Source: Nitrospinota bacterium
GTDB taxonomy: Bacteria > Nitrospinota_A > UBA7883 > JACRGQ01
Direction of reading: 5' to 3'
Length of the DNA: 64,000 nt
Assembly (NCBI GenBank): GCA_029881495.1
Contig: JAOUMJ010000008.1
Location: 39,160-103,159, forward strand
The translations under genes and the position numbers were made by a program. How positions within the stretch are numbered: position 1 is the stretch's first letter; each line of letters begins with the position of its first letter. The notes beneath the pieces were generated by a model. The model searched no databases, was not told the DNA's origin, and saw only the letters and a program-made list of their open reading frames with translations. Shown piece by piece: positions 1 to 64,000 of this stretch.

Positions 1-91
1 CTCTTAGCCGAATATCTTGAGCATCGTATGTCTTGTTCAGAATTTCATCATGTTCTGATGTTTCACCAATATTTTTATTCTTGTTTTTCAT
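1..91 (-). CDS. N-terminal fragment of a gene leaving the left edge, possibly a GyrB/ParE-type topoisomerase subunit
   Basis: A minus-strand reading frame starts with ATG at 91-89, behind a strong GGAGG ribosome binding site 4-5 bases upstream, and stays open to the window edge (30 residues visible). The first 20 residues are hydrophilic and rich in Lys, Asn and Glu. They are followed by TYDAQDIRLR, which resembles the start of GyrB/ParE proteins just before their conserved RKRPGMYIG block. That block would lie beyond the edge, so the family call is inference. The gene is divergent from the malic enzyme gene across an AT-rich gap of about 220 bases (92-309) in which I see no other gene. Confidence 0.4.
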   Translation of the reverse strand, partial: MKNKNKNIGETSEHDEILNKTYDAQDIRLR

Positions 92-309
92 CTTACCTCC
101 CTTGTGAAAACGAATAAAAGGTTATTAGGCATAAATTTATAACATTTCAGAAGCAAGAGATATTAGTTATATTTATACAGTTGTGCATAGAATAATTACA
201 TAAAGGTATTAGCATGATAATTTCCGCTTTCAAAAACAAAGAAGTAGAATGGAGTTGGTGGTCAATCCAGCGTAATAAATATTCTTGCAATACATAAGGG
301 AATATTCAG

Positions 310-2010
310 ATGCATTACAAGCCGGTTCGCGACAAAAAAGGGAGATACGTAATAAAAACCCGAAGGGGTGGGCAGGTTCTTATACATAATCCGCTGTTGA
401 ACAAGGGGACGGCGTTCTCCGAGGAGGAGCGGAGGGTTTTCGGGCTTGAGGGATTGCTTCCTCCGTATATAACATCCATCGAGGAGCAGTCCGAACGGCT
501 GAGGGAGAGTTTTAATCACAAGCCCGACAACATCGAGAAATACATATTCCTTCGCGCATTGCAGGACAGGAATGAAACGCTTTTTTACCACTTCCTCAGG
601 AGCGACATCAAGGTGATGCTCCCTATAATCTACACGCCGACCGTCGGAGACGCAGTCGAAAAATACGGCCACATATACAGAAATGCTCGAGGACTTTTTA
701 TTACGCCGGAAAATGTCGACCGTATGGGTGAGATGGCCGACTCGTTGCCATCGAATGAAATTGAAGTAATTGTCGTCACCGACAGCCAGGGGATACTCGG
801 AATAGGGGATCAGGGGGTCGGCGGGATGGCGATATCCATCGGCAAGCTTTCCATCTACACCGCGGCGGCGGGGATACATCCGTCTGCGTGCCTTCCGATC
901 TGTCTCGACGTCGGGACGGACAACAAGAAACTTCTCGAAGACAAATACTATCTCGGATACAGGAGAAAGCGCCTTGCCGGGGATGAGTACCACCAGTTCA
1001 TTGAAAAATTCGTAAAAGGGGTCAAGAAGAATTTTCCCGACGCGATATTGCAGTGGGAAGATTTTTCGAAACAGAACGCGTTTACGAATATGGATAGATA
1101 CGCATCGAAGGTTCGTTCCTTTAACGACGACGTGCAGGGAACCGGCGCGGTAACGCTCGGCGGTATCATCTGCGCGCTGAAGATAAAGAACGAAAAACTC
1201 CGCGAGCAGAAATTCGCTATATACGGCGCTGGAGCGGCAGGGATAGGGATCGCGAGGCAGATAAAGGATTCGCTCCTCCATGAAGGGCTTTCTGCGAATG
1301 AAGCATCAAGGCGGATCTACGTCGTGGATTCCCAAGGCCTCCTTTGCGACAGCAGGGAGGAGGTTGACGATTACAAAAAAGAGTTCGCCTATCCCGAAAA
1401 GGAGCTCACGGCTTGGAAGAGGGATAATCTCTATTCGTTCACCCTTGCCGATGTGGTGAGAAACGGCAAGGTGACCGCGCTGATAGGCGTTTCGGCGCAG
1501 AAAGGATCTTTCGACGCGGGGCTAGTCGACCTTATGCTGGAGAATACGCCGGAGCCGATCATTTTCCCGCTCTCCAATCCGACGTCCAAGGCGGAAGCAG
1601 ATCCGCGGTGGATACTTGAATATACCAACGGAAAGGCGATAGTCGCCTCCGGCTCCCCTTTCCCGCCGGTTAAGGTAGGGGGAACCGAGTATCAGATAGG
1701 GCAGGGGAACAACGCATTTATTTTCCCCGGCATAGGCTTGGGCGTTCTGGCATCCAGATCGAAGGTAGTGCTCCCTTCGTTTTTCACCGCGGCAGCGCAC
1801 GCACTGGCGGATACTGTCTCGGCTGAAAGGCTGAACAGCAGGACTATATACCCCCCGATCGAGAATATTTTTGAGGTATCGCTGAAAGTAGCGGTTGCGG
1901 TGTACCAAAAAGCCATGGACGAAGGTGTTGGGAAGAAGATCAAGGGCGACCCGGAACATGCCATAAGGGAGCGGATGTGGCTTCCTGAGTATCCAGTGAT
2001 TATAAGGTAA
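310..2010 (+). CDS. maeA: NAD-dependent malic enzyme
   Basis: Oxidatively decarboxylates malate to pyruvate with reduction of NAD, in the cytoplasm, linking the TCA cycle to pyruvate. At 566 residues it matches the long bacterial/eukaryotic-type malic enzymes (E. coli MaeA is 565). The N-terminal domain carries the catalytic Tyr in YTPTVGDAVEKYG (Tyr about 108) and the LDVGTDN substrate and metal segment. The C-terminal Rossmann domain has GAGAAGIG near residue 306 and the late FPLSNPTSKAEA motif. A modest AAGGGA ribosome site precedes the ATG. It appears monocistronic: the next gene has its own promoter-like sequence. The choice of NAD over NADP is inferred from family length and similarity. 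Confidence 0.93.
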   Translation: MHYKPVRDKKGRYVIKTRRGGQVLIHNPLLNKGTAFSEEERRVFGLEGLLPPYITSIEEQSERLRESFNHKPDNIEKYIFLRALQDRNETLFYHFLRSDIKVMLPIIYTPTVGDAVEKYGHIYRNARGLFITPENVDRMGEMADSLPSNEIEVIVVTDSQGILGIGDQGVGGMAISIGKLSIYTAAAGIHPSACLPICLDVGTDNKKLLEDKYYLGYRRKRLAGDEYHQFIEKFVKGVKKNFPDAILQWEDFSKQNAFTNMDRYASKVRSFNDDVQGTGAVTLGGIICALKIKNEKLREQKFAIYGAGAAGIGIARQIKDSLLHEGLSANEASRRIYVVDSQGLLCDSREEVDDYKKEFAYPEKELTAWKRDNLYSFTLADVVRNGKVTALIGVSAQKGSFDAGLVDLMLENTPEPIIFPLSNPTSKAEADPRWILEYTNGKAIVASGSPFPPVKVGGTEYQIGQGNNAFIFPGIGLGVLASRSKVVLPSFFTAAAHALADTVSAERLNSRTIYPPIENIFEVSLKVAVAVYQKAMDEGVGKKIKGDPEHAIRERMWLPEYPVIIR

Positions 2011-2041
2011 TATCCGTTTCACAATTTGCTAATGCCGAAAG

Positions 2042-2070
2042 TTGACTTGACACAAATACAGGATTAATAT
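2042..2070 (+). promoter_or_regulatory. Candidate sigma-70 promoter for the hybrid histidine kinase
   Basis: TTGACT at 2042-2047 and TAATAT at 2065-2070 are separated by 17 bases, about 75 bases upstream of the kinase ATG. Five of six -35 and four of six -10 positions match the sigma-70 consensus. This is seen by eye only; no transcription data. Confidence 0.4.
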
Positions 2071-2146
2071 CAGACGCTTAGGGAGAGGTTTTCGATTTTT
2101 TCGGCAGTGCGATCCGAGGTTCTTTACTTTAGGCGGGGAATCAATA

Positions 2147-5100
2147 ATGACCATTTTCGGGGGAACCGGTAAAGAGCGGTCAGGCAGTTCAATTCCTTCG
2201 GTTTATTCCGGCGGCCTGTTGTCCGATTTTTCAATTGCGCTGCATACTAGATTTGGGAAATTCATCATGGTGCTCCTGTTCCTTGGTCTTGCTGGGGTCT
2301 GGAGCGGATACAAGTATTATGAATCCGACCTGAAGATAATCAATGATACTGATATAAGCCGAAAGGATAAAAGCGACGAATTTATAATGCTCGCCGAGTA
2401 TCTTGAGAAAATACTCCTTTTCGTCATGCCTGCCAACGACGCATTGAGCCACGCGGCAGGGATTTCAACCGGGAAATACACCAGTGAGCTGTCAATAAAG
2501 CTTATAGCAAATGAAGTATTGGAAAATCAGAAGAGGAAAAACGAGCTCAAGCAATTCTACGCGCTGTACTCGGCCTACTTTGAGATAGATTTTTACGCCA
2601 ATGTCAGACGCTCCGTCGATAGTCAGACTCAAAAGGCGGATGAAATATTCCTGATAGTCGAAAAGATTCTCGATCAAAAAATGGAGGTTAGGAGGGATGC
2701 GGAGAGTCTCAAGCTTTATCACAAAGGGCTTGAGCTTATGGAGGAGATGGATAACGGCATCGATGATGTTGTGGATCTGCTGGGGGAGCGTCTCAGTTCC
2801 CTTAAGGGGATGTACGATATCGAGCATATTTCAGACAATGTTATGCAGGAGAAGATGCTTTCAAAGGTACAGGCCTCAATGCTGTTGGCCACCATTTTTG
2901 TAATTGTTATCGGACTAATGACCCTTTATGCGCATGGACTTATAGAGTGGGAAAACCGTCTGGTGCGCCAGAACGAGGAGAAATATAAAAAACTTGTAGA
3001 ATCCGCCGAGGACGCCATCTTTGTCGCGAACGCCGATACGGGGATAATCATCGACGTAAACAGAAAGGCGGAAGAGCTGATGGCGATGCCGCGTGAAAAG
3101 CTGATAGGGATGCATCAAAGTGCGTTGCATCCCCTCAATGAGGCACAGGAATATTCCGAACGTTTTAAAAGGAACACGGATGGCGAGTATGGACAGTTGC
3201 TGGACATGAAGGTATGCCGGAGTGATGGAAAGACTATTCCTGTGGATATCCGGTCAAGCGTTACCGAAATCGGCGGCGTAAAAATTATCCAGGGGATATT
3301 TCGCGATATGACCTTCCAGCGGGAGGCGGAAAAGAAAATGGAAGAGCACACCCGCTTTCTGCAAACAATGATAGACACGATCCCAAATCCGGTTTACTAC
3401 AAGGATGCGCAGGGGAAATACCTTGGGAGCAATGCCGCTTTTATGGAGTGGCACGGCATAAAGCAATCGGAGCTGAAAGGGAAAACAGCATTTGATCTCA
3501 ACGAATCCGGGGTCGCCAAAAGAAATTCTGAAAAGGACAAGGAGTTGTTTTCCAACCCTGATGAAGTGCAGGTTTTTGAAGGGGAAATGTATCATAAAGG
3601 TTTGAAAAAATACAGAAGCGTTGTTTTTTACAAATCGGTCTTTTATGACGAGAACAAAAAGGTGGCCGGGCTGGTCGGAATAATGCTTGATATCACCGCG
3701 AGGAAAGAGGCCGAAGAGCAGACGATGATATTCAGGAAATTTGCCGAGGCGTCCGGCCAGGGATTCGGCATGTGCGGTCTTGACGGGAATATCACCTATC
3801 TCAACCCGACCTTATGCAGGATGATCGGCATAAAAAGCATGGAGGATATCCACGCGAAACCATTGGTTACTCTCTATCCCGAGATGTACAGGGAGAGGAT
3901 AGAGAACATCATCAACACAGGGATCAACAGAAAGGAGCAGTTCATTGATGAAATGAATCTGATCACGGAGGATGGGAAGAAGATTCCGGTAATTGTGAAT
4001 TTCTTCCTTGTCCGGGATGATAAGAATAATCCGATGTATATCGCCAATGTGATTACGGATATAACGGAACGCAAACTGTCAGAGGAGGAACAGAAGAGGC
4101 TTGTGACGCAGAGCATTGAAGCGATGCTGGATTCGCAGACAGCCATGGAAAAGGCGGAGAAGGCGAATAGATTGAAATCCGAATTCCTCGCGAATATGTC
4201 CCATGAATTGAGGACGCCTCTCTCCTCAGTGCTGGGTTATTCAAAACTGATGCAAGATGATCTGGCCAAGGCTCGCGACGGTCTTGAAAAGGCAGCTACG
4301 TTTGTCGACATCCTTGGCAAGCTGGAGGAGAAAAGTGAAAGCGGAAAAGCGACGGCCAAATCAATAATTTCTGAAGTCAGGGAGATTTCAGGAAAAACGC
4401 ACGGCTCCTTTGCGCCAATTTTTTCACAGGCGGCGCAGGTCTCCAAGTTTAACGATATTGTTATCCAGCAAGGGGAGAAGCTTCTAGCCCTTATAAATGA
4501 TCTCCTCGACCTGAGCCAGATAGAGGCCGGCGTTATGAAGTTGCACAAGGAGGTTGTCTCCACCCGACTGTTGATCTTTTCTGTAATAACAACGCTCACG
4601 GCCATGGCTAATGAAAAGGGATTAAGCATTGAAACCAATATCAATTCCTATAAAGAGAATGATCTATTTTTCGTTTCCGACAAGAAGAGACTGGAGCAGG
4701 TTATTCAGAACATCGTGGAAAATTCCATCAAGTACAGCGAGAAAGGTACTGTGCGCTTGAATATAATCCAGGAGGATAACATTATCTCGATCATTGTGAG
4801 TGACGAAGGAATAGGGATCCCAGAAGAGGAGAGAGAGGTTATTTTCGAGCCGTTCATGCAGATTGACGGCTCTGCGACGCGAAAGGCAGGGGGAGTGGGG
4901 CTCGGCCTGGCGCTGGTGAAGAAAATTGTCGATTTTCTCGGAGGCGAAGTCTCCGTTGAAAGCAAGGTAGATGTAGGGACCTCATTTGTCATCAGGCTCC
5001 CCTATGAAAAGCCGGGGTTTATCATGAAAAAATCCGACCAGGATGATGTCGGATGGACTTTGGCTAAGGGGAAAAACATCCTTGTAGTCGAGGATGATAA

Positions 5101-5437
5101 AAATATGCAATTTCTAATCAAGGAAATTCTGAAGGGGAACAAAATATCCCAGGCTTTGAACGGCCGTGAGGGGCTTGAATACCTACTCTCAGATCAGGCC
5201 TTTGATGTCGTCTTTCTGGATCTCCATATGCCGGAGATGGGTGGCGAGGAGCTGGTGAAAAATTTGCCTGACGGTTTTACCGTTCCCATAATAGTTCTTT
5301 CAGCAGATGCCATCAGAGAGCAGGAGCGGAATGTAAGGGGGCTCGCGGCAAGGAAAAGGCTTACGCTTGAATATCTTTTCAAGCCTGTTTCGATAAAGGA
5401 ACTCTCCGCGACATTTGAGAAGGTCGGTGTGGTCTGA
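2147..5437 (+). CDS. Membrane hybrid sensor histidine kinase with three PAS domains and a C-terminal receiver
   Basis: A 1096-residue sensor kinase. Two membrane segments (about 37-57 and 243-265) enclose a roughly 185-residue periplasmic, mostly helical sensor region. Three cytoplasmic PAS/PAC units follow (about 280-400, 400-520 and 525-650), then the H box NMSHELRTPLS with phospho-acceptor His686, an HATPase domain (VEN N box near 860, DEGIGIP, GGVGLGLAL) and a receiver domain with phospho-acceptor Asp1025 in FLDLHMPEMGG. Between the H box and the second dimerisation helix (GEKLLALINDLLDLSQIEAG) lies an insertion of about 70 residues not usual in HisKA domains. No cognate response regulator is adjacent, so its partner is unknown; an internal His-to-Asp relay is likely. 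Confidence 0.92.
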   Translation: MTIFGGTGKERSGSSIPSVYSGGLLSDFSIALHTRFGKFIMVLLFLGLAGVWSGYKYYESDLKIINDTDISRKDKSDEFIMLAEYLEKILLFVMPANDALSHAAGISTGKYTSELSIKLIANEVLENQKRKNELKQFYALYSAYFEIDFYANVRRSVDSQTQKADEIFLIVEKILDQKMEVRRDAESLKLYHKGLELMEEMDNGIDDVVDLLGERLSSLKGMYDIEHISDNVMQEKMLSKVQASMLLATIFVIVIGLMTLYAHGLIEWENRLVRQNEEKYKKLVESAEDAIFVANADTGIIIDVNRKAEELMAMPREKLIGMHQSALHPLNEAQEYSERFKRNTDGEYGQLLDMKVCRSDGKTIPVDIRSSVTEIGGVKIIQGIFRDMTFQREAEKKMEEHTRFLQTMIDTIPNPVYYKDAQGKYLGSNAAFMEWHGIKQSELKGKTAFDLNESGVAKRNSEKDKELFSNPDEVQVFEGEMYHKGLKKYRSVVFYKSVFYDENKKVAGLVGIMLDITARKEAEEQTMIFRKFAEASGQGFGMCGLDGNITYLNPTLCRMIGIKSMEDIHAKPLVTLYPEMYRERIENIINTGINRKEQFIDEMNLITEDGKKIPVIVNFFLVRDDKNNPMYIANVITDITERKLSEEEQKRLVTQSIEAMLDSQTAMEKAEKANRLKSEFLANMSHELRTPLSSVLGYSKLMQDDLAKARDGLEKAATFVDILGKLEEKSESGKATAKSIISEVREISGKTHGSFAPIFSQAAQVSKFNDIVIQQGEKLLALINDLLDLSQIEAGVMKLHKEVVSTRLLIFSVITTLTAMANEKGLSIETNINSYKENDLFFVSDKKRLEQVIQNIVENSIKYSEKGTVRLNIIQEDNIISIIVSDEGIGIPEEEREVIFEPFMQIDGSATRKAGGVGLGLALVKKIVDFLGGEVSVESKVDVGTSFVIRLPYEKPGFIMKKSDQDDVGWTLAKGKNILVVEDDKNMQFLIKEILKGNKISQALNGREGLEYLLSDQAFDVVFLDLHMPEMGGEELVKNLPDGFTVPIIVLSADAIREQERNVRGLAARKRLTLEYLFKPVSIKELSATFEKVGVV

Positions 5438-5602
5438 AACCCGCATCTTGATTTCCGTTCTTTCAAACTCCTGGAAAAATGTTATAAATGGCGGTGCAAC
5501 CATGTGTGCTGCTCATAGTAATGATTATGGAGAGTTTTATACGTGTTGATACAGGAGCTATCCCGCAAGAAGCGGCAGATGCCGATGGCTGAGATTTAAG
5601 AA

Positions 5603-6466
5603 ATGGCTGGCAAGGAGAGCCGCGTTTTCGGCGCCCACATGTCGATCAGCGGAGGTGTGCAAAAATCGGTAGAGAGGGGAGTTTCCATAGATCTCTCCGC
5701 AATGCAGATATTCACAAAGAACTCGAACCAGTGGAATGCCAAACCGCTTTCGGAAGAGGATGTAAAAACCTACCGGGAAAATATCTCAAGATCAGGAATA
5801 AAGTACGTCGCTTCTCATGACTCGTATTTGATCAATCTTGCCTCGCCGGACAAAGTCATGTACGAAAAATCGTTGAACGCCTTTCTGGACGAGATAGAGC
5901 GTGCGGGAAAGCTTGGAATAAGGAACCTGGTATTTCATCCCGGCTCGCATATGGGTTCGGGTGAAGATGCCGGCTTGGGTAAGGTCGCCGACGCGATGAA
6001 TGAAGCGATTGAAAGGACCGCAGAGTTCGGCGATGTGGTTCTCACGATTGAAACTACCGCTGGGCAGGGGACCAATCTGGGCTACGATTTCGAGCATATA
6101 GCCACGCTCATAAAAAAGGTGAAAAACAAAAAAAGAATCGGAGTATGCGTCGATACATGCCATATCTTTGCCGCGGGGTATGAACTGAGGAATGCCGAGG
6201 GATATAAAAAAACTTTCGGGGAGTTCGACAGGATCATAGGTGTTGACAAGATCGCGCTTTTCCATGTGAATGATTCCAAAAAGGATTTCGGGACGCGCGT
6301 GGACCGGCATGAGCATATCGGGAAAGGGTATATTGGCATTGAGGCGTTTCGTCTACTCCTGGGGGATAAAAGGTTTTTCAAAACGCCGATGATAATAGAG
6401 ACGCCGAAAGGGAAGGAGATGGAGGAAGACGTCGAAAATCTGAAAGTGCTGAAAAGCCTTTTATAG
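5603..6466 (+). CDS. nfo: Deoxyribonuclease IV (AP endonuclease)
   Basis: Cleaves DNA 5' of abasic sites in base-excision repair, using a three-zinc active site. The 287-residue length fits the family. It begins with the typical GAHMSISGGV segment and shows the metal-ligand motifs VFHPGSHMG, IETTAGQG, CVDTCHIFAAGY, FHVNDSKKDFG with the following RHEHIGKG, and IETPKG near the C-terminus. The EndoIV TIM-barrel motifs are all present, so I expect an active enzyme. Its end lies only 7 bases from the end of the convergent gene at 6474-7238, with no terminator visible between them. Confidence 0.95.
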   Translation: MAGKESRVFGAHMSISGGVQKSVERGVSIDLSAMQIFTKNSNQWNAKPLSEEDVKTYRENISRSGIKYVASHDSYLINLASPDKVMYEKSLNAFLDEIERAGKLGIRNLVFHPGSHMGSGEDAGLGKVADAMNEAIERTAEFGDVVLTIETTAGQGTNLGYDFEHIATLIKKVKNKKRIGVCVDTCHIFAAGYELRNAEGYKKTFGEFDRIIGVDKIALFHVNDSKKDFGTRVDRHEHIGKGYIGIEAFRLLLGDKRFFKTPMIIETPKGKEMEEDVENLKVLKSLL

Positions 6467-6473
6467 CTTCTCT

Positions 6474-7238
6474 CTATTTCAAAACGCGGAACAGCGCTTC
6501 GTAGATAAGTTCGTATTCCTTCCTGCTCAGATCGCGCTCCATATCTTTGGTAAATTCATCCGTTTGGGTCATGCGGTTCACGAACCATGTCGGAAGGGCT
6601 TTTGTGTCGTCGATCTCCTCATTCTCGTTCATATCGTCAATCGTCTTCTTCGCCTGGGTAAGTATTCCCCTTAATATCTCGAGCACTACGTTGTTTCCGA
6701 AAAACCGGTCCCAGTTTACCAGTCCGTTTTCCACCGGGAACTTGCGGACGATGCCTTCAAGTTTCTTTTGAGTGGTTTCAATATATTCGTCACCGAACAT
6801 CGCCTTGACTGCGTCTATGAAGCCGGGGATGATCTGTCTTGGTACCTTATTATCAACGTAGCCTACCGCTATTTTTTTTGCGGTTTCAGTATCGTCGTAC
6901 TCGGGGAAAAGATGGCTTATCTGGTGCACCAGCAACCGCCCGAAATGGTCCTTCCTCTGTTCATTGATCTTCGCTTCTATAACCTCGGTCTTCACCTTAT
7001 CTTTTAATTTATCGGCGATCTCTCCGCCGCATTCCCGGTTTATTTTTTCATTTATCTTTTCTATACTCCCCCAGACATTCGATAGCGCACTGTTCAGAAC
7101 GGATTCGGAAACCCCCTTCTTTAAAAGCTCAGCGATGTATATTTTGATGATTTCCCGGCTTATCTGCCGGCAAAACTGGAGTGTTGTAGCGGAGTTTCCG
7201 GTCGGTCTCCCATGTTTTTCCTGCAAATTATCAGCCAT
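6474..7238 (-). CDS. Hypothetical all-helical protein
   Basis: A 254-residue soluble protein I do not recognise. There is no signal peptide or membrane span. Composition is highly charged (many Glu, Asp and Lys), with predicted long helices throughout, including a possible coiled coil around residues 50-95, and it has only two Cys. The coding frame is convincing: GC-rich third positions and no competing frame with sense-like composition. Upstream is a TATAAT-like promoter. It is transcribed in the same direction as the ATC-hydrolase-like gene 208 bases upstream but separated from it by a hairpin, so it may be its own unit. Confidence 0.7.
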   Translation of the reverse strand: MADNLQEKHGRPTGNSATTLQFCRQISREIIKIYIAELLKKGVSESVLNSALSNVWGSIEKINEKINRECGGEIADKLKDKVKTEVIEAKINEQRKDHFGRLLVHQISHLFPEYDDTETAKKIAVGYVDNKVPRQIIPGFIDAVKAMFGDEYIETTQKKLEGIVRKFPVENGLVNWDRFFGNNVVLEILRGILTQAKKTIDDMNENEEIDDTKALPTWFVNRMTQTDEFTKDMERDLSRKEYELIYEALFRVLK

Positions 7239-7282
7239 AGATATCTGTCTCGAATAGTTTAAAAATCAGAACCCTCTTCACG

Positions 7283-7311
7283 ATTATATTATTTATCGGC
7301 AGTTTTTTAAA
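7283..7311 (-). promoter_or_regulatory. Candidate promoter for the 6474-7238 gene
   Basis: On the minus strand TTTAAA (7311-7306) and TATAAT (7288-7283) are 17 bases apart, about 45 bases upstream of the ATG. The same stretch also contains GCCGATAA (7300-7293), a perfect sigma-28 -10 element, but no matching -35 element at the required distance. Sigma-70 use is therefore the simpler reading. Confidence 0.35.
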
Positions 7312-7384
7312 ATCATGAATATAAAAGGGTTATTTTTACGAAAACGGTTCGAAAGGTTTGCCGGCAGATATTTGATGATAAATC

Positions 7385-7427
7385 CGGGGCGGCGGATACC
7401 GCAGTTTTCAGATGGTTCGCCGCCCCG
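7385..7427 (-). terminator. GC-rich hairpin downstream of the ATC-hydrolase-like gene
   Basis: CGGGGCGGCG at 7385-7394 pairs perfectly with CGCCGCCCCG at 7418-7427, and two further inner pairs extend it around a 19-base loop. It lies 20 bases beyond the stop codon of the minus-strand gene 7447-8112. Only a weak U-rich stretch (ATTTAT) follows on that strand, so it may stabilise the 3' end or terminate inefficiently. Confidence 0.5.
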
Positions 7428-7446
7428 ATGGTTGAATGACTCTTGG

Positions 7447-8112
7447 CTATATTTTGATAGTGCAGGAACAGCTGTCGGCCCCTTTCACGATGGCGCTTGT
7501 TCTTTCAAGCGATACGCCGCTGTTCAGCACGCTTGCGCTCCCAGAGACCCATTCGTCCAGAAGTTCGCACATCACGTCAACAGGCGCGCCTACACTTTCC
7601 CATTTGGCCAGATGGAGGCACTCGCTGTGGTTTACCTGCATGGAGTTTTCGCCGTTCCTGTTGTAGGAACTCACCTGATCGCAAGGCATCCCTTCGAGGT
7701 AGGTCTGTCCGATGAAGTTCCCGATGCCGTTGAGGTCGAGGTTCGCGTCGGTGTTGCCGCCAATTTTTTCCCTTGCGGTCTTCTGTCCGTGTGAACGGAA
7801 CGCTTCCTTTAGAACTTCTCTCCCCTCATCCGGGAAGCGGTAGAGGAGCGCGGTTACCAGGTTGGCTTCGGCGGTTTCAAGCTCGTTTATCAGCCCCTGC
7901 AGGAATTGGTGAATCGGATTGTTTCCTATCAGCTCGTCCAGCGGAGTATCGCCGAAGTCCATCGGCCCTTCCGGCAAAACGGCTTTTATAGTCTCTTCGG
8001 CATCGTTACCGAACTTGTTTTTAAATACATCGATAACTTCCCGCGACCTTTCAGCCGCGATCCTTATCTTGTTGAACATCATGTAGTGTATTGGTCCCAG
8101 AAATGCGCTCAT
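7447..8112 (-). CDS. Protein with C-terminal ATC-hydrolase-like / 4-vinyl-reductase-like Cys motif
   Basis: A 221-residue soluble protein. The N-terminal half is helical and unrecognised. The C-terminal 60 residues show the pattern ECLHLAKWESVGAP, VMCELLDEW, LERTSAIVKG and DSCSCTIKI. This spacing of Cys residues, with LERT and a closing C-x-C, resembles the family named for L-2-amino-thiazoline-4-carboxylate hydrolase (PF14196), a fold allied to 4-vinyl-reductase domains. The family name does not establish the reaction here, and a metal- or ligand-binding role is equally possible. It ends the minus-strand unit that begins with the heme-copper/DUF1858 gene 15 bases upstream, suggesting a shared stress or redox role. 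Confidence 0.6.
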   Translation of the reverse strand: MSAFLGPIHYMMFNKIRIAAERSREVIDVFKNKFGNDAEETIKAVLPEGPMDFGDTPLDELIGNNPIHQFLQGLINELETAEANLVTALLYRFPDEGREVLKEAFRSHGQKTAREKIGGNTDANLDLNGIGNFIGQTYLEGMPCDQVSSYNRNGENSMQVNHSECLHLAKWESVGAPVDVMCELLDEWVSGSASVLNSGVSLERTSAIVKGADSCSCTIKI

Positions 8113-8127
8113 TTTCCTACTCCTTAA

Positions 8128-9084
8128 TTATTTCGCGGCCGAAAGTGCCGCTTCGATTTTTCCGTTAATTTCACTAAGTATATCCTCGACCTTCATGTTG
8201 TGCATCATCGCCGTCTGTCCTACGGTTTCGCTTGCCTGGCCGGGACATGAGAAACACCCTGCTCCATAATTCTTTTCAAAAACAGGTTTGGTCTCGGGGT
8301 AAATTTCCAGAAGAGGACCGATGAGCGTATCCTTTTCAGCTTTTTCGCCTCTCTTGATGGACTTCCCTTTCCCGCCGGCAGGGGGCACAGGAACCGGGGC
8401 CGATACGCCGGGCGCGGAGGCTGCTACCGGTTTCGATGCGCCGGCTTTTGGCCCGGCTTTTACGGCAGAGTTGAGCGCTGAAAGGAAACGCGCTTCGTCT
8501 ACCTTGTGGAGTTTGCACGCCTGTTTTATCGAAATGTTTTTTGCGAAGGTCGCCCTTGCCGCAGGATTTGTAAGCGCCTTGAATCCATTGTCGGCGAAAA
8601 TATCAACCAAATGGGGCCACTTGTCGAGAGCAACGGACACCTGTGATTCGCCGGTTATTGCGTCCGCTTCCTTCTTTACGGTCTTCTCCGGCATCAATAC
8701 CGGAATTATGTTGTAGGCAAATATGAAAATACCCGCCGCTTCCATTACAGAAAAAATGATGAACGCGGTATGCGCTGGGCCATCATCCCAGATTCCCCCG
8801 GCAAAAGCGGTAGCGGCCATGCCGATAAGCCCGATATTCACTAAATAGAAATGCGCAGGTATGAGGGAGGATGCCGTAACAGGCTTCGCGTTAAAGCGGG
8901 GGAGGATGTGGTACGCCACGCCGTAAATGAACATTGCCATGAATCCGAGCAGGTTGAGGTGCACATGCACGAATCTCGTAACCGCAGGATCCTGAGAGGC
9001 GGTTCCGAGGTGAAGTCCCATCAGGACCCCGCCCAACAGATACCCGACCGCCGCGAGTATGAATAGTTTTGGATATCTTTCCAT
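8128..9084 (-). CDS. Heme-copper-oxidase subunit I-like membrane domain fused to two DUF1858 domains
   Basis: A 318-residue fusion. Residues 1-135 form four membrane helices. The second contains VHVHLNLLGF followed by GVAYHILPRF, the His-rich helix II pattern of cbb3-oxidase or NO-reductase-type subunit I; the rest of a normal 12-helix subunit is absent. Two DUF1858 (ScdA-N-like) units follow, at about 150-207 (LDKWPHLVDIFADNGFKAL...NPAARATFAK) and 255-312, the second with Cys-x-x-Cys-Pro (CFSCPG). A Pro/Ala/Gly linker joins them. A good AAGGGAG ribosome site precedes the ATG. Divergent from a CRP/FNR gene. I infer a membrane heme or NO-handling protein; whether it binds one or two hemes is unknown. 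Confidence 0.7.
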   Translation of the reverse strand: MERYPKLFILAAVGYLLGGVLMGLHLGTASQDPAVTRFVHVHLNLLGFMAMFIYGVAYHILPRFNAKPVTASSLIPAHFYLVNIGLIGMAATAFAGGIWDDGPAHTAFIIFSVMEAAGIFIFAYNIIPVLMPEKTVKKEADAITGESQVSVALDKWPHLVDIFADNGFKALTNPAARATFAKNISIKQACKLHKVDEARFLSALNSAVKAGPKAGASKPVAASAPGVSAPVPVPPAGGKGKSIKRGEKAEKDTLIGPLLEIYPETKPVFEKNYGAGCFSCPGQASETVGQTAMMHNMKVEDILSEINGKIEAALSAAK

Positions 9085-9114
9085 TATGTTTCTCCCTTTA
9101 GTTGTTTAGTTAAA

Positions 9115-9129
9115 GATGTTTTTAACATC
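9115..9129. promoter_or_regulatory. Perfect inverted repeat between divergent genes, candidate operator
   Basis: GATGTT (9115-9120), TTT, AACATC (9124-9129). It sits 30 bases before the start codon of the DUF1858 fusion gene and about 108 bases before the CRP/FNR gene. It is not the standard FNR box (TTGAT-N4-ATCAA), but a dimeric regulator could bind it, and two ATCAA half sites follow (about 9173 and 9203). Confidence 0.35.
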
Positions 9130-9236
9130 AGGTTCTCTTTTATGGTACTTTTATTCGTAGGAGCAGTATTGCATCAAGGGGACTTTCCGCGTTATGACTT
9201 TTATCAAAACTGCGTTTATATGGCGGTATTTTATTT

Positions 9237-9935
9237 ATGGAAATAGAAAAGTTTGAATTCTTTTCCGGCCTGACTTCAGCCGAGCTGGGGGAGATGAAGA
9301 AACTCCTGTCTGAATTGGAGTTCAAAAAGGGGGATATCCTGTTCCACGAGGGGGAGCCTCCCGCGCACCTCTGGTTCGTCGTCGAGGGGGAGGTAAAGGT
9401 TTTCAAGGAGTACGCCTCCGGGAAATCGGCCATCATGGGGATTTTCGGAGTAGGGGGAACGGTCGCCGAAGCGGCGATAATCGACGGAAAGGCGTATCCG
9501 GCATCATGCCAGGCGGTCACGAACGTCAAGGTCGCCCGTATGAAGCGGGACGACGCCTTGAGAATAATGACCTCCAATTCCAAGATCGCGCTCCGCATCA
9601 TGATGGGGTTGAGCTCCAAGCTCCGCACCATCACGAGCGACCTCGGAAGCATGTCGGTGCTCTCCGTCATCAGGCGCCTGTCGCGCTTCCTTTTGAAGCT
9701 CTCGGACAAGATGGGGGTGAAGGAGAAGGACGGGATAAGGTTCGAGCTTTTCCTTACAAGGAAGGACATGGCAGAGTGCATAGGCACATCCTTCGAGGTG
9801 GCCGTCCGCGCACTCGGCAAACTCCAGAGCGACAATGTACTTGAGATAGATGGAAAGAAGGTTCTTATAAAGGAGATAGAAGAGCTCGAAAGGCTTGCTG
9901 GGGAGATGGACCGCTCCGAAGACGGCGAGGATTGA
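9237..9935 (+). CDS. CRP/FNR family transcriptional regulator
   Basis: A 232-residue regulator. The N-terminal cyclic-nucleotide-binding-like beta roll (about 5-120) begins FFSGLTSAELGEMKKLLSE. A dimerisation helix and a winged HTH (about 165-215) follow, with recognition helix SFEVAVRALGKLQ. The Glu and Arg that contact TTGA-type half sites are kept, while the FNR Ser between them is Val. There is no N-terminal Cys cluster, so it is not an iron-sulfur FNR. A heme-based, DNR-like NO sensor or a ligand-free regulator fits the neighbourhood. It is divergent from the DUF1858 fusion gene, its probable target. Confidence 0.88.
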   Translation: MEIEKFEFFSGLTSAELGEMKKLLSELEFKKGDILFHEGEPPAHLWFVVEGEVKVFKEYASGKSAIMGIFGVGGTVAEAAIIDGKAYPASCQAVTNVKVARMKRDDALRIMTSNSKIALRIMMGLSSKLRTITSDLGSMSVLSVIRRLSRFLLKLSDKMGVKEKDGIRFELFLTRKDMAECIGTSFEVAVRALGKLQSDNVLEIDGKKVLIKEIEELERLAGEMDRSEDGED

Positions 9936-9984
9936 TCACCCCACGTCTATTTTTTTTAAATTTTCGCCGTTCTGCCGCCGCGTT

Positions 9985-10596
9985 CTATTTAAAAGCCGGG
10001 AAGTTGACGTCGAACTTTATTTTCTTTCCCATTTTGTCCGAGTAGAAAAGGTGTCCCATCTCCACGCCGTGCAGGTATACGTCGCGCGTCACCTTCACAT
10101 CCTGCTTGCAGTACTCGGAGATAAGGTCAAGTTTCCCTTCCCGAAACCATTTCAGTGATTGGAGACCGTCGGCGCTCTTTGAAACGCCTAGCGTATTCAT
10201 CGCTATGTTGTCGAGACTCAACCGGAAGTTCAGCCGGTTCTTCACCTCTTCAAGGATGTCGAAAGTGGGGAGCGTTTTTCCAAGCGGTTCGTCTGTATAC
10301 CCTTTCAATACGCCGTAGTCGAAGTTTCTGGAATTGAATCCCACTACGAGGTCGGAGGCTTTTAGAAGCTTTAGAAGTTCTGGCACATCTTCATCGTGGT
10401 AGACGTGATAGGTGTCGTCGGTGAAATCGTATACTACCCCTATGGCGACCCTCATAAGGTGAGTGTTGTTCCACCCACCTACTTCGTCGGCCCCTTTCTG
10501 TGTCTCAAGGTCGAAAACTACTATCCGCTTTTGGGGGACAATCTTCTCTTCGCTCTTTTTTGCGTCTCCGCTGAATTCAAATCCAAGCTGGCTCAT
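9985..10596 (-). CDS. DEDDy 3'-5' exonuclease-like, RNase H fold (YprB-type)
   Basis: A 203-residue ribonuclease-H-like nuclease. Exo I is VVFDLETQ (about residues 26-33), Exo II GFNSRNFDYGVL, and Exo III EYCKQDVKVTRDVY with the Tyr-x3-Asp arrangement; these are the four acidic metal ligands plus Tyr of DEDDy exonucleases. The closest family I recognise is the stand-alone YprB-like RNase H domain (PF13482). Substrate (DNA or RNA) cannot be told. Its ATG overlaps the stop of the agmatinase-family gene by 4 bases, so the two are translationally coupled. It converges on the CRP/FNR gene over 49 bases with a T-rich stretch but no clear hairpin. Confidence 0.8.
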   Translation of the reverse strand: MSQLGFEFSGDAKKSEEKIVPQKRIVVFDLETQKGADEVGGWNNTHLMRVAIGVVYDFTDDTYHVYHDEDVPELLKLLKASDLVVGFNSRNFDYGVLKGYTDEPLGKTLPTFDILEEVKNRLNFRLSLDNIAMNTLGVSKSADGLQSLKWFREGKLDLISEYCKQDVKVTRDVYLHGVEMGHLFYSDKMGKKIKFDVNFPAFK

Positions 10597-11492
10597 TTAT
10601 CGAACGCCCCAGGCATAAGCGACATCATGCGGAACGCAAGGCGCGAGGCGATAAAGTCAGGAGAGTGAAATCCTTTTATCGGAGCGAGTTCCACCAGGTC
10701 GCCTCCGATGATCATTTTTGTTTTCAAGATGGTCTTGAAAATTTCCATAACCTCGTTCCATGAAAATCCTCCCGGCTCCGGTGTTCCTGTCGCAGGTATA
10801 AGCGACGGGTCGAGGCCGTCGATATCGACCGTCAGGTAGATCTTTTCAGGTAGTGTCGCGAGCGCCTCATCCAGCTTCCCCTTGCTGAATGTTTCCGCCG
10901 GCTGAAGCACGCGTAGATTTTTCTCCTTGATGAGCTTCCACTCTTCAATGGAACAGCTCCTTATGCCGAGCTGAACGGCAGGGGCCACCTCGATGATCCT
11001 CCGCATAACGGCGGCGTGACTGTGGATGGTCCCTGAATATTCGTCCCTCAGGTCGGCGTGGGCGTCTATCTGCACTACGCCTATCTTTTCACCGCTCTTT
11101 TCATAGTGTTTCGCTACGGCCCTTACGGCCGGGCCGGTGATGGAATGTTCCCCTCCAAGCAGGAACGGCATCTTGCCGTCATCCAGAATGCGGGAAACGC
11201 TCTTCTCTATCCGCTCCATCACCTCTTCCGTTATTCCTGTCACGTCGAGTTGAGGTGCAAGTGTCTGCTTCAGCTTCGTATAGTCCCTCTCCGTTGCCAT
11301 GTCGAACATCTCGGCGTTCGGGGATGCGCTTATTATCGCCTCCGGGCCGTTTGCCGTTCCCCCCTTGTAGGAGACAGTTCCTTCAAACGGAATAGGGACG
11401 ATTACAATGGACGCATTTTCATACGTATAGCCTGTTTCGCCGAACATCGGGGTATTTTCCATAAGCTGTTTGTAGCAGAAAAATGCTAGCAT
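10593..11492 (-). CDS. speB: Agmatinase / arginase-family ureohydrolase
   Basis: Hydrolyses agmatine (or a related guanidino compound) to putrescine and urea with a binuclear manganese centre. Metal-ligand motifs are present in order: GGEHS, QIDAHADLRDEY, then HAAVMRRI and VDIDGLDPSLIPATGTPEPGG. This matches the speB type better than arginase. The frame opens at 11492, but the first residues are hydrophobic and poorly conserved and only 6 bases from the divergent M48 gene. The ATG at 11462 (MENTPMFGE) is a more likely start, giving about 289 residues. Substrate is not certain from sequence alone. It overlaps the exonuclease gene by 4 bases. Confidence 0.88.
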   Translation of the reverse strand: MLAFFCYKQLMENTPMFGETGYTYENASIVIVPIPFEGTVSYKGGTANGPEAIISASPNAEMFDMATERDYTKLKQTLAPQLDVTGITEEVMERIEKSVSRILDDGKMPFLLGGEHSITGPAVRAVAKHYEKSGEKIGVVQIDAHADLRDEYSGTIHSHAAVMRRIIEVAPAVQLGIRSCSIEEWKLIKEKNLRVLQPAETFSKGKLDEALATLPEKIYLTVDIDGLDPSLIPATGTPEPGGFSWNEVMEIFKTILKTKMIIGGDLVELAPIKGFHSPDFIASRLAFRMMSLMPGAFDK

Positions 11493-11498
11493 TAGAAG

Positions 11499-12572
11499 AT
11501 GAAACGTCTTCTGCTCTCAATAATCTTAATCTCACTGTTTTCACCGTACCTCCCTGCCCAGACGACGGAAGAAGAGATCAAGGTAGGCGAAAACGGCGAC
11601 AAGTATATTCGAGAGAATTTCGGGGAGTATGACGATAAGAAGATCCAGGATTATGTGACGCGGATTGGGAACAAGCTTCTTGAATCGATTGATGACGCTG
11701 AATTTAAATATCATTTTCTCGTAATCGAGGATCCGGCGCTTAACGCGTTCGCCCTTCCCGGTGGCTACATTTACATTACTACAGGAATGCTCGCGTATCT
11801 GAACAGCGAGGCCGGACTTGCGGGGATACTTGGTCACGAGATTGGGCATGTGATAGGCCATCACTCGATAAAACAGATGAAGAAAAGCATGGGGGATACG
11901 CTCCTTGTCTTTGCCGGGCTTGCCGGCTCCATCGCTACCGGGCAGGCGGCGGACACGACGCTCGCGTGGGTGGTCGCCACATCGCAGATATCCGAGATGA
12001 ACAGGCTCGGATACGGCCGCGATCTGGAACTCCAGGCAGATGAATTCGGGATGATCTACACATACGATGCCGGATACGATCCGAGAGAGGTATCGACTTT
12101 TTTTCAAACCCTCAAATTCAAGGAGAGGGTAAGCGGCGTGGGGTATCACGGATTTTCCGCCACTCACCCCGATACTGTCGAGAGGGTTATCAAAAGCGAC
12201 GAAAAGGCGGGGATACTGATAAAACGCGGCAAGAAGGTAAAGTCATCCCGCGAGGAGTACATAAGGGCGATCGAAGGGCTTACATACGGCAGGTTCGACA
12301 GGAGAAAAAAGGAAAAACCAAGCTTCAAGATCGCGATATACGAAGCAAAGGAAGGGGATACTTTCCGCACTATCGCGGCTGAACAGTCGATGGACGAGAG
12401 TATGGCCTTTGAAATCGCTGTAATGAACGCGATGAGGCCGGACGATCCGCTTGAGCCGGGATTTCTGATGAAGGTCCCGGTGCCCTATAAACCGCCTGTG
12501 TCTGATCACTCCCCGGTAGACGGTAAAAAGCACAGGGGCAAAGGGGGCGGTCAGGGGAAAGGGCCCGGTTAA
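11499..12572 (+). CDS. Secreted M48 family metalloprotease with C-terminal LysM-like domain
   Basis: A 357-residue periplasmic protease of the BepA/Oma1-like M48 group. A signal peptide (MKRLLLSIILISLFSPYLPA) is followed by the zinc site HEIGHVIGHHS and the third ligand in LELQADEFGMIY. Unlike E. coli BepA it lacks a TPR region; residues about 285-335 (YEAKEGDTFRTIA, then GFLMKVP) look like one LysM-type peptidoglycan-binding unit. The tail is Gly/Lys rich. Role inferred: quality control of envelope proteins. Divergent from the agmatinase gene. Confidence 0.85.
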   Translation: MKRLLLSIILISLFSPYLPAQTTEEEIKVGENGDKYIRENFGEYDDKKIQDYVTRIGNKLLESIDDAEFKYHFLVIEDPALNAFALPGGYIYITTGMLAYLNSEAGLAGILGHEIGHVIGHHSIKQMKKSMGDTLLVFAGLAGSIATGQAADTTLAWVVATSQISEMNRLGYGRDLELQADEFGMIYTYDAGYDPREVSTFFQTLKFKERVSGVGYHGFSATHPDTVERVIKSDEKAGILIKRGKKVKSSREEYIRAIEGLTYGRFDRRKKEKPSFKIAIYEAKEGDTFRTIAAEQSMDESMAFEIAVMNAMRPDDPLEPGFLMKVPVPYKPPVSDHSPVDGKKHRGKGGGQGKGPG

Positions 12573-12629
12573 CGTCATCGCCATCAATGTTTCCCTTTGA
12601 CTTTTCATGTTGATATAATCACCTGAATA

Positions 12630-13601
12630 ATGGCAGACAAACGATTGCGCGCGGGTGTTATAGGGGTTGGCAGAATGGGACAGTTCCATGCCAATATCTA
12701 CAGCGAATTGAACGATGTGGAATTCATCGGGATCTCCGATCTGAACTCCGAGAGGGGGGAGATGGTCAAGGAGAGATTCGGCGTAGAATATTTCCCCGAT
12801 TTCAACGACCTCCTTGAAAAGGTCGACGTAGTTTCGATCGCCGTTCCCACGAAACTTCATTATGAAGTGACAAAGCAGACCCTCCTTAAAGGGAAACATG
12901 TCCTCGTTGAAAAACCGATCTCAAATAACTACGAGCATGCCAAGGAACTTTTCGATATTGCAGGGAAGATGGGGATGGTTCTGCATGTCGGCCATGTAGA
13001 GCGGTTCAACGGCGCGGTGCAGGAGCTCAGCAAGCTGATCGAGGATCCGATACTTATCCAGAGCCGGAGGCTTGGACCGTATGATCCGAGGGTCGCCGAA
13101 GACGGTGTGGTGCTTGATCTCATGATCCACGACATCGACATCATTCTTAACCTGGTCAAATCCGAAGTAACGATGCTCAACGTAATAGGTACAAAGGTTT
13201 TTTCCGACAGGGACGACGTCGTCGACGTTCAGATGATGTTCAAGTCCGGCTGTATGGCGACTATCACCGCGAGCAGGGCGACGCAAAACAAGGTCAGGAA
13301 CATGGCTATCACCTGCAAGTCGAAATACATGAAGCTTGATTTTGCCGACCAGGAGATCCTCGTTCACAGGATGGCCTCCTCGCAACATGAAATGCGCTCA
13401 AAGGAGTTGAAGTACAAGGAAGAGGACAGGCGCGAGCGGATCTTCGTGCACCGTGAAAACCCGTTGAAGCACGAGATACAGCATATGCTCGACTGTGTGC
13501 TGAACAGAACGGACAGAAGGGTCTCGGTCGACAACGAACTTCAGTCGCTTCGCGTTGCGTTGCAGATTCTAGACAAGTACAAGGCCCTAAAAACCTCCTA
13601 G
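12630..13601 (+). CDS. Gfo/Idh/MocA family NAD(P)-dependent oxidoreductase, possibly GnnA-like
   Basis: A 323-residue dehydrogenase. The N-terminal Rossmann motif is GVIGVGRMGQFHA, the family signature Lys lies in VLVEKPISNN, and the second domain has the conserved MIHDIDIIL segment with the His of the active site. It is followed after 2-5 bases by lpxI. In many diderms a Gfo/Idh/MocA gene sits beside lpxI among lipid A genes, and the GnnA members oxidise UDP-GlcNAc at C3 on the way to UDP-GlcNAc3N. That specific role is inference; no gnnB-type aminotransferase is in the window. Confidence 0.8.
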   Translation: MADKRLRAGVIGVGRMGQFHANIYSELNDVEFIGISDLNSERGEMVKERFGVEYFPDFNDLLEKVDVVSIAVPTKLHYEVTKQTLLKGKHVLVEKPISNNYEHAKELFDIAGKMGMVLHVGHVERFNGAVQELSKLIEDPILIQSRRLGPYDPRVAEDGVVLDLMIHDIDIILNLVKSEVTMLNVIGTKVFSDRDDVVDVQMMFKSGCMATITASRATQNKVRNMAITCKSKYMKLDFADQEILVHRMASSQHEMRSKELKYKEEDRRERIFVHRENPLKHEIQHMLDCVLNRTDRRVSVDNELQSLRVALQILDKYKALKTS

Positions 13602-13606
13602 AGTTG

Positions 13607-14422
13607 ATGGAGCCAATCCCCAACAACATTCTTGGCCTTATCGCAGGCAAGGGGGAACTGCCGCAACTTGTGGCCGAGACCGCCTCGCGCAAGGGGTTGA
13701 AGGTCGCCGTCGCCTGTTTCGATGACGCCGTTTACAAATCCCTTCAATCAATGGTCTACAAGATAGCCCTCCTCGGGATAGGCCAGGCCGGAAAGACGAT
13801 AAAATATTTGCGGGATTCCGGCGTCGTTCGCGTAGTCCTCATCGGCAAATTCGAAAAGAAACTTGTTTTCAGAGACCTTCTTTTCGATGCGGCAGGACTC
13901 AGGATCATGTCGCGGGCTGTAAGGAAGAGCGATACATCTGTAATACTCTCCATATTCGAGGAGCTTGAGAGCGGAGGACTGGTGATAGAAAAGCAGACAG
14001 ACTGGCTGCCCGACCTTCTTCCGGGGAAAGGGACGATCGGCACAGTACAGCCTTCGGAAAGGGTGCTTAACGACATAAGCTATGGAGCGGAGATATGCCG
14101 TGATCTTGCGGGAAAGGATATAGGCCAGACGATAATCGTGAAGGAAGGGGTCGTCGTCGCAGTGGAAGGGGTCGAAGGGACCGATGAAACCATCGAGCGC
14201 GGATGCAGGCTCGCGGGCAACGGAGTAGTGATGGTCAAGATGAGCAGGCCGAAACAGGACATGCGGTACGATATTCCAACGATCGGACTGGAAACAATAA
14301 ACAGGCTCGCCGATATGAAAGCCGCTGGTTTGGCGTTCGAGGCGGGCCGGGTGGTAATAGTGAACAAGGACGAAGTTGTTAAGCGCGCAAATGCCGCCGG
14401 CATCTCGCTCGTGGCGGTCTGA
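13607..14422 (+). CDS. lpxI: UDP-2,3-diacylglucosamine pyrophosphatase LpxI
   Basis: Hydrolyses UDP-2,3-diacylglucosamine to lipid X and UMP in lipid A synthesis, replacing LpxH. About 271 residues. It starts with the characteristic LGLIAGKGELPQLVAE, continues with KIALLGIGQAGKTIKYL, and the C-terminal domain has the conserved VAVEGVEGTDETIERG and the DIPTIGLETI segment. All regions of the DUF1009/LpxI family are present. A TTG directly precedes the ATG at 13607 (13604-13606); I prefer the ATG. Probably co-transcribed with the upstream Gfo/Idh/MocA gene; lpxA and lpxB are not here. Confidence 0.93.
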   Translation: MEPIPNNILGLIAGKGELPQLVAETASRKGLKVAVACFDDAVYKSLQSMVYKIALLGIGQAGKTIKYLRDSGVVRVVLIGKFEKKLVFRDLLFDAAGLRIMSRAVRKSDTSVILSIFEELESGGLVIEKQTDWLPDLLPGKGTIGTVQPSERVLNDISYGAEICRDLAGKDIGQTIIVKEGVVVAVEGVEGTDETIERGCRLAGNGVVMVKMSRPKQDMRYDIPTIGLETINRLADMKAAGLAFEAGRVVIVNKDEVVKRANAAGISLVAV

Positions 14423-14454
14423 TATTTACGAAAGCCCTCTCTGACCGTGGATAT

Positions 14455-14916
14455 CTATTTCCTGGTCAGTAGGGCGTAGGTTCCCTTAAAGGTTGCGGCT
14501 AAAAACCCGCCGGAGTAAATCTCTGACGTGAGGCCGATTTTTGCCTTTCCGTTCCGCTTGAATTTTTCAAAGAGCTGGTCTGTTTTTTCAGGGTCGATTT
14601 TGCAAATGGCGTTTAGCTCTCCGTCAACAGGTTTTGGAAAAGCGGTCTCACTTTTTGTGATGACGACAGAACAGTGCAAGTTGTTTTCCCTGATTTTTAT
14701 CCATAAAAGACCCCAGCCGGATAAAACCAAAATTGAATAAATACTCCCGCCGAAAGCAGTCTTCTTGTGATTGATGTTCGGCTCAAGCGGGGCGCAAAGT
14801 GTTAGCGTCGAGCCGTCATAACTCTCCACGCTTATGCGCATCGCTTTTGCCAGAGGTATTTCGGCATGCATCACCTCCTCGAGTTCTCTTGAAATATTTT
14901 CGTATTCACTGCTCAT
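14455..14916 (-). CDS. YiiD-C-type hotdog thioesterase
   Basis: A 153-residue protein with a single hotdog fold. Conserved features are NINHKKTAFGGSIYSI (the Asn and Gly-Gly-Ser before the central helix), a WGLLW helix and VVITKSETAFPKPV. It resembles the putative thioesterase domain found at the C-terminus of E. coli YiiD (PF09500). Presumably hydrolyses an acyl-CoA or acyl-ACP thioester; substrate unknown. It converges on lpxI 32 bases away, with no terminator evident. Confidence 0.8.
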   Translation of the reverse strand: MSSEYENISRELEEVMHAEIPLAKAMRISVESYDGSTLTLCAPLEPNINHKKTAFGGSIYSILVLSGWGLLWIKIRENNLHCSVVITKSETAFPKPVDGELNAICKIDPEKTDQLFEKFKRNGKAKIGLTSEIYSGGFLAATFKGTYALLTRK

Positions 14917-14959
14917 AAAAAGAGTTTATCGGATTCTTGTGGTAAATGACCAAATGATG

Positions 14960-14986
14960 AAAAAGGCCGGCAATCGCTTGCCGGCC
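14960..14986 (-). terminator. Rho-independent terminator of the small Cys-rich protein gene
   Basis: On the minus strand a perfect 9-base stem (GGCCGGCAA at 14965-14973 with TTGCCGGCC at 14978-14986) closes a 4-base loop. It is followed by five Ts (14964-14960). It lies about 30 bases past the stop codon of the 15018-15275 gene. Confidence 0.85.
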
Positions 14987-15017
14987 GTCATTGTCTGAAA
15001 GCGTAGCCGAAGGGGGA

Positions 15018-15275
15018 CTAGATATTCCCTTTTTTGGAGTCGCCCGGTTTGCTGGTTGGCTGTTCGGGGTTTTTCTGTTTTTCTTTTGACGATGTATCCC
15101 CCTCTTCGCTCATATCCATCGGGCAGTTCTCACCCATGTCGATTTTGCACTGCTCCTTGGTTTTCCCGCCACAGCAAGTTTTTCCCGCTTTTTCCTTGGC
15201 GTGAACTGTAAGAGCCGGGCTCGTAAAAAGGGAGAGCGCAATAGCAAGCGTTGCAACAGTAATTATCTTTCGCAT
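15018..15275 (-). CDS. Small secreted Cys-rich protein
   Basis: An 85-residue protein with a clear signal peptide (MRKIITVATLAIALSLFTSP, cleavage likely after VHA near residue 26). The mature part holds KTCCGGKTKEQC and ENCPMDM, four Cys with Met nearby, then a hydrophilic Ser/Lys/Pro/Glu tail. The CC-x8-C-x7-C spacing and MDM could bind a metal such as copper or form disulfides; I know no named family. It has a good AGGAGG-type ribosome site and its own strong terminator, so it is probably a real, independently expressed gene. Confidence 0.7.
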   Translation of the reverse strand: MRKIITVATLAIALSLFTSPALTVHAKEKAGKTCCGGKTKEQCKIDMGENCPMDMSEEGDTSSKEKQKNPEQPTSKPGDSKKGNI

Positions 15276-15351
15276 CTTTCCTCCTGATTAACTTCTGCCA
15301 GTTATTGGCGATTATCGGAGGATTATAGCAGATTTGTGAATCTGGCGGTTA

Positions 15352-16290
15352 TCAGGGATGGAGTATCGCTTCAGCGAAGAGCTTTGGGTCGAACGGCTGG
15401 AGGTCGTCTATCTTTTCACCTATCCCGATGAATTTTACCGGGAGCTTCGTTTCGGTGATGATCCCGATGACAGCGCCCCCCTTTGATGTCCCGTCGAGCT
15501 TTGTGAGCACTAGCCCGGTGAGATTGATCTTCGAGTGGAACTCCTTCGCCTGATTGAGTGCGTTCTGTCCCGTCGTGCCGTCGAGGACGAGAAGGGTCTC
15601 ATGCGGCGCCCCCTCCACTTCCCGGCCAATTATCCTGCGTACCTTCGCCAGTTCCTCCATCAGGTTGGAGCGGGTGTGAAGTCGCCCCGCCGTATCTACT
15701 ATCACGATATCCTTTTTCCTGGCGACAGCCGCCTTCATCGCGTCGAACGCAACCGCGCTCGGGTCGGAGTTCGGCTGGTGCTTTACGATGTCGCACCCAA
15801 CCCTCCGGCTCCATTCGTCGAGCTGTTCTATCGCCGCGGCGCGAAATGTGTCCCCGGCGGAGAGCAAAACGCTTTTTCCGGACGACTGGTAAAAATTCGC
15901 CAGTTTCCCGATAGTTGTTGTTTTTCCGGCGCCGTTCACCCCTACGACAAGTATTACGTGCGGAGCGGTGTGGTTTCCGGCGGGAGTTTCGAGAACCGGT
16001 TTCACGCTTCCAGCAAGTTCGGCGATCTTTTCGCTAAGGAACGGTCTTATTCCGTCGACAGTGGTTATCTCCTTGTTTTTTACCGCTTTTTTAAGGCTGT
16101 CGATAAGGGAGATTGTCGTCGGCATTCCGATATCGGCGGTAATCAGGGCGTCTTCGAGCTCCTGGATGACCTCGTTGTCTATCGAGATTCTCCCGGTAGT
16201 GGCGTATGTGATGCCGCTTATGAGGGTTTTATTGGTTTTCTTCAGCCCTTCCTTCAGCCTGGCCAAAAGCCCCTTTTTTTCTATTTCCAT
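15352..16290 (-). CDS. ftsY: Signal recognition particle receptor FtsY
   Basis: SRP-receptor GTPase that docks ribosome-SRP complexes at the inner membrane. This is a short 312-residue form: an amphipathic KKGLLARLKEGLKKTNKTL start, the N domain (about 30-90), then the G domain with GVNGAGKTTTIGKLA (P loop), DTFRAAAIEQL, VDTAGR, TKLDGTSKGG and the closing GEKIDDLQPFDP. The acidic A domain of the E. coli protein is absent, as in many bacteria. It is transcribed alone, divergent from the gspD gene with about 120 bases between them. Confidence 0.96.
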   Translation of the reverse strand: MEIEKKGLLARLKEGLKKTNKTLISGITYATTGRISIDNEVIQELEDALITADIGMPTTISLIDSLKKAVKNKEITTVDGIRPFLSEKIAELAGSVKPVLETPAGNHTAPHVILVVGVNGAGKTTTIGKLANFYQSSGKSVLLSAGDTFRAAAIEQLDEWSRRVGCDIVKHQPNSDPSAVAFDAMKAAVARKKDIVIVDTAGRLHTRSNLMEELAKVRRIIGREVEGAPHETLLVLDGTTGQNALNQAKEFHSKINLTGLVLTKLDGTSKGGAVIGIITETKLPVKFIGIGEKIDDLQPFDPKLFAEAILHP

Positions 16291-16412
16291 CGGTTTGCAG
16301 TCTAGTCTGTTTTAATCCCGAATAAAACGGGTTAATATTATGCAAACAAAATGGGGCAGGTAATAGTCGATTTGCGGAAGTACAGGGCAATAGCTTCGCG
16401 CTGGGAGATCAG

Positions 16413-18656
16413 GTGCAACTATCAGGATTTTTTATTAAAGAGATGAGAAGTACAACACGCCCTGCCGCGTTGCTCCTTTTCATATTTTTGCTGTCGCTCC
16501 CCGGCGCTCGTTCGCTTTCATATGCCGATGAGAATCCTTTATGGGTAGCGGAAAACATCTCCGTCTCCGGCGCGAAAACTGAACCGGTCGACCTGAGGAA
16601 AAGCGATACTCCTCTGCCGGGGCCGAAAATTTCGGTGAACTCCTCCGCCGCTTCGGACGCGCCGTTAAATGAATCGAGGAAAAGCGGCCTTGATGTAAAC
16701 GGTGAGAAGGCGAGCAGAAGGGGCACGGATAACGGACCGAAGATGTCGCTCAATTTCGAATCGGCCCCCATCCGGGAGGTTATCAAGAATATTTGCGAGT
16801 TCCTCGGGATGAATTACATCATCGAGGACGACGTCAAAGGATTCGTAACCATCAGGACGCTTGACCGCATACCGTCCGCAGGGGCGGCGGACCTCCTCGA
16901 TCAGCTCCTGGTGATAAACAATCTCACGCGGGTGAAGGTGGGTGACTACTGGCGTTTCCTCCCTCTGGCGAAAGCTATGCAGGAACCTCTGCCGGTCTAC
17001 CAGGATCCGCCAGCTTCGGAATTCGCCGCCGCCGACAGATTCCAGATACAGATCCTTACGTTCAATTATGTCTCCGCCGCGCAGGTGCTGGAGATCATGA
17101 AACCTTTTCTTTCAAAAACAGCTTCCGCCTCCCTCCTGGCGCGGTCAAACATGCTCATTCTTGTCGAACGCGGCATCAAGCTCGTCGAGATCATGGATCT
17201 TGTAAAGGCGCTTGATGTTGATTCGCTCGATACGATGCAGGTGAAACTCTTCCCCGTGCAGAACGCCTATTCAGCCGACGTGACAGCGGAACTGGTTTCT
17301 ATCTATACGGCAATGGGATACATAAATAAAACGGCAGGCACCGGGATAACTTTCCTCTCTCTCGACCGCATGAATGCCATACTGATGATCAACCCGTTCC
17401 CGAAGCTCTACCCGACCATTCAGGAGTGGGTGGCGAAACTCGATTCGGGTCCCGTTGAAACGGAAGAGCTCTCTACATTCATCTATGACGTGCAAAACGG
17501 GAACGCGGAAAATCTGACCTCGATTCTCAATCAGATATATTCCATGGATGAAAACGGCTCCGCGTCGGCCCCCGCCGATCCAAAAGGGGCAACAGCCGTG
17601 AAGGAAGACACCGGCAGGAGGTTCAAGGCGGAAATAGCCAACTCTTCGCTCAGCGGCTCACTTCAGATAATTTCGCACAAGGATACCAATACGATAATAA
17701 TAAGAACCGCGCGGAAGAATTATCCGATGATCCTTGAAACGCTAAAGAGGCTAGATTCGAAGGCGCAACAGGTGCTGATAGAAGTGCTCATCACGGAGCT
17801 GACTCTTTCCGACGATCTTCAGTTCGGGCTTGAGTGGGCGATAAGGAGCGCCAACGGCAAGGACTTCATGGCATTGAACGCGGGGGGGCTTGGCGAAAGA
17901 GGTTCTGTCGGATCAAACCTGAACACTACATTTAATCCTGCCGGCGGCAGCGGGCTCAGTTTTTTCACAAGGCCGTCCGCGAACGCGATGGGGCTACTCC
18001 ACGCGCTCGCCTCGCAGTCGAAGCTGGAGGTGCGCGCCTCGCCGATGCTCATGACAAGCGATAACAAACCGGCTTCAATAGACATCACGAGCGAGGTTCC
18101 GATATCGACGACTTCTTTCTCCTCCACCGGCGCGGAGGTGCAGAACATCCAGTACAGGAGCGTCGGCATCAGGCTTTCACTTACGCCGAAGATAAACGAG
18201 GACAAGTATGTCGCGCTGGAGATAGACCAGGAGATAAGCCAAATAGACGACACAAGGAAAGGGCCGAACAACGAATCGTATTTTTTCAGGAGACAGGCGA
18301 AAACCTCCGTGATGGTGAAGGACGCGCAGTCGGTGATGATAGGGGGGATGATCAACAACACGAAAGGTGGGGGGCGATCCGGCATTCCTATCCTTTCGAA
18401 GATCCCGATAATCGGATGGCTTTTCGGCGCGACTGATAAAAAGGAGGAGAAGACGGAACTCCTCATCCTCCTTACGCCGCATGTGGTGGAGAACGACGAG
18501 CAGGCGGAGGTGCTCACTGAGGATTACAAGAAGAAGATAATGAGCCTCCAGAGCAACGCGAGAAAAACCAGAAAAAGCACAGAGGAAAACGACAATGGGA
18601 AAAATGCCCCGAAGGATGGCGTAACCGGGGAAGGCCCAGAAAAGAACGCGATGTGA
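16413..18656 (+). CDS. gspD: Type II secretion system secretin GspD
   Basis: Outer-membrane pore subunit of a type II secretion system, 747 residues. Signal peptide (RPAALLLFIFLLSLPGARSLS), then an N0 domain (LNFESAPIREVIKNICEFLG, about 110-190), N1-N3 domains (about 210-420), and the secretin domain with SVGIRLSLTPKI, VMIGGMINN and GIPILSKIPIIGWLFG followed by TELLILLTPHVV. There is no lipobox Cys. GTG at 16413 has a GGGAG site 5 bases upstream; ATG at 16443 gives a cleaner signal peptide and could be the true start. No other gsp genes are in the window, so it is an orphan here. Confidence 0.9.
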   Translation: MQLSGFFIKEMRSTTRPAALLLFIFLLSLPGARSLSYADENPLWVAENISVSGAKTEPVDLRKSDTPLPGPKISVNSSAASDAPLNESRKSGLDVNGEKASRRGTDNGPKMSLNFESAPIREVIKNICEFLGMNYIIEDDVKGFVTIRTLDRIPSAGAADLLDQLLVINNLTRVKVGDYWRFLPLAKAMQEPLPVYQDPPASEFAAADRFQIQILTFNYVSAAQVLEIMKPFLSKTASASLLARSNMLILVERGIKLVEIMDLVKALDVDSLDTMQVKLFPVQNAYSADVTAELVSIYTAMGYINKTAGTGITFLSLDRMNAILMINPFPKLYPTIQEWVAKLDSGPVETEELSTFIYDVQNGNAENLTSILNQIYSMDENGSASAPADPKGATAVKEDTGRRFKAEIANSSLSGSLQIISHKDTNTIIIRTARKNYPMILETLKRLDSKAQQVLIEVLITELTLSDDLQFGLEWAIRSANGKDFMALNAGGLGERGSVGSNLNTTFNPAGGSGLSFFTRPSANAMGLLHALASQSKLEVRASPMLMTSDNKPASIDITSEVPISTTSFSSTGAEVQNIQYRSVGIRLSLTPKINEDKYVALEIDQEISQIDDTRKGPNNESYFFRRQAKTSVMVKDAQSVMIGGMINNTKGGGRSGIPILSKIPIIGWLFGATDKKEEKTELLILLTPHVVENDEQAEVLTEDYKKKIMSLQSNARKTRKSTEENDNGKNAPKDGVTGEGPEKNAM

Positions 18657-18681
18657 TCCGTTCCGATCTCTGGAGTTGAGC

Positions 18682-18720
18682 CGCTTTCAGGTATCTGGCG
18701 AAAAATAAACCTGAAAAGCG
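18682..18720 (+). terminator. Weak hairpin after gspD
   Basis: CGCTTTCAGG (18682-18691) pairs with CCTGAAAAGCG (18710-18720) with one bulged A, over an 18-base loop, about 25 bases after the gspD stop. No T run follows. The rest of the 239-base gap to rho (18657-18895) is AT-rich with a TTGACT at 18739 but no convincing -10 element. Confidence 0.3.
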
Positions 18721-18901
18721 AAATGAAAATTAATTAAATTGACTTATTTGTTACAAAGTGGAAAAATAATCTACTTAGAAAAGGTATCAACTGGAGGTTA
18801 ACTAAGCCCAAGGATTTGTTCCGGCAACCTTCTGATTACCCGACCCGGGCTGGAAATTCCACCTAATCAATAAATATGGGAGTTTAATATTTACCGTGTC
18901 C

Positions 18902-20152
18902 ATGAATATAACCGAGCTAAAGAAAAAAACGGTATCGGAACTTAATGTCATCGCGAAAAGCCTGGACATCCAAGATATAAGCGGCATCCGCAAACAGGAT
19001 CTTATCTTCAAGATAATCGATTCGCAAACGAGGAAAGAATCTGGCGTTTACGGAGAGGGCGTCCTCGAAATATTGCCGGACGGATTCGGGTTCCTCAGGG
19101 CGCCTTCGTGCAGTTACCTGCCGGGACCCGACGACATGTATGTTTCGCCTTCGCAGATTCGGAAGTTCGATCTCCGCACGGGGGATACCATCTCGGGCGA
19201 GATACGGCCTCCGAAGGATGGCGAGCGTTACTTCGCCCTTTTGAAAGTTGAGAAAATAAACGGCGAAGAGCCTAACCTTGAAGAAGCAAGATACATGTTC
19301 GACGACCTTACGCCTCTCTACCCGGACGAGCGCCTGACACTGGAGACAGAGGACGGCAACATGTCGATGAGGGCGATGGATCTGATCACGCCGATAGGGA
19401 AGGGACAGCGCGGTCTGATCGTTGCGTCTCCCCGAACAGGTAAAACGATGTTCCTGCAGGGGCTTGCGAATTCGATTGCGAAAAACCACCCCGAGGTGAT
19501 GCTGATAGTCCTTCTCATAGACGAGAGGCCGGAAGAGGTTACGGACATGGCCCGCTCGGTAAAGGGGGAGGTAATAGCCTCCACATTCGACGAACCGGCC
19601 CAGCGACATGTTCAGGTGGCTGAAATGGTCATCGAAAAGGCGAAGCGCCTTGTTGAGCACGGCAGGGATGTAGTTATCCTTCTTGATTCGATAACCCGCC
19701 TTAGCAGGGCATACAATACGATCGTCCCGCCGAGCGGAAAGGTTCTCTCCGGCGGTATCGACGCGAACGCGCTTCAAAGGCCGAAAAGGTTTTTCGGCGC
19801 GGCAAGGAATGTCGAAGAAGGTGGAAGCCTTACCATCATGGCAACCGCTCTGATAGAGACAGGAAGCAGGATGGACGACGTTATTTTCGAAGAGTTCAAG
19901 GGAACGGGAAACATGGAGATACATCTTGAGCGCAGGCTGGCCGACAGAAGGGTCTACCCTGCGATAGATATCACGAGATCGGGAACGAGAAAAGAAGAGC
20001 TGTTGCTTCCCGAGGAGGAGCTGGGCCGCATCTGGCTTTTAAGAAAGGTTCTACAGCCTATGGATCCTATAGAAGCGATGGAGCTTCTTCTTGATAAGAT
20101 GAGACAGACCAAGAACAATAAACAGTTCCTGAAAGCATTGGGAACGTCCTGA
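18902..20152 (+). CDS. rho: Transcription termination factor Rho
   Basis: Hexameric RNA-dependent ATPase that terminates transcription. The N-terminal helical domain starts [20 protein letters not shown], then the cold-shock-like RNA-binding domain ([14 protein letters not shown], then [16 protein letters not shown]), then the RecA-like core with the P loop [22 protein letters not shown], the Q-loop region and [11 protein letters not shown]. Length about 416 residues. A GTG sits two codons earlier (18896), but family starts favour ATG 18902. It leads the conserved order rho-rpmE-prfA-prmC-murA. Confidence 0.96.
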
Positions 20153-20174
20153 TTTTTTTTTAAACGGAGAGGTT

Positions 20175-20381
20175 ATGCGTAAAGATATTCACCCTGACTA
20201 TGTGGCTTCAAAGATAATTTGCGGTTGTGGCGCTATTACGGATACAAGGGCGACCGTCGCGGAGATCAAAGTTGATATTTGTTCATCCTGTCACCCCTTT
20301 TACACGGGCAACCAGAAACTTATAGATACTGCCGGGCGCGTGGAGAAATTCCGAAAGAGGGCGGCGCAGGCCAGCAAGTAG
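20175..20381 (+). CDS. rpmE: 50S ribosomal protein L31, zinc-binding type
   Basis: A 68-residue ribosomal protein of the C+ (zinc) class: start MRKDIHPDY, a Cys pair in ICGCG and the second pair in [10 protein letters not shown], followed by [10 protein letters not shown]. Four Cys ligands are intact, so this is the zinc-replete form. It lies 22 bases after rho, with an AACGGAGAGG ribosome site. Confidence 0.96.
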
Positions 20382-20508
20382 CCTCTTGCCGGGAGAAATA
20401 GTTTTTAAAACAAGGATGTTTAAGAGTATACCGATACTTCATTTTCATTTCGGCGCATGCGGCCATAAGAGCCCCTGCGCCTTCCCGTTCGCTTAGCCCC
20501 CCAATCCC

Positions 20509-21597
20509 ATGTTCAAAAAATTAACTTCTATCGAAAAACGTTTCGACGAACTAAGCGATCTCCTCAGTAAGCCTGAGAATATTTCCAATCAGGAAAAATA
20601 CAGGAAATACAGCAAGGAGCAGTCCGACATTTCCGACATTGTCGAGGCGTACCGGGAGTATAAAAAGGTGGTCAAAACCATCGAGGATAACGAAGAGATC
20701 ATAAATAGCGGAGGCGACAGGGAGCTTTCGGATATGGCGCGCGAAGAGAACGAGGCAAACACCGAACTGCTGGAGAAGCTGGAAGGAAAACTGAAACTTC
20801 TGATGGTCCCCCGCGACCCCGATGACGAGAAGGACATCATCCTCGAGATAAGGGCCGGTACGGGCGGGGACGAGGCGGGGATTTTCGCGATGGATGTATT
20901 CACCATGTACCAGAGGTACGCTCAACTGAAGGGTTTTAAGGTGGAGATCCTGAGCGCAAGTCAGACACAGGTCGGCGGATTCAAGGAGGTGATAGCCTCT
21001 ATCACCGGGAAGAATGTATATAAGCAATTCAGGTATGAAAGCGGCGTGCATCGCGTCCAGCGCGTCCCCAAAACCGAAACCCAGGGGAGGATACATACAT
21101 CGGCGATCACCGTCGCGGTTCTACCACAGGTAGAGGAGAAGGATGTAAAGCTGAATGCCGGCGAGCTGAAAATAGACATATACCGGTCAAGCGGACCCGG
21201 CGGACAGTCGGTGAATACAACGGACTCTGCAGTAAGGATAACCCACCTCCCGACAGGGATAATGGTGGCGATGCAGGATGAAAAGTCGCAGCATAAGAAC
21301 AGGGAGAAGGGGATGAGGGTTCTCCTCTCCCGCGTCCAGGATTTCTATATGCAACAGGAAAAGGATAAGCAGGACGCCAGCAGGAAAAAAATGGTCGGTT
21401 CCGGCGACAGAAGCGAAAGAATACGCACATACAACTTCCCGCAGGGGAGATGCACCGACCACCGGATAAATCTCACCTTGTACTCGCTGGAATCGATAAT
21501 GCTTGGCGAGATAGACGATCTGATAGAGAACCTCCAGCGCCACGCGCACGCGGAAGCCTTGACGGCGCCTGCGCCCACCGCGCCGGAAGGGAAATGA
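20509..21597 (+). CDS. prfA: Peptide chain release factor 1
   Basis: Releases nascent peptides at UAA and UAG codons. 362 residues. A helical N-terminal domain (1-105), then [15 protein letters not shown], the RF1-type [21 protein letters not shown] region and the catalytic GGQ in [18 protein letters not shown], with the usual C-terminal DLIENL helix. The tripeptide that reads the stop codon lies in the PKT stretch or close to it, within family variation. The C-terminal tail is Ala/Pro rich. Its stop overlaps the prmC start. Confidence 0.96.
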
Positions 21598-22475
21598 TGA
21601 TCGGCAACATGCCGGATATTTCCGCCGCCTTTCTTGTATCGAACGCCGCAGAGTTGCTGACAAACAGCCAGACTCCCAGGCTTGACGCCGAGATCATCCT
21701 TTCACACATCCTCGGGATCGAGCGAAGCGAACTTCTATTGAGAGAGGTTTGTCCTGGAGAAGCGGAGACATCGGCTTTTGAAAAGCTGATTGAGAGACGT
21801 CGGAGAGGGGAACCGGTGGCTTATCTCACCGGGAAGAAGGATTTTTACAAGCATACCTTCGCTGTGAACAGTTCCGTACTGATACCGAGGCCGGAAACCG
21901 AAGGGGTGATTGAAGCTGTATTGGCGCGCTACCGGAACGTTGAAGCGCTGTCACTTCTCGATATCGGCACAGGTTCTGGCTGTATAGCTGTTTCAATCGC
22001 GGTAGAAAGGCCGAAATGGAGGGTCGTTGGCTCCGATATATCTTCTGCCGCACTTGAAACGGCTCGCGGGAACGCATCCTTGCTCTCCGCTTCGAACGTG
22101 GAGTTTGTCGAATCCGATCTCTTCTCCGCGATAAACGGAAAATTTGACGTAATTGTTTCCAATCCTCCATATGTTCCCTCTTCCGACGAGAAAAACATCA
22201 TGGCAGATGTGAGGGAGTATGAACCTCATGGCGCCCTCTTTGCGGGTGATGACGGGCTATCTGTCATAAGGAGGCTCCTTGCTGTAGCATCGGGGCACCT
22301 GCATCGCGATGGAATGCTCTTTTGCGAGATCGGATTCGGGCAGAGGGACGACGTGGAGACTCTTATTGCAAACGCTCAGGGTGATGATTGGAGCGGTTAT
22401 TCATTTATCCAGGATCTCTCCGGTACGGATCGCATTCTAGCAGTGCAAAGATCGGGAAAAAATGGGAGGGATTAG
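21594..22475 (+). CDS. prmC: Release factor glutamine methyltransferase PrmC
   Basis: Methylates the GGQ glutamine of release factors. The ATG at 21594 overlaps the prfA stop (ATGA), and a second ATG follows at 21597. The frame is open further upstream, but that part is antisense-quality shadow of prfA. About 293 residues. Helical N-terminal substrate-recognition domain, [22 protein letters not shown] (SAM binding) and the catalytic NPPY in [10 protein letters not shown]. Coupling with prfA matches their shared function. Confidence 0.95.
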
Positions 22476-22574
22476 CCGCTTGGCGTCCCGTCGACGTTTG
22501 CTATCGGAAATAAACTTTCCTGCCGCATCTTTCACCATTTTCAGTTTCTTCGGTAGAATGAATGTTGGAGAAAT

Positions 22575-23834
22575 ATGGAGCTAATAATTATCGAGGGCGG
22601 ACAGAGACTGGAAGGTGATATTAACGTTTCTGGAGCGAAGAATGCCGCTCTCCCCGCCTTTGCCGCGTCGCTTCTCTGTCCGGGAGAATTCAGATTTTCA
22701 AACGTGCCGGAGCTGAGGGATATCAATACCATCTCATCGCTTATGCGGGAGCTGGGGGCGTCCATATCGAAGCAGGAAAATAATGCCATATCCATCAATA
22801 CCGAGAATCTGAATGGATCGGTTGCGCCTTATGATCTTGTGCGGACAATGCGGGCGTCTTGCCTTGTGCTTGGCCCGCTCCTTGCCAGGCTCGGTCAGGC
22901 GCGCATCTCGCTTCCTGGGGGTTGCGCTATCGGCGAGAGACCTATCAATCTTCATTTAAAGGGTTTCGAGGCGCTTGGCGCCAGGATATCGCTTGAGCAT
23001 GGCTATGTGAATGCGGATGCGCCGGAAGGCCTCCATGGGGCGAAAATAGTTTTCGATCTGGTAACGGTCACCGGAACGGAAAACCTAATGATGGCCGCGA
23101 CAGCGGCAAAAGGGGAGACTATCCTCGAAAATGCCGCGCGTGAACCGGAGGTCGTTTTCCTGGGTGAGCTTCTGAAAAAAATGGGGGCGGATATTGAAGG
23201 GGCTGGAACCGATAAAATCGTAATCAGGGGGGGGCGCGAGCTGAGGGCCGTGGAAATGGGAATTATCCCGGACAGGGTTGAAGCCGGAACCTTTATGGCC
23301 GCGGCGGCCATAACGGGGGGACATTTGAAAATAACGAACTGTCTGCCGAAGCACCTTGACGCTGTGACACAGAAATTCGTTGAAGCAGGGTGCAGGATAA
23401 CCGCCGGAGACGATTGGATAGATATCCTCGGCCCGAAAAGACCGGGTGCCGTGGACATAGAGACCGCGCCATACCCCGCTTTCCCTACCGACATGCAGGC
23501 GCAGTTGATGGCAGTGATGTCGGTTGCCGATGGCGCAAGCGTCATTACGGAGACGATTTTTGAAAACCGTTATATGCATGTGGCGGAGATGCGGAGAATG
23601 GGGGCGAACATAACCGTAAGGGACAAGACGGCATTCGTCAAGGGTGTGGCAAACCTTTCAGGCGCAAACCTGATGGCTACCGATTTGAGGGCAAGCGCTT
23701 CGCTGATCGTCGCCGGTCTTGCCGCGCAGGGGCTTACTGAAATAAGACGTATCTACCACCTCGACCGCGGCTACCAGAGGATAGAGGAAAAGCTGAAAAA
23801 AGTGGGCGCGGTCATCCGCAGAGAAAAAGAGTAG
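22575..23834 (+). CDS. murA: UDP-N-acetylglucosamine 1-carboxyvinyltransferase MurA
   Basis: Transfers enolpyruvate from PEP to UDP-GlcNAc, the first committed step of peptidoglycan synthesis. 419 residues, as usual. Conserved SGAKNAALPAFAASLL start, the active-site Cys in LPGGCAIGERPINLH (so fosfomycin-sensitive type), DRVEAGTFMAAAAI and the late DLRASASLIVAGLAAQG with EIRRIYHLDRGY. It consumes UDP-GlcNAc, which the genes downstream (24.4-32.7 kb) would produce. Confidence 0.96.
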   Translation: MELIIIEGGQRLEGDINVSGAKNAALPAFAASLLCPGEFRFSNVPELRDINTISSLMRELGASISKQENNAISINTENLNGSVAPYDLVRTMRASCLVLGPLLARLGQARISLPGGCAIGERPINLHLKGFEALGARISLEHGYVNADAPEGLHGAKIVFDLVTVTGTENLMMAATAAKGETILENAAREPEVVFLGELLKKMGADIEGAGTDKIVIRGGRELRAVEMGIIPDRVEAGTFMAAAAITGGHLKITNCLPKHLDAVTQKFVEAGCRITAGDDWIDILGPKRPGAVDIETAPYPAFPTDMQAQLMAVMSVADGASVITETIFENRYMHVAEMRRMGANITVRDKTAFVKGVANLSGANLMATDLRASASLIVAGLAAQGLTEIRRIYHLDRGYQRIEEKLKKVGAVIRREKE

Positions 23835-23866
23835 TAATTCATGATTATTTTTTTTAGATTAGGCGA

Positions 23867-24343
23867 ATGAAACTTACTGAATTGCCTTTCGGACTCTCCG
23901 GGAAAGTTTTCAGGAGTCCGATGCCTTTCAGCATCTACGATCCCGCCGAAGAGATGTACGATGAATATTCAAAGAATTCTGTTTCAGTGGTGGTAATGCT
24001 CACAGGCGACCATGAAGCGAGGCAGAATACAGGCCGGAACCTGAAGGAGATTTACACAAGCGATGGTCTGGAAGTCCTTCATCTCCCAATAATCGATTTT
24101 TCCATCCCCGGAAGAGCGGAAATGGATATCCTTGTTGAGACGGCCCTTGAGCGCGCCACAGGGGGGAAGAATATAGTCGTCCACTGCCACGCCGGAGTTG
24201 GGCGTGCCGGTCTCTTCCTTGCCAGCATGGCAAAAAAGTCGCTCGGCATGAGTGGAAAGCAGGCGATCGAATTCGTTAGGAAATATATCCCGTTCGCCCT
24301 GGAGACAGCCGAGCAGAGGGCCTTTGTCACGGGTGGCGAATAA
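23867..24343 (+). CDS. Dual-specificity / tyrosine phosphatase-like protein
   Basis: A 158-residue cytoplasmic phosphatase of the Cys-based fold. The P loop is VVHCHAGVGRAG (HCx5R), near residues 105-116. A plausible general-acid region lies upstream around PIIDFSIPG. Its substrate, a protein or a phosphorylated sugar or nucleotide, cannot be told. It lies between murA and the GlmU-type gene on the same strand (gaps of 32 and 51 bases), so it may belong to the amino-sugar cluster. Confidence 0.82.
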   Translation: MKLTELPFGLSGKVFRSPMPFSIYDPAEEMYDEYSKNSVSVVVMLTGDHEARQNTGRNLKEIYTSDGLEVLHLPIIDFSIPGRAEMDILVETALERATGGKNIVVHCHAGVGRAGLFLASMAKKSLGMSGKQAIEFVRKYIPFALETAEQRAFVTGGE

Positions 24344-24394
24344 AACATCCCGGCTTTTCTAAAGAAATCTCTTCCTTTCGCTATCTGCTATGAT

Positions 24395-25150
24395 ATGCGG
24401 ATGAATTCAAGTGGAACCGCAGTCATCATCCTTGCCGCAGGGAAGGGGAAAAGGATGAAATCCGACCTTCCGAAAGTTCTTCACCTTTTAAGGGGTAAGC
24501 CGCTAATTAACTGGGTGATCTCTGCCGTTGAAAGCATGATGCCTGCCAGGATCATCGCCGTTGTCGGCCATAAGGCGGAAGAGGTGGAAAGATCCCTTTC
24601 CGGCGGGAATATCCTTTTTGCCCGTCAGGAGGAACAGCTCGGCACAGGGCATGCCGTAGCGCAGGCTACCGGACTGCTAAGCGATTTTTCCGGGGATGTC
24701 TTTGTGCTTTGCGGGGACGTCCCTTTGATAAAAGCAGAAACCCTCCGCGAAATGCTGGATATCCACCGAAGGGATAAAAGCGCCGTCACTCTCCTCTCTG
24801 TGATCATGCAAAACCCTGCGGGATACGGCAGGATCTTGCGCGACAGCCGGGGGAACGTAATCGCGAATGTCGAGGAGAAATGCGCTACCGAATCGGAGAA
24901 GGGGATACGGGAAATAAACGGCGGCATCTATGTATTTGATTCGTCATTTCTGTTTGATTCCATTGGAAAGATTTCTTCCGATAATGCGCAGGGAGAATAC
25001 TTTCTCCCCGATCTCATAAAGATCGCGGTTGACATGGGGCTCAGCGTCTCTTCGCTTACGCTTGATAATTATCTGCAGTTGGTAGGCGTAAACAGGAACG
25101 AGGACCTGAAGCTTCTTGAAGATATGCTTGCTGAAAGGGTAGAGGTTTAA
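24395..25150 (+). CDS. GlmU-type UDP-GlcNAc pyrophosphorylase domain only
   Basis: Transfers UMP from UTP to GlcNAc-1-phosphate. The 251 residues cover just the uridylyltransferase half of GlmU; the C-terminal left-handed beta-helix acetyltransferase is missing, with a clean stop. Motifs are intact: IILAAGKGKRM with the catalytic Arg, SDLPKVLH, EQLGTGHAVAQA, LCGDVPLI, EINGGIYVFD and NAQGEYFLPDL. A separate beta-helix protein at 31919-32737 could supply the acetyltransferase activity. Only one base separates it from the TTG of the first glmS. Confidence 0.9.
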   Translation: MRMNSSGTAVIILAAGKGKRMKSDLPKVLHLLRGKPLINWVISAVESMMPARIIAVVGHKAEEVERSLSGGNILFARQEEQLGTGHAVAQATGLLSDFSGDVFVLCGDVPLIKAETLREMLDIHRRDKSAVTLLSVIMQNPAGYGRILRDSRGNVIANVEEKCATESEKGIREINGGIYVFDSSFLFDSIGKISSDNAQGEYFLPDLIKIAVDMGLSVSSLTLDNYLQLVGVNRNEDLKLLEDMLAERVEV

Positions 25151-25151
25151 T

Positions 25152-26972
25152 TTGTCAGGTATCGTAGGCTACATAGGTCACAGGGAGGCGAAGCCAAACA
25201 TTCTGGACGCTCTTGAACGTCTGGAATACAGGGGGTACGATTCCGCTGGGCTGGGGGTAATTTCGGAAGGGAAACTGAAAGTTTTCCGGACACTAGGGCG
25301 CACCTCCGTTTTGTCGGAAAAGCTGTCGAACATACAGCTCTCCGGGAGTATAGGGATAGGCCATACAAGATGGGCGACACACGGTATGCCGGCTGTAAGG
25401 AACGCCCACCCGCTCAAGACCGGAGGGACTGCGGTTGTCCATAACGGGATACTTCAGAACGCCGTCGATCTGAGGGTGGAGATAAAGGCCTACGGCGGGA
25501 AGCTGAGTTCCGAGACCGATTCAGAGGTTATACCCCATCTGGTAAACAGGCATTGGAAAGGGAATCTTCTCGCTTCAGTGCTTGAAGCGCTGAAAAAAAT
25601 CGAAGGTTCCGTTACCTGCTGTGTTATTTCCGAGAGGGATCCCGACAGCCTCGTTGCGGTACGGAAGGGAAATCCGCTCGTTGTAGGCCTTGGCGAAGGG
25701 GAGCAGTTTGTCGCCTCCGATGCGCCAGCTATCGCTCCTTATACAAACCGGATGGTCTATCTGAAGGATGGGGAAGTGGCGCTGTTATCCCACGAAGGGG
25801 CGCAGTTTTTCGATTTTTCAGGCAGGCCGATCATGCAGGATCCGCAGATCATTTCATGGAACCCTGTTCAGGCGGAGAAGAGGGGATATCGCCATTTCCT
25901 GCTTAAGGAGATAGTTGAATCGCCCCGGGCGGTCCGGGAAACGATTTCGCAGTTCCTTCCGATATCAAGCGAGAAGGTATCTATAGATTATTTTAATTTT
26001 CCACACATGGATATTGGTGATATCAGCCGGATAGTTTTTTTTGGCAGCGGTTCCTCCTATTATGCGGCCATGCTGGGACAGCTGTTTTGCGAGTCGATGT
26101 CCGGCATTTCCACGTCGAGGATATTCTCTTCCGAGTTTCGTTACGGCGCGAGAAAGATAGAAGATGGTGCTCTCTATGTGGCGATATCGCAGTCGGGAGA
26201 ATCGCTTGATACGCTCGAATCGGCAAGATATGTTTTGGCAAACGGCGGTAGGCTGATGGTGATTACGAATAATCCGTCCAGTTCACTCGGCATGATGGCG
26301 CACTATCCTCTTATAACCCAGGCCGGTCCGGAAGTGTCGGTTGCGTCGAGCAAGACCTTCAGCGCGACTCTTGCCGCGCTTATCATTCTCTCTTTCCATC
26401 TTGGCAAGGAGAATAAATTCCTTTCGAGGGAGGCACAGCAGAAGTTTGTAGACGAACTTGAGCGCGTATCCGAAAAAATGGAGATGATGATCACCTATGA
26501 GGCCCTTATACGGAGGCTTGCCGACCGTTTTACCACGCACAGATCCTTCTTTTTCGTGGGGCGCGGATTTCTTTATCCCATGTCTCTTTATTCCGCCTTG
26601 ATGATGAAAGAGGTTGCAAATATGCATGGTGAAGGGTTGCTGGCGGGAGAAATCAAGCATGGCTCCATTAGCCTGATAGAAAAGGGGACGCCGATAATGT
26701 TTTTCGGGAACCAGTCCTTTCTCAAGAACAGGCTGGCCGACGACCTGGATGAGCTGAAGGCCAGGGGCGCGACGGTGATCGCCACCGGATTCAGTACCGA
26801 TTCAGCGATCAGCAGGCATTGCGATGAATTTATTGCCGTTCCAAATATCGATGACAGGCTATCGCCGTTATTGGCGATTGTACCTGCGCAACTTTTTATT
26901 TATTATTTAGGGCTGTATAACAGAAAAGATATTGACCGGCCCAGAAATATCGCGAAGAGCGTGACAGTCTAG
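25152..26972 (+). CDS. GlmS paralogue with Ser in place of the catalytic Cys
   Basis: A 606-residue protein collinear with glucosamine-6-phosphate synthase. A TTG start (AGAGG at 25141-25145, in-frame stop at 25140) gives Met-Ser-Gly-Ile-Val-Gly-Tyr, where true GlmS has Met-Cys. After Met removal the N-terminal nucleophile would be Ser. The other glutaminase residues are kept: HTRWATHG, HNGILQN, SSETDSEV. In the two SIS domains (GSGSSYY, SQSGESLDT, SSKTFSAT) the residue aligning with E. coli Lys485 is Met (ALMMKEV), while the Glu488, His504 (KHG) and Lys603 (AKSVTV) equivalents remain. It may use free ammonia, act on another substrate, or regulate the second GlmS. Confidence 0.88.
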   Translation: MSGIVGYIGHREAKPNILDALERLEYRGYDSAGLGVISEGKLKVFRTLGRTSVLSEKLSNIQLSGSIGIGHTRWATHGMPAVRNAHPLKTGGTAVVHNGILQNAVDLRVEIKAYGGKLSSETDSEVIPHLVNRHWKGNLLASVLEALKKIEGSVTCCVISERDPDSLVAVRKGNPLVVGLGEGEQFVASDAPAIAPYTNRMVYLKDGEVALLSHEGAQFFDFSGRPIMQDPQIISWNPVQAEKRGYRHFLLKEIVESPRAVRETISQFLPISSEKVSIDYFNFPHMDIGDISRIVFFGSGSSYYAAMLGQLFCESMSGISTSRIFSSEFRYGARKIEDGALYVAISQSGESLDTLESARYVLANGGRLMVITNNPSSSLGMMAHYPLITQAGPEVSVASSKTFSATLAALIILSFHLGKENKFLSREAQQKFVDELERVSEKMEMMITYEALIRRLADRFTTHRSFFFVGRGFLYPMSLYSALMMKEVANMHGEGLLAGEIKHGSISLIEKGTPIMFFGNQSFLKNRLADDLDELKARGATVIATGFSTDSAISRHCDEFIAVPNIDDRLSPLLAIVPAQLFIYYLGLYNRKDIDRPRNIAKSVTV

Positions 26973-26987
26973 AAGGGAATTACCAGT

Positions 26988-28196
26988 ATGAAAGCGTTGA
27001 TCCTTGCCGCTGGCGGTGGAACGAACATGAGTCCGTTCTCTGAAACGAGGCCGAAATCTATGTTGCATGTCGCCGGGCGTCCCCTCCTTTACCGCACGAT
27101 AAACATGCTTAGGGATTCGGGTTTCAGCGAAGTTTTCCTCGTAATCGGCCCCAAAGGCGACAAGGTGAAGGAATATTTCGGTAATGGCGAAAATCTGGAC
27201 ATATCACTCAGTTATGTTTTCCAGAAAAAACAGGACGGTATTGGCGATGCGCTTCTTCAGGCGGAGAAATGGATTAATCCGGGGGAGCATTTTCTCCTGG
27301 TCTATTCGGATGTCGTTACGGACGAAAATATCTTTGCCAGTGTTTTACAGTCTTTTGGAGTTTCAAACGTACCGGTAGCGGGCATAGTGTTACCCACGCA
27401 GTCTTCCGCTTTCGGGAACGTTTATATGGATAAGAATATGGGGATAACGAAAATAGTGGAAAATCCCGCTGGCAAGGGTACAGGCAATTATGTGCTTGGA
27501 GGGGTGTTCGTGCTCCCATATGCTTTTTTCAGCTACCTGAAAAAAGTAAACGGCAATATGACGAAGGCGCTTGCGTCACTTATTTCGAACGAAGGATTGA
27601 AAGCCTCCATCTGGGAGAAGGGGTGGATAGACATCGGTTATCCATGGGACATTCTTTCAGCGAATCGGATGATCATGGATACATGGAAGACCTCCTCCGT
27701 CCATCAAAACATCGTGGTCAAGGATGCGAAACTGAAGGGCCCAGTATTTATAGAGGAGGGTGTGGAGATACGCTCGGGCGCGATCATCCAGGGGCCGTCG
27801 TTTATTGGAAGGGGTTCCTATATAGGGAACAATGTTCTTATAAGGAAATACTCCTCGCTGGGGCCAGAGTCTACCGTAGGTTTCGGCGTCGAACTAAAAA
27901 ACTGCGTCCTCTTCGGGAAATCCAGGATCGGCCGTCTCTCTTTCATAGGGGATAGCGTCATCGGCATGAATGTAGATATTGGTTCCGGCACAATGACGAT
28001 AAACTGCAATATCGACAAGGCCGTAGTTAAGACGAAGATAAACAGGACGGAATTGAACACAGGGATGTCAAAGCTCGGCGCGTTCGTCGGGGATAACTCC
28101 GTATTGGGTTGCGGGCACAATCTGAAGCCTGGTTCGATTATAAAGAACGGAGTGGTGGTACCGCATCATCTTACTTTCCCGAAAGAGGTGAGATAG
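26988..28196 (+). CDS. Two-domain sugar nucleotidyltransferase / beta-helix acyltransferase relative with altered active sites
   Basis: A 402-residue protein like the archaeal bifunctional sugar-1-phosphate nucleotidylyltransferase/acetyltransferases. Residues 1-235 are the nucleotidyltransferase fold: LAAGGGTNMSPFSETRPKSM, where the usual GTR is GTN, so the catalytic Arg is replaced. Residues 250-402 are a hexapeptide left-handed beta helix. The segment aligning with GlmU GHLTYLGD reads GRLSFIGD, replacing the catalytic His and a nearby Tyr by Arg and Phe. PKSM and an Asp in YSDVV are kept. It may be a scaffold, a regulator or an enzyme of changed specificity. It lies between the two glmS genes, ending 2 bases before the second. 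Confidence 0.82.
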   Translation: MKALILAAGGGTNMSPFSETRPKSMLHVAGRPLLYRTINMLRDSGFSEVFLVIGPKGDKVKEYFGNGENLDISLSYVFQKKQDGIGDALLQAEKWINPGEHFLLVYSDVVTDENIFASVLQSFGVSNVPVAGIVLPTQSSAFGNVYMDKNMGITKIVENPAGKGTGNYVLGGVFVLPYAFFSYLKKVNGNMTKALASLISNEGLKASIWEKGWIDIGYPWDILSANRMIMDTWKTSSVHQNIVVKDAKLKGPVFIEEGVEIRSGAIIQGPSFIGRGSYIGNNVLIRKYSSLGPESTVGFGVELKNCVLFGKSRIGRLSFIGDSVIGMNVDIGSGTMTINCNIDKAVVKTKINRTELNTGMSKLGAFVGDNSVLGCGHNLKPGSIIKNGVVVPHHLTFPKEVR

Positions 28197-28198
28197 CC

Positions 28199-30019
28199 AT
28201 GTGCGGAATCAGCGGCGTCGTTTCATCGCAGAATGTGGTTTCCAGGCTACAGTCCGGCATTCAGAATCTTGAATACAGAGGTTACGATTCATGCGGCATG
28301 GCCGTTCTGAACGGCAGTGGCACGGTCGTCAGGAAAAATATCGGTTATGTGGCGGAAGTTGCAGAAAGGGAGAAGTTCTCGTCGCTTACCGGTTCTGTCG
28401 GTATCGCTCACACAAGATGGGCCACCCACGGCGGCGTAACACAGCAGAACGCGCATCCGCATCTGAGTTGCGACGGCAGGATAGCGATAGTGCACAACGG
28501 AATAATAAGCAACTATCTGAAACTGAAAAAATACCTTGAAGGGCAGAAACATGTTTTCACTTCCGAGACCGATTCGGAAGTAGTCGCCCACCTGATAGAG
28601 GAGTATGTAAACAACGGAAGAACCATAGAAGCCGCGTTCGTGGAGGCGTTAAGGGAGCTGGAAGGTTCATTCGCCATCGCCCTCGTCTCGGTGAATGATC
28701 CGAACAGAATATATTGCGCCAAACATGAAAGTCCGCTCATCATCGGCCTCGGCGAGAACGAGAACTACGTCGGTTCCGATTTTAACGCCTTCATCGAACA
28801 CACCAAGAGTTCGGTCATTCTGGATGACGGGGAATTCGCGATTGTATCAAACGAAGGGTATTCGGTAAAAAAGATCAAGAATGGGGAGCCTGTCCTGAAA
28901 AAGGTAACCATCATTGAATGGGACGCCGAAATGGCCAAAAAAGGGGGCTTCCCGCATTTCATGCTCAAGGAGATTCACGAACAGCCAGATTCGGTAGCCA
29001 ATGTTCTCGCCATTGAAGAAAAGAAAATCGTGGAGCTCGCCCGGATGATTGTTGAAGCTAAACATTCATACCTTGTAGGCGTTGGCACCACATATTACGC
29101 CGCGCTGTTCGGGCAGTATCAGTTCGCGGAGCTCGCCGGGATCATGGCTCCGGCCGTTAGCTCGGACGAGGCGCTTGAATCCGCCCCGATGTCCGAGGGA
29201 GATTTTATCCTTGCCGTTTCACAGTCGGGCGAAACCTACGATACTCTCCGGGTGCTTCGTACAGCGAAAAAGAACCGGGTGAAAACCGCCGCCATCGTCA
29301 ATGTAATAGGTTCCACAATGTCGCGCATGGTCGACATTGCGGTGATGCAGGGGTCAGGGCCGGAGATATGCGTGATTTCCACCAAGGTGGCGATTGCGCA
29401 GATGGTCTCTCTCATGCGTGTCGCAATCGAGGCGGGAGTGATAACGAAAAAGATATCTCAGGCGAAAAAGAGGGAATACATGAAACAGCTGGGGAGCCTG
29501 CCGGAACTTATTGGCACCTTCCTCAACGAGAACTCCGCTTTCATACACAATCTTGCCACAAGGCAGGCGCATCAGAACAACTGGCTCTTCCTAGGCAGGG
29601 GGAAATATTATCCCATGGCTCTTGAGGCCGCGTTGAAGGTCAAGGAAGTCGCGTACCACCACGCCGAAGGTATGCCTGCCGGATTTCTAAAGCATGGCAC
29701 CATCGCGCTGATAGATGAAAAGATACGCACCATGGTTTTCCTCCCGCCCGAAAGCGACAAGGGACTTTATGGAATGATCATGAGTTCCATCGAAGAGGTG
29801 AACGCAAGAGGCGGGAGCATCGTCGGGATACATTTTTCAAAGTCGTTGAAAAACTCGAAGCTCTTTTCAGACCAGCTCTGTCTCCCCAAAACTCACCCCT
29901 TCATAGCGCCTATAATCACGCTGGTTGCGGCGCAACTATATTCCTATTTTGTGGCAACCGCCCTGGGACGCAATGTCGATAAGCCGAGGGCCCTGGCGAA
30001 GTCCGTTACCGTAGCGTGA
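28199..30019 (+). CDS. glmS: Glucosamine-6-phosphate synthase (canonical)
   Basis: Makes glucosamine-6-phosphate from fructose-6-phosphate and glutamine. The ATG at 28199 gives MCGISGVV, with Cys as N-terminal nucleophile; the upstream extension in the same frame overlaps the preceding gene and is not used. 606 residues. Glutaminase motifs HTRWATHGG, HNGIISN and TSETDSEVVAH; SIS domains with SQSGETYDT; the isomerase residues equivalent to Lys485, Glu488 (ALKVKEV), His504 (LKHGT) and Lys603 (AKSVTV) are all intact. Overlaps the next gene by 4 bases (GTGA). It is probably the main hexosamine-forming enzyme, paired with the Ser-variant paralogue at 25152-26972. Confidence 0.93.
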   Translation: MCGISGVVSSQNVVSRLQSGIQNLEYRGYDSCGMAVLNGSGTVVRKNIGYVAEVAEREKFSSLTGSVGIAHTRWATHGGVTQQNAHPHLSCDGRIAIVHNGIISNYLKLKKYLEGQKHVFTSETDSEVVAHLIEEYVNNGRTIEAAFVEALRELEGSFAIALVSVNDPNRIYCAKHESPLIIGLGENENYVGSDFNAFIEHTKSSVILDDGEFAIVSNEGYSVKKIKNGEPVLKKVTIIEWDAEMAKKGGFPHFMLKEIHEQPDSVANVLAIEEKKIVELARMIVEAKHSYLVGVGTTYYAALFGQYQFAELAGIMAPAVSSDEALESAPMSEGDFILAVSQSGETYDTLRVLRTAKKNRVKTAAIVNVIGSTMSRMVDIAVMQGSGPEICVISTKVAIAQMVSLMRVAIEAGVITKKISQAKKREYMKQLGSLPELIGTFLNENSAFIHNLATRQAHQNNWLFLGRGKYYPMALEAALKVKEVAYHHAEGMPAGFLKHGTIALIDEKIRTMVFLPPESDKGLYGMIMSSIEEVNARGGSIVGIHFSKSLKNSKLFSDQLCLPKTHPFIAPIITLVAAQLYSYFVATALGRNVDKPRALAKSVTVA

Positions 30020-31926
30020 CAAAAAACAGCTACGACAAAACCCCTCCTGCCGTAGCGCGTATTCAGGGGACGGACGGCGTTCGCGCGCAGGTCGCCATAG
30101 CGACAGGTTTTGAGGAGGGGCCTCTTGAAGTTTTTCAGAAGTATGGGGTGATGACGGAAGAGTTTTTCGAGCTCTACTGCTACTCCCATGTCACCGCCCT
30201 TATCGAGCGCGGAGAGCTGGAAAAAGGGGGAGAGGTGTTGATCGGCTGGGACTCCCGCGATGTTGAAGGATTCTACACATCCAAGGCGCTCTCCGGCATA
30301 GCAAAGGGTGGGGCAAAGCCGTGCGTACTTGGAACTATCCCGACGCCCGGTGTTTCGCTCGCACTTTTCGCGCGCGGTACCTCTACCGCCTTCATGATCA
30401 CCGCCTCACACAATCCGAGCGATCAGAATGGAATAAAGATATTTCTCTCTCCTCACGGAGGGAAAACCCTTCCCGCCGACGACGAGATATTGACGGCGAA
30501 ATTGTTTAAAACCGATTATGAAAAGGTGAGGCTGGCAAAAATTCTTTTTGAATCGGAAGATATCTCGTCCTGGGCGCGCTCACTGTTCATAGATTTTCAT
30601 GCCGACCCGCGCAACAGCTGGGGAGGAAAACAGGATCTTTTTGCCGACACGGTTGTTGTGCTGGATACGGCGCACGGGGCGACGGCAGGCGTCGTTAAAG
30701 ATATCTTCAACAGGTGCGGGATAAACGACATAATCCATGTGGCATCGGAGCAGAACGGGAACATAAACGAGAATTCGGGAGTCGCCATGCTGGAGGGGAT
30801 CAAGTCGATCAGCTACGCTGATTATGAGGCCGGCTCAAGCATTTCGTCTCACCAGGGTGTGAACGCGATATTTGCGGAGATCGCCTGTCGCCGTGAAGCA
30901 TACGCCAGGGGGGAGAAAAAACTATTTGGTGTAGTTTTCGATGGCGACGGCGACAGATTTTTCCTCCTCTACTACCAATCCGATAGCGATTCCGTGCATG
31001 TTCTTTCTGGGGATGAATGCGCGGCACTGCAGGGGGAATACCTGATAAAGAGAGATCCCGAAAAATACAGAGGGACGCTTTTCGTCCATTCGGTTGAAAG
31101 TGATATCAATCTGGCTCGGCACGCTGACGCTCTTGGATTTGTTCCGAGGCTCACCGCGGTAGGGGACAAATGGGTGCTTCAGGAGGCGATACTCTCGGGC
31201 GACAAATTCGGTATCGGATGCGAGGAGACAGGCCACTCCATACATGGCGGATACGCAGTCGATGCAAGCGGGTCGGAAAGGCTTTTCTATGCCGGAAACG
31301 GGATAAAGGGGGCCATAAACACTCTTTGCGCGATAATGGAACTTTCGAAAAGTGAGCGGGGATTTTCCGAAAAATTCCTCGAGCCTTTCGAGCCGGGTTA
31401 TAAAAAGACCTCCTACTCCTACTACGTCAACAAGAAATCGTTCCACCGTGGGAGCCGTATATGGAACGGGGTAAAGGAGATCGTGGAGAAATTTTTCTCC
31501 GCCGCTTCCGGCGAGTTTGTCATCAGGGAGGAGCCGATGGACTCCGAGCCAGATATGCTCTATTTCCTTATTCGGGACAAGGGGGATAAAATCATGGGGT
31601 CGGTTTTCGTAAGGAATTCCGGCACCGAGGACAAAATAGGGGTAAACCTTCGGGGCGATGCGCCTCTCAGCAAGATGCTTGGGGATGTTGCCGATGAAGC
31701 TGTGTTCTACCTGATGCGCGAAATGAAAAATATGGAAAATCCGCTGGCAAAGGCTGAAAGTGAGATACTGAAAAAGATATCAGAACGGGAATCGATTAAC
31801 GAAGATGAGTTCACCCATATCGGATTTAAAAGGCTGATTACGGAGATGGAGATAAAACAGAAGCTGATAAGGAGGTACGGGAGCGGTTATGAGCTTACCG
31901 GGCTGGGGAGGAGATTGATTGGTTAA
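30016..31926 (+). CDS. Phosphohexomutase (GlmM/phosphoglucomutase family), long form
   Basis: A 636-residue alpha-D-phosphohexomutase, some 180 residues longer than GlmM. All four active-site loops are present: phosphoserine loop MITASHNPSDQNGIK, metal loop VFDGDGDRFF, sugar loop GCEETGHS and phosphate loop VRNSGTED. The C-terminal 55 residues (from about 580) look like a small winged-helix-type tail. In this cluster it would convert glucosamine-6-phosphate to the 1-phosphate, but a glucose or mannose substrate cannot be excluded. The GTG at 30016 overlaps the glmS stop, so translation is coupled. Confidence 0.85.
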   Translation: MTKNSYDKTPPAVARIQGTDGVRAQVAIATGFEEGPLEVFQKYGVMTEEFFELYCYSHVTALIERGELEKGGEVLIGWDSRDVEGFYTSKALSGIAKGGAKPCVLGTIPTPGVSLALFARGTSTAFMITASHNPSDQNGIKIFLSPHGGKTLPADDEILTAKLFKTDYEKVRLAKILFESEDISSWARSLFIDFHADPRNSWGGKQDLFADTVVVLDTAHGATAGVVKDIFNRCGINDIIHVASEQNGNINENSGVAMLEGIKSISYADYEAGSSISSHQGVNAIFAEIACRREAYARGEKKLFGVVFDGDGDRFFLLYYQSDSDSVHVLSGDECAALQGEYLIKRDPEKYRGTLFVHSVESDINLARHADALGFVPRLTAVGDKWVLQEAILSGDKFGIGCEETGHSIHGGYAVDASGSERLFYAGNGIKGAINTLCAIMELSKSERGFSEKFLEPFEPGYKKTSYSYYVNKKSFHRGSRIWNGVKEIVEKFFSAASGEFVIREEPMDSEPDMLYFLIRDKGDKIMGSVFVRNSGTEDKIGVNLRGDAPLSKMLGDVADEAVFYLMREMKNMENPLAKAESEILKKISERESINEDEFTHIGFKRLITEMEIKQKLIRRYGSGYELTGLGRRLIG

Positions 31927-32737
31927 AATACCAGGTTACCAGGGGTTGTTCCCTTCCGTGAAAGATTTTGACCATGCGGCGATTTTCACCGGATGCGAAA
32001 GGGCCTGGGACGCGCTTGCGAAAATAGAAGGGTATATCAGCGGATATATTTCCGCCCTGGAGGATACCCCTATTCCCGAAGGACTTGAAATACAGTCGGG
32101 GCACGAGTCTTACCTTTTCTGTTCCAGCCCTCTTCGGCTGGAGAGGGATTTTTATTCGAGCAGTTTGAAAATACTGATAAGGAGCGGAACAAGAATAGAG
32201 ACAACGGCTATCATAAAGGGACCGGCGATAATCGGCAAAAACTGCGATATACGGCAGGGGGCATACTTGAGGGGATACTTGATAGCAGGCGATACATGCA
32301 CACTCGGGCATACGACGGAGATAAAAGGCTCCATCATCATGAACCATTCCGAGATGGGGCATTTCAATTACATCGGTGATTCGGTCATCGGCAGTTTCGT
32401 AAATATCGGCGCGGGAACGAAACTCGCCAACCTGAAATTCCGCTCCCCTTCCGAAAAGGAGAACGTGAATTTCCCCGAGATAAGTTTTGTGGCGAAAGAT
32501 CCGGAAAACGGCAAATCGGAAATAGTGATGACAGGGTTGTCGAAATTCGGCGCCGTGCTTGGCGATTACTGCGAGCTGGGGTGCAACTCCGTTCTTTCGC
32601 CCGCTGTCATCCTCGGCACCGAGTGCTGGGTCTATCCGAATTTCACCGTGCCATCGGGATATTACGATGCGAAAAGTTTTATCGCCCCAGCGACGCTGAA
32701 GGCGAAAACACGCCCCCTTCCGCATAGTTCCCGTTAA
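31919..32737 (+). CDS. Stand-alone left-handed beta-helix acetyltransferase, GlmU C-terminal type
   Basis: A 272-residue protein with a helical start and hexapeptide-repeat beta helix (about 90-265; IKGPAIIGKNCDIRQGAYLRG and further turns). The segment EMGHFNYIGDSVIG followed by VNIGAGTKLANLK retains the His and Tyr equivalent to E. coli GlmU His363 and Tyr366. It is therefore a good candidate for acetylating glucosamine-1-phosphate, complementing the truncated GlmU. The TTG start at 31919 overlaps the mutase end by 8 bases behind a strong GGGGAGGAG site. It is the last gene of the amino-sugar cluster. Confidence 0.82.
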   Translation: MVKIPGYQGLFPSVKDFDHAAIFTGCERAWDALAKIEGYISGYISALEDTPIPEGLEIQSGHESYLFCSSPLRLERDFYSSSLKILIRSGTRIETTAIIKGPAIIGKNCDIRQGAYLRGYLIAGDTCTLGHTTEIKGSIIMNHSEMGHFNYIGDSVIGSFVNIGAGTKLANLKFRSPSEKENVNFPEISFVAKDPENGKSEIVMTGLSKFGAVLGDYCELGCNSVLSPAVILGTECWVYPNFTVPSGYYDAKSFIAPATLKAKTRPLPHSSR

Positions 32738-32836
32738 ACTGCGCTACTTTTACCGATTCCTGACGAAAGTCATAGTCGTATTTTTCATTTGCAGTTAAAA
32801 TCAGGTTTAACAAAATATAACGGAGAAAAAGGAAAA

Positions 32837-33034
32837 ATGCCGACTATTACTGAAGATATGACTATCAACGAAGTTGTGAACAAGTACCCCGCAACGATGA
32901 AGGTATTTAACGACCATAAGGTCGATTCGTGCTGTGGAGGAGCAGAGAGCATCAAAACAACCGCGAACGTTGCGAATGCCGATATACCGAAATTGATGGA
33001 AGACCTTAACAACGCCGTGAACAAAAAGGGATGA
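32837..33034 (+). CDS. ScdA-N (DUF542) domain protein
   Basis: A 65-residue stand-alone ScdA N-terminal-like domain: MTINEVVNKYPATMKVFNDH, then DSCCGG and a C-terminal helix ending NNAVNKKG. In ScdA/RIC/YtfE proteins this domain precedes a di-iron hemerythrin domain that repairs iron-sulfur clusters after nitrosative stress; here no hemerythrin part is attached. I chose ATG 32837 (AAGG site just upstream) over an earlier TTG because the conserved domain starts there. Its stop overlaps the next start by 4 bases. Confidence 0.82.
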   Translation: MPTITEDMTINEVVNKYPATMKVFNDHKVDSCCGGAESIKTTANVANADIPKLMEDLNNAVNKKG

Positions 33035-33678
33035 AAATGAAGCATACAAAATGGAAGCAGGATTTCTTTGCCAATGTAGAACCTATCGCCATGCGCGATC
33101 CCCTCGCGTCGGTGCTTGGCGCTACGGACGATGACGAACCTATCTACTACTCCTATCAGGATTGCGTAAAGGTATCGGGCCACGCGTGCGCGTCGGTTTC
33201 ATCGGCGTATCAGATGACGAAACTGGCGCTCAAGGCGCTTTATGGTGATGAGATACCTGTGCGCGGGAATATCAACGTTCGCTACGCAGGGGGACGTGAA
33301 GACGGCGCCAACGGCCCCATCGGCCAGGTGATACAGTTCATCACCGGCGCGGCGATTGAGACCGGATTCCACGGCCTCGGCGGCAGGTATGTCCGCTCGG
33401 ATAGGTTTGTTTATGACGATGAGATGGACGCAGTCGGACCCGGCATCGTCGCAATTTTCAAACGCGCCGATACCGGGAAGGAAGTCCTTGCGCGCGCTGT
33501 CCCGTCGCTTGTGAAGATGACGGACGAGGAGATGGAGAATTCCAACTACATGCCAAAGGTTATCCAGGGCGCGGCAACGCCCGAGGAGCGGGAGAAGTTC
33601 TACATGTACTGGCAGGGAAAGAACAAGAAGATACTCCTCGAAGATAATCCCCAGGCCTTCACGGTAGAGGAAGTCTGA
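33031..33678 (+). CDS. FmdE-like domain protein
   Basis: A 215-residue soluble protein with an FmdE-like segment: DCVKVSGHACASVSSAYQMT, then NINVRYAGGREDGANGPIGQ and IETGFHGLGGRYVR. The GHxC start and the later Gly-rich stretch resemble the N-terminal domain of formylmethanofuran dehydrogenase subunit E, a family found in many bacteria without methanogenesis. Its zinc-ribbon half is absent. It is coupled to the ScdA-N gene by an ATGA overlap, hinting that the pair acts together in metal-cluster or nitrosative-stress metabolism. Specific function unknown. Confidence 0.65.
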   Translation: MKMKHTKWKQDFFANVEPIAMRDPLASVLGATDDDEPIYYSYQDCVKVSGHACASVSSAYQMTKLALKALYGDEIPVRGNINVRYAGGREDGANGPIGQVIQFITGAAIETGFHGLGGRYVRSDRFVYDDEMDAVGPGIVAIFKRADTGKEVLARAVPSLVKMTDEEMENSNYMPKVIQGAATPEEREKFYMYWQGKNKKILLEDNPQAFTVEEV

Positions 33679-33872
33679 CGGCCTCTAGTTTTTTCCGCTA
33701 AGGGATATCCTCGGACGCCTGGCTGCCGGATATCCTTCAAGTTGATTTCGGACAGCGAGTGCCCCTCTTTGCGCCTCCATCCCGGAAGCACACCGCCGGG
33801 GTGGATTATCACGTCCGATGTATAGGTAATTCCGTCGATGACCATCTTTCCGAAAACGTATTTGTCAATCAT
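33600..33872 (-). pseudogene. Truncated Mth938-like (DUF498) domain gene
   Basis: From ATG 33872 (AGGTG site in front; an earlier ATG at 33884 overlaps the nfeD stop) the protein begins MIDKYVFGKMVIDGITYTSD, continues VIIHPGGVLPGWRRKEGHSLS and reads LKDI. This is the first half of an Mth938/DUF498 domain (normally about 120 residues). After about residue 50 similarity stops: the frame runs on as a shadow of the convergent FmdE-like gene to a stop at 33600. GGATATCC repeats flank the break (about 33703-33739). The 3' half of the gene seems to have been lost. Confidence 0.55.
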
Positions 33873-33880
33873 CGCGCACC

Positions 33881-35251
33881 TCATGCGGAGTCGGTTGGTT
33901 TATTCCCCTCGTTGCTGTACGGTTCAATGATAAGGATCGGCCCCTCTTTTTTGACGACTTTTACCGCGCCACCTTTTTCGATGTTCCCCGCGGTACTGCG
34001 GACTTCCCATAGCTCGCCGTCTATCTCCGCGGAGCCGACAGGGGTAAGGGGGGTCATGGCGATTCCGATCTCACCTATCAGCCCTTCGGATCCGATGCTC
34101 ATTTTCCTCGGTTTCATGAATATGGCCCAGCTCACCATGAAGAAAAATAGTCCACCCATGAAGAGCGCCACTGGGATGATCACCGCGAGATTGACCTTCA
34201 TGTATTCGTCGGGGTGGTCGATGAGCATGATTCCCCCAAGAATCATCGAGACTACCCCGCCGATAGTGAGGGCGCCGAAAGAAGGGACGAACAGCTCCGC
34301 CAGAAAAAGGATCATCGCCAATATCAGGAGGAGGAGCCCAGCGTAATTGACCGGGAGTGACTGCAGTGCGAAAAATCCGAGGATGAGGCAGATACCCCCT
34401 ATTATGCCGGGGAGCACCACGCCGGGGTTCGACATTTCAAAAAATATTCCGTAGAAACCTATCATCAGAAGGATGTAGGCGACGGTCGGGTTTGAGATGA
34501 TATCGAGAAACTTCTGCCGTTCGGTCATTTCGATGGTGACCCGTCCCGCGCTTTTTATGTCGATAGTCTTCATTCCGGTAGCGGTTTTCACCTCTTTCCC
34601 GTCGATCTGCTTTAGAAGCTCATCCAGATTTTCCGCCACATAATCGATGATGTTCTTTTTTAAAGCCTCTTTTTCATCGACGCTCACAGCCTTTCTGACA
34701 GCCTCCTCGGCCCAGTCTCCGTTCCTACCCCTCTCTTGGGCAAGTGAGCGTATGTATGAGGCGGCGTCATTTTGCACCTTCTTCTCCATTGTCCTGCTCA
34801 TCTCCTGTCCCCCACCGGAAACCGGGCTTGCCGCCCCCTGTGAAGTTCCAGGCGCCATTGCGGATATGTGCGAAGCCATCGCGATAAAAGTTCCAGCCGA
34901 GGCCGCACGCGAGCCTGGAGGTGAGACGTAAACAGCCACCGGGATGGAGGAGTTCATTATCTCCTTCACGATGATCCTCATTGACGTATCGAGGCCGCCG
35001 GGTGTGTCCATGGTGATGACTATCAGGGATGCGGAGTTCTCGTCGTTTATTTTCGTTATATTCCCCGCGAGGAATTCCGCCGCTATCGGGTTGATAATCC
35101 CCGCAAATTCGAGCACTTTTACGGGTTTTACGGCGCTGGTCGCATTTTCGGCCCCTCTGTCTGCGCTCTCTTTTCCCCCCGCGGTTGTAAGCGGCAAGGC
35201 GGAAAACGCGAGAAACAGCGCGATAGCCCAAAAATATTTAAGCGTTACCAT
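33881..35251 (-). CDS. NfeD long form: ClpP-class membrane serine protease
   Basis: A 456-residue inner-membrane protease of the NfeD/stomatin-operon-peptidase group. Signal sequence (1-24), periplasmic ClpP-like domain (45-230) with the MDTPGGLD oxyanion segment and catalytic Ser118 in SRAASAGTFIA, a conserved Lys expected shortly after, then four to five membrane helices (about 255-395) and a C-terminal NfeD OB-fold (GLIGEIGIAMTPL onward). No stomatin/SPFH partner gene is adjacent; instead the truncated Mth938 gene overlaps its stop (ATGA). Confidence 0.9.
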   Translation of the reverse strand: MVTLKYFWAIALFLAFSALPLTTAGGKESADRGAENATSAVKPVKVLEFAGIINPIAAEFLAGNITKINDENSASLIVITMDTPGGLDTSMRIIVKEIMNSSIPVAVYVSPPGSRAASAGTFIAMASHISAMAPGTSQGAASPVSGGGQEMSRTMEKKVQNDAASYIRSLAQERGRNGDWAEEAVRKAVSVDEKEALKKNIIDYVAENLDELLKQIDGKEVKTATGMKTIDIKSAGRVTIEMTERQKFLDIISNPTVAYILLMIGFYGIFFEMSNPGVVLPGIIGGICLILGFFALQSLPVNYAGLLLLILAMILFLAELFVPSFGALTIGGVVSMILGGIMLIDHPDEYMKVNLAVIIPVALFMGGLFFFMVSWAIFMKPRKMSIGSEGLIGEIGIAMTPLTPVGSAEIDGELWEVRSTAGNIEKGGAVKVVKKEGPILIIEPYSNEGNKPTDSA

Positions 35252-35334
35252 ATCAATATTATTCCATATTTGAGGAAAGGGTTCCGAATATAGTTGAAAA
35301 GCGAAAACTGCGGTGTATTTCCCTGAAGAAGTTT

Positions 35335-35365
35335 TTGTTTATTAAAAACGGCTATCTGTTATAAT
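35335..35365 (+). promoter_or_regulatory. Promoter of the tRNA-Val gene
   Basis: A perfect TATAAT at 35360-35365 lies 11 bases before the mature tRNA. The -35 region is weak (TTGTTT at 35335-35340, 19-base spacing). Confidence 0.55.
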
Positions 35366-35376
35366 TCCTTCTTCGT

Positions 35377-35452
35377 GGGCGAATAGCTCAGCTGGGAGAG
35401 CACCTGCCTTACAAGCAGGGGGTCACAGGTTCGATCCCTGTTTCGCCCACCA
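35377..35452 (+). tRNA. tRNA-Val (anticodon TAC)
   Basis: A 76-base cloverleaf with an encoded CCA end. The acceptor arm GGGCGAA pairs with TTCGCCC (35442-35448), the anticodon stem CCTGC with GCAGG around loop CTTACAA (anticodon TAC), and the T arm ACAGG/CCTGT carries TTCGATC. The D loop has the usual AGCTGGGA. Reads GUA and, by wobble, other Val codons. Confidence 0.97.
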
Positions 35453-35508
35453 TATTTCGATAGCACACTAAAATTCCATCACGGCAGGAAACATACGGGG
35501 AGAGGCGT

Positions 35509-36375
35509 ATTAAAAGGTTCAATCTCCTTAACGAGGGGCCAGGGATCCGGTTCACGATAAAACCGTCGGACAAACGAGCATCCATCGCTTCACTCCTGAA
35601 TGTTTTCTTCATCCTTTTAATTCTTTCGTTGACGGTCTGGTTTTTTATCTCGGCCATGCTGACCGGTTCAGAGGAGGGGGCTGAAGTCTCGGCCTCTGTC
35701 ACTCAAATGCCGGAAGAAGAACCGCCGGGGGAGGTTTTCAAGCCGCAGACTGAACCGGCGGAATATCGGAATTTCCACGATGAAAAGATAAAGGAGGAGC
35801 CTTTGCCTTTAGCGAAAGAGGGAGCCGCAGAGATTGGAGAAGCCAAATTTGTAGTAATTTCAAAAGAGGAAGTGGAGAGGAGATTCCCCTCCGCTGAAGC
35901 TCCGAAATCCCGGGAACATGGCTATTTTGTAAGGTATGCCATATTTCTGGACAGGAAAAATGCCGCGGCTTTCAGTAAAAATCTTGAGGAAAAAGGGATA
36001 AAAGGGTCGGTATTCGAGACGAAATATCCTCTCCCTTCATTCAGTGTGAAGGCCGGGCCGTTTGTGAATCCTGATTCTCGCAAAAGGGCTCAAAAGGAGT
36101 TGAAAAAATTAGGGGTTGCACCGATACCCTTTCTTGAACAAAAATACATAGTATCGGGGTCTGTCTGGAACAGAAGCATCGCCACAGGGGTACAGGAGAA
36201 GCTTGGCAGTATCGGGATACCCGCGGAACTGGTGATTGAGAAAAAACCGAAGAGAGTTTACAAGGTGATCTCGGAAATTTTTAGGGATATGGGATCGGCC
36301 AAGCTGTGTGCCGAAAGGGCCGATGCGGCGGGATTTAAAACAATAATTGAATTGAGGGACGATGAACGGGAATAA
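35509..36375 (+). CDS. Membrane-anchored SPOR-domain protein, probable ATT start
   Basis: A peptidoglycan-binding SPOR-type protein. A short basic cytoplasmic segment, one membrane helix ([20 protein letters not shown]), an acidic Pro/Glu-rich periplasmic linker, and two related SPOR-like repeats ([19 protein letters not shown]...[21 protein letters not shown]...[12 protein letters not shown]). From TTG 35629 the protein would start inside the membrane helix. The frame is open back to 35464 with no ATG, GTG or TTG, and ATT at 35509 follows a strong GGGGAGAGG site (35497-35505), so I place the start there. Overlaps the MerR gene by 14 bases. Confidence 0.65.
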
Positions 36376-36718
36376 CGACGGAAAGATCACGGCCATTCCG
36401 GACAAGATGTTCTTCAAGATAAGCGATGTCTCGGAAATAGCAACGATCGAGCCTCATGTGCTCAGGTATTGGGAGAGCGAGTTCTCCGAACTGAAACCGA
36501 GAAAGACCAACAGCGGGCGGAGGCAATATACAAGAAAGGATATCGAGCTTATTCTCGAGATAAAATCTCTTCTGTACGAGGACGGATTTTCCATCGCCGG
36601 AGCCAAAAAAAGACTTCAGAAACGCAAAAAAACAAGCTCAAAGGAAGACGCGATAATTGATGCCGTACGGCAGACAAGGAAGGGATTAAAGGAAATTCTC
36701 GGAATTCTCAATAGCTGA
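36362..36718 (+). CDS. MerR family transcriptional regulator
   Basis: A 118-residue regulator. Winged HTH at about 18-85: [20 protein letters not shown], then [20 protein letters not shown], with the conserved Arg-Tyr-Trp, Gly-Arg-Arg-x-Tyr and the wing. A helical dimerisation part ends the protein; no Cys-rich metal-binding tail is present. This short form without an effector domain is common beside cell-envelope or chromosome genes. Target unknown; overlap with the SPOR gene suggests co-expression. Confidence 0.88.
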
Positions 36719-36859
36719 CCCGCACCCTCGACCCCTTACCGGCAGATTTCATGAATTGAATAGGCCCCCCCTAATAAAGTCAATTCTCCACTTTTTACGC
36801 AATGTTATTTTGACGGTTGGGCATGGATAATTCTGCCTACCTGCCAAATATCCCTCACG

Positions 36860-36872
36860 ATCATGGAATGAT
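36860..36872. promoter_or_regulatory. Possible upstream activator site for the sigma-54 promoter
   Basis: Inverted repeat ATCAT-GGA-ATGAT, about 118 bases before the -24 element, a usual distance for NtrC/FleQ-type enhancer binding. The arms are only 5 bases, so this is suggestive only. Confidence 0.25.
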
Positions 36873-36989
36873 GGGCATTCAATCCTGTGACGTATCGCGG
36901 AAAACAGCCAACATATAAAGCTTTTAAAAACAATAAGATAGTAATAATAATCTTTTAATATCATTAATTCTCTTCCGTTTTCCCAATAG

Positions 36990-37004
36990 TGGCACACCTT
37001 TTGC
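36990..37004 (+). promoter_or_regulatory. Sigma-54 promoter of the flagellar operon
   Basis: TGGCAC (36990-36995), five bases, TTGC (37001-37004): an exact -24/-12 match to the sigma-54 consensus. It lies 40 bases before the flgF ATG, so transcription should begin near 37016. It implies control by RpoN and an enhancer-binding activator. Confidence 0.88.
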
Positions 37005-37044
37005 CCCTTACTTGGTCAGACAATATTTTTGACGGGAGATAGCA

Positions 37045-37815
37045 ATGGACAAAGGATCGTATGTAGCCGCGAGCGGCAGTATCGCTCAGGAGAGGGCGAT
37101 GGAGTATATCAGCAACAACATGGCGAATATGAACACGCCCGGATTCAAGGCGGACAGGGCTATCTTCGAGTCGTATCTGAAGGACAATCTCAAACCGGGC
37201 GCGGGGATCGGCACACGCGCGGAGATCGCTTCTGGTTATCTTCCACAGAGTAAAAACGATTCTACATATCTGGTAGCATCTGGAAAATTTACCGACTTTT
37301 CACAGGGCGCCCTAAGGCAGACAGACAGTCCTCTTGATATCGCCCTTGAGGGTGATGGATTTATTGCGCTACTTACACCGGACGGCGAAAAATATACCCG
37401 CGGCGGTAGCTTTACCGTAGGGCGCGAGGGGTATCTGGAAACACTCGACGGCAATGTAGTTATCGACAGGCAGAACAGCCCTATCAGACTGGACGAAGGG
37501 GCGTTTCACATCAGGGAAGACGGCACCATTGCAGGGTCAAATGGTGAGGATATAGCTCAGCTGAAGGTCGTGAAGTTTGCCGACAACGAGGTCTTGAAGA
37601 AGGAGGGTAACTCTCTTTACCTGGCTGAAAACATGGAAAACACTTCATGGTCGGATGCGATTGTGAAACAGGGCTTCCAGGAAGGGTCGAACATAAATCC
37701 GGTATCTGAAATGGCAAAGATGATTACTGCCTTGAGGCAGTATTCCACGTTCCAAAAGGCGATACAGTCGGAAGACGAAATGAATTCAAAACTTATCAAT
37801 CAGGTTGCCCGGTAG
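37045..37815 (+). CDS. flgF: Flagellar basal-body rod protein FlgF
   Basis: Proximal rod component. 256 residues. N-terminal rod signature YISNNMANMNTPGFKADRAI, the central DIALEGDGFIALLTPDGEKYTRGGSF and the C-terminal GSNINPVSEMAKMITALRQYSTFQKAIQ coiled-coil segment. The protein starts MDKGSYVAASGS as in FlgF rather than FlgG. First gene of the sigma-54-driven operon flgF-flgG-(41-residue gene)-flgA-flgH-flgI-flgJ-flgN-flgK-flgL-csrA-fliW. Confidence 0.92.
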   Translation: MDKGSYVAASGSIAQERAMEYISNNMANMNTPGFKADRAIFESYLKDNLKPGAGIGTRAEIASGYLPQSKNDSTYLVASGKFTDFSQGALRQTDSPLDIALEGDGFIALLTPDGEKYTRGGSFTVGREGYLETLDGNVVIDRQNSPIRLDEGAFHIREDGTIAGSNGEDIAQLKVVKFADNEVLKKEGNSLYLAENMENTSWSDAIVKQGFQEGSNINPVSEMAKMITALRQYSTFQKAIQSEDEMNSKLINQVAR

Positions 37816-37860
37816 TTAATACATGAAACATGAAACAGTAAAAATATTAGGAGATAGCCA

Positions 37861-38649
37861 ATGTTAAGATCACTTTACACAGCCGCCACAGGCATGGGAG
37901 CTATGCAGAAAAACATCAGCGTAATTTCCAACAACCTCGCAAACGTCAATACCCTCGGGTTTAAAAGGAGCCGCGCGGAGTTTCAGGATCTTCTGTACCA
38001 GACGGAGAGGATGCCCGGCACAAAGGCTCCCGGAGGGACGCAGGTTCCGACAGGTATACAGATAGGTATGGGTACAAAGCTGGCGGCTGTTTCGAAGCTG
38101 CACACGCAGGGTGATTTCGAACAGACCGGTAACGAGCTCGATCTTTCAATTGAAGGAAAAGGATTTTTCCAGGTTTTGCAGGCTGATGGAAGCATCGGCT
38201 ATACAAGGGTAGGCTCCTTCAGGCTCGATAGCAGCGGTCAGCTGGTCAGCTCGGACGGCGAGCCGCTTGATCCTTCGATCATCATCCCGCAGGACGCAAT
38301 GGTGATCTCGATAGCCAAGAACGGCGAGATTTCCGTAACACAGCCCGGCTCTCCGCTCCCAAATGTTGTGGGGCAGATAGAGCTTGTCAATTTTGTAAAC
38401 CCCGCAGGCCTCAATTCCGAGGGGGGGGGGATTTACAAGGAGACCGAAGCAAGCGGCACACCGATGGTCGGCATTCCGGGTGAATCGGAGCTTGGAACCA
38501 TCATGCAGGGATTTGTTGAGAGCTCAAACGTAAACGTCGTTGAAGAACTTACCAACATGATCCTTGCGCAGAGGGCTTACGAGCTCAACTCGAAAGGGAT
38601 AACCACTTCGGATGAAATGCTTCAGACGGCGACAAACCTAAAGAGGTAA
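37861..38649 (+). CDS. flgG: Flagellar distal rod protein FlgG
   Basis: Distal rod subunit, 262 residues as usual. Starts MLRSLYTAATGMGAMQKNIS, with VISNNLANVNTLGFKRSRAEF, LDLSIEGKGFFQV, the FlgG-specific YTRVGSFRLDSSGQLV, and a C-terminal NVNVVEELTNMILAQRAYELNSK helix. An AGGAGA ribosome site lies upstream, 45 bases after flgF. Confidence 0.95.
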   Translation: MLRSLYTAATGMGAMQKNISVISNNLANVNTLGFKRSRAEFQDLLYQTERMPGTKAPGGTQVPTGIQIGMGTKLAAVSKLHTQGDFEQTGNELDLSIEGKGFFQVLQADGSIGYTRVGSFRLDSSGQLVSSDGEPLDPSIIIPQDAMVISIAKNGEISVTQPGSPLPNVVGQIELVNFVNPAGLNSEGGGIYKETEASGTPMVGIPGESELGTIMQGFVESSNVNVVEELTNMILAQRAYELNSKGITTSDEMLQTATNLKR

Positions 38650-38655
38650 TAGGTA

Positions 38656-38781
38656 ATGAATAAAAGAAGGGTAGTGAAGGCGGTGCTTTTAACAATGCTG
38701 ATCCTCCCCCTTACCATCATCGCGGAGGTTTTCGCAAAGCGATCAGTCCGCAGGGTTTTTACAGGAGGGAGTGCCACATGA
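38656..38781 (+). CDS. Small 41-residue exported or membrane peptide between flgG and flgA
   Basis: ATG 38656 (GAGGTAATAGGTA in front) to TGA 38779-38781, whose last four bases overlap the flgA start as ATGA. The peptide has a basic start (MNKRRVVK), a hydrophobic stretch (AVLLTMLILPLTIIAEVFA) and a short basic tail (KRSVRRVFTGGSAT), like a signal peptide with a tiny cargo or a one-pass membrane peptide. Position and coupling suggest it is translated, either to feed ribosomes to flgA or as a small flagellar accessory. It may equally be only a translational leader. Confidence 0.5.
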   Translation: MNKRRVVKAVLLTMLILPLTIIAEVFAKRSVRRVFTGGSAT

Positions 38782-39509
38782 AAAAGCTGTTTATATTAGC
38801 CGCGTTCCTATCGGTTTTCGCTATCCCAGTGCATCTTTCAGCGGCAACGCAGACGGAAAAAATTGCCGGTTCATGGGAAGATTTTTCCGAGTCTGTGAAG
38901 GAAGAGATCGAAATTGAATTCTCGAAGATCATAGATCCCCAGGTAAAGAGGTGGGAAATAAGCAGGATTAATCTCCCCGGAGAAGCAAATATTCCTGCGG
39001 ATTTCGACAATTTCAGGATTGTCCCCATCGGCTCGCCAAGGGGCAAAAGAATATCGTTTGCCATAGAATTTCTGAATAAAGACAGCTTAATCAAAAGGTT
39101 GAATGGAACCGCCACCTTGAAGGCATATGCCGACATTGTGGTCGCCCAGTCGCACATCAGCGCGGGAACATTGATCTCGCCCGACATGCTGAGCCTTGAG
39201 GAGAAGGCGGTATCTCTCCCGATAGGGGATTTGTGCACGGAACTTGCAGAAGTAGAAGGTCAGGTAGCCGATAGACGGATTGCCGCCGGGTATGCGGTAA
39301 AAAAATCGTCAATAAAAAGCTCCCCCGATGTAAAGGCGGGCGAAATGGTTTTACTGATAGCTGAAAGTCAGAAGGTAAAGATAACGATGCAGGGAATAGC
39401 AAGGGAAGACGGTGCGATAGGTGAAACGATCTCGGTGTTGAACACCAGGTCGAACAAAAAAATATTTGGCCGTGTAATCGGGCAATCCGTTATTCAGGTC
39501 GTTTTTTAA
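38778..39509 (+). CDS. flgA: Flagellar P-ring assembly chaperone FlgA
   Basis: Periplasmic chaperone for FlgI polymerisation. 243 residues. Signal peptide (KKLFILAAFLSVFAIPVHLSAA), a divergent N-terminal domain, then the SAF domain: VVAQSHISAGTLISPDMLSLEE, RIAAGYAVKKSSI and the C-terminal VLNTRSNKKIFGRVIG followed by VIQVVF. An AGGAGGG ribosome site precedes the ATG. It lies directly before flgH-flgI, matching its role. Confidence 0.9.
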   Translation: MKKLFILAAFLSVFAIPVHLSAATQTEKIAGSWEDFSESVKEEIEIEFSKIIDPQVKRWEISRINLPGEANIPADFDNFRIVPIGSPRGKRISFAIEFLNKDSLIKRLNGTATLKAYADIVVAQSHISAGTLISPDMLSLEEKAVSLPIGDLCTELAEVEGQVADRRIAAGYAVKKSSIKSSPDVKAGEMVLLIAESQKVKITMQGIAREDGAIGETISVLNTRSNKKIFGRVIGQSVIQVVF

Positions 39510-39527
39510 GGAAAGTTGGGAATAGTG

Positions 39528-40187
39528 ATGGGAACAAGGAAATTTTGGTTGAAGCTGACGGTGGCAATGCTCATCAGTCTCACGGTCGGCGCGTGCGCAA
39601 AGGAAATACCGGTGCCTGTAGTTGTGGAGCCGGAGCCTGAACGTCCAGCCCCAAGAACCGAGGGTTCCCTATGGCCGGGTGAAACAAGCAGAAGCACTCT
39701 GTTCTCCGACAAGAAAGCGGCAAGGATAGGGGACATTATTACCGTGCACCTTGTTGAAAGGAGTCAGGCAAGCAACAGCGCCGTCAGCAGGGATATCCGG
39801 GATAGCAAAAGCAGTTTAGATTTCAATCTCCCGCTTTTCGGCGCTAGCGCCGTTGCAGGCGGCATAGGCGGCGGCACTTCCTTCCGCGGCGTCGGCAACA
39901 CCAGCCGTAGCGAGGATTTCACCGCGACAATATCAGCCATGGTGACAGAGGTTCTCCCAAACGGTTTGTTGAAGGTAGACGGACAAAGGGAGCTTAAGTT
40001 GAACGACGCGAACCAGTACATAAAAGTAACCGGGCTTGTAAGGCAGGAAGACATCAATTTTGACAACTCGATAATTTCATCAAAGATCGCAAGCGCGAAG
40101 ATCACATACGAGGGGATCGGTAGCCTCGATCGGTCGACGACAGGCGGATGGGGCAAGAAACTTTTAAACATAATCTGGCCGTTCTAG
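39528..40187 (+). CDS. flgH: Flagellar L-ring lipoprotein FlgH
   Basis: Outer-membrane L-ring subunit. From ATG 39528 (a GTG at 39525 and TTG at 39516 are alternatives) it has a lipoprotein signal with lipobox LTVGAC, giving a lipidated Cys near residue 23. Conserved GSLWPGE, then DKKAARIGDIITVHLVERSQASN, the Gly-rich hairpin, NGLLKVDGQRELKLNDANQYIKVTGLVR and a terminal IWPF. All family regions are present. Confidence 0.94.
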   Translation: MGTRKFWLKLTVAMLISLTVGACAKEIPVPVVVEPEPERPAPRTEGSLWPGETSRSTLFSDKKAARIGDIITVHLVERSQASNSAVSRDIRDSKSSLDFNLPLFGASAVAGGIGGGTSFRGVGNTSRSEDFTATISAMVTEVLPNGLLKVDGQRELKLNDANQYIKVTGLVRQEDINFDNSIISSKIASAKITYEGIGSLDRSTTGGWGKKLLNIIWPF

Positions 40188-40196
40188 GAGGCATCA

Positions 40197-41297
40197 ATGA
40201 AAAGAAAATTGTTTAGGTTCATCGCGGTATTGCTGACGCTCGCAGTAGCATTGCCGTCAGGCGTTGATGCCGCAAGAATAAAGGACATCTCCTCGGTGGC
40301 CGGCATGCGTGAAAACCAGCTGATAGGATACGGGCTGATGGTCGGGCTGAAAAACAGCGGCGACCGTTCATATAAAACACCGTTCACCATTCAGACACTT
40401 CTCAGCATGTTGAAGAGGCTCGGTACTACAGTTGACATAAGACAGCTGTCGACTAGCGGCATGGGAGTGTCGCAGACAAGGCAGCTTAGGGATGTGCGCG
40501 TTGAAAACGTGGCCGCCGTGATGGTTACGGCCTCGCTCCCCTCATTCGCAAGGCCGGGCTCGAAAATAGATGTTCAGGTCTCCTCGCTTGGAGACGCAAG
40601 GTCGCTAGAAGGGGGAACGCTCCTCCTCACCCCGCTTAAGGCGGCTGACGGGATGGTTTATGCCGTGGCACAGGGGGAATTCAACCCCGCGACTGATAGC
40701 GGAAGCAAAAAAGGGAGAGGGCAGACTCTATACACGGGTGGTCTTATCCATGGCGGCGCGATAGTGGAAAAATCGGTTGATACCGACTTTGCGGTTAAAT
40801 CGACTTTTAATATTCTTCTTAACAGCCCCGATTTTACCACTGCGAGCGCGATGGTATTCGCCATTAACGACAGAATGGGCGAAGGCGTCGCAAAAGGGAT
40901 AGACGGGGGAACCGTTCAGGTGGTATTGCCGGAATCCTTTAAAGGCGATCCGTTTGGTTTTCTTTCTGAGATCGAAGTGCTGAACGTCGAGCGGGATGTA
41001 ATCGCAAAGGTAGTTATCGATGAAAAGTCAGGCACGATTATCATCGGCGAAAGCGTAGAGATTAATAACGTCGCCATCTCGTTTGGCGGAATGACCCTGG
41101 AGGTGAAAAACCCGTTTATTCAACAGACTGTGAACGAGAAAAAAGAAAGTCTAAATATGCTAAGAAGAAATACCGATATTCAGGAATTGGTAAGGGCTTT
41201 AAACGCGCTTGGGGTCTCGCCGCGCGATCTGGTGGCAATATTCAGGTCACTACGTTCCGCAGGGGCGCTCAGCGCAGAATTGGAGATAATATCATGA
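40197..41297 (+). CDS. flgI: Flagellar P-ring protein FlgI
   Basis: Periplasmic P-ring subunit, 366 residues with signal peptide (KRKLFRFIAVLLTLAVALPSG, cleavage after VDA). Conserved ARIKDISSVAGMRENQLIGYGLMVGL, TIQTLLSMLKRLG, VENVAAVMVTASLPSFARPGS and DVQVSSLGDARSLEGGTLLLTPL; the C-terminus ends NALGVSPRDLVAIFRSLRSAGAL. Overlaps flgJ by 4 bases. Confidence 0.96.
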   Translation: MKRKLFRFIAVLLTLAVALPSGVDAARIKDISSVAGMRENQLIGYGLMVGLKNSGDRSYKTPFTIQTLLSMLKRLGTTVDIRQLSTSGMGVSQTRQLRDVRVENVAAVMVTASLPSFARPGSKIDVQVSSLGDARSLEGGTLLLTPLKAADGMVYAVAQGEFNPATDSGSKKGRGQTLYTGGLIHGGAIVEKSVDTDFAVKSTFNILLNSPDFTTASAMVFAINDRMGEGVAKGIDGGTVQVVLPESFKGDPFGFLSEIEVLNVERDVIAKVVIDEKSGTIIIGESVEINNVAISFGGMTLEVKNPFIQQTVNEKKESLNMLRRNTDIQELVRALNALGVSPRDLVAIFRSLRSAGALSAELEIIS

Positions 41298-41620
41298 GAA
41301 CAGAAAACGTAAAGAGTGCAGTTATTCCGGAAAACCTCACCCCACGACAGAAAAAGGACCTTCAGAAACTGCAAAAGCTCAGCATGGAATTTGAGGCCTT
41401 TTTCATGAAAGAGACCGTAAAGGCGATGCGGGATACCGTACCTCAGAACGAACTGATAAACGGCGGACAGGCAGAGGAGATATACCGCTCCATGTATGAC
41501 GATCAGCTCGCCACATCTCTCGCGGAAAAAGGGAATTCGGGAATAGCAAAGGCCATCTTTAAACAAATGTCTAGGGCCTATTTGGATACAGGCTCGATGG
41601 CGACCGCTGGAATAAGATAA
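41294..41620 (+). CDS. flgJ: Rod-binding protein FlgJ, N-terminal domain only
   Basis: A 108-residue rod-capping domain: EFEAFFMKETVKAMRDTVP, then EEIYRSMYDDQLATSLAEKGNSG and IAKAIFKQM. The peptidoglycan hydrolase half of enterobacterial FlgJ is missing, as in many other phyla, so another enzyme must open the wall. Coupled to flgI by an ATGA-type overlap and to flgN by a 1-base overlap. Confidence 0.9.
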   Translation: MRTENVKSAVIPENLTPRQKKDLQKLQKLSMEFEAFFMKETVKAMRDTVPQNELINGGQAEEIYRSMYDDQLATSLAEKGNSGIAKAIFKQMSRAYLDTGSMATAGIR

Positions 41621-42117
41621 TGAAAGAGCTGAAGGAGCTTGCGATGGTTCTTGAGAACAACGTGGAGCTTTACGAAGACCTTGCCTCAAAAACCCTTGAG
41701 GAGCGTGAGGCTATCGAAAAATGCGAATTCGTCAAGATCGCGCGAATTACAGAGGAAAAGGAAAATATCGTATTCCGCATAAAACAGCTGGAAAAGAAAA
41801 GATCGGATCTTGTCCTTGAGATATCCAGGGAGATGGAAAAACCCGGAGAGATAACACTAAAGGAAATAGCCAGTCATTCAAAAGCGGCGACGATGAGCAA
41901 GGCCCTACTTTCGCTCTCGGATAAATTAAAGGAGATATTTTCGAGGGTTCAGGAAATGAACGACTTCAATAAAAAAATATTGTCGAGCGCTGTTCGCACA
42001 TTGCGAAACGCGATCATGTTTTCTGACAATACGTCAAAACCGCTTCTTACCTATTCCGGTACCAGGCTGAACCAACAGCGTGTTACACCCGGAAGCATGC
42101 TAAAAAAGGCGATGTAA
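41620..42117 (+). CDS. flgN: Flagellar export chaperone FlgN
   Basis: A 165-residue helical protein placed between flgJ and flgK. N-terminal long helices with many Glu and Lys (LKELAMVLENNVELYEDLAS, then EEREAIEKCEFVKIARITEE), and a C-terminal segment with KPLLTYSGTRLNQQ. Length, coiled-coil character and position match FlgN, the chaperone for FlgK and FlgL. Identification rests mostly on context. Confidence 0.82.
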   Translation: MKELKELAMVLENNVELYEDLASKTLEEREAIEKCEFVKIARITEEKENIVFRIKQLEKKRSDLVLEISREMEKPGEITLKEIASHSKAATMSKALLSLSDKLKEIFSRVQEMNDFNKKILSSAVRTLRNAIMFSDNTSKPLLTYSGTRLNQQRVTPGSMLKKAM

Positions 42118-42119
42118 AA

Positions 42120-43826
42120 ATGAACGTATATAACGCAATGAATACCGCAAAGTGGGCTCTTCTCACGAATCAGGCCGCCATTGAGGTGACTGGCCAGAAC
42201 ATAGCAAACGTTTCAAATCCCGATTACAACAAGCAGGACGTGATGCTTACAACGTCGACTCCGATAAATTACGGTAACGTAACGATCGGAACCGGCATAA
42301 GGCTCGATTCCGTAGTACGGCGGTTTGACAATCTGGTGTTCGAGCAGTCGCTTGAAGCAAATTATACCCTTGAAAACTGGAAGTCCCGCGTGAATGTCAT
42401 GGATAGGCTTGATATTGTTTTCAATGAAGCGGACGTAGGGCTTGGTGGGATGTTGTCGGATGTTTTTCAGGGATTCTATAATCTCGCGATTAATCCCGAA
42501 GGGGCCGTGGAAAGAAGGGATGTAATAGAGCGGGCTTCAACGCTCAGTCAGAATGTGAGCAGAGTGGGGACCGAGCTTCTCCGCCTGCGGATGGATATTG
42601 ACAGAAAACTGAAAACATCCATGCCGGAGGTGAACAGGATAACCGGCGAGATAGCGCGGTTGAATTCGCTTGTCCATGAAACAGAAATAGGAACGAACAA
42701 GGCAAACGATTACAGGGATTCCAGGGACGCGCTCCTGAAACAGCTTTCGGGATATATGGACGTCCACTATTTTGAACAGAACAACAACGAAATAGTGGTA
42801 ATGCTCAACGACGGAAGGCCATTGGTCGTAGGCCAGAACAACTATCAGCTCTCGGCAAAAGCAAGCGCAAACGACGCCTCCGTAAGCGATATCATGTGGG
42901 AGGACGCATCGGGCAACCAGATAAATATTTCATCCGAATTCAACGCGGGGCAGTTCGGCGCCTGGCTCGGTATGCGCGATGGCGATATCCCGAATTTCCT
43001 CGAAAAACTTGATACGCTTGCCGCGACGGTTGTGAAGGAAGTCAACCGGTTGCACGAAGGGGGTTTCGGCCTCGACGGCTCTACCGGTAATACGTTTTTC
43101 AACAACCTCACGCCTGGGGGAAGAGCGGATGTCGCCAACCTGGGCGGGGCGATACTTACTTCCGGATCTGTAACAAACCCTGAAATAGTAAACCTTGACC
43201 ATTTTGTGCTGACGTTTGATGGGGCGGGAAACTACTCCGTCTACAACTCTGACAAAGGTAGTTCTTCCGGCACATATTCCTTCAATTCCGGCGCCTCGCT
43301 TTCGTTTTTCCAGGAACGCGGAATATCGATAGCGATAAACGGTGGCCCGGCAGCCGGCGACAAGTTCTATATCAGCGGGGCGGACAGGGCGGCTTTCAAC
43401 ATGAGGATGAATCAGCAGATAGTGGATAATCCAAGCAAGATTGCGGCAGGTTCGTCGACAAATGTCGGTGACGGCATTCAGGCGCGGCGCATAGCCGATC
43501 TGCAGTACAAGAAAACAATTGGCGGGGCATGGTCTGCCGTCGGCGCTGCCAGCGGGACCTATTCGGCATCGGGCCTCTTTACTTTCGATGATTTTCTCGG
43601 TTCCGTTGTAGGCGAGGTAGGGGCGTTGGCGAAGAACGCGCACAGCAACCGCCAGGTTTCAGAATCAATATCCAATCAGGTCATGAATTTCCGGGAACAG
43701 ATATCCGGGGTGTCCATCGATGAGGAAATGGTCAATCTTGTCAAATACCAGCACGCCTATGGAGCGGCGGCGAAGATGATAACGACAGTCGATGAACTGT
43801 TACAGACATTATTAAATATTGTGTAA
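42120..43826 (+). CDS. flgK: Flagellar hook-associated protein 1, FlgK
   Basis: First hook-filament junction protein, 568 residues. N-terminal NQAAIEVTGQNIANVSNPDYN, then VQG-like coiled coil (IERASTLSQNVSRVGTELLR), the DYRDSRDALLKQLSGYMDV motif, and the C-terminal GVSIDEEMVNLVKYQHAYGA with KMITTVDELLQTLLNIV. Both termini needed for export and assembly are intact. Two bases after flgN. Confidence 0.95.
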   Translation: MNVYNAMNTAKWALLTNQAAIEVTGQNIANVSNPDYNKQDVMLTTSTPINYGNVTIGTGIRLDSVVRRFDNLVFEQSLEANYTLENWKSRVNVMDRLDIVFNEADVGLGGMLSDVFQGFYNLAINPEGAVERRDVIERASTLSQNVSRVGTELLRLRMDIDRKLKTSMPEVNRITGEIARLNSLVHETEIGTNKANDYRDSRDALLKQLSGYMDVHYFEQNNNEIVVMLNDGRPLVVGQNNYQLSAKASANDASVSDIMWEDASGNQINISSEFNAGQFGAWLGMRDGDIPNFLEKLDTLAATVVKEVNRLHEGGFGLDGSTGNTFFNNLTPGGRADVANLGGAILTSGSVTNPEIVNLDHFVLTFDGAGNYSVYNSDKGSSSGTYSFNSGASLSFFQERGISIAINGGPAAGDKFYISGADRAAFNMRMNQQIVDNPSKIAAGSSTNVGDGIQARRIADLQYKKTIGGAWSAVGAASGTYSASGLFTFDDFLGSVVGEVGALAKNAHSNRQVSESISNQVMNFREQISGVSIDEEMVNLVKYQHAYGAAAKMITTVDELLQTLLNIV

Positions 43827-43871
43827 AGGTAATTTTCAATTTGACCGATACAGACATACAGGGAATATGAC

Positions 43872-45386
43872 ATGTTTAGAATAACCAACCGAATGATGTA
43901 CAACAACTCGCTATCGAACATGTTCCTGCACACGCAGGGGATGATGAAAGCAAGCGAGCAGCTGTCGAGCGGAAAGAGGGTGAACAGACCTTCAGACGAC
44001 CCGACAGGGATAGGCGATATTCTGATGTATAAAACACGTCTCGCGAGGAACGAGAGATATGTGGATATGAGCCAGAAAGCCGAAAATTATCTCATCGTAA
44101 GCGAAGGGAAGGTGGCAACCGCCACGGATCTCGCGAACAGGGCAAAAGAGCTGGCAATGTCACAGCTAGGCGCCGCAACAAATGCCGATACCGGGAGAAT
44201 TACCGCGCTGGAAATAGCCCAGCTTGCGGAAACCGCCCTTGGCCTGGGCAACAGTAAAGTCGGCGGCGATTACATATTCGGAGGGCGCAGGACAAACTTC
44301 CCGCCAATAGACGCCAACGGCGAGTACGCAGGGGACAGTAAAAATCTGGTCGCGGAAGTGAATGAAGACTACCGGATCGACATGTCGATCCTCGCTTCGG
44401 AATTCCTTACAACCGACATGAACCCGAAACTGGATGTGGCAACGCCGCTGTCGATACTTCGCGGCGGAATGGGAATCTCCACGGGGAATTTCACGATAAC
44501 CGACAGAAGCGGTGTTTCTGGGAATGTACAGATAAATCCCGGAATGAACATCAGCAACCTTATCGCGGCGATAAACTCCAGCGGAGCGAATGTGACGGCA
44601 TCCCTGGCTCCTGACGGTATGAGCCTGAGAATAATGGATAATACCCCCACCGCGTCGGTGTCCGGCCCGATGACGATATCGGATAACGCAGGGGGAGCTT
44701 CGGCAAGGGAGCTCGGTCTAGCAGGGAGCAGGAACCTTCAGTATGTTTTCAGCACCGACCTTAATCCCACGATTACAGCGGCGACCCGGCTGTCGGACCT
44801 GTTCGGCGGTAAGGGAATGATTCTTGCCGATATTGAGCTTCATAACGGCTCGGCTTCAGCAACGGTGTCGTTTGCCAGTGCGGTGACAATAGGGGATGTT
44901 CTTAATACGATAAACACGGCACCCATCAACGCGACCGCCTCCATAAATGCTTCAGGCACGAGCCTTTCGCTGGTTTCAGCCACATCCGCAACAGTGGCAT
45001 TCGCGAAGGATATCGGAGGAAATACGGCGGAGTTGCTCGGTATCGGCGGGGGAAGAAACCTCATATCGACACTTAAAAATCTTGAACAGGCAATGTTGGC
45101 CAATGACAAAGCCGGCATTATGAATCTCATTGATAATCTTTCCAGCGCGGTTCTGAACACGTCTATGGTGAGAGGCGTGGTCGGTGCGAGGACAAACAGG
45201 CTTCAGCACAACGCTGATACGCTTCAGTCGAACGATGCCGATACCAAGACAATGCTCTCTTATTCGCAGGATGCGGATATGGCGGCGGCGGCGACGGAGT
45301 TCGCTCTGATGCAAACCGCTTATCAGGCCACTATCAAATCGTCTGCTTCAATAATCCAGCCGACGCTTCTGGATTTTATAAGATAA
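43872..45386 (+). CDS. flgL: Flagellar hook-associated protein 3, FlgL
   Basis: Second junction protein; flagellin-like. 504 residues, longer than the roughly 300 of E. coli FlgL. The N-terminal helix has SEQLSSGKRVNRPSDDPTG, and the C-terminal helix QDADMAAAATEFALMQTAYQ continues to IIQPTLLDFIR. The central region contains two related Ser/Thr/Asn/Ala-rich flagellin-IN-like repeats (around 195-270 and 295-370), which account for the extra length and would be surface-exposed. Confidence 0.92.
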   Translation: MFRITNRMMYNNSLSNMFLHTQGMMKASEQLSSGKRVNRPSDDPTGIGDILMYKTRLARNERYVDMSQKAENYLIVSEGKVATATDLANRAKELAMSQLGAATNADTGRITALEIAQLAETALGLGNSKVGGDYIFGGRRTNFPPIDANGEYAGDSKNLVAEVNEDYRIDMSILASEFLTTDMNPKLDVATPLSILRGGMGISTGNFTITDRSGVSGNVQINPGMNISNLIAAINSSGANVTASLAPDGMSLRIMDNTPTASVSGPMTISDNAGGASARELGLAGSRNLQYVFSTDLNPTITAATRLSDLFGGKGMILADIELHNGSASATVSFASAVTIGDVLNTINTAPINATASINASGTSLSLVSATSATVAFAKDIGGNTAELLGIGGGRNLISTLKNLEQAMLANDKAGIMNLIDNLSSAVLNTSMVRGVVGARTNRLQHNADTLQSNDADTKTMLSYSQDADMAAAATEFALMQTAYQATIKSSASIIQPTLLDFIR

Positions 45387-45489
45387 CAGGGACGGTATAT
45401 TTATACCTTGAAATAGGGAGAGTGAATGAATAGTCTTAAGTCAGAAACCGTAATTGAAGAAGTTGAAAGCTTAAATTGGGAGAAACCGA

Positions 45490-45735
45490 ATGCTGGTACT
45501 CACCAGGAAAATGGGAGAGTCGATAAACATCGGCGACAATATAGTAATCCAGATAATGGAAGTAAACGGGCGAACAGTACGGATCGGAATAGAGGCGCCG
45601 AAATCAATGTCGATCCACAGGGAAGAGGTCTACAGGAAAATTCAGGAGGAAAACAGGCTGGCGTCGGCATGGCAGGCAACAAACCTGGAAACGCTGGGAA
45701 GCTTGATGAAAAATCTTCCGGGGAAGAAAAAATGA
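45490..45735 (+). CDS. csrA: Translational regulator CsrA
   Basis: An 81-residue RNA-binding regulator: [20 protein letters not shown], then [20 protein letters not shown], with Arg44-type and surface residues kept. It is longer than E. coli CsrA (61) by a C-terminal helix, typical of FliW-linked CsrA, in which the extension takes part in FliW binding. A GGGA in the ribosome site upstream (45478-45482) could permit autoregulation. Its stop overlaps the fliW start by 4 bases. Confidence 0.96.
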
Positions 45736-46166
45736 AAATATTAACGGCACGATTCGGAGAAATAGATATTGATCCGGCCAAAATAATCACTTTCAACGAC
45801 GGTGTGATAGGTTTTCCGGAAATTAAAAGATACATAATCCTTCCGTTCATGGAGGGTACCGAATTCGAACTCCTTCAGGCTGTCGATTTCCCAAATCTAG
45901 GATTTGTCATGATCAACCCGTTCCTCTTCTGCGAGGACTACGCGTTCGATATCACCGACGGAGAACAGGAGATGCTCAAGGCGAAATCGATCGAAGATGT
46001 GACGGTGAAGGTGATCGTTACCATTCCGCCGGATCCGAAGGATATGACGGCGAATATGCAGGCTCCGGTCGTTATCAACGAATCAAGGCTTCTGGCAAAG
46101 CAGGTTATCCTTCAGGACAGCCAATGGGATACCAAGATGCTTGTCTTTAAAAATATCATCTCCTGA
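45732..46166 (+). CDS. fliW: Flagellar assembly factor FliW
   Basis: A 144-residue antagonist of CsrA that also binds flagellin, linking filament export to flagellin translation. Conserved [43 protein letters not shown]-like [11 protein letters not shown] and [20 protein letters not shown] with a terminal [16 protein letters not shown] start at ATG 45732. The same frame is open back to 45426, but that part runs through csrA in another frame. Confidence 0.95.
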
Positions 46167-46230
46167 AAAGAAGGGGCCTTCGCCCGCTCAGTCTGGCGGA
46201 GGTTGTTGTGCCAAGAGGATTTGAAGGGTC

Positions 46231-47067
46231 TTAGATTACCCTTTTGGGATCGATGAAATAATATCCTGCGTGACTTACCCCTTCCAGCTCCTTGCAGGTT
46301 ATCTCGCTTGATGCAGGTTCGTCTGTCGCGCAGGGGGCGGCTGAATCTGATGGGATTATGATCAAATCCATTTCGGACCAGTAGCTGGTCATCGCTACAC
46401 CCCCTTGTTTGAGTAATTCTTCCGTATTTGCTATCTCCGGCATCCCCGGTCGGAGTTTTCGTCCATAACTGGTAACAGCGAAAGAGGCCATTTTGGAGCC
46501 TGCGAAAGGGCTTCCAAGGGATATAACTCTAATGGTTTTGCTACCAAATCCATTTTTCAATTTTGCGGCGGCCCAAAAGGATATCAGCCCGCCAAGGCTT
46601 TGACCGAGCAGGATTACGTTTTTGCAATTCAAGCGGTTAACTTTTTCAGCGAGCTTGTTCGACCAGTCATCCAGGGAGCCGCCAAAGATCCTGTAGCTGA
46701 ATGTTGCCACTCTCCCTTTCCCTAAAATCCGCTCAAGACGCCATTTGAACAGGAACCAGTGGCAGGATGTGGCAAGGTATCCATTTACAAGTATGACAAC
46801 GGTACCGTCATTTACGCCAGACTCAGGCTCCGTTTTGCCTATACCGAGAAGCCTCCACACCATACAGGGAGGGATTATGAAGATAAAAGCAAGGTAGTAG
46901 GCGATGTAGGAGAGTGCGCCAGTGAAATACCAGTAGAGGTTTATCAACCTGAATCTTTTTCCCGTTCCATCCAACAAGTTGAATATCGTGGATATAGCCA
47001 AGGTCAACATATAGAAGATAGCCGGAGGGAGGATAAAAAAAAGTGAGAGCAAAAAAAACACTACCAT
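46231..47067 (-). CDS. Membrane-associated alpha/beta hydrolase (lipase-like)
   Basis: A 278-residue protein with two N-terminal membrane helices (about 1-28 and 45-72), then an alpha/beta hydrolase domain: ILVNGYLATSCHWFLF (oxyanion side), nucleophile elbow LLGQSLGGLISFW, VISLGSPFAG and a late His in EGVSHAGYY. A Ser-Asp-His triad is plausible. It resembles triacylglycerol lipase or GPI-inositol-deacylase-like hydrolases; substrate unknown. It converges on fliW and stands outside the flagellar operon. Confidence 0.78.
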   Translation of the reverse strand: MVVFFLLSLFFILPPAIFYMLTLAISTIFNLLDGTGKRFRLINLYWYFTGALSYIAYYLAFIFIIPPCMVWRLLGIGKTEPESGVNDGTVVILVNGYLATSCHWFLFKWRLERILGKGRVATFSYRIFGGSLDDWSNKLAEKVNRLNCKNVILLGQSLGGLISFWAAAKLKNGFGSKTIRVISLGSPFAGSKMASFAVTSYGRKLRPGMPEIANTEELLKQGGVAMTSYWSEMDLIIIPSDSAAPCATDEPASSEITCKELEGVSHAGYYFIDPKRVI

Positions 47068-47217
47068 GGGAGGAAAAATATCATATCTGAAGCATTATGG
47101 TAAGAGGTATTTTTCGGAGAGAGATCGTATCGTAGACGCTGATAGCTCGATGAAATCCATTTGATGTATAAAAGTGAGTCGCTTTCTGTGGCGGGGTAGC
47201 CAGAATAAACCCGTTTA

Positions 47218-47406
47218 TTATGCTGGAATAAAAAGATAAAGAAGTATAAGCCCGGCGACCATTAACCCCAATCCGGCAACTCTCAATGTTGAAGGCTCCA
47301 GATCGACAATAAAGCGCGCCATATTTTTCATCCCATCAGGATTGAGGAAATAAGGTAGCCCCTCAAATATCAATACCAGGCCGATTGCGGCAAAAAAAAG
47401 TTTCAT
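47218..47406 (-). CDS. DUF2065 small membrane protein
   Basis: A 62-residue protein with two membrane helices: MKLFFAAIGLVLIFEGLPYF, a loop with NPDGMKNMARFIVDLEPSTL, and RVAGLGLMVAGLILLYLFIP. This matches the YjeT/DUF2065 family, of unknown function. Length and loop motif are typical. Confidence 0.85.
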   Translation of the reverse strand: MKLFFAAIGLVLIFEGLPYFLNPDGMKNMARFIVDLEPSTLRVAGLGLMVAGLILLYLFIPA

Positions 47407-47526
47407 ATGCCTCGTAACAAAAAATGTGATATAAAAGTAACATAAACGGAAACAGCCGGAAACAGCATGTAACGCATATAATATACCAAAATCATAATGT
47501 TAATAGTTGTTTGATGAGGCGTTGAA

Positions 47527-48921
47527 ATGAAGCATAAGTTTTCGATTTTGATACTTGATGATGAAGCGGAAATAGTAAGGATCCTTGAGAAGGCGCTTGA
47601 AACCGAATATAACGTAATTGGGGAGACGGAAGTTGAGCCTGCAAGGAAATATCTTGCTGCGAACAGAGTGGACGTTCTGGTGCTTGATTACCGCTTGAAG
47701 AATGAGAATGGGCTGGATCTGCTGGCCGAGTTCAAGCAATCCTATCCGGAGATGGAAGTTATTATGATTACCGGGTATGGCGATATCGAGATGGCCGTCC
47801 TGGCGGTAAAGTCCGGCGCTTTCCATTTCCTTTCAAAACCGTTTAAAAATGACGTTCTGAAAAATCTTATAAAAAAGGCTCTTACAAAAAAAGAGTTTGA
47901 GATGATGATGCAGAACATCAAGGGGGAAGCCGAAGCGAAATACAAGATAAGCAATATCCCCGGTTCAGGACTGCGCATAAAGAGCGTAAGAGAGCTGGTG
48001 AAGAAGGCTCAGGAAGTGGAAAGCAACGTTCTGATACTCGGCGAGAACGGTACCGGAAAGGAGTTTTTCGCGCGCGTAATTCACACCGGCAGCAGGAGGA
48101 TGGAGTACCCGTTCCTTGCTTTTAATTGTAGCACCTTGGGCGCGGACGATATCAAGGTGGAGCTTTTTGGATTGGTTGGGAGCGAAACCGCGGGGACGAA
48201 GACTCGAAGGACCGGGATTTTCGAAGCGGTTGGCGACGGGACCATTTTTCTTTCGGACATTTTTGCACTGCCGTATGAAATAAAAGAGATGGTTGAGGAC
48301 GTGATAAAAACCGGCGAGTTCCTTCCGGTTGGTGGAGTAGCGCCACAGGACAATATCGTTTTTTCAGGCCGAATCATCGGTGGGGCATCCGGTTTGGATG
48401 ATTCCCATGCCGATGACGTGAACGGTTCCGGAAGTCTGTACAGGCAATTATCGGAATTTCCGATAATAGTTCCGCCTCTCAGAGAGAGGGGTGGGGATAT
48501 AAAGGAGATTGCCGAATATTTCCTCCGCAGGAACGGCGAAAGGCTTGGGAAAAATTTTTCCGGTTTTTCAACAGACGCGATGAATATGATCTGCGCCTAC
48601 TCATGGCCCGGCAACCTCCGGCATCTTGAAAATATCATTGAAAGGGTTTCAATTCTTGAAGATGGAAATGAGATTACCACCAAGTATCTCCCTTCCGAGA
48701 TAGTCGAAAGCTACACTGCATCGGGAGTCCCCGACAAGATCTCAAACTACAGGCAGTTCATGAAGGTCAGCAACGATATCTCCTCAATGAAATACATGAA
48801 AAATGTATTGAAGGAAACAGGCGGCAACGTCACAAAGGCCGCTTCCATTGCCGGCATGAAAAGGGAATCGTTTCATAGGCTCCTTAAAAAGCACAAGATA
48901 AGTTCAAAAACACTTCAATAG
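47527..48921 (+). CDS. NtrC-like response regulator with degenerate sigma-54 activator domain
   Basis: A 464-residue REC-AAA+-HTH protein. The receiver domain has Asp54 (VLVLDYRLKNENG) and a TGYGDIEMAV segment. The AAA+ domain keeps Walker A (GENGTGKE, 172-179), but the GAFTGA loop that contacts sigma-54 is replaced around 217-225 (LVGSETAGTK). Walker B reads IFLSDI instead of LFLDEI (Ser243 for Asp). The Fis-type HTH (GGNVTKAASIAGMKRESFHR) is intact. It probably binds DNA and responds to phosphorylation but cannot open sigma-54 promoters; repression, anti-activation or work with another sigma factor are options. No partner kinase adjacent. Confidence 0.88.
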   Translation: MKHKFSILILDDEAEIVRILEKALETEYNVIGETEVEPARKYLAANRVDVLVLDYRLKNENGLDLLAEFKQSYPEMEVIMITGYGDIEMAVLAVKSGAFHFLSKPFKNDVLKNLIKKALTKKEFEMMMQNIKGEAEAKYKISNIPGSGLRIKSVRELVKKAQEVESNVLILGENGTGKEFFARVIHTGSRRMEYPFLAFNCSTLGADDIKVELFGLVGSETAGTKTRRTGIFEAVGDGTIFLSDIFALPYEIKEMVEDVIKTGEFLPVGGVAPQDNIVFSGRIIGGASGLDDSHADDVNGSGSLYRQLSEFPIIVPPLRERGGDIKEIAEYFLRRNGERLGKNFSGFSTDAMNMICAYSWPGNLRHLENIIERVSILEDGNEITTKYLPSEIVESYTASGVPDKISNYRQFMKVSNDISSMKYMKNVLKETGGNVTKAASIAGMKRESFHRLLKKHKISSKTLQ

Positions 48922-48983
48922 GCGGTTGAACAGCCGTATCCGGGTGTATAATCCATTACCTGCAAATTATTTAAGGTAGAAAA

Positions 48984-49730
48984 TTGGATTTAAAGGAAAC
49001 CGGCCAATCTGTTCACAGACACCCTTGGGAGTTGTCAAGGGCCGAGGTTTCTCTTGAAATCCTTTCGCGATATCTCCCGGCTTCGGCAGACTTTCTTGAT
49101 ATAGGCGCGGGAGACCTCTATTTTTCCAGACTTCTCGCCAGTCGTTTTTCCGGGAAGGTTCTTGCGGTAGACACGGGATATACCGGCGAGGAGCAGGCGG
49201 CTGAGCGTATCGCACTGGCGGCCGGTTTTAATGATGTGGAAAAAGGGAGCGTTGACTGTCTTATCCTCATGGACGTGCTGGAGCATGTAGAGGATACCAC
49301 CCCTTTCCTGGAGGGTGCGTTTTCAAAAGTAAGAGAAGGGGGCATTGTTTTCATTACCGTCCCTGCATTCCAGTTTCTCTTTTCGGAGCACGACAGGTTT
49401 CTGAACCATTTTCGGCGGTACACTCTTCATTCCCTGAGAGAGGAAATTAAAAGGGTGACCGCCAGTGTTGAGACAGCGGAGAGCTGCTATTTCTACTTTT
49501 CCCTGTTCGTTTTCAGGTCTCTTGGAGTTATGCTACACAGGATGTTAAAGTTGAACAAACAGGAGAACAGGGGTGCAGGGGATTGGCGATACAGTGAAAA
49601 GCATCCCGTTACGATGATCATCAGATTTATCCTTAATATCGATTTTCGTCTTGCGAGGATCATGGGCAGGCTCGGCGTAAAAATTCCGGGACTCTCCTTG
49701 TGTATGGTATGCAGGAAAAAGTCTGTTTAA
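48984..49730 (+). CDS. Class I SAM-dependent methyltransferase
   Basis: A 248-residue methyltransferase. Motif I FLDIGAGDLYFSRLLA, acidic VLAVDTG, motif LILMDVLEHVED, and VFITVPAFQFLFSEHD FLNHFRRYT-type segment common in enzymes acting on lipid or sugar intermediates (UbiG-like fold). TTG start with an AAGG site 7 bases upstream. It overlaps the glycosyltransferase gene by about 20-30 bases, so the two likely act in one glycan or lipid-linked sugar route. Confidence 0.82.
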   Translation: MDLKETGQSVHRHPWELSRAEVSLEILSRYLPASADFLDIGAGDLYFSRLLASRFSGKVLAVDTGYTGEEQAAERIALAAGFNDVEKGSVDCLILMDVLEHVEDTTPFLEGAFSKVREGGIVFITVPAFQFLFSEHDRFLNHFRRYTLHSLREEIKRVTASVETAESCYFYFSLFVFRSLGVMLHRMLKLNKQENRGAGDWRYSEKHPVTMIIRFILNIDFRLARIMGRLGVKIPGLSLCMVCRKKSV

Positions 49731-50416
49731 TAATCCCGTGCTATAACGAGGCCGAGAGGCTCGATATCTCACTCTTCAACACGTTTTCTGAAAACCTTTA
49801 CTGCCTTTTCGTAAATGACGGTTCAACCGACGATACCGAAGAGCTCATAAGGAACAATTTATCAAACAATATTTTCCTGCTGAGTCTTGAGGAAAATTTT
49901 GGCAAGGCAGAAGCCGTCAGGCGGGGGATGATGCACGCCATGAGCCTCCCCTTTGCTGAGGATATAGACTGGATAGGGTACTGGGATGCCGACCTCGCAA
50001 CGCCGCTCTCGGAAGTGCCGATGTTTATCCGGTACGCTAAAAATTATGAAACGAAGATAGATGCCATTTGGGGGAGCAGGATATACAGGCTCGGAAGCGA
50101 TATAAAGCGCTCATTTCGCCGCCATATTCTAGGAAGACTGTTTACCACCGCGATAGCCATCCTCTTGAAGGTAAAGAGCTACGATTCACAGTGCGGCGCG
50201 AAACTCTTCAGGCCGGATATCGTAGATATTGCTTTCAGGGAGCCGTTTATCTCCAGATGGATATTTGACGTTGAACTGCTTAAAAGATTGCCCGGTCACG
50301 CGGTGATCGAATATCCGCTTGGTGCATGGAGCGATGTAGGCGGGAGCAAGATGAATTTGGTCAGGGAGATACCAAGTATTGCGATTGATATTCTCCGAAT
50401 CAGATTGAAATACTGA
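49700..50416 (+). CDS. Family 2 glycosyltransferase (dolichyl/polyprenyl-phosphate sugar synthase-like)
   Basis: A 238-residue GT-A enzyme: LIIPCYNEAERLD, VNDGSTDDTEEL, the DxD-type YWDADLATPL, then QCGAKLFRPDI and RWIFDVELLKRL, as in DPG-synthase-like GT2 enzymes. It lacks the C-terminal membrane helices of many relatives. ATG 49709 may be the start instead of GTG 49700. Probably makes a polyprenyl-phosphate sugar for envelope glycans. Confidence 0.85.
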   Translation: MYGMQEKVCLIIPCYNEAERLDISLFNTFSENLYCLFVNDGSTDDTEELIRNNLSNNIFLLSLEENFGKAEAVRRGMMHAMSLPFAEDIDWIGYWDADLATPLSEVPMFIRYAKNYETKIDAIWGSRIYRLGSDIKRSFRRHILGRLFTTAIAILLKVKSYDSQCGAKLFRPDIVDIAFREPFISRWIFDVELLKRLPGHAVIEYPLGAWSDVGGSKMNLVREIPSIAIDILRIRLKY

Positions 50417-50437
50417 AAAGCCTTCGCAATTCCCTTT

Positions 50438-51469
50438 TCAGGAAAGAAGCCTGGTGATATCGCTGTAAAAGGCGTACAGGAAAAGTAGCGCCATCATGGC
50501 GAGGCCGGTTCTATGAAACATTTCCATTGCGCTCTCGTTCACCGGGCTACCCTTGATGCTTTCTATGAACAGAAGAAGGAGTTCCCCGCCATCAAGCACC
50601 GGTATCGGTAAGAGATTGAATACGGCGAGGTTCAGGGAGAGCATCGCCGCAAAGGCAAATAGCGGCACCAGGCCGGCATCGGCCTGATCTCCAGCGGCCA
50701 TAAGAATGAAAATAGGGCCGGCTATACTTTCGGAAGAGACCTGGTTCGAAAACATCTTAAACAGCATATGGATTATGAGACGGCAGTTGTTAAGCGTCTT
50801 TTCCGTTCCATAGTAGAGAGATTCGAAAAGACCCATTTTTTCACCCGACATACGGAATGTAATCCCTATTCTCCCGACGATCTTTTCCTCGCCAGTTTGA
50901 TCTACTATCTTTACGGCATCGGGTATGACGGTCGTTGAAAATACTTTTCCACCATCTTTTTCTATATCCAGGCGAAGCGGGGCCCCAGGTGAGTCAGCGA
51001 GAAGCGCGGCAAGCTCGTTCTGGCTCTCAATTTTCTTTCCTGATGTTCCGACAATTTTATCGCCCGCAATCAATCCACCTCTCTCTGCAGGGGAGCCGGA
51101 AGTTACAGCTTGCACGATGTTCGTAGGGATTTGTCCCCCGATGGAAAAGAGCGTGGAGAATATGATGACTGCCAGCACAAAATTTGCCAGCGGCCCTGCA
51201 AAAGCTACGAGGGCTCTCTTCCAGACAGGTTTGCGGTTCAAAGACATTTCGCTTCCGTCATTTAGTATTGCTACATATCCGCCAAGCGGTATGAGCGACA
51301 GCCTGTATTCAGTGCCGAAAAATTTCCTTTTCCACAATGCCCGCCCGAAACCAATGGAAAATATTTCCACCCGTGCTCCGGTCGCTACCGCCATAAGGAA
51401 GTGCCCCACCTCATGTACAAATACAAGCAGGCTCAGGGTAAGCAGAGCAAGGATTATATTAGTTGCCAA
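50438..51469 (-). CDS. RIP/site-2 protease, RseP family, second copy
   Basis: A 343-residue membrane metalloprotease: zinc site VHEVGHFLMA in the first helix, FGRALWKRKFFGTEYRLSLI and PLGGYVAI, one PDZ domain (about 115-190), and the C-terminal NLLPIPVLDGGE with the Asp ligand. The last residue of the usual LDGGH is Glu. It directly follows the other rseP-like gene (32-base gap). The two paralogues differ throughout, so this is an old duplication, not a recent repeat. Confidence 0.88.
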   Translation of the reverse strand: MATNIILALLTLSLLVFVHEVGHFLMAVATGARVEIFSIGFGRALWKRKFFGTEYRLSLIPLGGYVAILNDGSEMSLNRKPVWKRALVAFAGPLANFVLAVIIFSTLFSIGGQIPTNIVQAVTSGSPAERGGLIAGDKIVGTSGKKIESQNELAALLADSPGAPLRLDIEKDGGKVFSTTVIPDAVKIVDQTGEEKIVGRIGITFRMSGEKMGLFESLYYGTEKTLNNCRLIIHMLFKMFSNQVSSESIAGPIFILMAAGDQADAGLVPLFAFAAMLSLNLAVFNLLPIPVLDGGELLLLFIESIKGSPVNESAMEMFHRTGLAMMALLFLYAFYSDITRLLS

Positions 51470-51501
51470 GATATATTTCCTCTAATTAATTTGTTCTTGG
51501 A

Positions 51502-52569
51502 TTACTCACTTGCCATAAAACGTGTGATGTCGTTATAGAACGCGAATGCCATCAAGGTTATCAAAAGGAATATCCCTACCTGCTGGGCGATCTCTCTCCC
51601 CTTCAGGCTCACCGGCCCCCCTTTTATCGCCTCAATAGCAAAAAACATTATGTGTCCGCCGTCAAGGATCGGTACAGGGAGAAGGTTAAGGAAACCGAGG
51701 TTCACCGAAAGGACACCCATGAACATCAACAGTGGGATCAATCCTGCCTGAGCTTGGTCGCCTGCGATCTTGAAGATCATCAGCGGCCCGCCGATTGTAT
51801 TCGCGGGGACGATCTGTTGCACCATTTTTACAATTACCATACCGGTCAGGTAAATTATCTCTATCATCTTCTTAGTGCCAAGATATGCGGCGGTGAAGGG
51901 GTCGTATCTTTTGAATACAGTGTCGGGGCTTATCCCTATGCGCCCAACGCGAATATCCTCACCAAAAATGGTCTTGGACGACTGCGCTTCGGGCGTGATG
52001 GAAACGTATCTAATAGAGCCGGTTTCCGGCTGAATAGTCAGTTCAAGCTGTTTGTCCGGCGCTTGACCGATGACCTCCGAGAGTTCGGACCATGAGGATA
52101 TTTCCTTGCCGTCGATTTCGACAATCCTGTCGCCGGAGATGATCCCGACGCCATGTGCAGGCGATCCTGCCACGACAGTCTTGATCTTAGTATCAGGCAC
52201 ATCTATGCCGATCATGTAAACAAGCATGAATACCAGCGCCGCGAAAATAAGATTCGCAAGAGGCCCGGCAAAAACAATAAGGAACCTTCGCCACACAGCC
52301 TTGCTATTGAAGGAAATTTCCGGATTTTCCGGAACGGGGGCGTCTTCCCCTTCCTCGTCGCCGACCATCTTTACGTATCCGCCGAACGGTATCCATGCAA
52401 CGATGAACTCTGTTTCGCCGATTTTCTTCTGCCACATCGGTCGTCCAAAGCCGATTGAAAATTTCTCGACGCCGACCCCCATTTTTCTGGCCATCCAGAA
52501 GTGTCCCCATTCGTGGACTATTATCAGTATTCCAAGGACAAAAATTGCGGACACGACGTATAGCAGCAT
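51502..52569 (-). CDS. rseP: RIP/site-2 protease RseP
   Basis: A 355-residue intramembrane zinc protease for regulated proteolysis of anti-sigma factors or signal-peptide remnants. VHEWGHFWMARKMGV, FGRPMWQKKIGETEF, PFGGYVKMVGDEEGED, a PDZ domain (about 125-200) and NLLPVPILDGGHIMFF. Only one PDZ domain, against two in E. coli RseP. It follows lolA by 7 bases at the distal part of the lpxC-fusion operon. Confidence 0.92.
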   Translation of the reverse strand: MLLYVVSAIFVLGILIIVHEWGHFWMARKMGVGVEKFSIGFGRPMWQKKIGETEFIVAWIPFGGYVKMVGDEEGEDAPVPENPEISFNSKAVWRRFLIVFAGPLANLIFAALVFMLVYMIGIDVPDTKIKTVVAGSPAHGVGIISGDRIVEIDGKEISSWSELSEVIGQAPDKQLELTIQPETGSIRYVSITPEAQSSKTIFGEDIRVGRIGISPDTVFKRYDPFTAAYLGTKKMIEIIYLTGMVIVKMVQQIVPANTIGGPLMIFKIAGDQAQAGLIPLLMFMGVLSVNLGFLNLLPVPILDGGHIMFFAIEAIKGGPVSLKGREIAQQVGIFLLITLMAFAFYNDITRFMASE

Positions 52570-52576
52570 TTGAATA

Positions 52577-53239
52577 TTACTCCAGTTTTAGGTTCGGCAG
52601 TCTTACAGCTTCGACACCCTTTGGTGTTTTAAAGTTAAAGCTGTCATCGTTCATATCTCCATTTATGGCGATATCGAAAAACTCGATATCGGTTCTGTTA
52701 TCGGCCCAATCAATAATTGAAATAGAGCGGATTCTCCAGTTTTTTGAATCTACGCCAATGAGTATCCGCGTAACGGAAATGGATTCCTTTTTCGGTATTA
52801 ACTCAAGCCTTATTTCCTTTGATATTCTATCTTTATTTTCCCCGGTAGCCAACCTTATCGTGAAAATTTCTTTCAACGCGTATTCCCCAGCCAGAAACAG
52901 AGCGGGGGAGCTGGTGTTGATCACGTTCCCGATCTTCTCGACCAGCACCTGATTCTCCTCCGGGATATAAAGATAAATGTTTTTCCCGTTTGACACGATT
53001 ATCTGCTCATCCGGTGGATCGTATGTCCACCGCATCATGAGACGCTTTTTCATCTTGACCTTGCCGGTTGATTTCTCGGAATCTTCCATACCTGCGTCAT
53101 GGAAAGTTTGCCTGAATTTCGCGCTCATGGTTCGCATGGAGGCGAATTCTTTTTCGACGTTTTCAATTATCTCCTTCTCCGAAAATGCGTGGGTCAGGGA
53201 AGGGGTTAAGATCATTAAAAAGATCATTGCCGTTCTCAT
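52577..53239 (-). CDS. lolA: Outer-membrane lipoprotein carrier LolA
   Basis: Periplasmic chaperone carrying lipoproteins from LolCDE to the outer membrane. True start ATG 53239, overlapping the rhomboid stop (ATGA), with signal peptide MRTAMIFLMILTPSLTHAFS. The mature part has FASMRTMSAKFRQTFHD, GKVKMKKRLMMRWTYDPPDE, QIIVSNGKNIYLYIPEENQV and the late FNFKTPKGVEAV. About 220 residues, matching the family. Confidence 0.88.
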   Translation of the reverse strand: MRTAMIFLMILTPSLTHAFSEKEIIENVEKEFASMRTMSAKFRQTFHDAGMEDSEKSTGKVKMKKRLMMRWTYDPPDEQIIVSNGKNIYLYIPEENQVLVEKIGNVINTSSPALFLAGEYALKEIFTIRLATGENKDRISKEIRLELIPKKESISVTRILIGVDSKNWRIRSISIIDWADNRTDIEFFDIAINGDMNDDSFNFKTPKGVEAVRLPNLKLE

Positions 53240-53895
53240 GCGGGCAGCTCCTTCCCAAGCCTGAAAAAGGGGTAGAGGATGATCCCGGCCAGAAAACCCC
53301 CCACATGGCTTCCCCAGGCTATCTGGTCGGCGTTTCCTATCGACATGATCTGTACCAAAAACCAGGTGGTGATCAGGAGCCAGGCCGGTAAGGGAAATAT
53401 TTTTACAATGATAAAAAACCAAAAGAGTGTATGAACCTTTGCGCGCGGAAACGCTATCAGGTATGCGGCTAGAATGCCGGATACCGCACCGCTCGCGCCG
53501 ACCAACGGCAGATCTGAATTTGTAAACTGGTAAATGTGGGCAAATACCGCCGCTATTCCGCAAAGGATATAAAAAAGCATGAATTGGAAATGGCCAAAAA
53601 TGTCTTCAATATTGTTTCCGAATATCCAGAGGAACAGCATGTTGCCCGCGATATGCATCAGCCCCCCATGCAGGAACATGGAGGTTATTATGGTTATCCC
53701 GATCGGGTATGGAATAGTTGGCTCAACGTCCCGCATATTGAGGATCTCCAGCGGGGTAACGCCGTACTGGAACAAATAGAGATTGAAATGTCCTGAGGTG
53801 GCCTGAGCAAAAAAGATCCCGGCATTCGCTACTATCAACGCCATGGTAATGTAGGATATGTTTTTAGTGGGATTTGTATCGTAAAGAGGTATCAT
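53236..53895 (-). CDS. Rhomboid family intramembrane serine protease
   Basis: A 219-residue protein with six membrane helices. Catalytic Ser in VGASGAVSGILAAY and His in WGSHVGGFLAG, plus the conserved MFLHGGLMHIAGNMLFLWIF helix pair with the Asn. Cuts membrane-spanning substrates; the natural target is unknown. It overlaps its neighbours on both sides by 4 bases, so it is a firm member of the lpxC-fusion operon. Confidence 0.92.
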   Translation of the reverse strand: MIPLYDTNPTKNISYITMALIVANAGIFFAQATSGHFNLYLFQYGVTPLEILNMRDVEPTIPYPIGITIITSMFLHGGLMHIAGNMLFLWIFGNNIEDIFGHFQFMLFYILCGIAAVFAHIYQFTNSDLPLVGASGAVSGILAAYLIAFPRAKVHTLFWFFIIVKIFPLPAWLLITTWFLVQIMSIGNADQIAWGSHVGGFLAGIILYPFFRLGKELPA

Positions 53896-54311
53896 TCCCC
53901 GACCTCTCTAAGATTGAATCCGTTTCTCAACAGCATGGCGGCGGTTACACCGATTTTGGGAGAAAGGCCGCATGACGGACTTTTCGATTTAAGGAATATA
54001 ATTTCCGGAGAAACAATATTTCCAAGCGCGGCAGTTTTTTCAGCCCCTTTTATCATCTGTTCCGTTCTGTCTGTCCCGTCCGAGTCCATAATGCGAGCGC
54101 GATTATCAATTACATCATTGCCGTCGCCATCGATTATCTGCACACGCTTGCGGGGAATTCCCATCTCGCCGAATATTTCGGGACAAAAAGGGATAACCAG
54201 ACCCTTCGTAAACAGGGTAGAGAGATCGGCATCCTCTCTTGATGTGCCGTCATACCGGCAATTGACTCCGGCAAGGCAGGCGGAGGCCATATATTTAATC
54301 TTTCCTTCCAT
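53892..54311 (-). CDS. DUF523 family protein
   Basis: A 139-residue cytoplasmic protein: ASACLAGVNCRYDGTSREDA, FCPEIFGEMGIPRKRVQI and ILKSKSPSCGLSP (here FLKSKSPSCGLSP), with three conserved Cys. These motifs define DUF523, a family related to the YbbK-type proteins, with a possible thiouridine-desulfurase or iron-sulfur role that I cannot verify here. It overlaps purN by 17 bases. Confidence 0.88.
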   Translation of the reverse strand: MEGKIKYMASACLAGVNCRYDGTSREDADLSTLFTKGLVIPFCPEIFGEMGIPRKRVQIIDGDGNDVIDNRARIMDSDGTDRTEQMIKGAEKTAALGNIVSPEIIFLKSKSPSCGLSPKIGVTAAMLLRNGFNLREVGE

Positions 54312-54933
54312 CGCTGTTATGTACCGTCACCACTCCATTTTTTATGGTTATTCTTTTTTCAAGAAGCGCGGAGATTACTTTGGGATAAATGAGATGCTCC
54401 TGTTCGAGGATCCTTTCCGAAAGTGCCTGCACGGAATCGTTCTGGTTCACCTTTACCTTTGCCTGCATGATAATCGGCCCGGTATCCACGCCGCTGTCGA
54501 CAAAGTGAACTGTGCATCCCGATTCTTCCACCCCCGCGTCAAGCGCCTGCCTTTGGGCCTCCAGCCCCGGAAATGAAGGGAGTAACGAGGGGTGGATGTT
54601 GATGATCCTGTTTGGAAATGCCGCTACGACATTTTCACCCAGTATTCTCATGAATCCGGCGAGGCATATATATTCTACCCCCCTGCTTGCCAGTTCGCTC
54701 TTTATCCCCTCTCCGTAGGCTATGCGGCCCTTATGTTTTTTGGGGTCAAGGAAAACCGTTTCGATCCCATGTTCAGCGGCGATGGTCAGTGCTTTGGCGT
54801 CCAGGTTATCGCTAAGCACTACTCTTGGAAAGTAAGGGACGATATTTTTTGTAACAGCTTCCAGGAGAGCTTGGAGGTTGCTTCCTCGGCCCGAGGCCAG
54901 AACAGCGTACTCCGGGATCAATTTCGGGGGCAT
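54295..54933 (-). CDS. purN: Phosphoribosylglycinamide formyltransferase PurN
   Basis: Transfers the formyl group from 10-formyl-THF to GAR in purine synthesis. 212 residues. Motifs: VLASGRGSNLQALLEA, ICLAGFMRILG, RIINIHPSLLPSFPGLEAQRQ with the catalytic His, and GCTVHFVDSGVDTGPIIMQ with the catalytic Asp. Its start lies 7 bases after the LpxC-fusion stop; a purine gene in an envelope operon probably reflects growth-rate coupling or chance. Confidence 0.95.
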   Translation of the reverse strand: MPPKLIPEYAVLASGRGSNLQALLEAVTKNIVPYFPRVVLSDNLDAKALTIAAEHGIETVFLDPKKHKGRIAYGEGIKSELASRGVEYICLAGFMRILGENVVAAFPNRIINIHPSLLPSFPGLEAQRQALDAGVEESGCTVHFVDSGVDTGPIIMQAKVKVNQNDSVQALSERILEQEHLIYPKVISALLEKRITIKNGVVTVHNSDGRKD

Positions 54934-54940
54934 AGTGGAT

Positions 54941-56977
54941 TTAAAGAGTTTCCCGTATTTTTTTAAGCATTGCGATGTTTTCGGTATGACCAGTCAGCCT
55001 GGCTGATATCTTGCCGATAAGCGGTCTACCCAGAAGGTACATATCGCCAAGTATGTCGAGTATCTTGTGCCGCGCGAACTCATCCTCAAAGCGCAGGGTG
55101 GTATTCACTATTTTTTCATCATCTACCAGGATGACGTTCGTGAGCTTCCCCCCTTCCGCGAGTCCGGCCTCTTCGAAATTTTTAATGTCGGAAACAAATC
55201 CGAATGTTCTCGCGGGCGCGATCTCTGTCTTGAAAAATTCAAGGCCATTCATTTTAAAAACCGCGTCCATCTTGCCTACCGGTTGCGGGTAGTCCATGTG
55301 ATAGTGGATCTCGAGCTTGTCGGACGGTTCTATCGTGAGGGATTTTGTACGGTTATCGCCTTCACCTATCGTGATTGGAGCGGTTATGATTATCGGCTCG
55401 ATCTCGTCGTCCTGTTCCACAACGCCCGCATGCTCGATCAGCTTGCAAAACGCCGCCGCGGAACCATCCATGATCGGCACCTCATCGTTTACTTTTAACA
55501 GTGCGTTGGTGATGCCGTAAATATGGAGCGTTGCCATTATGTGCTCGATTGTTTTCACGCTAGTGCCACCGAACTTTATTGATGTCGCATATCCTGTAGT
55601 ATCCACATGGTCGACAAGCGCGGCAACCTGCCTGCCGGATGATATATCCCCGAATATGATACCGCTCCTGGGAGGGAGTGGAGAGATTATCAGTCCGGTT
55701 TTTGTTCCCGAATGGAGGCCCAGGCCGGTAAGGACGACACTCTGGCCGATGGTCTTCTGCAGGTATGTTCTCCCTTTCTTCTTCATTCTCTTTTTTGTGG
55801 TATTTTCTCTCTTGGTGAGGAACCTTTCCGTGGACGAATTGCTCTTCTTCTTGAGCGAATAGTCAAATGCGATGTCGGATTGTTCGATAAGGTGGGCAGG
55901 GCAAGACATCAGCGTGTTCTCAATGACGCTTTGCAGCTCTTTTACGTTACCGGGCCATGGGTAAGAGATCATCCTGTCCATTGCCTTTTCGGAAACGTCG
56001 ACGTCGGGTTTACCGAAATCCTCAGAAGCGTGGCCGACAAAATAAATTATCAATTCGGATATGTCCTCTTCACGTTCCCTTAGCGCGGGGAGGCGCAGCT
56101 CGTGTTTTTTAAAAAAAACCTTAAGGCTGGCATCCATATTCTTGATTTTCCTGTTCGCCGAGGTTTGGAGAGACGCGATAAAACGAACCGTCTTTTTCCT
56201 TTTTCCGTTTTGAAGTTTAATAAGCGCCGCGATTCTCTTCTGGATTTTTGTGTCAAACAGGTTCGGGTTTGCCATGAATACCGTTCCGGTAATTTTGCTG
56301 AACTTCGAGTTCTTCGCTGAAAGGTCCTCATTTAGCGGTCCGAATAGTTTTTCAAAGGCTGAAGTTGTCAGGTCTATTGAATCCACGGTGATGAACGGTT
56401 CGTCCTGGAGCTTTGAGTTTTGGTGGATATAGGAAGCGGTGTATTGCTTCCCTGTGCCGTCTTCGCCGATTATTAAAACAGGGTCGAAGGTTTTTGAAGC
56501 CTTGGTAGCCTGTTTTAATACTTCTCTCATCGCGGCAGATTTGGCCACATAACGGTACTCCCCCTTTTTTCCTATTACTGCATTTTTACTCTTTTTTCCG
56601 CTCCTCTTCTGTTTCAGCACCGAGTGGATAGTCTCAAGAACCGTATCGAGTGAAAGCGGTTTTTCAATGAAGTTGTGTGCCCCAAGCTTCGTCGCCCTTA
56701 CCGCTGTGTCTATCGAACCATGTCCCGAGATCATTATCACGTCGACATCCATTTTCCGTTTGCGTATTTCGCGAAGTGTCTGCAATCCGTCTTTACGTCC
56801 GGGGAGCCAAATGTCCAGAAGCACGAGGTCGAAGGCTTTTTCCTTGAGTATTTCGAGAGCCTTGTCGCCGCTTTGGGTGATATCTACTTCGTAACCTTCG
56901 TCGGTAAGGATGCCGTTGAGGGATTCTGTTATATTTTCCTCGTCATCAACTACCAGGATGCTGCCTTTTTTGTTCAT
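54941..56977 (-). CDS. Response-regulator receiver and degenerate AAA+ domain fused to LpxC
   Basis: A 678-residue three-part protein. Residues 5-120: receiver domain with Asp11-Asp12, phospho-acceptor Asp55 (LLDIWLPG) and conserved SGHGSID and Lys106. Residues 141-385: NtrC-type AAA+ with Walker A GEDGTGKQ (171-178), but no GAFTGA loop and no acidic Walker B (GTVFMANP, 231-238); LPALREREEDI and PWPGNVKELQ remain. There is no Fis HTH: residues 402-678 are a complete LpxC with TIEHIMATLH (His479), HKILDILGD (His637, Asp641) and TGHTENI (His664), the zinc and catalytic residues of UDP-3-O-acyl-GlcNAc deacetylase. An internal ATG at codon 398 could also yield free LpxC. Confidence 0.93.
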   Translation of the reverse strand: MNKKGSILVVDDEENITESLNGILTDEGYEVDITQSGDKALEILKEKAFDLVLLDIWLPGRKDGLQTLREIRKRKMDVDVIMISGHGSIDTAVRATKLGAHNFIEKPLSLDTVLETIHSVLKQKRSGKKSKNAVIGKKGEYRYVAKSAAMREVLKQATKASKTFDPVLIIGEDGTGKQYTASYIHQNSKLQDEPFITVDSIDLTTSAFEKLFGPLNEDLSAKNSKFSKITGTVFMANPNLFDTKIQKRIAALIKLQNGKRKKTVRFIASLQTSANRKIKNMDASLKVFFKKHELRLPALREREEDISELIIYFVGHASEDFGKPDVDVSEKAMDRMISYPWPGNVKELQSVIENTLMSCPAHLIEQSDIAFDYSLKKKSNSSTERFLTKRENTTKKRMKKKGRTYLQKTIGQSVVLTGLGLHSGTKTGLIISPLPPRSGIIFGDISSGRQVAALVDHVDTTGYATSIKFGGTSVKTIEHIMATLHIYGITNALLKVNDEVPIMDGSAAAFCKLIEHAGVVEQDDEIEPIIITAPITIGEGDNRTKSLTIEPSDKLEIHYHMDYPQPVGKMDAVFKMNGLEFFKTEIAPARTFGFVSDIKNFEEAGLAEGGKLTNVILVDDEKIVNTTLRFEDEFARHKILDILGDMYLLGRPLIGKISARLTGHTENIAMLKKIRETL

Positions 56978-57034
56978 TTACCTAATAATACATCTTTTTT
57001 TTCTTGTACGACAGACGGTGATTCTCCCGGTATT

Positions 57035-58093
57035 TTACCGGGGAAAATTCTCCGGCGGCTTTATCCCCTGCCACCCGATCCCTTCCAGCGTCGACATGAA
57101 GGCGGTCAGATCAGCTATTTCGTTTTTGCTGAGATTAAGAGGGAATATTTTTTCGCTCAGGTACGGATTCCCTTCCCCCCCCTTATTGTAGAATTCCATA
57201 ACCTCTTGTAGGGTCTCTACGCTTCCATCGTGCATGTACGGCGCGGTTTTGGTTATTTCGCGCAGGGTAGGGGTCTTGAATGCACCCTTGTCTTTCTCCA
57301 CTCCGGTTACAAGGTATCTCCCCAGGTCGGGATTGGAATCCGCCATCCCGACCCCGATGTTATGAAACTTTTCATCTGTAAAATTCGGCCCCGAATGGCA
57401 GATGGCGCACATGCCCTTTCCCGTAAAAAGGCGCATCCCCCGCTCTTCGCTATCAGAAAGAACTTTTTCATTTCCCGGCGCATACTGGTCGTACCTTGAG
57501 TTGCCGGAGAGGACCGTCCTTTCAAACGCGGCGATCGCTCGCGCAAGATCGTCCATATTTACGTCGCGATCGAATACTTTTCGGAACATCTCACGGTAAC
57601 CTTCGATTGAGGCGATTCTCGCTACTGCTTCGTCGGCATTTTTCAGCCCATGTTCTATTGGGTTCGTAAGCGGCCCTTTCGCCTGCTCTTCAAGTGATCC
57701 GGCACGTCCGTCCCAGAATTGAAGGGTGCTGAAAACACGGTTGATAACAGTGGGCGCGCTCCTGTTCCCCTGTTCACCACCTATCCCGGTGGAAACAGCG
57801 GCGCCATCCGTAAAGGCGTTATCGGGATTATGGCATGTCGCGCAAGCAACAGTGCCATCCCCGGAAAGTCTTTCATCGAAAAAAAGGAGATATCCGAGCT
57901 TTACCTTTTCAAGGGTCATCGGGTTATCTGGCGGGACGATGTATTTTTCAATTTCAAGGCCAAGAGGCAGCTGAAGCTCCGGCTCCTTTGCAGATTTGAT
58001 GAACGCTACGATGCCAAGGATTAAAAAAATCAGAAATGCAGAAATTACAGGCAATTTTGATTCCCTGCTGTCGTTCTCTGTTTTGTTGGTCAT
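57035..58093 (-). CDS. Diheme cytochrome c peroxidase, membrane-anchored
   Basis: Reduces hydrogen peroxide in the periplasm with electrons from c-type cytochromes. 352 residues. N-terminal membrane anchor (about 14-32, LPVISAFLIFLILGIVAFI), peroxidatic heme site CATCHNPDNAFTDG, electron-transfer heme site CAICHSGPNFTDEKFHNIG, and the Met ligand region APYMHDGSVETLQEVMEFY. MauG/CcpA family architecture intact. It lies upstream of the LpxC fusion on the same strand (57-base gap) and divergent from sufB. Confidence 0.92.
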   Translation of the reverse strand: MTNKTENDSRESKLPVISAFLIFLILGIVAFIKSAKEPELQLPLGLEIEKYIVPPDNPMTLEKVKLGYLLFFDERLSGDGTVACATCHNPDNAFTDGAAVSTGIGGEQGNRSAPTVINRVFSTLQFWDGRAGSLEEQAKGPLTNPIEHGLKNADEAVARIASIEGYREMFRKVFDRDVNMDDLARAIAAFERTVLSGNSRYDQYAPGNEKVLSDSEERGMRLFTGKGMCAICHSGPNFTDEKFHNIGVGMADSNPDLGRYLVTGVEKDKGAFKTPTLREITKTAPYMHDGSVETLQEVMEFYNKGGEGNPYLSEKIFPLNLSKNEIADLTAFMSTLEGIGWQGIKPPENFPR

Positions 58094-58221
58094 GGTTTCT
58101 TTTTCGCTCGAAGTTGGAAATGTTGTTAAAAAATAGTTGCGGTATCGGCCTGTTTATTGGGTACGATTCAATTGTGACGTAGAGTCCATCCGCTTTCAAG
58201 CTGGAACTGGTAAAAAAGGTT

Positions 58222-58250
58222 TTGCGTTTTGGGCGATGAAGATATATCAT
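58222..58250 (+). promoter_or_regulatory. Candidate promoter of the suf operon
   Basis: TTGCGT (58222-58227) and TATCAT (58245-58250) with 17-base spacing, about 54 bases before the sufB ATG. No obvious IscR- or Rrf2-type site was recognised in the 210-base gap. Confidence 0.4.
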
Positions 58251-58303
58251 GGAATACCTTAGGAAAATAGTAGAGATTAGATTTTATTTGAAAGGCGCTC
58301 GGC

Positions 58304-59758
58304 ATGGCATCAGAGGAAAAACCGAAAGTTTCAGAACTCGTTGAAAATCGTGAGTATAAATACGGTTTTGTCACCGACGTCGAATCGAATGCTCTCCCGA
58401 AAGGGCTTGAAGAGTGGACTGTAAACGAGATATCCAAACTCAAGGAAGAGCCGGAATTCATGCGCGAGTTCCGGCTTCAGGCGCTGAAGAAATGGAAGGA
58501 GATGTCCCCTCCCGACTGGGCGAACCTCAAATTTCCCCCGCTCGATTTCCAGGACATGTCTTACTACTCCGCGCCAAAGGTAAAGAAAAAATATGAATCG
58601 ATCGACGACGTTCCAAAGGAGATACTCGCAACCTATGAAAAGCTAGGCATCCCGCTGACGGAGCAGAAGAGGCTGGCAGGGGTGGCGGTTGACGCGGTTT
58701 TCGACTCCGTAAGCGTAGCGACGACACATCAGAAAAAACTGGCAGAGCAGGGGATAATATTCTGTTCCATCTCGGAGGCGGTCGAGAAGCATCCGGAGCT
58801 TATAAAGAAATATCTGGGAACAGTGGTTCCCGTGAGCGACAATTTTTACGCCGCGCTCAACAGCGCGGTCTTTTCGGACGGCTCGTTCGTATATATTCCC
58901 CCAAACACAAGGTGCCCGATGGAGCTTTCGACCTACTTCAGAATAAACACGGAAGGGACGGGGCAGTTTGAAAGGACTCTGATAATCGCCGACAAGGGGA
59001 GTTACGTTTCATATATAGAAGGTTGCACGGCTCCCCAGTACGACACCAATCAGCTTCACGCGGCGATAGTAGAGCTGGTAGCTCTTGACGATGCCGAGAT
59101 AAAATATTCAACAGTGCAGAACTGGTACGCAGGCGATCCGGTGACCGGCAAGGGGGGGATTTTCAATTTCGTCGTGAAGCGCGGGAAATGCCAGGGGAAG
59201 AACTCAAAGATATCCTGGACGCAGATAGAGACAGGTTCCGCGATAACATGGAAATATCCAAGCACTATCCTTCTCGGCGACAACTCGACCGGCGAATTTT
59301 ACTCCGTTGCCCTCACTACAGGCCATCAGCAGGCCGATACAGGGACGAAGATGATACATGTGGGGAAGAACACCCGCTCCGTCATAATTTCGAAAGGTAT
59401 CTCCGCCGACAAGGCGTCGAATACATACAGAGGTCTTGTACGCGTATCCCCCACGGCGAAGGGGGCGAGGAATTACACGCAGTGCGATTCGATGCTGGTC
59501 GGCCACGAATGCAGCGCGCATACCTTCCCCTATATAGACGCGGCGGAGAGTTCGGCGCAGCTGGAACATGAGGCCTCCACTTCAAAGATAAGCGAGGAAC
59601 AGCTTTTCTATTTCCAGCAGCGGGGTATCAAGAAGGAAGACGCGATCAATTCGATAATAAACGGTTTTTGTAAAGATGTTTTTAAACAGTTGCCGATGGA
59701 GTTCGCCGTGGAAGCGACAAAACTTCTTGGCATGAAACTGGAAAATTCGGTAGGCTGA
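58304..59758 (+). CDS. sufB: Fe-S cluster assembly scaffold SufB
   Basis: Scaffold subunit of SufBC2D, assembling iron-sulfur clusters. 484 residues. Conserved [14 protein letters not shown]-like start, [39 protein letters not shown] (Cys equivalent to E. coli 254), [19 protein letters not shown] (Cys 405 region) and [10 protein letters not shown] (His-Glu ligands). First gene of sufBCDS; no sufA, sufE, sufU or Suf regulator gene is in the window. Confidence 0.96.
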
Positions 59759-59788
59759 CGCCGCCAAAAAAAAGAGTGAAAGGGCAGG

Positions 59789-60544
59789 ATGCTTGAGATA
59801 AAGGATTTAAAGGCTGGATTCAAAGGGGGGGAGATTCTGAAAGGTGTCTCCCTGAAAGTGAACAAAGGTGAAGTGCACTCCATAATGGGGCCGAACGGTT
59901 CCGGTAAAAGCACATTGTCGAAGGTGCTTGTGGGGCACCCCTCATATTCGGTCAGTTCCGGGAGTGTAACGCTGGACGGAAAAGATCTCCTCGATATGGA
60001 CCCGGAGGATCGCGCCACTGCTGGACTCTTTCTTGCCTACCAGTATCCCGTGGAAGTGCCGGGGGTAAACAATGTCGAATTCCTTAGAATGGCATACAAC
60101 GCGAAGCTGAAAAGCGCGGGGAAAGAGGAGATCGATCCGCTTGATTTCGAGGAGATCATAGATTCGAAAATGAAAATGCTCGGGATGGACTCGCGGTTCA
60201 AGGAGCGCGCGGTAAACGAGGGCTTTTCAGGCGGCGAGAAAAAGAAGAACGAAATACTGCAGATGGCGGTGCTCGATCCCGTCGTCTCCGTGCTTGACGA
60301 GATAGATTCCGGCCTCGACATAGACGCGCTTAAAACCGTGGCGGAGGGTGTGAACAGGCTGAGGAGCGGGAACAACGCGATAATCGTCATTACCCACTTT
60401 CCGAGGATACTTGAGTATATAAAGCCGGACCACGTTCATGTTTTCAGTGCGGGTAGGATCGTGAAATCGGGCGATTCTAAGCTGGCGCATGAGCTGGAGG
60501 TCAGCGGATACGACGGATACATAAACGGCGGGGCCGGGAAATAG
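59789..60544 (+). CDS. sufC: Fe-S cluster assembly ATPase SufC
   Basis: ABC-type ATPase of the SufBCD complex, 251 residues. Walker A GPNGSGKST, Q-loop AYQYPVEVPGV, signature FSGGEKKKNEILQM, Walker B SVLDEIDSGLD and the H-loop ITHFPRIL. All catalytic elements present. Soluble, with no membrane domain, as in the family. Confidence 0.97.
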   Translation: MLEIKDLKAGFKGGEILKGVSLKVNKGEVHSIMGPNGSGKSTLSKVLVGHPSYSVSSGSVTLDGKDLLDMDPEDRATAGLFLAYQYPVEVPGVNNVEFLRMAYNAKLKSAGKEEIDPLDFEEIIDSKMKMLGMDSRFKERAVNEGFSGGEKKKNEILQMAVLDPVVSVLDEIDSGLDIDALKTVAEGVNRLRSGNNAIIVITHFPRILEYIKPDHVHVFSAGRIVKSGDSKLAHELEVSGYDGYINGGAGK

Positions 60545-60546
60545 AA

Positions 60547-61884
60547 ATGTCAACAACGCTAGCCGACAAGGCCGGGAAAGTATTCAAATCTGTTGAAGGT
60601 GATTTCGAAGCCTTCGCGAAAAGCGGAGCGCGCTCCCCTGTATTTTCCGGTCTGAACGCAAAGGCGATGGAGAGGCTCAGACTTCTTGGCATGTACAAAA
60701 AAAGCGACGAGCTCTTTACATATGTAAGCGAACACAAACTTTTAAAGGAAGAGTTCGGCTCTTTCGAGCCTGCTGTAAAACCGCTCGAAAAGGGGAGCGA
60801 AAAAGCGGATATATATAAAGGATGCGAGGAGAGCGTCGTTGTCTTCGTGAACGGCCGTTTTGAAAGATCGCTTTCAAATCTTTCCGGATTGCAGGGCGCG
60901 GTGGTGGCGGAGCTTGAATATGCCGCCGATGAAGAGGAGTCCGGGATCGCGGAAGAGATGGCCGTTTCGCTTGACGCGGAGCCGGACAGGTATGCCGCGC
61001 TGAACGGCGCGTTTGTCGCCAGCGGTGTTTCGATAGATGTAACCGCAGGTGCCGTGATCGAGAATTACATTCAGGTGCTCCATATCACCACATCCGCCAA
61101 GTCGCCGGTGATGGTGACTCCGCGTATCTTTATACGCCTCCGCCCCGGTGCGTCCGCCCGCGTGGTGCAGAAATATATCGGAAGCGGAGAGAATATTTTT
61201 GTAAATTCCGTTGTCGATGCAGTTCTGGAGAACGGCGCTACCCTTGGGTTATGCGTTCTCCAGTCGGACGGTGTTTCCGGCGCCTCACGCCGGTTTTTCA
61301 ACTTTGCAAAGTACAGGCTTCGCCTTGAAGGGCTGGCAAACTTCAGCGGGATATTCGCGCAGTCCGGCTCCGATATTTCCAGGAACCACATTGAAGCGCA
61401 TCTCACAGGCGAAGGGGCCGAGCTCGATATTTCCGGGGTTGCCGTAACGGAAGGGGACGACGAGGCCCACAGCTACGTGCGCGTCCATCATGAAGCCCCG
61501 AAATGCCGTTCGAACCAGGTATTTAAAAACATAATGAAGGACAGGAGCAAGACATCCGTCGATACAACAGTCGTAGTGCACAAGAGGGCGCAGTTGACAG
61601 AGTCCCACCAGATAGTGAACAACCTTCTCCTTTCCGAGAGCGCGAGGATGGGGGGGAAGCCGACGCTGATGATCTACGCCGATGATGTAAAGTGCGATCA
61701 TGGCTCAACCGTCGGGCAGATAGACGAGGACCAGGTGTTCTATCTCAAAACGCGGGGGATAAGAGAGGATGAGGCGAGGACCCTGCTCACCTCAGGTTTT
61801 GCGAACGCCGTTCTGGAAAAGATAAAATTTGCTCCGATGAAGGATGACGCTACGCGCGTACTCCTTTCAAAACTGAAGGGGTAG
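60547..61884 (+). CDS. sufD: Fe-S cluster assembly protein SufD
   Basis: SufB paralogue completing SufBC2D; 445 residues. Helical N-terminal domain (1-100), then the right-handed beta helix (VVFVNGRFERSLSNLSG, ASARVVQKYIGS) and the C-terminal KPTLMIYADDVKCDHGSTVG with the cluster-region His, followed by the FYLKTRGIREDEARTLL helix. Two bases from sufC and from sufS. Confidence 0.95.
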   Translation: MSTTLADKAGKVFKSVEGDFEAFAKSGARSPVFSGLNAKAMERLRLLGMYKKSDELFTYVSEHKLLKEEFGSFEPAVKPLEKGSEKADIYKGCEESVVVFVNGRFERSLSNLSGLQGAVVAELEYAADEEESGIAEEMAVSLDAEPDRYAALNGAFVASGVSIDVTAGAVIENYIQVLHITTSAKSPVMVTPRIFIRLRPGASARVVQKYIGSGENIFVNSVVDAVLENGATLGLCVLQSDGVSGASRRFFNFAKYRLRLEGLANFSGIFAQSGSDISRNHIEAHLTGEGAELDISGVAVTEGDDEAHSYVRVHHEAPKCRSNQVFKNIMKDRSKTSVDTTVVVHKRAQLTESHQIVNNLLLSESARMGGKPTLMIYADDVKCDHGSTVGQIDEDQVFYLKTRGIREDEARTLLTSGFANAVLEKIKFAPMKDDATRVLLSKLKG

Positions 61885-61886
61885 CC

Positions 61887-63110
61887 GTGGCGAATTACGA
61901 TATTGAAAGGATAAGGGGGGATTTTCCCGTACTCTCTACCAAGGTAAGGGGGAAACCTCTTGTCTATCTTGATAACGGCGCGACGACACAGAAGCCGAAA
62001 GCGGTTATCGACGCGATATACAAATTTGAAAGCGAGGAGTACGCCACCGTACGCAGGGGGTCATACACACTCGGAGAAGCGGCCACGACCCGGTACGAAG
62101 AGGCCAGGGGGAAGGTGGCAAAATTCCTTAACGCCGAAAGTCATAAGGAGATAATCTTTACATCCGGCGCAACGCAGGGGATAAATCTTGTCGCTCATTC
62201 GTTCGGCAAAAGATTCGTAAACAAGGGTGACGAGATAATCATCTCCCATATGGAGCATCACGCCAACATAGTTCCGTGGCAGATGCTCTGCGAAGAGCGC
62301 GGAGCAGTACTCAAGGTCATTCCGATGAATGATGAAGGGGAGCTCCTGATGGAAGAGTACAGGAAACTCCTTACCGAAAGAACGAAGATGGTAGCGGTAA
62401 CTCACATCTCAAATGTCCTCGGCACGGTTAATCCGGTAAAGGAGATAACGGAGCTCGCTCATTCAGCGGGGGCGAAAGTCCTCATTGACGGCGCGCAGTC
62501 AGCGCCGCATATGAAGGTTGATGTAAGAGATATAGGTTGTGATTTTTATGTCATCGCCGGACACAAAATGTACGCCCCTTCGGGAGTAGGCGCGCTTTAC
62601 GGAAAATACAGCCTGCTTGAAGAGATGCCTCCGTATGTTACCGGTGGTGACATGATAGTTACTGTCGGCCTTGGAAAGTCGACCTTCGCCAAACCGCCGT
62701 CACGCTTCGAGGCGGGGACTCCGCCGATATCGCAGGTGATAGGCCTCGGGGCGGCAATCGATTATCTTGAAGCTATAGGATTTGAAAATATAGAGAGGCA
62801 CGAGCATGAACTGCTCGAGCACGGAATGAAACTCTTCGACGGCATTGAAGGGCTTCGGGTGACTGGAACCAGCAAACATAAGGCGGCGATAATCTCGTTC
62901 CATCTTGAAAGTGCGCATCCGCACGATGTGGTTACGATGCTCGATCAGGACGGCCTCTGTCTCCGCGGCGGGCACCACTGCGCCCAGCCGACCATGGAGA
63001 GGTTCGGCGTGCCGGCGACCACCAGGGCTTCAATGGGCGTCTACAACAGAAAGGAAGAGCTTGATCTCCTTGCAGAGAGCATACGCAAAGTCATCAAGAT
63101 GTTCTCGTAA
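61887..63110 (+). CDS. sufS: Cysteine desulfurase SufS
   Basis: PLP enzyme releasing sulfur from cysteine for cluster assembly. 407 residues. TTQKPKAVIDAI start region, SGATQGINLVAHSFG, PLP-binding Lys in VIAGHKMYAPSGVGALYG, FEAGTPPI and the active-site Cys in LRGGHHCAQPTMERFG. Group II desulfurase, which normally needs SufE or SufU, neither of which is seen here. The next gene converges 18 bases after its stop. Confidence 0.96.
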   Translation: MANYDIERIRGDFPVLSTKVRGKPLVYLDNGATTQKPKAVIDAIYKFESEEYATVRRGSYTLGEAATTRYEEARGKVAKFLNAESHKEIIFTSGATQGINLVAHSFGKRFVNKGDEIIISHMEHHANIVPWQMLCEERGAVLKVIPMNDEGELLMEEYRKLLTERTKMVAVTHISNVLGTVNPVKEITELAHSAGAKVLIDGAQSAPHMKVDVRDIGCDFYVIAGHKMYAPSGVGALYGKYSLLEEMPPYVTGGDMIVTVGLGKSTFAKPPSRFEAGTPPISQVIGLGAAIDYLEAIGFENIERHEHELLEHGMKLFDGIEGLRVTGTSKHKAAIISFHLESAHPHDVVTMLDQDGLCLRGGHHCAQPTMERFGVPATTRASMGVYNRKEELDLLAESIRKVIKMFS

Positions 63111-63128
63111 CCGGCATATCTTGCGCTG

Positions 63129-63608
63129 TCAGGAGATAAGGCTGTCCACCTGGGCCAACCTCTTTGCTTCATAGTCTATAACGACCTTCTCGTACTCTTC
63201 ATTCATTAAGGGGCTGGAGATGACGAAATCGGCGGTCGACCTGTCGCAGGCGAGTATGACGTTGTGAACTGTGGCGATCCTCTGGAGAGCGTAGATGTCC
63301 GGCTCGTGGGGATGCGACATCAGCGGGTCCCACAGAAAGATGACGACATCTATCTCATGCTCAGAGACTTTTGCCCCTATCTGCTGATCCCCCCCCAGCG
63401 GACCGCTTTTAAACAGCTTGATCTTCAGGCCGAGTTCCCTGGAAAGTATTGTGCCGGTAGTTCCGGTGGCGAAAAGCTCATGTTTTTCAAGAGAGCCTTT
63501 GTTGTAGGTGGCCCACTCAAGCATATCTTTTTTTCTCGTGTCATGGGCAACCAGCGCGATACGTTTCCTCGGCGGCAGTTTGAATTTTCTATAAAGAACT
63601 TCACTCAT
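63129..63608 (-). CDS. mgsA: Methylglyoxal synthase
   Basis: Converts dihydroxyacetone phosphate to methylglyoxal and phosphate, bypassing lower glycolysis when phosphate is limiting. 159 residues: IALVAHDTRKKDML, FATGTTGTILSR, the catalytic-Asp stretch KSGPLGGDQQIGA, and FLWDPLMSHPHEPDIYALQR. Family motifs complete. An inverted repeat lies about 50 bases upstream. Confidence 0.95.
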   Translation of the reverse strand: MSEVLYRKFKLPPRKRIALVAHDTRKKDMLEWATYNKGSLEKHELFATGTTGTILSRELGLKIKLFKSGPLGGDQQIGAKVSEHEIDVVIFLWDPLMSHPHEPDIYALQRIATVHNVILACDRSTADFVISSPLMNEEYEKVVIDYEAKRLAQVDSLIS

Positions 63609-63659
63609 TGGATTTGATCCCTTTCCTAGAATATGTTTTTCTTGTTTCGTATGTTATCA

Positions 63660-63677
63660 CCGGAAAAGGTATTCCGG
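63660..63677. promoter_or_regulatory. Inverted repeat upstream of mgsA
   Basis: CCGGAA-AAGGTA-TTCCGG, perfect 6-base arms, between the cytochrome gene and mgsA. No T run follows on the minus strand, so it may be an operator or a 3' end hairpin. Confidence 0.3.
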
Positions 63678-63780
63678 AAATATTACATTACCATGGCAAT
63701 CTTATGTTGTTGAACCATTTGCGAAGGCATCTCTCCTCTTAATAAAGGATATAAAGCCCAGCCGTGCAGACGAATGCCGT

Positions 63781-64000
63781 TTATTTGCGGGCGTTCTTTT
63801 CGAGGTATAGATATATCAGGTTCGCGTCGGTATCGTTGATAGGTTCCATCCCCTTGTGCGCCATACGCTTTTGCATTTTATTGATAACCAGTTTCCACTG
63901 TTTCGCGTTCAGCATTTCGGGGTCCGGTATCTGGTGGCAGTTGTCGGCGCAGATGAATTTATAGAGTTTTTTTCCTTCTTCGATCTCATCCGCGGCCGCG
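63781..64000 (-). CDS. C-terminal part of a c-type cytochrome, running off the right edge
   Basis: The minus-strand frame is open from the window edge to TAA at 63783-63781 (73 residues visible). It has one heme site, KFICADNCHQIPDPEML, in which the Cys residues are three apart (CX3CH) rather than two, then Trp and Met-containing helices (KQWKLVINKMQKRMAHKG) and a final YLEKNARK. The Pro-rich loop and later Met residues suit a small class I cytochrome with His-Met ligation. N-terminus and signal peptide lie outside the window. Confidence 0.65.
   Translation of the reverse strand, partial: AAADEIEEGKKLYKFICADNCHQIPDPEMLNAKQWKLVINKMQKRMAHKGMEPINDTDANLIYLYLEKNARK

Follow-up and report, generated by a model that had tools for sequence, protein, structure and literature searches.

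On the minus strand of the window, the whole 64,000-nucleotide stretch of Nitrospinota bacterium DNA analysed here, positions 54941–56977 hold a single gene encoding a protein of 678 residues, in which an NtrX-type response regulator is fused to LpxC, which catalyses the committed step in making lipid A for the outer membrane. Pfam matches follow one another along this protein in the order receiver (REC), degenerate NtrC-type AAA+ and complete LpxC. The REC domain, which is of NtrX type, occupies residues 7–117 (56627–56959; PF00072, Response_reg, 8e-30) and contains the phospho-acceptor Asp55, whose codon lies at 56813–56815. It is followed by a degenerate sigma-54 AAA+ domain at residues 144–299 (56081–56548; Sigma54_activat/Sigma54_activ_2, 1e-12), by an AAA+ lid domain at residues 300–381 (55835–56080; AAA_lid_14, PF25601, 4e-19) and by the LpxC domain at residues 407–674 (54956–55759; PF03331, 2e-80), all encoded on the minus strand. 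A preliminary description of this DNA, which did not state the strand, had reported one uninterrupted REC-AAA-LpxC frame with Asp55 in the receiver, an AAA+ domain that keeps Walker A without the GAFTGA loop and the acidic Walker B, and a complete LpxC replacing the DNA-binding domain, all of which is borne out by the domain matches and by our reading of the motifs. A single-sequence structure prediction of the fused protein gave a mean pLDDT of 36 and a pTM of 0.27, too low to be interpreted.

The LpxC part of the fusion passes the curated cut-offs (270 bits against 27 in Pfam, and 223.7 against 187 for the NCBIfam lpxC equivalog) and retains every catalytic position, namely Glu478-His479, Thr591, His637, Asp641 and His664, which include the zinc ligands (His, His and Asp) and the catalytic Glu, Thr and His. 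It is also the only LpxC in a 2.8-Mb genome in which LpxB and LpxK are both found, which indicates that a lipid A pathway exists in this organism and runs through the fused protein. As the sole LpxC of such a genome, the fused protein is predicted to be a functional LpxC deacetylase. In its full set of catalytic and zinc-binding positions, and in being the sole LpxC of its genome, it resembles canonical LpxC, which is controlled by FtsH/LapB proteolysis, by MurA (in Pseudomonas) or at the level of transcription. It differs from the canonical enzyme in belonging to a separate sequence clade, the members of which, where read, always carry an N-terminal receiver.

This architecture is widespread. 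LpxC was found in 20 of the 24 genomes of the window's phylum. All matches there that no contig end truncates are fusions, in open frames of about 670 residues upwards, and the truncated matches agree with the fusion as far as they can be read. A second phylum, sampled in 77 genomes, likewise has its LpxC as a fusion, as does a phylum represented by one genome. When 385 genomes were searched with a profile of the fused LpxC domain, 40 matches scored 360–490 bits and the next LpxC scored 266 bits; each of the 40 lies in an open frame of 427 residues or more, compared with about 300 for bare LpxC, and no bare LpxC is among them. Outside the first two phyla, the REC-AAA-LpxC order was read directly in families f57, f183, f87, f63, f101, f152 and f38, and a REC-LpxC order in families f15, f109, f168, f239, f207 and f97. 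The fused proteins form one clade in the LpxC tree (SH-aLRT 100 on a long branch, and 100/100 with more taxa), which spans the window's phylum, the second phylum and, beyond these two, about a dozen families, and an N-terminal REC was present on every complete member examined. To judge from this tree, the fused clade has a single origin. The preliminary description had treated the fusion as one odd protein; it is instead the universal form of LpxC across a large clade. Open frames of 426–458 residues in other phyla, considered as further REC fusions, were discarded, being LpxC with a C-terminal extension where inspected, and a receiver query on the long open frames of G197 (626) and G292 (757) gave no match. 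A single-protein scan of genome contigs returned only four unrelated receiver proteins.

The same survey bears on the reading that takes the long frame for an artefact, or its product for mostly free LpxC made from an internal start. The relatives were checked for a break between the AAA+ and LpxC parts, and 58 complete fused proteins were found with open frames; because these come from independent genomes, errors of sequencing or assembly do not account for the fusion. An internal ATG (Met398, 55784–55786) does stand ahead of the LpxC domain in the window, and the preliminary description had proposed that this codon, read from 55786, could yield a free LpxC form. We rejected this start, as the nearest relatives lack Met398 and no convincing ribosome-binding site precedes it. 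With the same open architecture in dozens of independent genomes, and with dN/dS low in both REC and LpxC, we regard an artefactual frame or a mostly free LpxC product as extremely improbable.

The residues required for phosphorylation and for deacetylation have been kept almost throughout. The REC of the window's protein retains Asp11, Asp12, Asp55, Ser84 and Lys106; of 58 fused proteins, all have the phospho-acceptor Asp, 57 have the REC Lys and all have the LpxC catalytic residues. The AAA+ domain of the window's protein keeps Walker A (GEDGTGKQ, residues 171–178) and has otherwise decayed: the GAFTGA region reads EKLFGPLNEDLS, against ESELFGHEKGAFTGA in canonical NtrX, Walker B reads GTVFMANPN with the Asp-Glu pair gone, against GTLFLDEIG in canonical NtrX, and the arginine finger is missing. 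This decay is general, as GAFTGA was found in none of 49 fused AAA+ domains, while the canonical NtrX controls carry GAFTGA or GSFTGA, and the arginine finger was likewise found in none of the 49. The Walker B Asp-Glu is left in one of the 49, and 47 still have the Walker A Gly-Lys, the Lys having been lost in the other two. Nine examined fused members have no AAA+ domain at all, and REC is kept in every one of these. A Fis helix-turn-helix between AAA+ and LpxC was sought and found neither in the window's protein nor anywhere in its phylum; outside that phylum, some fused lineages keep a Fis-type helix-turn-helix at this position (HTH_8, 3e-4 to 4e-5, which is weak and above chance).

The balance of conservation between the domains has also been inverted. 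In canonical NtrX the AAA+ domain is the better conserved (70% identity, against 54% for REC), whereas the fused proteins show the reverse, with 32–42% identity in AAA+ and 63–71% in REC. Among 11 close pairs, dN/dS was 0.02–0.14 for REC, 0.01–0.13 for LpxC and 0.11–0.28 for AAA+ plus lid, from which it follows that the AAA+ remnant is relaxed yet still selected and hence has some function beyond our present explanation. In the tree of the fused clade, at least three changes are required between forms with and without AAA+. In G060 (L062) the AAA+ domain is gone and the Fis-type helix-turn-helix is kept, which gives the direction of change there as loss. These patterns suggest repeated loss, first of the Fis helix-turn-helix and later of the entire AAA+ domain, although the tree gives no order for the deepest REC-LpxC rows.

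Two alternatives can be weighed against these motifs. The preliminary description had suggested that LpxC is controlled through ATP-dependent oligomerisation of the AAA+ domain, a possibility compatible with the Walker A Gly-Lys of 47 of the 49 domains and with the purifying selection on AAA+ described above. We consider this mechanism very unlikely, given that Walker B and the arginine finger have been lost almost or entirely throughout, that even the Walker A Lys is gone in two relatives, that nine examined members dispense with AAA+ whereas none has given up REC, and that the tree forces several changes between the two forms. The second alternative is a bifunctional protein, in which the NtrX half would still act as a transcription factor or anti-activator and the LpxC half would be constitutive, the fusion fixing no more than their co-expression. 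The lineages that keep a Fis-type helix-turn-helix speak for this, but every fused AAA+ domain lacks GAFTGA, the helix-turn-helix is absent throughout the window's phylum, leaving the window's protein without a recognisable DNA-binding part, and some members have no AAA+ domain, which together make a bifunctional protein just as improbable. Because GAFTGA is gone from all 49 AAA+ domains, the helix-turn-helix and then AAA+ have been lost, and the phospho-acceptor Asp and the catalytic residues have been kept, we conclude that the NtrX part is no longer a sigma-54 activator. That it has been turned from such an activator into an input module for LpxC is, taken jointly with the control by NtrY discussed below, what we hold to be probable.

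The assignment of the regulator to NtrX is based on several observations. The best NCBIfam match of the front half of the fusion is NtrX (8e-66, 222.8 bits, short of the NtrX equivalog cut-off of 600), and the fused REC branches with the REC of canonical NtrX (97/87 with one NtrX). Across the window's class, its own family apart, the gene order is mostly DUF4390-ntrY-[ntrX::lpxC], often followed by purN-lolA-rseP; the same DUF4390-ntrY-[ntrX::lpxC] neighbourhood occurs in part of the second phylum, and ntrY lies immediately upstream of the fusion in f57, f183, f87, f63 and f152. The identity of NtrY is backed by HAMP, PAS, HisKA and HATPase domains and by the NtrY_N family. Genomes with a fusion appear to have no separate NtrX, their best NtrC-type proteins being at most 48% identical to canonical NtrX, which is the level of paralogues, compared with 55–58% in genomes with a true NtrX. 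To judge from its sequence, the front half of the fusion descends from NtrX. It resembles the NtrX of Rhodobacter, Caulobacter and Brucella (REC-AAA+-Fis) in REC sequence and tree position, in linkage to ntrY and DUF4390 and in the involvement of lpxC, which is at the transcript level in those bacteria. It differs from them in an AAA+ domain without GAFTGA, Walker B or arginine finger, in having no DNA-binding domain in the window's lineage and in having LpxC as its output. An unfused operon lpxC-ntrY-ntrX, with a fully canonical NtrX, was found in two unrelated families (L122:6092-10782 and L123:8006-12572), which suggests that the functional link between lpxC and ntrYX is wider than the fusion.

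In the window's family and several others, ntrY is not linked to the fusion and usually stands beside its DUF4390 gene with no adjacent ntrX. This is the case in the window's genome, where ntrY (G000:C21:13997-16204) lies behind a DUF4390 gene and has no ntrX of its own, so that in this family the case for NtrY as the partner comes from the relatives and from the lack of any other NtrX. The unlinked ntrY leaves room for the reading in which some kinase besides NtrY phosphorylates REC in its place, or in which REC is never phosphorylated and serves as an atypical structural receiver. Family f109 is also pertinent here: the genomes of its REC-LpxC members have no recognisable NtrY, and in G031 NtrY is weakly recognised, which shows that NtrY is not the partner in every lineage. 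The f109 proteins (L238, L239 and L245) carry substitutions at otherwise conserved REC active-site positions, among them Lys to Arg in L238 and a change in the acidic pocket in L245. A REC active site that changes where NtrY is missing is what would be expected if NtrY were the input, and the f109 receiver is possibly losing its control by phosphorylation. Wherever NtrY is kept, however, the full phosphorylation site is kept too, and NtrY either adjoins the fusion or lacks an ntrX partner gene. A different kinase, or none, is an unlikely general explanation, although, with many other NtrC-type regulators and kinases in the window's genome, cross-talk or another kinase is conceivable there.

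The comparison names both the regulator behind the fusion, NtrX, and its likely kinase, NtrY with a DUF4390 partner. The explanation that we favour, and hold with fair assurance, is that the fused NtrX has ceased to be a transcription factor and now serves LpxC as its input module, under the control of NtrY. The membrane kinase NtrY, together with its DUF4390 partner, would phosphorylate Asp55 of the fused REC, and the phosphorylated receiver would then alter the amount of active LpxC, the simplest routes being dimerisation or release from the kinase. In this way an envelope sensor probably controls LpxC directly and not via gene expression. Control of LpxC by a direct phosphorelay, which had been raised on first reading of the locus, gains support as the likeliest purpose of a fusion that is real, has a phosphorylatable REC and has lost the function of a sigma-54 activator. 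As regards the means, REC and LpxC are separated by anything from about 20 to 330 residues in the fused proteins, a tolerance that makes a rigid allosteric lever unlikely. Dimerisation is more likely, as is recruitment to the membrane-bound kinase or control of stability.

The last two of these means overlap with a narrower reading, in which the NtrX part is a tether or stability tag: REC would bind NtrY at the inner membrane and hold LpxC there, or would expose LpxC to, or hide it from, a protease such as FtsH, phosphorylation switching binding or degradation only and not catalysis. Access of a protease had also been raised in the preliminary description. The retention of REC in all members while the domains behind it erode or vanish, and the freedom of spacing, would both suit such an arrangement, and LpxC is elsewhere controlled mainly by proteolysis or localisation (PMC12444477). 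On the other hand, nothing in this analysis points to membrane binding or to a degron, and a strictly conserved phospho-acceptor Asp, together with the Lys, would serve no purpose in a pure tether. We consider this sub-mechanism a serious candidate, if somewhat short of an even chance. As to the direction of the phospho-control itself, we lean slightly towards a lowering of LpxC output upon phosphorylation, by analogy with alphaproteobacteria, in which NtrYX lowers the lpxC transcript.

Several known systems connect these components. In Rhodobacter sphaeroides lacking ntrYX the lpxC transcript is up 8.8-fold and LPS is increased, an effect that is indirect as far as is known (PMC7240162), and the effect of NtrYX on lpxC in Caulobacter goes in the same direction according to a 2025 review, which mentions no fusion (PMC12444477). 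The Bordetella DUF4390 protein PlrP acts via an NtrY-type kinase, apparently by restraining its phosphatase activity (PMC13001219). For the response regulator DVU2934 of Desulfovibrio vulgaris, lpxC is the only mapped target, and in Syntrophobacter lpxC adjoins an operon orthologous to that of DVU2934 (PMC3333781); DVU2934 acts unfused, by binding the lpxC promoter, and in the proteins studied here the regulator is fused to LpxC. A link between regulator and LpxC is thus already known at the level of transcription, and in the fusion it is built into the protein.

Fusions of a comparable kind also exist. In the bifunctional LpxC-FabZ proteins (PRK13188 type) LpxC is likewise joined to another domain, but there the C-terminus carries a second biosynthetic enzyme, and here the N-terminus carries a phosphorylation switch. 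Closer in design are the enzyme-output response regulators, such as the CheB methylesterase, REC-GGDEF and REC-HD-GYP, in which a receiver is directly joined to an enzyme; the conservation of the fused REC suggests that its phosphorylation may alter enzyme output. The fused proteins differ from these regulators in that the output here is the committed step of lipid A synthesis and not a signalling enzyme, and in that the regulator comes from a sigma-54 activator. We searched the literature for an earlier description of an NtrX-LpxC fusion and found none, most subscription journals lying outside the search; the REC-LpxC architecture is probably visible in domain databases. Enzyme-output response regulators, NtrX and LpxC are each known, and a regulator derived from a sigma-54 activator with LpxC as its output across a broad clade is apparently new.

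To our knowledge, the control of LpxC outside the gamma- and alphaproteobacteria is largely an open matter, and for many lineages the fusion offers a concrete answer, in which an envelope-sensing kinase would be wired directly to the enzyme of the committed lipid A step. One protein unites two separate facts, the lowering of the lpxC transcript by NtrYX in alphaproteobacteria and the position of lpxC beside ntrYX in other lineages. The fused proteins also provide a natural series in which a sigma-54 activator sheds its transcription function and turns into a regulator of an enzyme; with them LpxC joins the output domains known from response regulators, and they have a bearing on LpxC as a drug target.

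The purN-lolA-rseP part of the conserved neighbourhood is found in the window as well, again on the minus strand. The purN gene (54295–54933; PF00551, 1e-50) lies 7 bases downstream of the fusion, and beyond it are an ORF holding the LolA-like gene (52577–53563; cluster C2), the true start of which is probably well inside the ORF, and an rseP-like gene (51502–52569; cluster C1). The latter is one of two rseP-like site-2 protease genes that stand side by side on this strand, the other being at 50438–51469. Between flagellar and lipid-related genes, an NtrC-family regulator (47527–48921, plus strand) has GSETAGT for GAFTGA and a Walker B (FLSDI) without Asp-Glu, and still has its Fis helix-turn-helix; it was dismissed as a separate NtrX because its REC branches far from NtrX. 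In one relative, a frameshift or an assembly error has divided ntrY into two open frames that abut (G021:C59:2981-5235). Finally, amino-sugar genes are unusually doubled at 24395–32737 (plus strand) of the window, where, as read from the sequence, a short GlmU-like pyrophosphorylase (251 aa), two GlmS paralogues and a nucleotide-sugar pyrophosphorylase are clustered with a phosphohexomutase and a left-handed beta-helix acyltransferase.
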